Made by a program: the position numbers and the translations under genes
DNA from: Desulfobacterales bacterium
GTDB lineage: Bacteria > Desulfobacterota > Desulfobacteria > Desulfobacterales > JARGFK01
Direction of reading: 5' to 3'
Assembly: GCA_029211065.1 (NCBI GenBank)
Contig: JARGFK010000047.1
Span: 1-33,086 of the forward strand
DNA length: 33,086 bases
The notes under the pieces: model-generated
Told to the model about the DNA's origin: nothing
Database searches by the model: none
The model's input: only the letters and a program-made list of their open reading frames with translations
In this document: positions 1 through 33,086 of the stretch, one piece after another
Position numbering within the stretch: position 1 is the first letter of the stretch
How the letters are laid out: every line of letters begins with the position of its first letter

Positions 1-83
1 AAATTTTGTTTTTACTACTCTCTCGGGAGTATATTCTCTCCTCTTCTCAATATATAACGTAGGTTCCAAAACTAAAAGTAAAA

Positions 84-112
84 GGGGTCAAGCCTGCTCT
101 TGACTCTTATTA
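84..112. repeat. short dispersed repeat related to 15104-15127
   Basis: Read on the minus strand, this stretch contains AAGAGTCAAGAGCAGGC followed by TTGACCCC. A close relative, AAGAGTCAAGAACAGGCC, occurs on the plus strand at about 15107-15124. The family looks like the short intergenic repeats common in Desulfobacterota genomes. Its mobility and function are unknown. Confidence 0.4.
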
Positions 113-157
113 GGCAATCAAAAGGGTCAAAAGCAGAACCTATGGATTGCAGTTATT

Positions 158-200
158 GGAAGTTGAGCGATAGCCGACTTCCTCCGGGCTTTTTCTTTTT
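158..200 (+). terminator. possible hairpin terminator
   Basis: GGAAGTTG (158-165) can pair with CGACTTCC (175-182), with one G-U pair and a 9-nt loop. A T-rich run follows at 190-200. The run starts about 8 nt beyond the stem, so the fit to a rho-independent terminator is imperfect. On the plus strand it would end a gene lying left of the window. Confidence 0.3.
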
Positions 201-244
201 AATATGATCCGGGGCATTGGTCCGCCTCATTCCTGACAGCCCGG

Positions 245-1468
245 TTATATAATTTTCTTCAGCACTAGCGTGACAAACGTCCCGCCGGACGAAAACCCGT
301 TGACCAGGCCGAACTTTATGGGAATATCCTTTTTTTTATCCCTGACAAACCCCAGCGGACTCAAGGGATCTTTAAGGCCGACGGTGGGCGGAATGCACCC
401 CGCTTTTATCGATAAAGCCATGGCCGCGGTCCTTATCCCCCCTGATGAGAAACTTTCGCCGACAGCCCCTTTAATGGAGCCGATAACCGGTTTGCCGGCC
501 GTGCTGCCGAATACGATGGAAAGCGCCTCGGCCTCAAGGGCGTCCAGCCGAATGCCGCCGTTGGCAGCGGCTGAGACGTAATCGATATCGCCGGGGGCGA
601 TGCCGGCGGATTCAAGCGCCCGTGTCATCGCCAGCACCGGTCCCCGGGGGTCTGACGGCCAGTCGGTGGGCGGGGCCGGCGCCGAGCTCAGGCCCCATCC
701 GGCGATTTCACAATAAGGCTCGGCCCCCCGGGCTTCGGCCCGGGTCCGGGCCTCAAGGCATACCACCCCGGCACCTTCGCCGACCACCGGTCCGTTTCGC
801 AAGGTGTCAAAGGGACGCGCCCCCTCGGGCCCGCCGTTTACCGGGGAAAGGGCCTTGAAATTCGTCAGGATTCTGAAGAAGAATTCTGACATAATATCCG
901 TTCCGCCCGCCAGCATGACATCGGCACGCCCCCTTCTGATTTCGGTTGCCGCATAGGCGATGGCGGTCTCGGCCGAAGCCTCACGGTGATTCACGGTGGA
1001 ATTGATCCCCCTGAACCCAAGCTCGATGGAAGTATGTCCGGCCGGCGCGTTCATCACGGTATTCGGCACCAGAAGGGGACTAGCCATCCCCGGGCCTTGG
1101 GTAAATAGAACCCCGGCAAACTGGACCGCGACCTCAGTGCTGCCGAAGGCGGTGCCCAGGACGATCCCCGTCCGATCCCGATTGGCGGCATCTATGCCGA
1201 CCCCGGCATCATCCAGGGCCATCCTGGCGGATGCGGCCGCCATAGCGGAAATCCGGTCCATCTTGCGGAGGTTTTTTGTGGAGATGAAATCTCTGGGGGT
1301 AAAATCATTTACGGCCGCCCCCAGTTTGGACGCAAAAGGGGACGTATCAAAAGCCGCAATCGGGGAAATGCCGCAGTCGCCTTTAAAGAGCTTGCGCGCG
1401 AAAATCTCCTTTCCGGCGCCCAGGGGGGTCACCATGCCGATGCCGGATATGACCACGGGGCTACTCAT
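245..1468 (-). CDS. ketosynthase-like chain-length factor (catalytically dead KS partner)
   Basis: This 407-residue protein has the full FabF-type thiolase fold, from the N-terminal VVISGIGMVTPLG to the C-terminal GFSSGGT segment, but its catalytic triad is gone. Where active enzymes have TACSSG it reads HREASA (Glu163 in place of Cys). The AHGT histidine is Asn303 (AANG), and the TGHTLGAAG histidine is Glu338 (VGESFSSGG). The structural lysine Lys333 is kept. In type II PKS and aryl-polyene systems such a subunit (CLF, ApeC-like) pairs with an active KS and sets chain length; that role is inferred here. The ATG at 1468 overlaps the stop of the upstream KS by 8 nt (ATGAGTAG), implying translational coupling and a heterodimer. 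A longer upstream reading frame exists, but it lies inside the upstream gene and has no KS homology. Confidence 0.88.
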   Translation of the reverse strand: MSSPVVISGIGMVTPLGAGKEIFARKLFKGDCGISPIAAFDTSPFASKLGAAVNDFTPRDFISTKNLRKMDRISAMAAASARMALDDAGVGIDAANRDRTGIVLGTAFGSTEVAVQFAGVLFTQGPGMASPLLVPNTVMNAPAGHTSIELGFRGINSTVNHREASAETAIAYAATEIRRGRADVMLAGGTDIMSEFFFRILTNFKALSPVNGGPEGARPFDTLRNGPVVGEGAGVVCLEARTRAEARGAEPYCEIAGWGLSSAPAPPTDWPSDPRGPVLAMTRALESAGIAPGDIDYVSAAANGGIRLDALEAEALSIVFGSTAGKPVIGSIKGAVGESFSSGGIRTAAMALSIKAGCIPPTVGLKDPLSPLGFVRDKKKDIPIKFGLVNGFSSGGTFVTLVLKKII

Positions 1469-2708
1469 GGACAATCCCCTTGGGGGTGTATCTTCCCAGA
1501 ACGATGGCGGTGTTGTTCCCGCCGAAGGCAAAAGAATTGGAAAGAACGATATCCGCCTCCGCTTCCCGGGAGCCTTCGGCCACATAATCGAGATCACACT
1601 CCGGGTCGCGTTCGGTCAGGTGAATCGTCGGCGGCACAAACCGCCCAAAGATCCCCAGAACCGAGGCAACCCCTTCGATGGCGCCGGCCGCTCCCAGGGT
1701 GTGGCCCGTCATCGATTTGGTGGCACTCACCGGGATGTTATACGCCCGTTTGCCGAATACCGCCTTGATCCCCCTGGTTTCCATGAGATCATTGGCCGGT
1801 GTGGCCGTGCCATGGGCGTTGATGGCGTCCACCCGGTCGGGAGAAACGTTGCTGTCCTGCAAAGCGGCCGTAATGCAGCGCACGGCCCCGGAAGCCTGGG
1901 GGTCCGGCGCGGTCATGTGGTAGCTGTCGCAGCTTACCCCGTATCCCAGCAACTCCCCGTAGATTCTTGCCCCGCGCTTTTGCGCGTGGCTCAATGCCTC
2001 CAGGATCATGATGCCGGCACCTTCGCCCAGGGAAAGCCCCTGCCGGTTTTTGTCGAAGGGCTTGCAATATGCCGTATCGACCGCCTGGAGCGCGTTAAAA
2101 GCGGCATACGTCACCCGGGAAAGGGGTTCGGCGCCGCCGGAAACAACGAGGGGGGCTATCCCCTCCCGGATCAGATCCCCGGCATAACCGATGGCGGTTG
2201 CACCGGATGAACACGCCGTCATGAATGTGGTTTTAGGTCCCATCAACCCGAAGTTTGATGCGATGTGATCCGCGGAAGAGGCGCAGCAAAAAGAGGAAAA
2301 TTGCGAATACCGGACGCCATTGCCGCCGCCCTTTAGATATTGGCGATAGGCCGCCTCACCCTCCAGCATGCCCCCGGCCCCGCCGCCGATAACAACGCCG
2401 GCGTCCGCCTGCAGCTCCTCTGGGAAAGGAAAAAGCCCCGCATCCCTTAAGGCCTCCAGCGCTGCGGCCATGGCCATGAGGTCCGAGCGCGACATCCGCT
2501 TTATTGAGAATTGGCGCGGAAGCATCTTCCCGGGAACAAAGTTCTTGACCTCGCCCCCGGTCCGGGTTCTGAAGTCGGTGGTACTAAAAACCGTTACCGG
2601 CCCGATGCCGCATACCCCTTGTCCCAGCGCAGCGCTGAATTCAGGCGCATTCCCGGCAATGGCATTTATGGTTCCCAGCCCGGTGATGACGACTCTTTCT
2701 TTTTCCAT
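1461..2708 (-). CDS. beta-ketoacyl-ACP synthase (FabF-type, active KS)
   Basis: This 415-residue condensing enzyme should catalyse decarboxylative Claisen extension of an ACP-bound acyl chain with malonyl-ACP in the cytoplasm. The triad is intact: nucleophile Cys166 in TACSSGATAIGYA, His299 in NAHGTATPAND, and Lys331 and His336 in SATKSMTGHTLGAAG. The C-terminal NSFAFGGNN loop is also typical. The ATG at 2708 is preferred because MEKERVVITGLG aligns with the start of FabF; an in-frame TTG lies 27 nt upstream. It is the first gene of a two-gene minus-strand operon and overlaps the dead KS-like partner by 8 nt, the arrangement of KS/CLF pairs such as ApeO/ApeC. A housekeeping FabF is less likely, because no acpP or fabG lies next to it. 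Confidence 0.92.
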   Translation of the reverse strand: MEKERVVITGLGTINAIAGNAPEFSAALGQGVCGIGPVTVFSTTDFRTRTGGEVKNFVPGKMLPRQFSIKRMSRSDLMAMAAALEALRDAGLFPFPEELQADAGVVIGGGAGGMLEGEAAYRQYLKGGGNGVRYSQFSSFCCASSADHIASNFGLMGPKTTFMTACSSGATAIGYAGDLIREGIAPLVVSGGAEPLSRVTYAAFNALQAVDTAYCKPFDKNRQGLSLGEGAGIMILEALSHAQKRGARIYGELLGYGVSCDSYHMTAPDPQASGAVRCITAALQDSNVSPDRVDAINAHGTATPANDLMETRGIKAVFGKRAYNIPVSATKSMTGHTLGAAGAIEGVASVLGIFGRFVPPTIHLTERDPECDLDYVAEGSREAEADIVLSNSFAFGGNNTAIVLGRYTPKGIVHE

Positions 2709-3055
2709 ACGTACTTGTTTCTCGGTATGTTTCAAAGGCCTCGCGTTTTATTAAATTCACTCACGTATTCTGCAATCTATATTTTATGACACCATCTTGA
2801 AAAATCCCCCTTGCCCCCTTTGATAAAGGGGGAATTTATGCCCCTTCCTTTTGTAAAGGGAGGCCGGGAGGGATTTTAGAATGTTAAGGTATTTATAAAA
2901 TAGGGTACTAAGTATCTATAACAAAAAGAAATTTTTTTCGCGTCAGGATAACAAAACCGCATCGAAAGTGTCAAGATCATATCCGTGGGGGCAGCTGCGA
3001 CATGTCCGGCAATAATAGTTGACAGAAAGTTGTAAAAATATCATCATTCCCTACT
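2709..3055. promoter_or_regulatory. divergent intergenic region between KS/CLF and dehydratase operons
   Basis: This gene-free stretch separates two divergently transcribed operons, so it should carry both promoters. It holds a folded repeat (2801-2877) and an AT-rich tract (2880-2945). TTGACA at 3019-3024 is the best -35 match for the plus-strand operon, but the nearest TATCAT follows after only 14 nt. No promoter can be assigned firmly. The dehydratase start has no clear ribosome binding site. Confidence 0.45.
2801..2877. repeat. three-stem palindromic intergenic element
   Basis: An outer stem AAAATCCC (2801-2808) / GGGATTTT (2870-2877) encloses two hairpins. The first is CCCCCTTT (2814-2821) with AAAGGGGG (2825-2832) and a 3-nt loop. 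The second is CCTTCCTTT (2843-2851) with AAAGGGAGG (2855-2863), containing one wobble pair. The cruciform shape and C/G-run composition are typical of dispersed, MITE-like intergenic repeats. No second copy was noticed in the window. Confidence 0.6.
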
Positions 3056-3472
3056 ATGAATTTAATCGATGTGGATATCGACAATCTCATTCCCCACCGC
3101 CGCCCCCTGCGGCTGATCGATGAGATTTTTGATGTGGATAAAGACTCAGCCGTGTCTGCGGCAACCATCAGCCCGCAATGGCCGTTGCTGACAGGCGGCG
3201 CGGCAAACCCGATTGTGCTGATCGAGCTAGTGGCCCAAACCGCCGCAGCTCTGGGGGGATTAAACCAAAAGAAAGGGGCCTCCGGCAACAGAGGCTTAAT
3301 TGTCGGGATTAAATCCGCAAATTTTTTCATTGATGAAATCCCTTTGCACAGCCGGATCATCACCCGGTCGACAACCCGTTTGCTGATTGAAAATTTCAAG
3401 GAAATTACAGGCGTCGTGAAAATGGATGACGCCGTTATCGCCGAGATCTCGTTGCAGAGTGTATCATTATGA
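3056..3472 (+). CDS. 3-hydroxyacyl-ACP dehydratase-like hotdog protein
   Basis: The protein has 138 residues, the size of FabZ and of the ApeI/ApeP dehydratases. It should remove water from 3-hydroxyacyl-ACP to give trans-2-enoyl-ACP. The FabZ-type motif LIPHRRPLRLIDEI carries the expected catalytic His14. The central-helix motif NPIVLIELVAQTAAALGG carries Glu57 at the position of the FabZ acid. The first gene of a plus-strand operon, it overlaps the LolA-like gene by ATGA. With the adjacent KS/CLF pair it supplies the dehydration half of an iterative polyene-type extension cycle; no ketoreductase or ACP is present nearby. The ATG at 3056 lacks an obvious Shine-Dalgarno sequence. Confidence 0.85.
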   Translation: MNLIDVDIDNLIPHRRPLRLIDEIFDVDKDSAVSAATISPQWPLLTGGAANPIVLIELVAQTAAALGGLNQKKGASGNRGLIVGIKSANFFIDEIPLHSRIITRSTTRLLIENFKEITGVVKMDDAVIAEISLQSVSL

Positions 3473-4089
3473 ACAAAGTCAGACGCTATCAGGCCGTCGC
3501 CGCCGCGATGGTGCTCTTATCGGCCCGGCTGTGTTTCGGCTGGGCCGATACCTGGGACGGTTTAAAGGCTGCCACCGGCACCATTTCCTCTGTCAGCGCG
3601 ACATTCGTCCAGGAAAAGCACATGAAAGTTCTAATCCGGCCGCTGATATCCGAGGGCCTTCTTTTTTATCAAACCCCGGATTCGCTGCGCTGGGAATATC
3701 AGCGCCCGATTCAGAGCATTCTGATAGCCCACGCCGGCAAAACCAAAAAATTCATCCGCAGGGACGGAAAGATCATCGCCGATGCCGCTGCCAACGCCCC
3801 GGCCATGCAGTTCGTGATCGAGGAGATTTCGCGCTGGCTCAAGGGGCGCTTTGATGAAAACCCGGTGTTCACCGCCAGCCTGGCGCCCGGCCGCCGGATT
3901 GTCCTCACCCCCATCTATAAAGGCATTGCCGAAATGATCCAGCGAATTGAGCTGGTGTTGTCCGAGCGCCCCGGCATCATGGAGTCGGTCATGATTTATG
4001 AAAATGAAAATTCCTATACCCGGCTCAAGTTTTCAAATGTCGAACTCAACCGCCCGCTGGACCCCAGGCTGTTTGAGGACGTTCAATGA
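3469..4089 (+). CDS. LolA-like outer-membrane lipoprotein carrier protein
   Basis: This is a 206-residue secreted protein with a signal peptide (basic MNKVRR, then hydrophobic residues 8-24, cleavage near FGWA). The mature part has the LolA-family features FVQEK (about 46-50), SEGLLFYQTPDSLRWEY (about 61-77) and a later ILI..GK..KFI strand. LolA proteins form a half-barrel that carries acyl chains across the periplasm. Paralogues of this type are regular members of aryl-polyene clusters, where they are thought to help move the lipid product. It is coupled to both neighbours by ATGA overlaps, so it probably acts on the product of this operon rather than on bulk lipoproteins. An AsmA-like or other lipid-carrier role cannot be excluded. 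Confidence 0.8.
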   Translation: MNKVRRYQAVAAAMVLLSARLCFGWADTWDGLKAATGTISSVSATFVQEKHMKVLIRPLISEGLLFYQTPDSLRWEYQRPIQSILIAHAGKTKKFIRRDGKIIADAAANAPAMQFVIEEISRWLKGRFDENPVFTASLAPGRRIVLTPIYKGIAEMIQRIELVLSERPGIMESVMIYENENSYTRLKFSNVELNRPLDPRLFEDVQ

Positions 4090-4760
4090 AGCGGTTTTGT
4101 TTTTTACTGGGCATCCTGTTCCTTATCGCTGCCTGCGGCACGCTCCCTAAAGTTGACCCGGTCAGCGGGATGCTCCCGGACGGCCCCCGGGAATGCCGCC
4201 GGCTGTTTTTCCAGGGACGCTGGCAGCTCCAGCACGCCATCGTAGCCACCTTGCCGGGAGGACAGCAAAACATGCTCATGGGCATCAGCATCGTTTCTGC
4301 CGGGAGCGGCAGCATCCGCTCGATCCTGATGACCATTGAAGGCCTGGTCGTTTTCGAAGCTGAATATGACCGGGACATCCGGATTGTGCGGGCTGTGTCG
4401 CCGTTTGATTCCGACCACTTCGCCCAGGGGCTGATCAATGACCTCCGGCTGATTTTTTTCATGCCCGAAGGCGCTTTGGTTGAAACCGGAAGGCTGCAAA
4501 ACGGATCGACCCTTTGCCGGTATCGTCAATCCGACCGGCTGGTGGTGGATATCGTCAGAAATACCGACGATCACTGGGAGCTCCGGCAATATAGCCGCTG
4601 GTTCAGGAAAAAGCGCACGGTGGATATTTTTTTCAACGACAACTTCCGATTCAACGGTTTTCATGCCCCCAGCCGGCTGACGCTTACCACTTTTGGATAT
4701 GCCGGTTATACCCTTGACATGGACCTGATTGAAGCGGTTTCCTTAGAGGAGCACAAATGA
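4086..4760 (+). CDS. DUF3261-like outer-membrane lipoprotein
   Basis: This 224-residue protein begins with a lipoprotein signal (MKRFCFLLGILFLIAAC, lipobox LIAAC, lipidated Cys17). The residue after it is Gly, with no Asp at +2, consistent with outer-membrane sorting. The remainder is beta-rich, with no catalytic motif that I recognise. Size, lipobox and position after a LolA-like gene match the DUF3261 lipoproteins of aryl-polyene clusters, which are presumed to receive or anchor the polyene lipid at the outer membrane. The assignment rests mainly on context. In canonical clusters an MMPL-type exporter normally sits between the LolA-like and DUF3261 genes; here they are fused by an ATGA overlap with nothing between. 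Confidence 0.68.
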   Translation: MKRFCFLLGILFLIAACGTLPKVDPVSGMLPDGPRECRRLFFQGRWQLQHAIVATLPGGQQNMLMGISIVSAGSGSIRSILMTIEGLVVFEAEYDRDIRIVRAVSPFDSDHFAQGLINDLRLIFFMPEGALVETGRLQNGSTLCRYRQSDRLVVDIVRNTDDHWELRQYSRWFRKKRTVDIFFNDNFRFNGFHAPSRLTLTTFGYAGYTLDMDLIEAVSLEEHK

Positions 4761-6019
4761 AGTTCAAACTCATATACCCCAAATGGCCGAAGCTCTCCCG
4801 GCAGACCGAGTTTCACCTGCCGCCGCACGGACCGGTGGTGTTTGCCGCCACGGTGCCGGATGACGTCGAAATTGAATTTATTGATGAAAATCTCGAGCAG
4901 ATCGATTTTGACGATCCAATCGATTTTGTCGGCATTTCCATGATGCTCACCCTTCAGGTTAAGCGGGGCTGGCAGATCGCGGATATTTACCGCGCCAGGG
5001 GCGTCAAGGTCATTTTCGGCGGAATTGCGACCATGCTGCATGCCGAAGAAACCATGACCCATGCCGACTCGGTTTTTCTCGGTGAAGCCGAAGGCCGCAT
5101 GGAAAAGGTTTTTGAGGATTTTAAAAAGGGGCGGCTGCAACCGCTGTACGACTATCTGGCGGACCAGGCCCCCATCGAGATCATCGGCGCCGCCCGGCGC
5201 GATATTCTGAAAAGAGACCTCTACAATTACAAGGGCATCCAAATGGTCGATCTGGTTCACGCCTCGCGCGGGTGCCGCTTTCACTGCTATCCCTGCGCAG
5301 TGGCCTACCTGGGCGGCAAAAAGTTCCGGCCGCGCCCCATTGACACGGTCATATCAGAAATGGAAAACATCCCGAACAACCGCCTCTTTCTGGTGGACAA
5401 CTCCCTGGCCCAGGATACCCGCTGGGAACTGGAGCTGTTCCGGGAAATGATCCCCTTAAAGAAAAAGTGGTGCAGCCATCCCATCGAGGACAAGCCCGAA
5501 GTCCTGGATCTGGCCGCCCGGGCCGGCGCCTGGTATGTTTACCAGGCCGTGTTCGACACTTCCGATTACATCCGCGAGAGAATCCAGCGCTACCATGACC
5601 ATGACATCGGGGTAGAGGCCACCGTTCTGCTGGGATTGGACAGTCATACCGAAGATGATATCAAGCGCCTCGTCGATTTTCTGCTGGAAATCAACCTGGA
5701 CCTGGCCGAGTTCACCGTCTTGACCCCCTTTCCCCATACCAAGGCCTATGATGAGCTGAAACAGCAGAATCGGATCTTTTCCTTTGACTGGGATGAATAT
5801 TCGGCCGACAAGGTGGTGTATCATCCCAAAAAGATGTCGGCTGACAGGCTGCAGGAGCTGCTGCAGTATGCCTGGGATACTTTCTATGGGGATGAGCCCC
5901 AGGAAATAAAGATGTTCAATCTCTTTCAGCGGGTGGTTCGAAAGGAAATGGCGGACAATACCTTCAGGCCCCGGGACCGGGCCCTGGCGTCGCGCGCCTT
6001 CGGCCGGGACCTGTCATAA
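4757..6019 (+). CDS. B12-binding-type radical SAM enzyme (first copy)
   Basis: This protein has 420 residues. Residues about 25-125 look like a Rossmann-type cobalamin-binding domain (VGISMML, then VKVIFGGIATMLHAEE and VFLGEAEG); no DxHxxG motif is seen, as is common in class B radical SAM methylases. The radical SAM domain begins near residue 165, and Cys173, Cys177 and Cys180 form the CxxxCxxC 4Fe-4S site (RGCRFHCYPC). Such enzymes methylate or rearrange unactivated carbons using 5'-deoxyadenosyl radical chemistry. The substrate is unknown; coupling by an ATGA overlap to the DUF3261-like gene suggests it modifies the lipid or polyene made here. It is the last gene of the operon and runs convergently into the MFS gene, 10 nt away. 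Confidence 0.88.
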   Translation: MKFKLIYPKWPKLSRQTEFHLPPHGPVVFAATVPDDVEIEFIDENLEQIDFDDPIDFVGISMMLTLQVKRGWQIADIYRARGVKVIFGGIATMLHAEETMTHADSVFLGEAEGRMEKVFEDFKKGRLQPLYDYLADQAPIEIIGAARRDILKRDLYNYKGIQMVDLVHASRGCRFHCYPCAVAYLGGKKFRPRPIDTVISEMENIPNNRLFLVDNSLAQDTRWELELFREMIPLKKKWCSHPIEDKPEVLDLAARAGAWYVYQAVFDTSDYIRERIQRYHDHDIGVEATVLLGLDSHTEDDIKRLVDFLLEINLDLAEFTVLTPFPHTKAYDELKQQNRIFSFDWDEYSADKVVYHPKKMSADRLQELLQYAWDTFYGDEPQEIKMFNLFQRVVRKEMADNTFRPRDRALASRAFGRDLS

Positions 6020-6029
6020 ATCCCAGGCC

Positions 6030-7313
6030 CTATACCGTCTGTTTGCAGTGGGTTTCGCGGGTAAAAAAGAGGCTGCATAGCGACAGCGCGGCCCAGAGAG
6101 TCATCAACGCAAAACCTGTCTGATAGGTACTCAGGCTGTAAATCGGGACGCCGTTAACCATGGCGCCCTGCCATTTTTGGTCCAGCACCCATCCCACGGC
6201 CGGCTGCATCAGTGTCGGCCCGATCATAAATGCCATATTCATGATTCCGGATATGGTTCCCGCAAGTGAACCGGGGACCGATTCTTTGGCAATGGCAAAC
6301 GTGAGAATAACACACCCGGAGCTGAAGCCCATTAAAATCAAGGCGGCGATGAGAACCGGCAGGGGAAGGTCGGGAATGAAAAATACCACGCCGCACCCGA
6401 ACAGCGCAGCCGTATATCCGGCTATAAATATGGATTTGCGTTTTCCAACACGGTCGGACAGCCAGCCGAAAAAGGGACCGCCGATACCCCAGGCGACCAG
6501 CGCGGCAGATGTCAGCGCCGCAGCCTGATGAGTCGGCAGGTTGTAATGCGCCTTGAGGAAAGGAACCCCCCACAGGCCGCAAAATGTCAGCAGGCAGCCG
6601 ATGATGCCGCCGGGAACGAAAAAGAGGGGAATGATGTTTTTATATTTGAACACCTCAAATATTCCCCCGATCAGCTGAGCGCGGGATTTTTTGTTTGGCG
6701 CCGGAGAGGTGTCTCCGGTATCCGCATATCCTTTCTCGCTGGGAAAATCTCTGGCAAAAACCCAGATGGCGATGCCGATCATAACGGTCCCCAGGGCCGA
6801 CACGAGCAGAATGGTTCGCCAGTTGAAAAAGTTCATCAGCAGCCGCAGCGGCGTTCCCGCCAGAATGGCCCCCAACAGTCCGGCCAGCAGGGTCGTTCCC
6901 GAAACCATTGCAAAAAGACGCGGCGGAAACCAGTTCATCGAGACCTTCAAGCAGCCTACAAAAGCCACCGCGACAGATCCGCCCACCAGGAATCGGCCGA
7001 TGTTGGCCCAGATAATATGGGGCGCCAGAGCAAACAGAAGAATGCCGATACCGGCGACCAAAGATCCGAGGGTAAGGAGCCGGCGCGGCCCCCAGGTATC
7101 GGCTAAAATCCCGGTGGGGATCTGCATCATCACGTAGCTATAGAAATAAAATCCGGACAGATTGCCCAGCGCGGCGGCGCTGATATTAAAATCCCGCATC
7201 AGTTCCTCGGTCATGACGGCAGGCGCCACGCGCTGAAAAAATCCCATCATATAAAAAAGAGCGCCCAGCCCCCACACGAACCAGGCTAATTTTAATGGCG
7301 GTGTTGCTTTCAT
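6030..7313 (-). CDS. MFS transporter
   Basis: This 427-residue inner-membrane protein has about twelve hydrophobic segments. Two copies of MFS loop motif A are visible, GILADTWGPRR near residue 68 and GWLSDRVGKRK in the second half, with a hydrophilic central loop (about 197-215). The family moves small solutes by uniport, symport or antiport. The sequence most resembles organic-anion or nitrate/nitrite-like MFS members, but the substrate cannot be read from it. It lies tail-to-tail with the radical SAM gene and head-to-head with the histidine kinase, so it appears to be a single-gene unit. A role in exporting the product of the neighbouring polyene-like locus is possible but unsupported. Confidence 0.85.
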   Translation of the reverse strand: MKATPPLKLAWFVWGLGALFYMMGFFQRVAPAVMTEELMRDFNISAAALGNLSGFYFYSYVMMQIPTGILADTWGPRRLLTLGSLVAGIGILLFALAPHIIWANIGRFLVGGSVAVAFVGCLKVSMNWFPPRLFAMVSGTTLLAGLLGAILAGTPLRLLMNFFNWRTILLVSALGTVMIGIAIWVFARDFPSEKGYADTGDTSPAPNKKSRAQLIGGIFEVFKYKNIIPLFFVPGGIIGCLLTFCGLWGVPFLKAHYNLPTHQAAALTSAALVAWGIGGPFFGWLSDRVGKRKSIFIAGYTAALFGCGVVFFIPDLPLPVLIAALILMGFSSGCVILTFAIAKESVPGSLAGTISGIMNMAFMIGPTLMQPAVGWVLDQKWQGAMVNGVPIYSLSTYQTGFALMTLWAALSLCSLFFTRETHCKQTV

Positions 7314-7638
7314 AGATATTTATACCTGAGTTTTACACGCGTTGGCGGTTTCCATCTGCAAGACATTTCAGGGTGAAGCCATGGTTAAACGCTATAAATA
7401 ATTACAGGCGCGGATTCCGTGCAATCCACACCTGTTTCCTGCAATTCACAGGCTGATTTCGTATCTCTATTGTTGCAAGGATATGACAGTATGGCTTAAT
7501 TTGTCAAGGACTGCTTCATAATAAAATCTAAACGCGACAAACCGACACCATTGATTGATGTCCCGCCCCACCTGTGATATAAACAGACCTTGAAGTTTGA
7601 ATAAATTTGAATAAAAATGAATGAGATGATTTTTTAGT
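7314..7638. promoter_or_regulatory. divergent intergenic region with 20-bp-spaced direct repeat
   Basis: No gene is seen between the divergent MFS and histidine kinase genes. TGCAATCCACA (7420-7430) and TGCAATTCACA (7440-7450) match at 10 of 11 positions with a period of exactly 20 bp, two helical turns. That is a plausible binding site for a dimeric regulator. The rest is AT-rich and no convincing -35/-10 pair could be fixed. Confidence 0.4.
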
Positions 7639-9879
7639 ATGGAAAAAGAGACCAGTTGCATAAATTCCAGAGCCATTCTGGATTATTTAAAACACCAACA
7701 GGTGGACGGATCCGCCGTTTGCCGGGGACTTGACCCTGAAATTGACAGCATCGAAGACCCTGAAGGTTTTTTAAGAGACCCCGACAACTGGATTTCCTGC
7801 GGCGTCATTTCAAAATTATATCGAAGAGCGGCAGCCGTTCTGAATGACGAAGACGCCGCTTATAAAATCGCCAGATATTCCGCGGAAAACATCTCTTTGG
7901 GGTATGTCCAGCGGATTATACTCAAGTCTTTCTGGTCGATCAAAAAAGCCCTCGAGCATGTCCAGAAGATCAATGATCAATTGAATCGCAGCAAAAAGAT
8001 AGAACTGGTCGAGCTTAAAAAAAACGAGGCGGTTATTCGCCTGCACTGGGCCGCAGGAATGGACGTATCCAAAGACATCTGTCGCTACAACCAGGGCGCC
8101 TATACCGCTCTTCCTTTGGTTTGGGGCGGAAGACCGATGACGGTAACTGAAAACTGCTGCCACTTCAGCGGCGCTTCCTACTGTGAATATCATTTAAAGT
8201 GGCTTTTCAGAAACAGCTTTAGCGAGGCTTTTTCCCGCCTTTACACCTCAAAGTCCGTTCTGCTGGAAACCATTGAGGAAATGAAGCGGGATAAAATCAC
8301 CATCGAGCAAAGAACCGAAAAACTGGCTGAAGTCAATCGGAAACTGCTCAGTGAGATCGCCGAACGGAAGCTGGCCCAGAAGTCCCTGCTGGAAAACCAG
8401 GAGAAATACCGTGATCTGGTTGAGAACATAAACGATGTCATTTACGAAATTGACGCCGTCGGGAAGATCCGTTATGTCAGCCCGGCCATAGAACCCCTTT
8501 TAGGCTATCACCCGCAAGAGTTCATCGGCAGGTCTTTTACGGATTTCCTCTACCGGGAGGACTTACCCCTTGTACAACAGCGCTTTCAAAAAGTTCTTGC
8601 CGAGCAAATCATGCCCATCGAGTTTCGGCTTTTAAGCAAGGCCGGCGAAGTCCGCTGGTTTCGCAGCTCCCATCGTCCGGCCTATAAAGCAAGCCGGGTT
8701 GTGGGCATACGCGGCGTGCTGTCGGATTTGACCGAATCAAAGCTGCTTCAATCCCAGCTGCAACAGGCCCAGAAAATGGAAGCGGTTGCAACCCTGGCCG
8801 GCGGCGTCGCCCATGACTTTAACAACATCCTGGGCATCATCGTGGGCAATACGGAATTGGCCATGGAGGATATTCCGCAATGGGGCCCGGCGCATCAGAA
8901 TATGGCTGAAATAATCAAAGCCTGCCTGCGGGCCAGAGACGTGGTCCGGCAGATACTCGCGTTCAGCCGGCGCACCGAATATGAAATGAAGCCGGTTCAA
9001 ATAACGCCCATTATCGAAGACGCTATTAAATTGATACGGGCCTCAATCCCGTCGACAATTGACATCCGCCTAAACCTGAACTGCGATAAGGCCGTTATTC
9101 TGGCAGATCCGACCCAGATCAATCAAATTCTTATAAACCTCTGCACCAATGCAGCTTATGCCATGAAAGCCAAAGGGGGCGTATTGCGGGTCGACCTGGA
9201 AGAACAGACCGATCCGGATCCGCATATGCTGACTCCGGGAAGATATGTCCGATTATCGGTCAGCGACACGGGCCATGGAATCCCCTCCTGGGACAGGGAC
9301 CGCATTTTTGATCCCTATTTTACAACCAAAGCGGTGGGGGAAGGCTCTGGGATGGGGCTTGCAGTCGTCCATGGGATTGTAAAAAACCATGGCGGTGCGG
9401 TGACGGTGGATTCCCGGCTTCAAGAAGGAACCACTTTCCACGTTTTTTTCCCGATTATCGAAGCGGCGCCCGAACCGGAGGTCAAAAAAACCGAACCGAT
9501 TCCCGGGGGGACCGAACGGATACTTTTCGTGGATGACGAAAAAGCAATTGTCGATACCACTGCAACCATGTTGGGGCGCCTGGGATATAAAGTCGATGCA
9601 AAGATGAGCAGCCGGGTGGCGCTGGAAGCCTTTCGCGCCAATCCGAACGGATTCGACATCGTCATCACCGACCAGACCATGCCCGATATTACGGGAGTTG
9701 AACTGACCCGGGAATTGCTGAAAATCCGTCCGGACATTCCCGTCATACTTTGTTCGGGTTACAGTGAAACCATTAATGCCGAAAACGCCCAAGCCATGGG
9801 CGTCGAGAAATTTCTCATGAAGCCGATCGTCATGAGTGAAATTGCCGAAATAATCCGAACGGCACTGAATGACCGTTAG
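7639..9879 (+). CDS. PAS-domain hybrid histidine kinase with C-terminal receiver
   Basis: This 746-residue cytoplasmic sensor has no transmembrane segment. Residues about 1-195 form an N-terminal domain ending in CCHFSGASYCEYHLKW, which resembles V4R/HNOB-like small-molecule binding modules (tentative). A coiled coil (about 205-255) leads to a PAS domain (about 256-370). The kinase core has the phosphoacceptor His392 in GGVAHDFNNIL, an N box near 500 (QILINLCTNAAYAM), DTGHGIP (about 543), FDPYFTTK (about 557) and GSGMGLAVVHG (about 569). A receiver domain (about 626-746) has acidic residues VDDE, phosphoacceptor Asp678 (VITDQTMP) and Lys728. No output-domain regulator is encoded nearby, so signalling probably passes through an unlinked partner. 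A separate transcription unit is likely. Confidence 0.92.
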   Translation: MEKETSCINSRAILDYLKHQQVDGSAVCRGLDPEIDSIEDPEGFLRDPDNWISCGVISKLYRRAAAVLNDEDAAYKIARYSAENISLGYVQRIILKSFWSIKKALEHVQKINDQLNRSKKIELVELKKNEAVIRLHWAAGMDVSKDICRYNQGAYTALPLVWGGRPMTVTENCCHFSGASYCEYHLKWLFRNSFSEAFSRLYTSKSVLLETIEEMKRDKITIEQRTEKLAEVNRKLLSEIAERKLAQKSLLENQEKYRDLVENINDVIYEIDAVGKIRYVSPAIEPLLGYHPQEFIGRSFTDFLYREDLPLVQQRFQKVLAEQIMPIEFRLLSKAGEVRWFRSSHRPAYKASRVVGIRGVLSDLTESKLLQSQLQQAQKMEAVATLAGGVAHDFNNILGIIVGNTELAMEDIPQWGPAHQNMAEIIKACLRARDVVRQILAFSRRTEYEMKPVQITPIIEDAIKLIRASIPSTIDIRLNLNCDKAVILADPTQINQILINLCTNAAYAMKAKGGVLRVDLEEQTDPDPHMLTPGRYVRLSVSDTGHGIPSWDRDRIFDPYFTTKAVGEGSGMGLAVVHGIVKNHGGAVTVDSRLQEGTTFHVFFPIIEAAPEPEVKKTEPIPGGTERILFVDDEKAIVDTTATMLGRLGYKVDAKMSSRVALEAFRANPNGFDIVITDQTMPDITGVELTRELLKIRPDIPVILCSGYSETINAENAQAMGVEKFLMKPIVMSEIAEIIRTALNDR

Positions 9880-9920
9880 GCCCTCTTTTTTTATGCACCC
9901 CGCCACCACAGGGATGATTG

Positions 9921-10925
9921 TCAACCTGCCTGGTCAATGGGAAAAATTTTCGGATAAATCTTAATTGCAATCAGACCGGCTATATACATTGATAATCCAA
10001 ACATTCCGGACACCCAGAACATTGAGGAGTGGAAATCTCCCATGGAATCCTGTATCAGCAGGGCAATTGTCATGGCAAGAGAGGCATTTCTCAACCCGGT
10101 TTCAAGGGAGATGGCCCTTGTCTGAAAATTGATGACCTTGAACGCAGCAGGCACTATTCCGCCTACAACCATCCCTGAAAACGTCAGCAAAAATACCATG
10201 GTGTAAAACCGGACGCCATGACGCTCCGTATCTGCAAACCCTTCAAGATTGCTTAAGACACCCGCAACAATCAGGAACAATAAAGCGATAATTCCCAGCA
10301 GGCTGAACACGGGTATAAGTTTTTTTGCCAGGGCTTCGTTAAGCTTTCTAAACAGCATGCCGATGCCAAGGGGGATGATTACCAGTACGATAATGGTCAG
10401 CGCAATGGTGTTTGTCGGCACTTTTACATCAGGGATATTTCGGCAGTATACATTTAAAAGCAGAGGGACAAAAAATATGGAAAGCACCGTGGACAGGGAT
10501 GTCAGGGAAACCGAAAGGGCCACATCCCCCTTTGCATAGTGGGTCATTAAATTTGAGGTAACCCCGCCGGGTGAGGCCGTTATTAATATCATGCCCACAT
10601 AAATATAGGGGTAGTTTTCGTGAAAACCCATTAAATAACCCAGGGCAGCAGCAATCAGGGGCATGACCCCAAACTGAAGGATTTCTCCGATAATAATCCC
10701 CCTGGGCTTTGAGATCAGCACGGTAAAATCCTTGCCGGTTAACGTAAGCCCCATGCCGACCATAACGAGAAAAAGCATCAGAATAATCATCAGCTTAAAC
10801 ACCTTGTCAAATACCGATTGTACCGGAGGCGTTATAAACTGTGCAAACTGATAATTTTTGTCCCCGATTTTTAAATTGAGCACCTTTATGTTGAAATCCA
10901 GTTTGCTCTCTATGTGTTTTTTCAA
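9921..10925 (-). CDS. bile acid:sodium symporter family (SBF/BASS) transporter
   Basis: This 334-residue inner-membrane protein has nine to ten hydrophobic segments. It contains the SBF-family signatures ITASPGGVTSNLMTHYAKGD (about 117-136) and ETGLRNASLAMTIALL toward the C terminus, regions that line the Na+ and substrate sites in characterised homologues. Family members co-transport Na+ with bile acids, pyruvate, pantothenate or other organic anions; the substrate here is unknown. A 35-residue hydrophilic N-terminal extension precedes the first membrane segment. The TTG start overlaps the stop of the upstream small secreted protein (TTGA), indicating translational coupling. The genes beyond that encode a sugar-acid-type enolase-superfamily enzyme, so uptake of an organic acid is a reasonable inference. 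Confidence 0.85.
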   Translation of the reverse strand: MKKHIESKLDFNIKVLNLKIGDKNYQFAQFITPPVQSVFDKVFKLMIILMLFLVMVGMGLTLTGKDFTVLISKPRGIIIGEILQFGVMPLIAAALGYLMGFHENYPYIYVGMILITASPGGVTSNLMTHYAKGDVALSVSLTSLSTVLSIFFVPLLLNVYCRNIPDVKVPTNTIALTIIVLVIIPLGIGMLFRKLNEALAKKLIPVFSLLGIIALLFLIVAGVLSNLEGFADTERHGVRFYTMVFLLTFSGMVVGGIVPAAFKVINFQTRAISLETGLRNASLAMTIALLIQDSMGDFHSSMFWVSGMFGLSMYIAGLIAIKIYPKIFPIDQAG

Positions 10926-11302
10926 ATTTCGGTAAACAGGATCCTTCCGATCCGGTATGGTGAGGATGATAATTCTGCCTTGGGTGCTTCTGACAAAAAA
11001 AGGAGGGTCTGGTCGGCGCTTCCTTTTTTTACGGAAGCTAAAAATCTTAAATGCCCCTTAAACTCAACCGTCGGGGCATTGTTCCAGTCAAGCGTTCTGG
11101 GATCCGTGTTCAATTTCTCGATAAGGTTGCTATTTCCACTCTTGGCAATGGCGGACAGGTGTTTATAAAATGCTTCTCCTGAGGTTTCATCCGCAGCAGC
11201 CATTGGGCAGAAAACAAGAAGATATATCAAAACCGACAAGATAACCCGGGGCAGCTCCCGGCTTAAAACCCTTTTTATTTGCGTAAACGCCTTAAAAGTC
11301 AA
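10922..11302 (-). CDS. small secreted protein of unknown function
   Basis: This is a 126-residue protein if started at the TTG at 11302, which is preceded at 5 nt by an excellent ribosome binding site (GGGAGG at 11308-11313). A frame open further upstream to 11434 would place the signal peptide internally. The chosen start gives a basic region, a hydrophobic stretch (VILSVLIYLLVF) and a signal-peptidase-like AMAAA-DE site. The mature part is short and mixed, with no motif that I recognise. Its 4-nt overlap with the symporter suggests that the two work together, for example as a periplasmic accessory. This is not one of the known TRAP or ABC binding-protein folds, because it is too small. Confidence 0.55.
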   Translation of the reverse strand: MTFKAFTQIKRVLSRELPRVILSVLIYLLVFCPMAAADETSGEAFYKHLSAIAKSGNSNLIEKLNTDPRTLDWNNAPTVEFKGHLRFLASVKKGSADQTLLFLSEAPKAELSSSPYRIGRILFTEI

Positions 11303-11442
11303 TTCCACCTCCCATATGCTGTTGGAAATTCCGTCCACTTCCCTGTTCACCGGGGGGCCACAAATTATGATTTTCACATCTGCAGTATTTAACCCGATAT
11401 GCTTACCCCAAGCAATAAAATAAAGTTCTTCCAAAAAAATGA

Positions 11443-12798
11443 TTAAAATGGCGGTTCCGGTATGGCAAATTGCGCTTTTGCGGTCCGTTCATGCTGTTCC
11501 TGTTTTTTCTTCTTCAGATACATCGTCTGCTTTAAGCCGCGGTCCAGCAACGTATGATAAGCTATGGATGCGGCCGTCCCGCGAAAGATGCGCTTGCCAA
11601 AACGTCGTATGACATCCCAATCGATTTCTATGCCCAATCCCGGGGCGTCCGGGATTTTTATACGCCCTTCCTTATCAGGCTTAAAACCTCCTTTGATAAA
11701 GCGGGCCCAGTATTCCGGTTTCCAGTTGCCTTCCAGGGGGTATTCAAGCAGGCTGCGTTCATTGGACGGCAAAATTCCCACAAGCTGCAATGCCACGGCA
11801 AACCCCAATCCCGTTGTCCAGGTATGCGGACAATATTTGATCTTTTGAGAATCGTTTTTATTCTCCTGGTTGCGCCTTTGGATTTCACGGATTAACCAGT
11901 AAACGATGGAGATGCCGCCGGCGTAGGTGCCGCCGGCCATCACAGCGTCCGGTTGATAGATATCCAGGCTGCCGATGTCCAGCATGGCTTTAAAATCGCG
12001 CCAGGTCGAGTTTATCTCTCCCCCGGCAATGGGTGTTTTTGTATTTTTTCGAAGCTCGGCCAAAGCTTCAAAATTGCCCCGGTTCAGAGGCTCCTCCAGC
12101 CATTTTACGTTGTACTGCTCGATGCCCCGGGCGAATTTCAGCGCAAATCCCAAATCCCATTTCGGCGTTTCGTCAAAAAGATCCACCGGCCATCCCTGGT
12201 TGGCATCCACCATCAGGTCCAGCTTTTCGCCGGCAGCGTCCCGGGCGGCTCCGACAAAATCGACCATAGCTGCAAGCTCTCGGCTCTTGACGCGCAGCTT
12301 CAAGCCTCTATACCCGCCTTCAATCGCCTGCTTAGTGATTTCTCGGATCTTTGCCGGGTCATGGTTGTGGGTTGAACCTGTGGATACGTACGGATAAACA
12401 AACCCGCCGGTCCCCCCCAGAATTTTCCACAACGGTTCGCCCCTGGCCTTTCCGATGATGTCCCAGAAAGCCGCATCAATCCAGCCGTTGCGCATGCCGA
12501 TATAGGAAAACTCCTGGATGCGCTGGTTGACCAGTTGAATGTCCAGCGGATTGATGCCCATCAGGTAGTTTCCCATGATCGACCCTAACCCCTTTCGTTC
12601 GGGTCCCATCCCGGGCATAGCCGCATATCCCTCAATGCCCTGATCCGTGCCCAGTTTAAGCAAATAAAAGCGCATTTCGGATTGTCGAAACCCCGGAATC
12701 CAGCTGGGCGTAAAATACGCGGGTTCTGCGAAAAATCCCGGTTTTTTTTCTTCCAACGGTATCTTGACGTAATACAATTCGATGCGGTTGATTTTCAT
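11443..12798 (-). CDS. mandelate racemase/muconate lactonizing enzyme family protein
   Basis: This 451-residue enolase-superfamily enzyme follows the MR/MLE plan: an N-terminal capping domain (about 1-130), then a TIM barrel. General acid/base candidates are Lys167 and the following basic residues in GLKLRVKS. Metal ligands are Asp198 (LMVDANQGW), Glu235/Glu236 (WLEEP) and Glu261 (IAGGE). His325 in CPHTW sits at the position of the barrel-7 base. Relatives racemise, epimerise or dehydrate sugar acids and other alpha-proton carboxylates; the substrate is not readable here. The C-terminal tail of about 50 residues beyond the barrel is basic and unusually long. AGAGGT ahead of the ATG supports the start. 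Two cupin genes lie upstream on the same strand and the symporter unit downstream, suggesting a small carboxylate-catabolic cassette. Confidence 0.87.
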   Translation of the reverse strand: MKINRIELYYVKIPLEEKKPGFFAEPAYFTPSWIPGFRQSEMRFYLLKLGTDQGIEGYAAMPGMGPERKGLGSIMGNYLMGINPLDIQLVNQRIQEFSYIGMRNGWIDAAFWDIIGKARGEPLWKILGGTGGFVYPYVSTGSTHNHDPAKIREITKQAIEGGYRGLKLRVKSRELAAMVDFVGAARDAAGEKLDLMVDANQGWPVDLFDETPKWDLGFALKFARGIEQYNVKWLEEPLNRGNFEALAELRKNTKTPIAGGEINSTWRDFKAMLDIGSLDIYQPDAVMAGGTYAGGISIVYWLIREIQRRNQENKNDSQKIKYCPHTWTTGLGFAVALQLVGILPSNERSLLEYPLEGNWKPEYWARFIKGGFKPDKEGRIKIPDAPGLGIEIDWDVIRRFGKRIFRGTAASIAYHTLLDRGLKQTMYLKKKKQEQHERTAKAQFAIPEPPF

Positions 12799-12867
12799 GG
12801 TTTTTACCTCTGATATTTAGGGTTGTCGGGCCGGGGTCGCCCGGGCCTCGCACAAAGGTTCCCTTTT

Positions 12868-13233
12868 TTACGCCTCATCTCTATGGACCGAGTCAGGTGA
12901 AAATGCGGGCAGACAGACGGCTATATACTCAGCGCCATCAGCATCAGGCGTGCTGTACTGGACCCACTCATTGGCTTCGACAATGGCTGCTTCACCCGCA
13001 TGGAGGTCCAATGCTTGTATTTTCGTTTTAACGCGCAGCATTCCTTTTAAAACAACAGTGTATTCATCAAATTCCGGCTTCTGGCCCGGCTCTTCCCATC
13101 CTGCAGGACTCACCATGCGGGCGATACTCACGTTTGTTGTCCGGGAATTTACCCGCCCGATGTATTCCTCTATTATCTTTGGTTTGTTGCCGGCAGCTTT
13201 AATGACAGTAGGCTTCCTGATTTTTAATACCAT
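12868..13233 (-). CDS. small cupin-fold protein (first of two)
   Basis: This 121-residue single-domain cupin is started at the ATG at 13233, because AAGGA lies 8 nt upstream; a longer frame to 13284 lacks that signal. The cupin core is visible in FDEYTVVLKGMLRVKTKIQALDLHAGEAAIVEANEWVQY (split here across the two conserved motifs, about 70-108). The usual first-motif HxH pair is absent: PEFDEY stands where metal-binding cupins have HxH, so this copy may not bind metal. EutQ-like and sugar-binding cupins are alternatives. It lies between the other cupin and the enolase-superfamily gene on one strand, and probably belongs to the same cassette. Confidence 0.72.
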   Translation of the reverse strand: MVLKIRKPTVIKAAGNKPKIIEEYIGRVNSRTTNVSIARMVSPAGWEEPGQKPEFDEYTVVLKGMLRVKTKIQALDLHAGEAAIVEANEWVQYSTPDADGAEYIAVCLPAFSPDSVHRDEA

Positions 13234-13347
13234 TATTTTAGTCCTTGTTTTTGATATGACGGCCGGTATGAGCAGTGCAACCAAGGTCGTTAAATTTTAG
13301 TGGCTTTTGTGTCGGGATCGGGTCTGCTCTTCGACCCTGTTTTTCAT

Positions 13348-13659
13348 TCAGGGTTGTTTCAGGGATATATCCAAAACCTTTGCGGGTTTATCGAAGGTCT
13401 TCCAGCCATGTCTCTCGCCTTTAGGTATAAAATAGCACGCATGGGCATTCAGCAATCGGCGCTCTTGACCGACGAACATCTCAATCGGGCCTTCTATGAC
13501 CATGCCGCACTGGTCAAAGGGATGTTCGTGTCCCGTATCTTCCTTTTCGGGGTCTATCTGCATGCAGACCATGATCAGGTTTTCCCCGATTTCCGCCTTG
13601 CTCATGATCCCCGGCCTGAACGCTTCCAGTTTGAGGCTGTCTAAATTCCAAAAAGCCAT
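13348..13659 (-). CDS. small cupin-fold protein (second of two)
   Basis: This 103-residue cupin has a recognisable first motif, GHEHPFDQCGMVIEG (about 43-57), supplying His, His and Glu ligands. The second motif, YFIPKGERHGWKTF (about 76-89), supplies the fourth ligand, His84. It should therefore bind a divalent metal. Single-domain cupins of this type act as isomerases, lyases or sensors of small carboxylates or sugars. GAAGG 6 nt before the ATG supports the start. It is the first gene of a minus-strand run with the other cupin and the enolase-superfamily enzyme. The pairing of a metal-competent and a metal-deficient cupin is notable. Confidence 0.75.
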   Translation of the reverse strand: MAFWNLDSLKLEAFRPGIMSKAEIGENLIMVCMQIDPEKEDTGHEHPFDQCGMVIEGPIEMFVGQERRLLNAHACYFIPKGERHGWKTFDKPAKVLDISLKQP

Positions 13660-13929
13660 ATATGCCTTCTTTCATTTTTTCCGTTAAATGAATTTGAATA
13701 TTGACTTGGGAATAACGCCGGCAAAGTCAATGAAAATGTAAAGCTTGTTTTTACTCTCTATTCCATTTTTTTGCATGATAGAAGTCATTTCAAAGCCTTG
13801 GATCAGGCCTGAGAGCAAGGCGCAAGCCGATGAAAAAGCGCAGCAACCATGTTGGGGTTGTGAGCATTTTGAAGAGGTTTGCAACGCGGCTATCAGGCCT
13901 CAGACGGGGTTTTGAAACGACTTCAAGGC
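13660..13929. other. gene-free stretch containing a MITE-like repeat
   Basis: No supported gene. A 66-codon open frame here lies across the repeat at 13787-13918 and has no ribosome binding site or recognisable similarity. The repeat is listed separately. Confidence 0.5.
13787..13918. repeat. 132-bp element with terminal inverted repeats (MITE-like)
   Basis: The left end at 13787-13816 and the reverse complement of the right end at 13889-13918 match at roughly three quarters of about 29 positions (for example TTTCAAA and AGGCCTGA are shared). The interior is GC-richer than the flanks and codes for nothing. The size, imperfect terminal inverted repeats and intergenic position fit a non-autonomous mobile element. 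A diverged partial relative lies at 21792-21850. Confidence 0.5.
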
Positions 13930-15054
13930 TTATATCCTCATTTGACCTTTAGCCCGCCGTATCTCCTCTTTTACAAGCTCGCTGGTTTCATCAATAAGCT
14001 CTTTTAAAGCCGTCAGCGCTTCCGGCCCGCCGATACGGCCGATGGCCCACACCGCCATTGCGCGCACACGCTCATCCGTATTCTCTTTGAAGGCACGGAC
14101 GAGATCTGCAATATATTTTTCGTCGCGGCTGTTTCCCATCACCCGCGCCACGTTCATCTTCCAGCGCCATATGTCTTGATAGGACATATAGAACATGTGG
14201 GGCCATATTTTAGCTTCAAAATATTCCCGGTCCATGTGCAGCAGGCGTGACAGCTCAAAGTAGTCCGCCTTTGCGGCAACTTTTTCATTGATGGGAAGAT
14301 CCATTGCGAGCCAGGGCTGGTTTCGCGGGCAGACATTCTGGCACCTGTCGCAACCATATACAAACATGCCCATGGGTTCCCTTAATTCCAAAGGGGTTGT
14401 GCCTTCGCCAAAATAGGTGAGATAGGATATGCATTTGCGCGGATCTATCCGGCTGTTTCCCGTTAATGCCTTTGTCGGACAGGCCGCAATGCAGGTGTTT
14501 CGGCACCAGTCCGGACAGCCTATTTCCATGGTCGGCACGCCGGGTTCAAACGCCTCGTCGATAACGACGGCAATGGGAAGGGTCCAGGATCCCCCCCGGG
14601 CCGCCTTGTTGGAATAGAACAGGCAGTTTTTCCCAAAGGTGCCCATCCCCGCACGAGCCGCAGCCACCCGGTGCGGCAAATTGAACGGCACCTTCGAATC
14701 GATGCCGTTATCCCGCAGAAATGATCGGAACGCTTTGATCCGCCGGCTCAGTCCATCCCGGGTCACCCGGTCATCATCGAGGTAGCAGCGCCCGAAGTTC
14801 CCTTCCATGGAACGCGGGTAGGACTTTCTGAAATAGACCTCCATGAGGACGATAATCGTTTTTGCATTCGGCAGGATTGTTTTGGGGTCTGTACCGTTTA
14901 ACAGCTCAAGACCGACAGCCTCAGCCCATTCATACGCTTCACGCCTGTCCAGGAGCAACTGCTTATGCTCCGGGAACGGATCGGCCGTTGTAAAGCCGAC
15001 GTCTTCGAAGCCATTCTCATGGGCTGCCTTGATAATATCCGATTTGGTTATCAT
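13930..15054 (-). CDS. QueG-like 4Fe-4S double-cluster protein with C-terminal HEAT region
   Basis: This 374-residue protein is related to epoxyqueuosine reductase and to cobalamin-binding reductive-dehalogenase-like proteins. The catalytic-type domain (about 1-170) includes RAGMGTFGKNCLFYS, the conserved QueG-like segment. The first iron-sulfur motif is Cys180, Cys184, Cys188 and Cys192, spaced CxxxCxxxCxxxC, instead of the usual CxxCxxCxxxC; the second uses Cys208, Cys235, Cys238 and Cys242 (GCDRCQNVCP). Two HEAT-like helices (about 310-365) follow, as in some QueG proteins. The substrate may be a tRNA queuosine precursor or another compound. It stands alone on the minus strand, and a weak AAGAG precedes the ATG. 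True QueG function is uncertain because of the altered spacing and the isolated position. Confidence 0.78.
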   Translation of the reverse strand: MITKSDIIKAAHENGFEDVGFTTADPFPEHKQLLLDRREAYEWAEAVGLELLNGTDPKTILPNAKTIIVLMEVYFRKSYPRSMEGNFGRCYLDDDRVTRDGLSRRIKAFRSFLRDNGIDSKVPFNLPHRVAAARAGMGTFGKNCLFYSNKAARGGSWTLPIAVVIDEAFEPGVPTMEIGCPDWCRNTCIAACPTKALTGNSRIDPRKCISYLTYFGEGTTPLELREPMGMFVYGCDRCQNVCPRNQPWLAMDLPINEKVAAKADYFELSRLLHMDREYFEAKIWPHMFYMSYQDIWRWKMNVARVMGNSRDEKYIADLVRAFKENTDERVRAMAVWAIGRIGGPEALTALKELIDETSELVKEEIRRAKGQMRI

Positions 15055-15103
15055 TTTATTCTCTTGATGTGTTTGGTTTTGGCTTTTCGCTTTTGTTAGA
15101 ATC

Positions 15104-15127
15104 TTATAAGAGTCAAGAACAGGCCTC
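15104..15127. repeat. short dispersed repeat related to 84-112
   Basis: ATAAGAGTCAAGAACAGGCC on the plus strand matches the minus strand of 84-112 with a couple of substitutions. It sits in the AT-rich gap upstream of the QueG-like gene. Confidence 0.4.
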
Positions 15128-15411
15128 CTTATTCAGACGGCGTGGGCAGCGCGAATGAATAGTTGTTTAATTATTTAAGAACGTCCAATTGTCACAACAA
15201 TTATTATTTTCAATTCTCGTCAAATAAGACAATATGGGTATAAAATTCAGCGCTAATAAATATGGCAAGACAGGTTTAGGTAAGAATAACGGATTTATAG
15301 AATACAACCGGTTCAAAATCAAGGATGTTTTGACCTTGGGAGCTTGATCTGATAGATATGCAAGGAACAGGTTTAAGCTAATGTGACTTTTCGCAACTGT
15401 GGAACAATACA

Positions 15412-15446
15412 TTTATCAGAATCCTCCTCTCAAGGATTCTGATAAA
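15412..15446. repeat. 14-bp perfect inverted repeat (strong hairpin)
   Basis: TTTATCAGAATCCT (15412-15425) is the exact reverse complement of AGGATTCTGATAAA (15433-15446), with a 7-nt loop. No T-run follows on either strand, so it does not look like a simple terminator. It could be a protein-binding palindrome or a repeat end. Confidence 0.6.
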
Positions 15447-15546
15447 AAAACTCCGTGTCTCCGTGGCCTCTGTGAGAAGTTTAAGAAAGGTTATTCATTA
15501 CCTTGGAACCTGAACTTGAGAAACACAATTTACATTAAAGGAACCT

Positions 15547-15876
15547 ATGCAGCTCAAAAAATTTGCCAAAAAATTAGAGTCTCTCCGTATTCACGAGAAA
15601 CGAAGCCTTACGGAAAAATTAATTGATATCGTCTTTTACAGCGAGGACATAAAACTGTGGACCAAGATCTTTGAGGCTGAGTTTGGCCCGCCCATCAAGA
15701 AAAAGGGTGATCCGCTGCCCGAGGACGAGCAGCACTGGATCAGCGATACCGGCGGGATTTGGGAAGACCAAACCCTTTATGGGAATATAATTGACAACGG
15801 GGTCGCCATCGCCAAATTTCAGCCATGGCAGGATGGAAAGCACATTACCCTTAAAATGATGGTATTAAAAAAATAA
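15547..15876 (+). CDS. hypothetical protein, 109 aa
   Basis: A good ribosome binding site (AAGGA, 4 nt before the ATG) and a balanced composition support a real gene. The protein is soluble and mixed alpha/beta. It starts with a basic helix (MQLKKFAKKLESL) and has a Trp- and Gly-rich middle (HWISDTGGIWED) and a basic tail. There is no signal peptide, membrane segment or family motif that I recognise. It stands alone between the QueG-like gene and the toxin-antitoxin pair, with AT-rich flanks, so recent acquisition is possible. Confidence 0.6.
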   Translation: MQLKKFAKKLESLRIHEKRSLTEKLIDIVFYSEDIKLWTKIFEAEFGPPIKKKGDPLPEDEQHWISDTGGIWEDQTLYGNIIDNGVAIAKFQPWQDGKHITLKMMVLKK

Positions 15877-16039
15877 GGACCACCATAGTGGCCCTGGGTT
15901 CAAGGAGTCAAGGACTCAGGGGTTCAAGTGTATGAAAATAAGCTGTTAAGCTGATACACAGAAAGAAATGGAACCGGGGATCTATAAGGAAAACCTACCA
16001 GAACTTCAGTAAGTCATCGAGGGGTTGATAGGTTTAGGA

Positions 16040-16372
16040 TCAATCCTGTAATTGATCAACGGAGATGTCCATCGCTCCGGCCAGTTTTTCCAGTGTCGCC
16101 GTCCGCAATTCGTTGTTGTTTTTTTCCATCTGGGAGAGTGCTGCCTGTGATATACCGGCGCGCTTTGCGACCTCCCTCTGGGTAAAACCAAGATGTGTCC
16201 GCCACGCCTTTACTAAATTCATTCCTTTTTTGACTATCAGCCCCACCACCTCATGGGGAATAGATGCATCCCTGTCTTTGGGGAGTAGACTCAGATAATC
16301 TTCATAAGGAATAATGGCAAATGCAGGCTTGCCGTCTTGCTTTATGATTTGTACATCAGTAAGTGTGCCCAT
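16040..16372 (-). CDS. XRE-family antitoxin with Phd-like N-terminal extension
   Basis: This 110-residue protein has a helix-turn-helix domain at about 53-107 (LGFTQREVAKRAGISQAALS), of the XRE/HigA type. The preceding 50 residues (TDVQIIKQDGKPAFAIIPYEDYLSL) look like a Phd/YefM-type antitoxin strand-helix segment. It is the second gene of a minus-strand operon and overlaps the RelE-like toxin by 17 nt. The toxin-first order matches higBA-type systems. The antitoxin should neutralise the toxin and repress the operon by binding the palindrome upstream of the toxin start. Confidence 0.85.
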   Translation of the reverse strand: MGTLTDVQIIKQDGKPAFAIIPYEDYLSLLPKDRDASIPHEVVGLIVKKGMNLVKAWRTHLGFTQREVAKRAGISQAALSQMEKNNNELRTATLEKLAGAMDISVDQLQD

Positions 16373-16616
16373 CTCTTATTTTGACCTCCTGAATTTCAAT
16401 AATCTCAAGTGAGTCGGTGAAGATAACCCGCCAGCGGTCTACCCTGAGACGATATTCATCTCTGCCTTTGAGTTTTTTAACACCTTTGCAATCAGGGAAC
16501 GATTTTAGGTTACCCACGTTATCGTAAATTCTTTCTCGGGCACGGACATCCTTTATTTTTCGCAGTTGCCGCAGTGCCTTTGTCTTCCACCTGATCGCTT
16601 TCACCTGACCAACCAT
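16356..16616 (-). CDS. RelE/ParE-family toxin
   Basis: This 86-residue basic protein has the family plan: VKAIRWKTKALRQLRKI (strand and helix), the central LKSFPDCKGVKKLKG, then DEYRLRVDRWRVIFTD with the conserved basic residues of the RelE active face, and the final strands ending IQEVKIRDGHTY. Homologues cleave mRNA at the ribosome (RelE/HigB) or inhibit gyrase (ParE); the residues cannot decide here, though the conserved Arg pair and C-terminal His/Tyr favour an mRNase. It is the first gene of a two-gene operon with its antitoxin. The ATG directly abuts a 17-bp palindrome and has no Shine-Dalgarno, suggesting a leaderless transcript. Confidence 0.85.
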   Translation of the reverse strand: MVGQVKAIRWKTKALRQLRKIKDVRARERIYDNVGNLKSFPDCKGVKKLKGRDEYRLRVDRWRVIFTDSLEIIEIQEVKIRDGHTY

Positions 16617-16633
16617 AACTTATAATATAAGTT
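16617..16633 (-). promoter_or_regulatory. palindromic operator/promoter of the toxin-antitoxin operon
   Basis: AACTTATAATATAAGTT is a perfect palindrome (8-bp arms around one central base) touching the toxin ATG at 16616. On the minus strand it contains TATATT/TATTAT, usable as a -10 element. Repressor binding here would block transcription directly. The identification is from sequence symmetry and position. Confidence 0.6.
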
Positions 16634-16704
16634 AAATCAAGATAAACATAAGACAAGACGGGGCCTTAATATCAAGTCAGGGTTTATTCTTAAATCACGG
16701 TTCG

Positions 16705-16721
16705 AAAACGCACCGCGTTTT
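16705..16721. terminator. short A/T-flanked hairpin downstream of the radical SAM operon
   Basis: AAAACGC (16705-16711) pairs perfectly with GCGTTTT (16715-16721) around a 3-nt loop. The T-tract is inside the stem on either strand, so it may act as a weak bidirectional terminator between the 16.8-25 kb minus-strand genes and the toxin-antitoxin operon. GGAATGCCGGAATGTT follows at about 16724-16739, a motif echoed at 20674-20690. Confidence 0.3.
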
Positions 16722-16792
16722 GCCGGAATGCCGGAATGTTATAATGTGTGGAACTTTCATGTTGAGCTTCCCGGCGTCCCAGCCTCCCGGCA

Positions 16793-18307
16793 CTAAAGCC
16801 TCCCAGCTTCCCCGCCTATAAATTCCTCCAGATCCTTGAACACATTCACACCGGCCTGGCGTTCCATGTCCAGCTGGTAGCGGCCTTCCCAGCCGAGCTT
16901 TTTCAACCTGCGGCCAAGAAAGAATCGCATCAGCGGACGGAACGCATATGTCCAGATCGGCACCCACAGACGTCCCTGGCGCTTGGCCCGCTCGGAGGGC
17001 TCCCACCATCCGATGATCTTCTGGCGGTGGAGCCAGACCAGGTATTGCAACTGCTTATCGTCCAGGTGCCGGGTCTTCACATTGGCCCAGATGCCGTTAT
17101 ACCACTTGTAATCACGGGAATTTGTCACCAGCCCCTGCTCCAGGAGCTGCCCGCGCATGACGGTTTTGGGATAGGGGGTCAGGATCTGGCAGTAGGCCGA
17201 GTCTGCATCAAGGGACTTCAGAAAGTTATAGTTTTCAATAATATCCGCCTCGTCATCATCCGGAAAGCCGAAAATCAATCCGGCCACCACCATGATGCCG
17301 TACTTGCGGCACATGTGCACGGCTTTGCGCGAGGCCTCCACGATGTTGCCCTTGCGCGCTGCAACCAGATTTTTCTTGGACACATTTTCAATCCCCAGGA
17401 AGATGGATTTAATGCCCGCCAGGGACATTTTGCGCACCATCTCTTCGTTTCTGGACATGGAAACGCAATCGGCCTGGACGATCAGGTTCAGCCCCTTATA
17501 ATTGCGGGCGATAATGGCATCACAGATGGCGATGACCCGTTCGGGATCCAGCACCAGGTTGTCGTCCGCCACAAAAATCAGGCGCGTCCGGCGGTTGTAA
17601 TAAATATCGTCAATATCCGCCAGAACCCGTTCAATGGGATACGTCCGGAAGGTCTGGCCGTACATATGCTTCATGCTGCAGAACGAACAGGTGCGCGTGC
17701 ATCCCCGGGAGGTTTCCATGACCTCTACCCTGGAAAGCATGACATGGTACCCCGAGGTTAAGCGGCGGCTGTCCCGGATGGGGATTTTAAGCCCGGACAA
17801 ATCCAGCAGCTCGCCCATGGGGTTGTGCACAAACCGGCCGTTTTTTTTATAGGAAAGCGAAGGAATGTCTTCCATCCGCTCTTTTCCTGCCAGAGCATTG
17901 ACCAGCCGCCGGCAGGCGTCTTCTCCTTCGCCCCGGATCATAAAGTCGATCAGGTCGGCTTCGGGAGATGCGGCGATCTCTTCGTGCATCAACGTGGCGT
18001 GGTACCCGCCGATAACGATTTTCGCATCGGGCAGGAGCTTTTTTATCAACCGGATCAGTTTGACACAGGTGTCGTACTGCCAGGCCATGGCCGACAGACC
18101 CACAAGTTCCGGTCGAATTTTCAGCAGGGTTTTCGTCAGATACTTTCGCAGCCGGCTGCGCTTGCGGATAAGATCGATGATATAGACCCGGTGGTCTTCA
18201 TCGATGTTCGCACCGACGCTGGAAATGCCGCAATTGGGCATATGAAAGGCGGCTTTGTGCATGATTACCGGCGCTACGTCCGGCATGGACATTAAAACAA
18301 TTTTCAT
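16793..18307 (-). CDS. B12-binding-type radical SAM enzyme (second copy)
   Basis: This protein has 504 residues. Residues about 1-140 form a cobalamin-binding-type domain (LVGLSAMAW, KIVIGGYHATLMHEE, IRGEGED), without a DxHxxG motif. Cys203, Cys207 and Cys210 in RGCTRTCSFC form the CxxxCxxC 4Fe-4S site of the radical SAM domain. Later landmarks are FVADDNLVLD, SIFLGIENVS, VVAGLIFGFPDD and a basic C-terminal part of about 100 residues. The architecture matches class B radical SAM methylases and related carbon-skeleton enzymes such as those of hopanoid and ladderane-associated loci. It starts 16 nt after the stop of the ketosynthase gene, so the two are co-transcribed and may act on the same acyl chain. 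The first radical SAM protein of the window is shorter by 84 residues, and the two are not duplicates by eye. Confidence 0.9.
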   Translation of the reverse strand: MKIVLMSMPDVAPVIMHKAAFHMPNCGISSVGANIDEDHRVYIIDLIRKRSRLRKYLTKTLLKIRPELVGLSAMAWQYDTCVKLIRLIKKLLPDAKIVIGGYHATLMHEEIAASPEADLIDFMIRGEGEDACRRLVNALAGKERMEDIPSLSYKKNGRFVHNPMGELLDLSGLKIPIRDSRRLTSGYHVMLSRVEVMETSRGCTRTCSFCSMKHMYGQTFRTYPIERVLADIDDIYYNRRTRLIFVADDNLVLDPERVIAICDAIIARNYKGLNLIVQADCVSMSRNEEMVRKMSLAGIKSIFLGIENVSKKNLVAARKGNIVEASRKAVHMCRKYGIMVVAGLIFGFPDDDEADIIENYNFLKSLDADSAYCQILTPYPKTVMRGQLLEQGLVTNSRDYKWYNGIWANVKTRHLDDKQLQYLVWLHRQKIIGWWEPSERAKRQGRLWVPIWTYAFRPLMRFFLGRRLKKLGWEGRYQLDMERQAGVNVFKDLEEFIGGEAGRL

Positions 18308-18323
18308 TAAATCTTACCCAAGA

Positions 18324-19562
18324 TTACAGGTCGAATTTTTTAATCAACAGACAGGTATTCACCCCGCCAAAGGCAAAATTCTGAACAGCGGCGATGCGGA
18401 TATCTTTTTCCAGAAGGCTCACCGCATGTTGGATCATGGCACACCTTTCGTCGATCTTCTTCAGGTTCAGCGTCGGCGCGACAAACCCGGCTTCCATCAT
18501 ATAAAGGGTGATGATTGTTTCAATTGCGCCGCAGGACGCCATGGTGTGCCCCATGTAGCTCTTCAGTCCGGCCACCACCGGTGAATGGCCGTATATCTTT
18601 GCGATGGCCTGGGCCTCGATCACATCCCCCATCTTGGTGCCGGTGGCATGGGCACTGACAAAATCCACGGCGCCCGGACCGATGCCGGCATCCTTGAGCG
18701 CCAGCCGGATGGTTTCGGTAATGCCGTCCAGATTGGGCAGAATCAGATCGCCGCCGTTGTTGTTGCATGAAAACCCGATGATTTCCCCCAGGATGGGCGC
18801 CCCCCGTTTTCTGGCAAATTCATATTCCTCCAGCATCACGGCGCCGGCGCCTTCGCCCACCACCAGGCCGTCCCGCTGGGCGTCGAAGGGCCGCGGCGTC
18901 AGGTGGGGGGTGTCATTGAACGCGGTTGAACAGGCCAGCAGGTTGTCGAACACGGCAACCGTGGTGGTGTCATATTCGTCGGCCCCGCCGCACAACATGG
19001 CGTCCTGCATGCCGTATTTGACCATTTCATAACCAAAGCCGATGGATTGGCTGCTGGTGGTGCAGGCCGTGGATGAGGAGATGACCCGGCCGGTGATGCC
19101 GAACATCTTGGTGATGTTCACGGCAGTGGTGTGGACCATTGACTTTAAATAATCCACCGCGCCGATGGAGGCAAACTTGGCATCGGTTTGACCGAAGAAG
19201 CATCTGTATATCTGCCGCTGGATGGTGGGGCTGCCGTGAGTGGAGCCAAAGGCCACCCCCAGGCGGCCGGAGGTGATAAAGTCGGCATCCAGGCCGCAGG
19301 CCGCCAAAACCTCCTTGGCAACCTGGCAGGCGTAAAAAGAGACCGGCCCCATGGTTTTGCGATGATGGCGCGTAAAATCGTACGCCACCGGGTAATCCAC
19401 CGTCCCATAGACACCGGAGTGGATATAAGCGGTAAGGAGATCATCCGAGCGCAATTTTTTAACGCCGGAAATACCCGCCTGCAGATGCTTGACGATTTCC
19501 GCTTGGCCATGCCCGATGGGCGTTATCGCCGACGCCCCTGTTACGACGACTCTTCGTGCCAT
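18324..19562 (-). CDS. beta-ketoacyl-ACP synthase (FabF-type, third KS, ApeR-like)
   Basis: The protein has 412 residues when started at the second in-frame ATG (MARRVVVTG), which has GGGG at 6 nt. An ATG 6 nt earlier is possible, and residue numbers here count from that earlier ATG. The triad is intact: Cys169 in SSTACTTSSQS, His307 in SAHATGTKMGD, and Lys336 and His341 in LKSYMGHTMASCG. The residues after the nucleophile (TTSSQS) and the CNNNGGDLILPN insert differ from housekeeping FabF. The AHATGT form and its place with an acyltransferase and glycosyltransferase recall the extra KS (ApeR) of aryl-polyene clusters. It sits directly upstream of the second radical SAM gene and downstream of the LPLAT gene. 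Confidence 0.9.
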   Translation of the reverse strand: MARRVVVTGASAITPIGHGQAEIVKHLQAGISGVKKLRSDDLLTAYIHSGVYGTVDYPVAYDFTRHHRKTMGPVSFYACQVAKEVLAACGLDADFITSGRLGVAFGSTHGSPTIQRQIYRCFFGQTDAKFASIGAVDYLKSMVHTTAVNITKMFGITGRVISSSTACTTSSQSIGFGYEMVKYGMQDAMLCGGADEYDTTTVAVFDNLLACSTAFNDTPHLTPRPFDAQRDGLVVGEGAGAVMLEEYEFARKRGAPILGEIIGFSCNNNGGDLILPNLDGITETIRLALKDAGIGPGAVDFVSAHATGTKMGDVIEAQAIAKIYGHSPVVAGLKSYMGHTMASCGAIETIITLYMMEAGFVAPTLNLKKIDERCAMIQHAVSLLEKDIRIAAVQNFAFGGVNTCLLIKKFDL

Positions 19563-19714
19563 TGTCATCCCCGTGAAGCTTTACAATGATTTACTGCCTG
19601 GTTAAAACAACTTCTCATAAATTTTCATGCAATATTCAGTTAATACATCATCCCACAGCTTAATTCAAAATAAATATCCCCATATTCCCCGGATCGCAGC
19701 AGGAATCGGAACGG

Positions 19715-20602
19715 CTATTGCAGCTTTAAATCTAAAAAAGGCTCAAAGTGATACCACTGCAGCGGGTGTCGCCTCAGGGTTTCCTCCAGGATATCTGCGT
19801 ACTGCTGGGCAGCGTGTTGAATCGCCGCCGTTCTTTCCCGCCGGGAGGATACCCGGATGTAGATGGGTTCCGACATCGTGAAATGATATTGCCGCTTGCC
19901 GGTCCGGAAGGCAAAAAAAATAAAGATGGGGGCGCCGGAAAGGAGCGCAAGCAAATAGGGCGCTTCAGGCAGGCGGACGTCATGCCCCAGAAATTTTACC
20001 GGAACGGTACGCTGGTCCTGTTTCCAGACAAGATCCCCGGTAAGGGAAACCGTTCCGCCCGATTCGATAAACTTGATGCCCTCAATGAAGTCCAGCGCAG
20101 AGCCGCCCTGCTCGTCCACAGCGATGATGGTGATGCCGCTTTGGGAAAGACTTTCCTTTTGAATCCCCTCCAGCTGTTCTTTGTACTTGACGCCCATATA
20201 CAGCATGAGCCGGAGGTCCTCCTGTTTGCGCTTTAAAATATGCGCGGCAACCTCCCAGTTCCCCATGTGCGACATGAGCAGGATGCCGCCTTCTTTTCTG
20301 CGGCAGGCGTCTTCCAGGTGCGCCAACCCCTGGGAAGTGGATGTAATGTCATCGCGTTCCGTTAGCAGGAACCGGTCGAAAAACACATCCGTAAAATTAT
20401 GAAACTGCCGCCAGGCGCACCAGCGGTGATACAGCCCGCTTCGGTCCGGAAACAATACACGATAAAACCGGACGCTGTTTCTGACCCTGAAGGGAAAAAA
20501 GAGATAATAGCCGGTGGCGACAAACCAGGCAAAAACAGCAAAAACCCACAACCCCAGCGTCCGGGACAGGTTGATTATAATTTTATAGAAGAGAATGCGC
20601 AT
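19715..20602 (-). CDS. LpxL/HtrB-type lysophospholipid acyltransferase
   Basis: This 295-residue inner-membrane-anchored protein has an N-terminal membrane helix (about 15-36). The acyltransferase HX4E motif is present as SHMGNWE, with His112 and Glu117. Further family features are GGTVSLTGDLVWKQDQRTVPVKFLG and the substrate-loop residues LPEAPYLLALLSGAPI. LpxL-type enzymes transfer acyl groups from acyl-ACP to lipid A precursors or other lipids. LPLAT proteins of this kind also occur in aryl-polyene clusters, where they attach the polyene chain to a lipid head. The location between the GT2 gene and the ketosynthase supports the latter, although a housekeeping lipid A role cannot be excluded. 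Confidence 0.88.
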   Translation of the reverse strand: MRILFYKIIINLSRTLGLWVFAVFAWFVATGYYLFFPFRVRNSVRFYRVLFPDRSGLYHRWCAWRQFHNFTDVFFDRFLLTERDDITSTSQGLAHLEDACRRKEGGILLMSHMGNWEVAAHILKRKQEDLRLMLYMGVKYKEQLEGIQKESLSQSGITIIAVDEQGGSALDFIEGIKFIESGGTVSLTGDLVWKQDQRTVPVKFLGHDVRLPEAPYLLALLSGAPIFIFFAFRTGKRQYHFTMSEPIYIRVSSRRERTAAIQHAAQQYADILEETLRRHPLQWYHFEPFLDLKLQ

Positions 20603-20673
20603 GATTGGTGTCTAAAAAATATCGGGGGAAAGAAAATACACCCCGCACTTCCGTTTCCGTATTCAGGAACTTT

Positions 20674-20718
20674 GGAATAATGGAATGTTGCCGGTCTTTT
20701 TCTCCCCCCCATTATTCC
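20674..20718. repeat. inverted GGAATAATGG repeat
   Basis: GGAATAATGG (20674-20683) and CCATTATTCC (20709-20718) form a 10-bp perfect stem around a pyrimidine-rich 25-nt loop, between the GT2 and LPLAT genes. On both arms GGAAT units recur with GGAATGTT, as at 16724-16739. It may be a hairpin barrier, processing site or dispersed short repeat. Confidence 0.5.
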
Positions 20719-20727
20719 AACATTCCA

Positions 20728-21465
20728 TCACTCCATTTTCTTGGGATATAACCATGAAAACACCCTTCGCAAAATCAGCCGGGTAAAGGTGCTTGAATTT
20801 CGCATGAAATCAACAAAGGGCCGAAAGTGGGATATTCTTTCCCCTGCGGCCGCATAATTGACCCTAACAGGGGCTTCCACCACAGGGATTCCGTTCCACC
20901 CGGCCCTGACAAGGATTTCAACTTCAAACTGGTAGCGCCGGGCAACGACCCCCAGACTCATGGCCTCGGGCAACGGATAAATCCGGAACCCGCTCTGGGA
21001 ATCCCGCATACGGGGGCCGCCTGAAACATACACCCAGAAATTCGAGAATTTTCGCCCGAACTGGCTGGTCCAGGGGACATTTTTTGCCGCCATCCCCGTG
21101 CGCATCCCCACCATGATGGGCCGCTGACCGGCCGGGATGGCGTTTATCAGATTCAAGGCATCTTCGGGATGGTGTTGCCCGTCCCCGTCGATGGTGATGG
21201 CCCAGTCCGCTATTTTAGACGCTTCGGCAAACCCGGTCAGCAACGCCGCACCCTTTCCCCGGTTCTCATCATGGCGCAAAAGGTGAATGCCGCTAAGGGA
21301 CGCCAAGTTATCTTGAATGGAATCTGTTGAGCCGTCATCCACGACAAATACCGGCAGGTTCAACCCCAACGCTTTTTCGACAACCGCCGCCACCGCCTGC
21401 CCATGATTGAACACCGGTATGATAACAGCGAATTTTCCCTTGTTGCTGGTTGCGGATGAATCCAT
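20728..21465 (-). CDS. family 2 glycosyltransferase (DPM1/DPG synthase-like)
   Basis: This 245-residue GT-A protein has KFAVIIPVFNHG at the N terminus, VVDDGSTD (about 41-48) and DGDGQHHPEDA (about 93-103), whose Asp-x-Asp binds the metal-nucleotide sugar. SQSGFRIY and a Glu-containing FEVEILVRA region form the acceptor site. There is no long C-terminal membrane domain; the tail is short and basic. Relatives transfer a sugar from a nucleotide donor to polyprenyl phosphate or to lipids. In aryl-polyene loci GT2 enzymes are regular components, often fused to acyltransferases. Here GT2 and LPLAT are separate genes, 125 nt apart. Sugar and acceptor are unknown. Confidence 0.88.
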   Translation of the reverse strand: MDSSATSNKGKFAVIIPVFNHGQAVAAVVEKALGLNLPVFVVDDGSTDSIQDNLASLSGIHLLRHDENRGKGAALLTGFAEASKIADWAITIDGDGQHHPEDALNLINAIPAGQRPIMVGMRTGMAAKNVPWTSQFGRKFSNFWVYVSGGPRMRDSQSGFRIYPLPEAMSLGVVARRYQFEVEILVRAGWNGIPVVEAPVRVNYAAAGERISHFRPFVDFMRNSSTFTRLILRRVFSWLYPKKME

Positions 21466-21845
21466 ATTTCATTTTTTTCCAAAATCGAAAAAGTAAATAT
21501 CCGACCCCAGAAGAGATTAGTCTTTTTGGAATTTGGTGCTTGTAATTTGTATTTTTAAAAACAAGACCACATCACCCATCAAGGCACACAGCGATTTGAC
21601 AAGCGCAATCCCGCCAACGAGACTGAATCCCAATTGTTATAAATTGGATGTATTCTTTACGTCATGCCGGACACGATCCGGCATCCAGGAACATATGGAC
21701 TTGAAAATGTTCTGGATTCCGGGTCAAGCCCGGAATGACAAAATTTTGGAGCTCTATTTTTTTAATTGCAACACAGCCGCCAACGGCGGGATGAGCATTG
21801 GCACGAATTGCGCAAAGCAGCATAGCGGCCTCAGGCGCATTTTTT
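21466..21845. other. intergenic region with two dispersed repeats
   Basis: No gene supported in this stretch between the GT2 gene and the end of the DhaL-DegV fusion gene. It holds a 79-bp inverted-repeat element (21661-21739) and a partial relative of the 13787-13918 element (21792-21850). Its size may mean that the fusion gene and GT2 are separate transcription units. Confidence 0.5.
21661..21739. repeat. 79-bp imperfect inverted-repeat element
   Basis: The element begins GTCATGCCGG and ends CCGGAATGAC. Its two 28-bp ends match at about 22 positions when one is reverse-complemented, and each end also contains a small internal hairpin (CCGG..CCGG). This is the widespread type of intergenic palindrome that reads 'GTCATGCCGG...ATCCAG' in many proteobacteria. 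It is probably non-autonomous, or an RNA-level structure. Confidence 0.6.
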
Positions 21846-21850
21846 TCAAA
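21792..21850. repeat. partial diverged relative of the 132-bp element
   Basis: Starting at TGAGCATT, this stretch aligns without gaps to about 13861-13915, roughly 60% identical by eye, sharing GGCCTCAG and TTTT landmarks. The left terminal repeat is not found. It runs across the stop of the DhaL-DegV fusion gene, so the repeat may have supplied its 3' end. Resemblance by chance is not excluded. Confidence 0.3.
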
Positions 21851-23567
21851 AGCCTGCTTCCGGCAAAAAAGCCACCCCCCAAGTCCCCGGCCCCATATGG
21901 GCGCCGGAAGTCAGGGACAGCGGCTGCAAACGGATTTCCGCCCGGGGGTACAGGGCTTCAATCCCTTTCCAAACCGTTTCATTGACCCATTCGAAATTGT
22001 CCGAATATTCCAGCATAATGAACGGGGCGGACTCACTAGTGAAGCTCTCTTCCAGGCGATCCAGCGCAAACGCCAGCTGCTCTTTGGGGTTCTTTACCAT
22101 ACCGACCTTTTTGGCCCCTTCGGCCAGCGGGCTGATAATCGGTTTGGCCCGGATCATGTCGCCGAAAAACGCACCGGACTTGGAAAGCCGGCCGCCGGCC
22201 GCCAGATATTTCAGCTTGTCCAGAAAGACGTACTCTTTGCACTGATCCACCGCTTTTTCGGCAAAATCAACCACCGACTCAAAATCATTGCCTTTGGCAA
22301 CGAACCGGGCGGTTGCCAGAACGATGGTCCCCAGTCTTCCGGACGCCGCCCCCGTATCAATGACCGTCAGACGATTCTCCGGATCGTTTTTCTTTTTCCA
22401 TTCCTTGGCAACGCCGTAATTTCCCGTAAAAACGGACCCCACAGACAGATATAAAACCCGCTGATACTGCTGTACGACCCGCAGATAATGCTGGTGCCGT
22501 TCAAATACAGATGCCTGGGAGGTCGACACCTTTTCGCCCCGGCGCATGGACTGATAGAGATGGGGCGCGGAAAAACGGGTTTCCGGCAGGGATTCCTCCC
22601 CGGCCGTAATATAACTGTCCAGAAGGGTAAACCCCAGGCTGCGCGCATCCTCACGGGTCAGGGAACCGGCCGCGTCGGTCATGATATGAACGGAGCCCCG
22701 GACCTGCTGTTGTTTAAATTCCGCCGCCTGAACAGCGAGATTGTCATCCGTCCACTTTACAATTTTTCCGAAAGATTTAATCCGTTCTTCCGCCGCCCGG
22801 GCATTTTGGGTGTGAAAGTGAACCTTTACATAGTCCCCGTGGGGAATCACCACGACGCTTTCACCGTATTCCGAGAAGGATTCGATCTTTTCCGGGTCCG
22901 CCGCTTCCAGACGGATAATCGTATCCACACAGTGCCCTGCCACAGGGTCTTCCCTGAAAGCGGGCTGGACCCGCAGCTGCCCCTTGAAAGTTTTTGTAAC
23001 CGGATCAGCGGCAGCCGTCGCACCTGTCAGGCTGCTGAAAAAACCGCTGAAAAATATAAACATCCCCAATGCGCCGGAATCAACCACGCCGGCGGCCTTG
23101 AGCCGGGGCAGGAGATCAGGCGTGCTTTTTACAGCCCTTTCAAGCCGGGCCGTCAGATCGGCGGCATATTCGGAATTGTGAATAAAATCATCTGCTTCTA
23201 AATATTCCACCAGCGCGTCAAAAACCGTCAGCATGGTGCCGGGCAGGGGATTATACACCGCCTGGAAGGCCAGATCCCTTCCGTCTCGGGCTGCCTGGAG
23301 GAGCCCTTCGCCGGAATCCGCCGCTAAAAACCCGCTAAAAAAACGGGCGGCAATGTTTCCGGAGTTTCCCCTGGCCTGCAGCATGAGTTGATGAATCGTT
23401 TTTTCGCGGTCACTGTCCAGGGATCTGAGGGGGGCAAGACTGACTGTCAGGTTGCGCCCGGTATCACCGTCGGCAACCGGGAACACGTTGATCTTGTCGA
23501 GCAAATCCGACCAGGCCGTTAAACACTCGAAACCGGCGACATGTGCGGTTTTAAAATCAGACATCAT
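21846..23567 (-). CDS. FakA-FakB fusion: DhaL-type kinase plus DegV fatty-acid-binding domain
   Basis: This 573-residue protein combines the two parts of bacterial fatty acid kinase, normally separate in Firmicutes. Residues about 1-190 are a DhaL/FakA ATP-binding domain: NVFPVADGDTGRNL holds Asp33 and Asp35 for Mg-ATP, followed by ARGNSGN. A FakA-like middle domain follows, with VVVIPHGDYVKVHFHTQN (about 235-255). Residues about 290-573 are a DegV/FakB domain (VHIMTDAAGSLT, SQASVFERH, LDKLKYLAAGGRLSKSG, ending SGAHMGPGTWGVAFLP). The expected reaction is phosphorylation of a bound free fatty acid to acyl phosphate, a donor for lipid synthesis. The gene lies among lipid-synthesis genes on the same strand, between the thioesterase and the GT2. 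The first two codons are both ATG. Confidence 0.86.
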   Translation of the reverse strand: MMSDFKTAHVAGFECLTAWSDLLDKINVFPVADGDTGRNLTVSLAPLRSLDSDREKTIHQLMLQARGNSGNIAARFFSGFLAADSGEGLLQAARDGRDLAFQAVYNPLPGTMLTVFDALVEYLEADDFIHNSEYAADLTARLERAVKSTPDLLPRLKAAGVVDSGALGMFIFFSGFFSSLTGATAAADPVTKTFKGQLRVQPAFREDPVAGHCVDTIIRLEAADPEKIESFSEYGESVVVIPHGDYVKVHFHTQNARAAEERIKSFGKIVKWTDDNLAVQAAEFKQQQVRGSVHIMTDAAGSLTREDARSLGFTLLDSYITAGEESLPETRFSAPHLYQSMRRGEKVSTSQASVFERHQHYLRVVQQYQRVLYLSVGSVFTGNYGVAKEWKKKNDPENRLTVIDTGAASGRLGTIVLATARFVAKGNDFESVVDFAEKAVDQCKEYVFLDKLKYLAAGGRLSKSGAFFGDMIRAKPIISPLAEGAKKVGMVKNPKEQLAFALDRLEESFTSESAPFIMLEYSDNFEWVNETVWKGIEALYPRAEIRLQPLSLTSGAHMGPGTWGVAFLPEAGF

Positions 23568-23820
23568 AGCGCTAACCCGGATATTTCACGAACCGCATTC
23601 GTTCATTTGCAGGGCATTCAGGGGTGCAGCCGTACTCGGGTACCGCAAACCCCTGATAACGCAGCAAATAGGCGATTTCGATTCGCCCAAAGGGTGAATA
23701 TTTTTCAAGCATATTGTTTTACGAATTAAGGGGCAAAGTTTCGCCCCTGCAGTTACTTCAAATTCAAGTTTAAACCATTATTGTCATGATATTTTTAAAA
23801 ATATTCATGAAATAACCGGG

Positions 23821-24240
23821 CTAAAACCCCAGGGCCGCACGAATATCCCCGGGTATTTCAAACATGATTTCCATATCGGGATGTCTCACCGCAACCTGTT
23901 CACTCCTGCCCCTGGCGCAAATCTGGTTGTTTTTAATCAGCCGGATTTCAAAATCCATGACAATTTTATACTGGGCCTCAACAACCGTTGCGATAACTTT
24001 AAACTCATCCAGATACCGCAAGGACGCGATATACTTTGTCGAGGTCTTGGTGAGGGGAAAAAGATACTGCGTCGTTTTAAAATAATCAAAGAGGTCCACC
24101 CCGCCCTGAACAAAAAGCGCCGACCGGGCAATATCAAAATATTTCAAATAATTGCCATGCCAAACCATCTGGAGGGGGTCCAGGTCATGGAATGGAACCT
24201 TGAGGACAACTTCACAACGTCTATTTTGCGCTTTGCTCAT
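23821..24240 (-). CDS. YbgC-like acyl-CoA/ACP thioesterase (4HBT hotdog)
   Basis: This 139-residue hotdog protein has the 4-hydroxybenzoyl-CoA thioesterase signature near the N terminus, VPFHDLDPLQMVWHGNYLKY. The catalytic aspartate should be Asp21. The central helix, tolerant strands and length all fit the family. It would hydrolyse acyl-CoA or acyl-ACP in the cytoplasm. A thioesterase of this fold is part of most aryl-polyene clusters, so release or editing of the extended chain is plausible; it could also feed free acids to the neighbouring FakA-FakB fusion. The gap of about 250 bp to that gene is gene-free and contains GGGGC..GCCCC near 23731-23748. Confidence 0.84.
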   Translation of the reverse strand: MSKAQNRRCEVVLKVPFHDLDPLQMVWHGNYLKYFDIARSALFVQGGVDLFDYFKTTQYLFPLTKTSTKYIASLRYLDEFKVIATVVEAQYKIVMDFEIRLIKNNQICARGRSEQVAVRHPDMEIMFEIPGDIRAALGF

Positions 24241-24336
24241 CGGTTTGCATACCTGTCTGAAAAAATATTAATAGGATTTGGGTTATTACCACACAAGCCC
24301 CGCTTTCGAAAAGGGGAAAGAACGATTCCGGACTGA

Positions 24337-25236
24337 TCAGTTTGCCGGCGATGCGCCTCCTTTACGATGATCCATAAAAAACCGCACCAGCTTCTGCCGG
24401 TGGCTTGAATCGGGTTGCGCATCGGTAAATACCGCTACATGGCGGCACCCGTTAATCAGCCAGAGCTGTTTGGGCTCCTTTGCCGCTTCATACATCCGCT
24501 CGCTGTGCTGATAGTAAACAGTTGCATCCTGTAGGCAATGGATCAGCAGGACCGGAATCGGTGAAATCTGGTGGATGTATTCCCCCGGACGGTAGGCGTC
24601 GGTAACGGCCAAAAAAGAAACCGGCCATATCTGCAGCGACAGGCAGGGAACATTGCCGATCTTTTCCCGAGTAGTCGCTTCCATCCTTTCCCGGGCTTCG
24701 GTCCGGTAAGAATCAAAGGCCCCTTCAATGACTACGGCGCGAATTTGTGGAAATTCGTTTTTTGCCACGGCCGCAATCGCATTGGCCCCGCCAAGACTCT
24801 GGCCGAAAATAAATACATTGTCGTGATCGATCCCCGGTTTATTCAATATGTAGGCGATCGCAGAGACCGAATCCTCGTAAACCCCGCGTTTTGAAGGCTT
24901 GCCCTCGGACCGGCCATACCCGCGGTAATCAAAGGTAAACACATTGAATCCTTTTGCCGGAAGCCAGTGGACCTGCTTGAAGGAATAGGTCTGATTTCCG
25001 TGGTTTCCATGAAAATGGACCACGGTCCCCAACGCCTCACCTTTCGCCGGCACAAACCACCCATTGAGTCTGGTCCCGTCTCTGCTGTTGAAAAACACCT
25101 CTTCAAACTTCAGCTGATAGTGCGCCGGTGTTTCAATCTGAACCTGGTTGGGATAATAAAAAGCGCTGTTAAAGCAGCCTTGAAACAGAAGCAGGCCCGC
25201 TCCCAAAATCACCCCGGATATAAAACGACAATTCAT
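24337..25236 (-). CDS. alpha/beta-hydrolase lipoprotein (esterase/lipase-like)
   Basis: This 299-residue exported protein has a lipoprotein signal (MNCRFISGVILGAGLLLFQGC, lipid on Cys21). The core is an alpha/beta hydrolase: oxyanion-hole segment HFHGNHGN (about 74-81), nucleophile Ser147 in GQSLGG, acid Asp237 in LQDATV and His266 in GCRHVAV. FDYRGYGRSEG lies in between. Relatives are BAAT/YfhR-type hydrolases acting on acyl or ester bonds. With a lipid anchor it should face the periplasm or lie at the outer membrane. It is the most upstream gene of the 25-16.8 kb minus-strand run and could trim or transfer the lipid product. The substrate is unknown. Confidence 0.85.
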   Translation of the reverse strand: MNCRFISGVILGAGLLLFQGCFNSAFYYPNQVQIETPAHYQLKFEEVFFNSRDGTRLNGWFVPAKGEALGTVVHFHGNHGNQTYSFKQVHWLPAKGFNVFTFDYRGYGRSEGKPSKRGVYEDSVSAIAYILNKPGIDHDNVFIFGQSLGGANAIAAVAKNEFPQIRAVVIEGAFDSYRTEARERMEATTREKIGNVPCLSLQIWPVSFLAVTDAYRPGEYIHQISPIPVLLIHCLQDATVYYQHSERMYEAAKEPKQLWLINGCRHVAVFTDAQPDSSHRQKLVRFFMDHRKGGASPAN

Positions 25237-25539
25237 GGCACCATAAGATATCAGAAGCCCCCTGGTTGCGAAAGTTAAAACTGTTTCTTATATTCTTGAA
25301 AAGAAGTTGCCACCCTGATCTGAAATGGGGTAAAGTATCAGATACCGGGTGTCAGCGTACGGGGGCCAGGGGATAGAGGTTCTAAAAGGCCATGAAGCTT
25401 GGGGGCTGGGTCGCAAGTAGGCTCATAAAAGTATCTACCATGCATCCTGGCTTTCAAGCGCCACCCGGAGTGAGGCATTGACTCGTTAACCCCTTTATCC
25501 TCTCAACTGGTGGTTTGGTTGAGAAACCAATGATGAACG
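25237..25539. promoter_or_regulatory. divergent intergenic region upstream of rtcB
   Basis: No gene seen. Just before the RtcB start, TTGGTT (25515-25520) can pair with AACCAA (25525-25530) around GAGA. An alternative stem is TGGTTT/AAACCA (25511-25516/25524-25529). Either would lie 10 nt before the ATG and could influence translation. No clear Shine-Dalgarno or promoter is visible. Confidence 0.35.
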
Positions 25540-26979
25540 ATGACTATCACCTTAAAAAAAATAGACGAATACCGCTGGGAAGTCCCCAAAACCGGAAATA
25601 TGCGCGTGCCGGGCAGGATTTTTGCCGCCGAAGCCATGCTGCGTGGGGCCGACCAGCAGGAACCCCTTAAACAGGTGGCCAATGTGGCCACGCTGCCCGG
25701 GATCCAGTCGGCTTCCCTGGCAATGCCGGACATTCACTGGGGCTACGGGTTTCCCATCGGGGGGGTTGCGGCCTTTGACTGGAATTCCGGGATTATTTCC
25801 CCCGGCGGGGTGGGGTATGACATCAACTGCGGCGTCCGTTTGGCGACAACGTCTCTGGAAGAAAAAGACGCCCGGCCGAAACTTGAAAGCCTTGTCACCG
25901 CACTGTATCAAAACATTCCCGCGGGAATCGGTTCAACCGGATCGGTTAAGCTGTCAACAGCGGAAGAAAAAAAAGTGCTTAAAGAGGGCAGCCGCTGGGC
26001 GGTCCGCCAGGGTTTCGGCGATCCCGCCGACATTGACCGCACCGAGGATGGGGGCTGTCTGGCCTTTGCCCAGCCGGAGGTCGTCAGCGATAGAGCCCTG
26101 GAAAGAGGCAAAAAGCAGCTCGGCACCCTCGGCGCCGGCAATCATTTTGTTGAAGTCGGGGTCGTGGATACGATTTACGATCAAAACGTCGCCCAGGTCT
26201 TCGGGCTCTTTGAGGGACAGGTCACCCTCATGCTGCACTCGGGTTCCCGGGGGCTGGGATATCAGGTTTGCGACGACTTTCTGGCTTCCATGACCAAGCA
26301 GGTGGCCAAACTGGGGTATGACCTCCCGGATCGCCAGCTTGCCTGCGCCCCCATTCAGTCGGAAGCCGGCCGGCGCTATTTCGGGGCCATGGCCTGCGCC
26401 GCCAACTATGCCTGGGCCAACCGCCAGATTCTGCTGCACCATTCCCGCGAAGTGTTCGCGCGGGTCTTTGGAATCGGCCCCCGGGACCTGCGGATGAACC
26501 TGCTGTATGATGTCTGCCATAATATCGCCAAAAAAGAAGCGCATGTGGTGGACGGCAGCCCGGTAACCGTCTGCGTCCACCGCAAAGGCGCCACCCGCGC
26601 GTTCCCCCCCGGCCATCCCGCCCTTTGCGAGGAATACCGGCCGGTGGGCCAGCCGATCCTTATCCCCGGCGATATGGGCACCGCCTCTTATATTCTGGTG
26701 GGAACCCAAAAGGCCATGCAGGAAACGTTCGGTTCAACCTGCCACGGCGCCGGAAGGGTCTTAAGCCGCACCGCCGCCAAAAAGAAAAGTAAAGGCCGCG
26801 CCATCCACCGCGAACTGGAAGACAAGGGAATTCTCGTTCGCTGGACCGGCCGTGGGACCCTGGCCGAAGAGATGCCCGATGCCTACAAGGATGTGTCCCA
26901 GGTGGTCGATGTGGTCCACGGCGCCGGCATATCCAGAAAAGTGGCCAAGCTTAGGCCGATAGCCGTTGTTAAAGGCTAA
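25540..26979 (+). CDS. rtcB: RtcB RNA-splicing ligase
   Basis: This 479-residue protein is the normal length for RtcB, which joins 2',3'-cyclic phosphate (3'-phosphate) and 5'-OH RNA ends using GTP and Mn2+. All metal and catalytic residues of the family are recognisable: Asp94 and Cys97 in GYDINCGVR, His202 in GAGNHFVE, His233 in LHSGSRGLG, His327 in CHNIAKKE, and the guanylylated His402 in STCHGAGRVLSR. It stands alone on the plus strand, without archease or rtcA partners in the window. An out-of-frame ATG lies 7 nt upstream of the used ATG. A possible terminator follows at 27080-27103. A role in tRNA or rRNA repair is expected from the family. Confidence 0.95.
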   Translation: MTITLKKIDEYRWEVPKTGNMRVPGRIFAAEAMLRGADQQEPLKQVANVATLPGIQSASLAMPDIHWGYGFPIGGVAAFDWNSGIISPGGVGYDINCGVRLATTSLEEKDARPKLESLVTALYQNIPAGIGSTGSVKLSTAEEKKVLKEGSRWAVRQGFGDPADIDRTEDGGCLAFAQPEVVSDRALERGKKQLGTLGAGNHFVEVGVVDTIYDQNVAQVFGLFEGQVTLMLHSGSRGLGYQVCDDFLASMTKQVAKLGYDLPDRQLACAPIQSEAGRRYFGAMACAANYAWANRQILLHHSREVFARVFGIGPRDLRMNLLYDVCHNIAKKEAHVVDGSPVTVCVHRKGATRAFPPGHPALCEEYRPVGQPILIPGDMGTASYILVGTQKAMQETFGSTCHGAGRVLSRTAAKKKSKGRAIHRELEDKGILVRWTGRGTLAEEMPDAYKDVSQVVDVVHGAGISRKVAKLRPIAVVKG

Positions 26980-27079
26980 CGCTATGGTAAATTCCTAAAA
27001 TATCCGTTTCCAGCGTTGCGCTGTATCCTTCGTCATTGTAGCGTTCGATGGGGTGTCACAATAAAGTTAAAGGGTTATC

Positions 27080-27103
27080 GGCCTTGTCCGGTGGCCTTTT
27101 TTT
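27080..27103 (+). terminator. weak rho-independent terminator after rtcB
   Basis: GGCC (27080-27083) pairs with GGCC (27093-27096), and seven Ts (27097-27103) follow directly. The stem is only 4 bp, so this is a weak candidate. It lies about 100 nt after the rtcB stop. Confidence 0.4.
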
Positions 27104-27264
27104 GTTTGTCGCTGAAAGTCGGTGTTGAATTTTTTTTCAACGTGTTGTACAAAAAAAAGAAACCTTTCATTTGGCCTAATATCTGACTTTCAAATGGACG
27201 CAATGGCAGTGGGCAAATGATAAAAATGAATTCTAAATTTGGCCACGCTGTCCGAAAACCGGAT

Positions 27265-27690
27265 TTATAAAAAACTTGCTATCACGCTCATCGCTGTACT
27301 GGGGGTCACTATCTGGATGCCCTTATAGCTTTCATGCTCAAGCAAATGGCTATCTCCTGAAACAATGAGGGACGCGTTGTTTTCCGATGCAAGTCCCAGG
27401 AAGATATTATCGAAAGGATCTTGTTGGATAATGTCCGGTGTGGATTCAGGTGAGGGAATATAGGATATAAGATTCATGAAATAGGAAAAAGCTTCGGCAG
27501 GGGTTGTTCCCAACGAAGAAAACCTATTTGAAAACTTTGGATGTTTCAGGACATTCTTAACTTCATTCAGTGTCTCGTCGCATTCAAGAATACGGATAAT
27601 GCCGTTTCTGCATAATTTTAAGATTTGATTAGGGGCTCCCCCCCACAGCAAGCCGGAAATCGTCACATTCGTGTCGATGATGATTTTCAA
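27265..27690 (-). CDS. PIN-domain toxin (putative endoribonuclease)
   Basis: This 141-residue protein follows the PIN (COG1569-type) layout: Asp6 in IIIDTNV, an acidic residue near Glu43 (LNEVKNVL), Asp94 in DPFDNIFLGLASE, and Asp113 in VSGDSHLL. These acidic residues hold Mg2+ for RNA cleavage. It is the downstream gene of a toxin-antitoxin pair on the minus strand and overlaps the antitoxin by 4 nt (ATGA). Family members cut tRNA or mRNA when the antitoxin is degraded. The immediate neighbourhood is AT-rich, as is common for mobile stabilisation modules. Confidence 0.85.
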   Translation of the reverse strand: MKIIIDTNVTISGLLWGGAPNQILKLCRNGIIRILECDETLNEVKNVLKHPKFSNRFSSLGTTPAEAFSYFMNLISYIPSPESTPDIIQQDPFDNIFLGLASENNASLIVSGDSHLLEHESYKGIQIVTPSTAMSVIASFL

Positions 27691-27923
27691 TTTATTTTCC
27701 TGATCTTGTGAACAATAGCGGCGATGTCTTGAAGGTCTGGCTGCGCAGGATCCTGAATTGCGGTGGTGCGGTCCAACAAGTCCAAAGGCACATCTTCAAA
27801 AGGGACGACCTTGAATTGCGGTTTTGATTTATTCAGGACGATAATCTCTCCCCACTTCTTGAGATCTTCAGAAATTTTTGGAATTCGCTGGCGAAATTCT
27901 TTAGCGCTTAAGTATTGTGTCAT
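27687..27923 (-). CDS. Phd/YefM-like antitoxin
   Basis: This 78-residue protein has an N-terminal Phd-type domain (SAKEFRQRIPKISEDL, then EIIVLNKSKPQFKVVPFED) and a C-terminal helical segment that should wrap the PIN toxin. It starts with a strong ribosome binding site (GGAGGTGATTTTAG before ATG). It is the first gene of the pair and overlaps the toxin by 4 nt. By analogy with Phd it represses its own promoter; AT-rich partial palindromes at about 27955-27981 upstream are possible operators. Confidence 0.8.
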   Translation of the reverse strand: MTQYLSAKEFRQRIPKISEDLKKWGEIIVLNKSKPQFKVVPFEDVPLDLLDRTTAIQDPAQPDLQDIAAIVHKIRKIN

Positions 27924-27954
27924 CTAAAATCACCTCCAGTTAATTTAAAATTTT

Positions 27955-27981
27955 TTTAAGTTTATCTTAAGTTAACTTTAA
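27955..27981 (-). promoter_or_regulatory. possible operator of the Phd/PIN operon
   Basis: AAGTTAACTT (27969-27978) is a perfect palindrome, and TTTAAGTTTA occurs just upstream in the same AT-rich tract. Its position ahead of the antitoxin start suits autoregulation. The same 140-bp gap is shared with the divergent ATPase gene. Confidence 0.35.
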
Positions 27982-28066
27982 ATTCAATATCAAGTTCTGG
28001 ATATTTTTAACGATTGACAAACAAACATGTTTTTTGATATTATTTTGATGAAAAAAGGGGTGTGTT

Positions 28067-29449
28067 TTGACCTTGCTTAAACGAACTGCTGAAAAATATT
28101 TATATGACTGGTACCAAAAAGAACGCAGAAAACCGCTGGTTTTAAGAGGCGCCCGCCAGGTAGGCAAATCCACTTTGGTGCGCCGGTTTTCCCAAAACAA
28201 CGGTTTGGTTTTAAACGAAATCAATCTGGAACAGCATCTGTATCTGGACGCTATTTTCAAGTCCCTGGATATGGATACCATTATCAGAGAACTGGATGCA
28301 CTGTTGGGCCGAAACATCCAGGACCCTGGAGCGGTTCTGTTTCTGGATGAAATTCAGGCCACCCCCCACGCCATCCAGGCGCTGCGCTATTTTTATGAAA
28401 TTAAACCCGAACTTCCGGTAATTTCAGCCGGCTCTCTGCTTGAATTTGCCTTGGCCGATCACCATTTTTCGATGCCGGTCGGTCGAATTGAGTACTATCA
28501 TCTGGGGCCGATGACTTTCAGCGAGTTTTTAACTGCCGTTGAACCCGGACTAAACCGGTTTCTTTCGGAATTCAAAATCCATCAAAGTATCCCCCGGTCG
28601 GCCCACCAGAAACTGGTCAAACGCCAGCGGGAGTATCTGTTCGTGGGTGGGATGCCGGAAGCCGTCCATGCATTTGCCGTAAGAAATGCCTTAATGGAAG
28701 TTACGGCCGTTCACCGCTCTATAGCCGAAACCTATCAAGATGATTTTTCCAAATACGCCAAACAAAAAGACCTGGCCCTTATGCAGAAAGTGTTTCGGCA
28801 GATTCCCAGAATCATCGGGCAGAAGGTCAAATACAGCAATATATCCAAAGAAGATAAATCAAGGGAAATTAAAGCAGTTATCGATCTACTGGTCAGCGCC
28901 CGTGTTTGTCACAAGGTATTTCACAGCCATTGTTCGGGAGTGCCGCTGATGGCCGAGATTAATGAAAATGTCTATAAAATGTTGTTTATGGATGTGGGTA
29001 TGGCCGCCTATCTGACCGGACTGGATTGGATTGCGTTACAGGCGATGGATGGACAGTCCCTTGTCAATGAAGGCAAACTGGCCGAACAGTTTGTGGGGCA
29101 GCATTTATTAAGTTCATTTGAACCGCCCCGCCTGACCTACTGGCTGCGGGAAGCCAAGTCAGCCAATGCGGAAGTGGATTTTGCGACGTCCAGCGGGGAT
29201 CAGGTGATCCCCATCGAGGTCAAAGCCGGCAAAAGCGGCGCGCTTAAGTCTTTGCAGCAATTTGCATTGAGTAAAAATGCAGCGTTGTGCGTTCGCTTTG
29301 ATCTTAACCCTCCGGAAGTTGGTGAGATTTCCCATATGGCCCGGTCTGCTGACGGCAGCACGCCGGTCACATATACGCTGCTATCACTCCCTCTTTACCT
29401 GGTGGAAGAACTGCCGAGGATACTTGAAGAGATTCGAATGGACCATTGA
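28067..29449 (+). CDS. AAA+ ATPase with DUF4143 nuclease-like C-terminal domain
   Basis: This protein has 460 residues. The N-terminal ATPase has Walker A GARQVGKS (28-35) and Walker B LFLDEIQ (91-97). The DUF4143 region follows, and near residues 366-385 EVDFATSSGDQVIPIEVKAGK matches a PD-(D/E)XK-type nuclease core (Asp...Glu-x-Lys). Such proteins are widespread and variable; roles in stress, mobile-element or phage interaction have been suggested but are not established. The start is a TTG with GGGG at 7-8 nt upstream. Its stop overlaps the possible TTG start of the next gene. Its GC content is close to that of the core genes, unlike the next gene. Confidence 0.86.
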   Translation: MTLLKRTAEKYLYDWYQKERRKPLVLRGARQVGKSTLVRRFSQNNGLVLNEINLEQHLYLDAIFKSLDMDTIIRELDALLGRNIQDPGAVLFLDEIQATPHAIQALRYFYEIKPELPVISAGSLLEFALADHHFSMPVGRIEYYHLGPMTFSEFLTAVEPGLNRFLSEFKIHQSIPRSAHQKLVKRQREYLFVGGMPEAVHAFAVRNALMEVTAVHRSIAETYQDDFSKYAKQKDLALMQKVFRQIPRIIGQKVKYSNISKEDKSREIKAVIDLLVSARVCHKVFHSHCSGVPLMAEINENVYKMLFMDVGMAAYLTGLDWIALQAMDGQSLVNEGKLAEQFVGQHLLSSFEPPRLTYWLREAKSANAEVDFATSSGDQVIPIEVKAGKSGALKSLQQFALSKNAALCVRFDLNPPEVGEISHMARSADGSTPVTYTLLSLPLYLVEELPRILEEIRMDH

Positions 29450-29493
29450 AGTATATTTGCCGAGATGTTACTTATCTTAAAACGCGACCCGAT

Positions 29494-30417
29494 ATGATTG
29501 AACCTTACTTAATCAAAAGCAAAAGAGCTCAACTTGCGAGTTTAATCGTTCTGACAATCCTTTTAATAAGCTGCGCTTCATTTGGCCCCACGAAACCAAA
29601 TATTCCATATGCTGGAAATCTTCACCCGGCTATTCTTAAAGATTTAGCCGAAAAGAATCCGCTTCTTGCGACTGAAATAGGAAAGCTGCCGGAAATACAG
29701 GACGGAATATCACCACAAGATGAGGAGACCCTGAAAAGACTTTGTGACCTGTATAATGAAAATAGTGCGGGTTTTGATAAGGCTTTTGCAGAAATGTATC
29801 AAATTGGCATTCCTGAAGTCAGAAAATTCTGTTCTCCGTTGCAAGCCTTGTTTTGGCTGGTGGAGGATGGGCGTGAAGACCTTACGAAGCAAATTATGTC
29901 AGGATATTCCCTCAAGAAGTTGCTGATTTATTCTTGGGTTTTTAGGAAGATGAATGTTGATAAAAAAGAAAGTGAAAGATGGAATGATTTTGGTACAGTT
30001 GCGGACAGGTTGAATGATCCTTTACTTGTTATTTTTTATACGAGATATAATTTTTCATATATTCCTGAATCAATAAAAAAAGTACAAACACCTAAAGAAA
30101 CTTTTTATCAAAAAGGTGGCGTTTGTAGGCATTATAGTTCATTTGCAACAGAATGCAGTGTACGTTCAGGTCATGATATAAAAAATTTAACGGTTTGTTG
30201 GGGGAGTGGTTGGGATGAAGGCCATACAGTGGGTATAGAAAGAAAACCCAATACAGATTTATATAGAATAGTTATGGATTCCCGCACATTAAGAATTGGC
30301 GAATATATATCTCTCGAAGAAATAAAAAGGTATGTTTCTGGAGGTAAAAAAATAACATTTTGGAGTTTGGAGACCAATGGAGAGTTAATAAGTCGTATTC
30401 GTTCAGCAAAAAAATAG
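29494..30417 (+). CDS. transglutaminase-like lipoprotein
   Basis: This is a 307-residue protein if started at the ATG at 29494. A TTG at 29446, overlapping the ATPase stop, is in frame but gives an unlikely N terminus. The signal ends in LLISC, with lipidated Cys27. The C-terminal half has the transglutaminase-like triad Cys211 (GGVCRHYS), His244 (EGHTVG) and Asp262 (VMDSR), numbered from the ATG start, as in bacterial papain-like peptidases or amidases. The product should be an exported, membrane-anchored enzyme acting on peptides or amides; substrate unknown. The second half is markedly AT-rich with rare codons compared with the neighbours, suggesting recent acquisition. Confidence 0.75.
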   Translation: MIEPYLIKSKRAQLASLIVLTILLISCASFGPTKPNIPYAGNLHPAILKDLAEKNPLLATEIGKLPEIQDGISPQDEETLKRLCDLYNENSAGFDKAFAEMYQIGIPEVRKFCSPLQALFWLVEDGREDLTKQIMSGYSLKKLLIYSWVFRKMNVDKKESERWNDFGTVADRLNDPLLVIFYTRYNFSYIPESIKKVQTPKETFYQKGGVCRHYSSFATECSVRSGHDIKNLTVCWGSGWDEGHTVGIERKPNTDLYRIVMDSRTLRIGEYISLEEIKRYVSGGKKITFWSLETNGELISRIRSAKK

Positions 30418-30537
30418 TTAAGTCTTGTATTTTTACCGGCCTTCACTATAAAGTTATGGCATTGGGTATAACAGTGCTCTCACTCGAACAAAGCCGAACA
30501 ACTTAAAAAGTAAATACTAAAAAAAGAAGATTGAGAA

Positions 30538-31362
30538 ATGCAACTTATTCAAGCCATCCTTCTGGGGGTTATCCAGGGTCTTACCGAATTTCTGCCGGTG
30601 AGCAGTTCCGGGCACCTGGTTCTGCTGCAAAATATTTTCGGGCTGACAGAGCCGGAAGTCCTGTTTGACATCAGCCTGCACATCGGCACCCTGACGGCTG
30701 TCTGCATTGTTTTTTTTTCCGAAATTCTATCCATTCTGAAAACTCTTTTTAACCTGCCGGGGTTGCTAAAGACATCCGGCGGCATCAAACAGCTATACCA
30801 GGATAACGAACCGGTTCGAATGGCAACTCTGATTGTTATAGGGAGCATTCCCACCGCCGTCCTGGGCCTTTTGCTTCACAAGATGGTCGATCAGCTCTTT
30901 GGATCGGTCCGGATCGTGGGGCTCATGCTCATCATTACGGGCGCCATTTTATGGCAGACCCGGCGGTTTAGGATCAAGGGGCGGCCGCTCACAGGGACCA
31001 CCATAAAGCATGCCCTGGTGATCGGGCTGGTACAGGGGGTGGCCATTATGCCCGGTATTTCACGGTCCGGCTCCACCATATCCGCCGCCCTATTTATGGG
31101 GATCGACCGTGAGGTGGCCGGCCGCTTTTCGTTCCTGCTCTCAATTCCCGCCATCCTGGGAGCGCTGGTCTTGTCCATCGATTCCCCGGCCATGGAGACC
31201 ACCGTTTCCGGTGGCATGTTTCTGATGGGAACGCTCACAGCGGGAATTGTCGGTTTCGGAGCCCTAAAAGTGCTGCTGCACATAGTCAACCGGGGCCGGC
31301 TGCATTTTTTTGCACCCTATTGCTGGTTGTTAGGAATTGTCGCTTTAATAGTGGGATCATAA
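30538..31362 (+). CDS. uppP: undecaprenyl-diphosphatase UppP (BacA family)
   Basis: This 274-residue inner-membrane protein dephosphorylates undecaprenyl diphosphate to recycle the lipid carrier of peptidoglycan and surface polysaccharide synthesis; overproduction gives bacitracin resistance. The two signature loops are present: QGLTEFLPVSSSGHL (13-27), with catalytic Glu and Ser residues, and PGISRSGST (172-180), with the conserved Arg and Ser. Seven to eight hydrophobic segments fit the family. A GA-rich site (GAAGATTGAGAA) lies before the ATG. The gene is followed at 46 nt by the phosphomannomutase gene, and both serve envelope glycan synthesis. Confidence 0.95.
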   Translation: MQLIQAILLGVIQGLTEFLPVSSSGHLVLLQNIFGLTEPEVLFDISLHIGTLTAVCIVFFSEILSILKTLFNLPGLLKTSGGIKQLYQDNEPVRMATLIVIGSIPTAVLGLLLHKMVDQLFGSVRIVGLMLIITGAILWQTRRFRIKGRPLTGTTIKHALVIGLVQGVAIMPGISRSGSTISAALFMGIDREVAGRFSFLLSIPAILGALVLSIDSPAMETTVSGGMFLMGTLTAGIVGFGALKVLLHIVNRGRLHFFAPYCWLLGIVALIVGS

Positions 31363-31388
31363 ACCCTGCCGTTGCAACAACAGGGTTT
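31361..31388 (+). other. hairpin between uppP and the phosphomutase gene
   Basis: AAACCCTG (31361-31368) pairs with CAGGGTTT (31381-31388) around a 12-nt loop. It overlaps the uppP stop, and no T-run follows. It may be an mRNA-stabilising or attenuating structure between the two genes. Confidence 0.4.
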
Positions 31389-31408
31389 ATGCATGAAAGG
31401 AGCTAAAG

Positions 31409-32761
31409 ATGAACCCGGAAATATTCAGAGAATACGATATTAGAGGCATTGCCGGCAAAGACATGACCGAAGAGGATGTGGAGCTCATCGGAAAGGGTGT
31501 CGGCACCTATCTGCAGAACAGGGGGCATTCAAAACTCACCGTCGGCCGCGACTGCCGCACCACCTCGGACCGTTATGCCCAAAAAATTATTGCCGGGCTG
31601 CGCGCCACCGGCTGCGACGTGGTGGACATCGGGGTGTGCCCCACACCGGTTTTTTATTTTTCCATCCAGCACCTGAAGAAACAGGGCGGCATCATGGTCA
31701 CGGCCAGCCACAATCCGCCGGAGTATAACGGGTTTAAACTGTGCATCGACCTCGATTCCATTCACGGCATGCAAATACAGGAGATCCGCAGCATCATCGA
31801 CAAAAGGGATTTTGTCAAAGGCAAAGGCGCCTTGTCCACTGCCGATGTGGTTTCCCCTTATAAATCATTTGTGGTAGTAAACATCAACATACCCAAACCC
31901 TTAAAGGTCGGCGTGGACGCCGGCAACGGGACGGCCGGGGTGGTGGCCGTGCCCATCATGAAAAGGCTCAAGTGCGAAGTTCACGACCTGTATTGCGAAA
32001 TGGACGGCACCTTTCCCAACCACGAAGCAGATCCCACCGTTGCCAAGAACATGAAAGACCTCATCGCCCGGGTAAAGGAAAAAGGGCTGGACGTGGGCAT
32101 CGGCTATGACGGCGACGGCGATCGCATCGGCGTTGTGGACGAAAAGGGAAATCTTATTTACGGCGACAAGCTCATCATCATCTTCGCCCGGGAAATCCTG
32201 TCCCGCAAACCCGGGGCCACCTTTATATCCGAGGTGAAATGCTCCAAGGTCATGTATGACGATATCGAAAAGCACGGCGGCCGGGCGATCATGTGGAAGA
32301 CCGGCCACTCCCTCATCAAGCAGAAGATGAAAGCGGAAAAGGCGGCGCTGGCAGGTGAAATGAGCGGGCACATGTTCTTTGCCGACCGCTACTTCGGCTA
32401 TGACGACGCCATTTACGCCTCCTGCCGGCTGCTTGAAATTCTATCTCATACCGGCAAAAAAGTTTCAGAGCTCCTGGCGGACGTGCCCCAGACCTTCTCA
32501 ACCCCTGAAATCCGGGTGGAGTGCCCGGATGACAAAAAGTTCAGCGTGGTCAAAGCGGTGACCGAGCATTTCCGCAAACTTTACAACATCATTGACATCG
32601 ACGGGGTCCGGGTCCTGTTTGACGACGGCTGGGGCCTGGTGCGGGCCTCCAACACCCAGCCCGTGCTGGTCTTGCGCTTTGAGGCCTTGTCGGAAAAACG
32701 GCTGAAGGAAATCCGAACCCTGGTGGAGTCGGCCTTGGAAAAAACTAAAAAAGAAATTTAA
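31409..32761 (+). CDS. phosphomannomutase/phosphoglucomutase (AlgC/ManB-type)
   Basis: This 450-residue alpha-D-phosphohexomutase interconverts mannose- or glucose-6-phosphate and the 1-phosphate in the cytoplasm, via a phosphoserine. The phosphoserine is Ser100 in TASHNPPEYNGFK. The Mg2+ loop is Asp234, Asp236 and Asp238 in GYDGDGDRIG, the sugar-binding loop is GEMSGHMFF (316-324), and the phosphate-binding loop RASNTQPVL is near the C terminus. GEMSGH with N-terminal FREYDIRG fits the bifunctional PMM/PGM group. AAAGGAG before the ATG is a strong ribosome binding site. It follows uppP, so both supply sugar nucleotide and lipid-carrier steps for envelope glycans. Confidence 0.94.
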   Translation: MNPEIFREYDIRGIAGKDMTEEDVELIGKGVGTYLQNRGHSKLTVGRDCRTTSDRYAQKIIAGLRATGCDVVDIGVCPTPVFYFSIQHLKKQGGIMVTASHNPPEYNGFKLCIDLDSIHGMQIQEIRSIIDKRDFVKGKGALSTADVVSPYKSFVVVNINIPKPLKVGVDAGNGTAGVVAVPIMKRLKCEVHDLYCEMDGTFPNHEADPTVAKNMKDLIARVKEKGLDVGIGYDGDGDRIGVVDEKGNLIYGDKLIIIFAREILSRKPGATFISEVKCSKVMYDDIEKHGGRAIMWKTGHSLIKQKMKAEKAALAGEMSGHMFFADRYFGYDDAIYASCRLLEILSHTGKKVSELLADVPQTFSTPEIRVECPDDKKFSVVKAVTEHFRKLYNIIDIDGVRVLFDDGWGLVRASNTQPVLVLRFEALSEKRLKEIRTLVESALEKTKKEI

Positions 32762-32783
32762 ATTACTGGAAAAGGGGAAACAG

Positions 32784-32820
32784 AAAAGCGCCTACTATTA
32801 ATTGCAGTTCGCGCTTTTTT
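32784..32820 (+). terminator. rho-independent terminator after the phosphomutase gene
   Basis: AAAAGCGC (32784-32791) pairs with GCGCTTTT (32811-32818) across a 19-nt loop, with a T-run at 32815-32820. It lies just 23 nt past the stop codon and suits the end of the uppP-phosphomutase unit. The loop is long, so strength is uncertain. Confidence 0.5.
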
Positions 32821-32977
32821 AACTCTTGCTGCCACGGGGCATTAATAGCCGGATGATGCAGTAACGGACGGGCTAAGCCGCCCCCCTGTTTAGCAACGTT
32901 TTCAGAGATTTGTTAGGGGTGTCAGTCCCCATATTCAAGTGGGTCTTGGTCTATCTGATATAGAAAGTATTGAAGTG
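32821..32977. other. gene-free stretch at right end
   Basis: No ORF supported. GGGGTGTCAGTCCCC (32916-32930) is a small inverted repeat in this gap between the terminator and the stop of the partial minus-strand gene. It shows no further recognisable structure. Confidence 0.35.
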
Positions 32978-33085
32978 TCAGATATTAAAAAGTCTTTCTG
33001 CGTTCTTATGCATTATGCGTTTAGCAGCTCCAGTATCTTCGAGTTGGGCAACGACCTTATCTGCCCATTCTACCCATCGCTTGAA
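32978..33085 (-). CDS. C-terminal end of a probable amidohydrolase-family protein (partial)
   Basis: Only the last 35 residues and the stop are inside the window; the rest lies beyond the right edge. The minus-strand frame reads FKRWVEWADKVVAQLEDTG and then KRIMHKNAERLFNI before TGA. The pattern 'K(I/L)(M/L)..NA.RLF.I' is the usual C terminus of amidohydrolase_2-type TIM-barrel enzymes, such as the ACMSD family. No other frame over this stretch is open on this strand. The identification rests on this short tail and should be treated as provisional. Confidence 0.5.
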   Translation of the reverse strand, partial: FKRWVEWADKVVAQLEDTGAAKRIMHKNAERLFNI

Positions 33086-33086
33086 A

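Follow-up and report, generated by a model that had tools for sequence, protein, structure and literature searches.

The window analysed here is a stretch of 33,086 nucleotides from a Desulfobacterales bacterium (contig JARGFK010000047.1, assembly GCA_029211065.1). On its reverse strand, an open reading frame of 573 aa (21846-23567) codes for a Dak2 domain, a FakA middle domain and a DegV/FakB domain, in this order and in a single chain. This ORF was analyzed with Pfam, NCBIfam, a PDB sequence search, a 69-sequence alignment, and a structure model with fold search. The Pfam matches cover residues 30-176 (Dak2, E 1.2e-17), 211-283 (FakA-like_M, E 1.4e-10) and 293-569 (DegV, full-length match, E 3.3e-43). 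The limits of the parts are 1-184 for FakA_N (DhaL), about 205-285 for FakA_L/middle and 292-570 for DegV/FakB. The FakA_C docking domain (PF13684) has no Pfam match in this ORF, and its place is taken by the full DegV domain. In the PDB sequence search, the N-terminal side matches FakA and the C-terminal side matches FakB/DegV lipid binders. The sequence-only reading of this DNA had described a DhaL ATP site, a FakA middle domain and a complete DegV/FakB domain in one chain, and had proposed a domain search and structure prediction as checks. Pfam with its three domains, the residue alignment and the AlphaFold2 model (built on the 69-sequence alignment; pLDDT 91, pTM 0.90) agree with that description. 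In the fold search, the DegV part is closest to the lipid-binding DegV protein 1pzx (Z 33.2, rmsd 2.4 over 282 residues), and the N-terminal part matches S. aureus FakA_N (8vit; Z 21.4, rmsd 2.0 over 188 residues). Foldseek aligned the model to whole FakA (7w7h) with a large rmsd, which is expected because the domain arrangements differ. The protein scores below the cut-offs of the NCBIfam FakA and FakB1 models. No other Fak or DegV protein was found in a search of its own genome. An assembly artefact as the origin of the fusion is ruled out, since about 20 of the 96 genomes of the order, and about 60 contigs, carry it in full length. The ORF is thus confirmed as a single-chain fatty acid kinase, its activity being predicted from sequence and model, and as a member of a widespread fusion architecture.

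Residue conservation was assessed in an alignment of the window protein and 68 relatives. Reference residues of the S. aureus enzyme are Asn32, Asp38, Asp40, Thr41, Asn82 and Asp185, as well as Cys240, His282 and His284 of FakA, and Arg173 of FakB1 (PMC9136124). FakB Thr62, Ser95 and His270 have been added at the fatty acid carboxylate network (PMC8892158). The ATP/Mg site of the DhaL domain (Asn27, Asp33, Asp35, Thr36, Asn68 and Asp163) is invariant in all 69 sequences, with Asp33 and Asp35 aligning to S. aureus Asp38 and Asp40. The sequence-only reading had raised a loss of ATP-site residues relative to FakA as a test, and none is lost. Equally invariant (69/69) is the catalytic set of FakA_L (Cys213, His250 and His252). 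In the FakB part, where residues were placed by sequence alignment, Arg460 and His557 are found in 69/69 sequences and Thr349 in 67/69 (Ser in the other two). The counterpart of FakB Ser95 seems to be Gly377, with Ser378 adjoining; this placement is uncertain, as it comes from alignments to other DegV proteins and not to S. aureus directly. The window enzyme thus shares with the two-protein FakA + FakB of S. aureus the DhaL ATP site, the Cys/His/His set of FakA_L and the FakB fold with its Arg, Thr and His (PMC9136124, PMC8892158). It differs in being one chain, in lacking FakA_C, in an altered loop on the carboxylate side and in scoring below the NCBIfam cut-offs.

The neighbours of the kinase named in the sequence-only reading (a thioesterase, an acyltransferase and a ketosynthase) are real by Pfam and NCBIfam, and a GT2 glycosyltransferase is found besides. 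Directly upstream of the kinase lies a 4HBT hotdog thioesterase (23821-24240, reverse strand; Pfam 4HBT_2, 5.4e-10), the counterpart of E. coli ApeK (phmmer 9.6e-21, 33% identity). On the other side are, all on the reverse strand, the GT2 glycosyltransferase (20728-21465; Pfam 7.9e-21), the counterpart of the N-terminal half of ApeJ (phmmer to ApeJ 8-232, 2.2e-35), and a lipid-A-type acyltransferase (19715-20602; Pfam 4.9e-15), the counterpart of its C-terminal half (phmmer to ApeJ 358-551, 2e-18), which co-occurs with the kinase (see below). They are followed, on the same strand, by a ketosynthase with active-site Cys (18324-19568; TAC motif), the counterpart of ApeR (phmmer 2.6e-91, 39% identity), and by a B12-binding radical SAM protein (16793-18307; Pfam) that recurs in the cluster. 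The gaps between the kinase and its neighbours are 253 and 380 bases. The gap between the kinase and the GT2 gene (21500-21845) holds a palindromic stretch (tccggcatccagg ... ccgggtcaagcccggaatgac) which looks like a dispersed genome repeat. Small genes at 16040-16616 and 27265-27690 resemble a toxin-antitoxin pair (RelE-like + HTH) and a PIN-like protein, as judged from their sequences.

A further group of genes is found at the start of the window. On the reverse strand, a second ketosynthase with active-site Cys (1461-2735; TAC motif) is the counterpart of ApeO (phmmer 9.5e-62, 43% identity). It adjoins a ketosynthase-like protein of the chain-length-factor type (245-1597; Pfam), which is devoid of the active-site Cys, TVNHRE replacing TAC. 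On the forward strand are an ApeP/FabZ-like hotdog dehydratase (3056-3472; NCBIfam fabZ 7e-9, below cut-off; phmmer to ApeP 3.2e-8), a LolA-like periplasmic carrier in the ApeL position (3469-4089; Pfam LolA 1.1e-10; NCBIfam LolA2_flexi 8.8e-26, below cut-off), a putative lipoprotein (4086-4760) and a second B12-binding/radical SAM protein (4757-6019), assigned by Pfam matches below curated cut-offs and by recurrence. The lipoprotein has no Pfam or NCBIfam match; it was assigned to the ApeN (LolB-like) position because it recurs after LolA. As phmmer gave no match to ApeL and ApeN for the window LolA and the following lipoprotein, these two are assigned by family or position only. The rest of the cluster is found on another contig of the same genome, C67, which codes for an ACP, a PlsC-like protein, an MMPL protein, a KS and a CrtI-like protein. 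In a phmmer search with the E. coli Ape proteins, ApeM, ApeF and ApeD each had a counterpart on C67, that of ApeM carrying a fused methyltransferase domain. The MMPL exporter at 6529-9612 of C67 (L149) has a C-terminal methyltransferase domain and resembles ApeM joined to an ApeB-like activity.

Taken by its genes, from which alone its product is predicted, the cluster resembles those for outer-membrane aryl-polyene (APE) lipids. Homologues of the KS/CLF pair, the dehydratase, ApeK, ApeJ, ApeD, ApeM and the ACP are present across the window and C67 (phmmer). Of the proteins of the E. coli CFT073 APE cluster, ApeR, O, K, J and P have their counterparts in the window, and ApeM, F and D have theirs on C67. 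ApeJ is split into two genes here, and the B12 radical SAM and CrtI-like proteins are extra. In E. coli CFT073, ApeK and ApeJ are neighbours and the cluster has no kinase, whereas their counterparts in the window flank the kinase. The presence of a thioesterase had been called unexpected, which does not hold, as ApeK adjoins ApeJ in the E. coli cluster as well (PMC8253772). Searches of the window and C67, two contigs that end within the cluster, gave no ApeH starter ligase, and the ApeQ ketoreductase was not found in the window; both proteins are present in related clusters (ApeQ, for example, in L104). By gene families, there is also a likeness to the FAS-like clusters of Kuenenia and Desulfotalea (ladderane/polyunsaturated lipids, PMC2649909), which have FabF paralogs, a B12 radical SAM protein, a phytoene-desaturase-like protein and a GT in common with the window cluster, and an AMP-ligase in common with the Desulfobulbales type of kinase cluster. 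The text on those clusters names no kinase (PMC2649909).

In relatives, the neighbours of the kinase are a thioesterase, GT2, lipid-A-type acyltransferase, ACP, ketosynthase, PlsC-like acyltransferase, MMPL exporter, LolA and B12 radical SAM protein, and partly an aromatic amino acid lyase or AMP-ligase. In several of them, the kinase gene overlaps that of the thioesterase or GT2 or is separated from it by a minimal gap. A locus was counted as APE-like when it has at least two of the recurrent cluster families, and this is the case for 57 of the 64 clade loci. The context in close relatives is thus lipid-related, on a point where the sequence-only reading had allowed for the opposite. Among 95 relatives from the same order, 21 have the kinase (one being a fragment at a contig end), 21 have the ApeJ-like acyltransferase, and 19 have both, while 72 of the 74 kinase-free genomes are also devoid of the acyltransferase (Fisher p = 9e-16, a guide only, as species share ancestry). 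In several of the 19 genomes, the two genes are on different contigs.

The fusion as such is not the surprise. Ten distant relatives (L133-L142, 26-29% identity) served as a control for fusions outside the cluster, and in all ten, Pfam found the three domains of the window kinase in an unchanged order, so that their classification as ordinary unfused FakA was ruled out. Such fusions occur in at least seven phyla; the control set includes Nitrospinota, Listeria newyorkensis, Acholeplasmataceae, Calditrichota, Spirochaetota, Gemmatimonadota, Bipolaricaulota and a gammaproteobacterium. None of the ten is in an APE-type cluster, and the implication of the sequence-only reading that the fusion is peculiar to a lipid setting was dropped. 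What they share with the window clade is the three domains and their order. In a quick tree of the FakA part, they separate from it with an SH-aLRT of 100, and there are fixed differences in the carboxylate-side loop (381-383), with T-G-N in the window clade and S-G-T in the control fusions; position 377 is Gly in the window clade and mostly Ser in the controls. The window kinase thus belongs to a diverged clade that is committed to APE-type lipid clusters. Because of the altered loop (TGN for SGT; Gly 377), the ligand of this clade may be something other than a plain fatty acid. Our literature search, which had most subscription journals outside its reach, returned no paper on DegV with aryl polyenes, on FakA/FakB in Deltaproteobacteria or on a DegV-Dak2 fatty acid kinase fusion.

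The clade is not uniform in what precedes the kinase. In 70 loci, the gene directly upstream codes for a thioesterase in 31, an AMP-ligase in 17 and an aromatic amino acid lyase in 9. In the Desulfobulbales version, the AMP-ligase is in the place of the thioesterase, and in Desulfobulbales and Allochromatium, the gene immediately upstream of the kinase codes for a relative of ApeH. Allochromatium palmeri (L115), a purple sulfur bacterium, has a cluster of the Desulfobulbales type. Its kinase groups with that of Desulfobulbus rhabdoformis (SH-aLRT 99), pointing to horizontal transfer. Close thioesterases are missing from six genomes of the AMP-ligase type, which have only distant ones (at most 30% identity) away from the cluster; for comparison, two genomes of the thioesterase type have a thioesterase with 62-65% identity. 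The partnership with a thioesterase that had been proposed for this kinase is therefore not general. Hydrolysis followed by re-activation may apply to the window, but does not hold for the clade as a whole. A general role of the kinase as a replacement for the AMP-ligase was also ruled out, since many loci have both.

We consider it fairly probable that the ORF codes for a self-contained acyl kinase, dedicated to the APE-type cluster and supplying acyl phosphate for lipid assembly; activity, substrate and acceptor are predicted from sequence, model and gene context. The FakB/DegV domain would take up a free long-chain acid, the DhaL domain would bind Mg-ATP, and the middle domain would supply Cys/His/His and probably a dimer contact, so that the three domains jointly would form the acyl phosphate. 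The tethered FakB would stand in for FakA_C, which serves the two-protein enzyme as docking domain. In S. aureus, FakA_C is the docking site, and FakA_NL by itself retains kinase activity, with a KM for FakB of 0.99 vs 0.09 µM (PMC9136124). As its defect is this higher KM, tethering could make FakA_C dispensable. The ApeK-like thioesterase would release the free acid from the ACP, or the membrane would supply it, and the acyl phosphate would pass to the acyltransferases of the cluster for an exported lipid. In the proposed APE pathway, the acid is freed by ApeK and then joined to an anchor by ApeD/ApeJ, with the anchor and the attachment step being unsettled, and deletion mutants in these genes accumulate acid intermediates (PMC8253772). 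This would be a natural place for a re-activation step. A complete Fak with intact residues and a link to a lipid cluster makes acyl-phosphate formation from free acid the best reading, and this part of the earlier proposal stands, whereas the obligatory thioesterase does not. Against the proposed role, E. coli makes its APE lipid without a kinase in the cluster, so the pathway does not generally require acyl phosphate, and about a quarter of the loci have an AMP-ligase rather than a thioesterase upstream. There is no PlsY within the cluster, and no acyltransferase from the cluster's families is known to accept acyl phosphate.

None of the 96 genomes of the order, that of the window among them, gave a match to PlsX (PF02504, TIGR00182). 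The search works, since PlsX was detected in Desulfobulbales and Allochromatium genomes. The absence of PlsX is by itself no pointer to the kinase, because most genomes of the order lack the kinase too. With PlsX absent order-wide and the kinase present in about a fifth of the sample, a general replacement of PlsX by the kinase is ruled out. Several genomes of the order have other long ORFs (e.g., L027 1492-3774) with a DegV domain at the end of a protein of 760-1000 aa, preceded by acidic repeats.

These data bear on a general salvage kinase that merely lies beside the lipid cluster and feeds exogenous or turned-over fatty acids into membrane phospholipids via PlsY. The kinase is the sole Fak in its own genome, and with PlsY present and PlsX absent, it is the only acyl-phosphate source recognised there. 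It nevertheless tracks the cluster, as the acyltransferase is found in 19/21 kinase genomes and is missing from 72/74 kinase-free ones, and most of the genomes without PlsX manage without the kinase, which makes the salvage function unlikely. We judge it slightly less likely still that the kinase activates an aromatic or short starter, for example from the lyase, as an acyl phosphate and so takes the role of the ApeH ligase. The missing ApeH-like ligase in the window and C67, the lyase that often adjoins the kinase and a carboxylate-side loop unlike that of other fusions would fit such a function; yet more than 30 loci have both the kinase and an ApeH-like ligase (directly upstream in the 17 mentioned), the DegV fold matches binders of long-chain acids, and the lyase is often missing in the window's type of cluster. 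The scores for the FakA and FakB models, which are lower than those of other fusions, could indicate a lipid-binding or delivery protein that has lost its kinase function. This is very improbable, given that the ATP-site residues and Cys/His/His are invariant in 69/69 sequences, which is unlikely without selection for catalysis.

A bolder reading, which we consider less likely than not, is that the clade consists of polyketide-acid kinases whose substrate is not an ordinary fatty acid but the end product of the KS/CLF, be it a polyene or some other unusual acid. If this were true, the lipids would be assembled via an acyl-phosphate intermediate, a route that is not described for APE-type lipids in the cited literature. 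With an acyl kinase between the release and attachment enzymes, the attachment of a finished aryl-polyene-type acid would become testable with one purified protein. The active site of S. aureus Fak is as yet unseen in its assembled state (PMC9136124), and the window enzyme would offer a minimal single-chain Fak for structural study.
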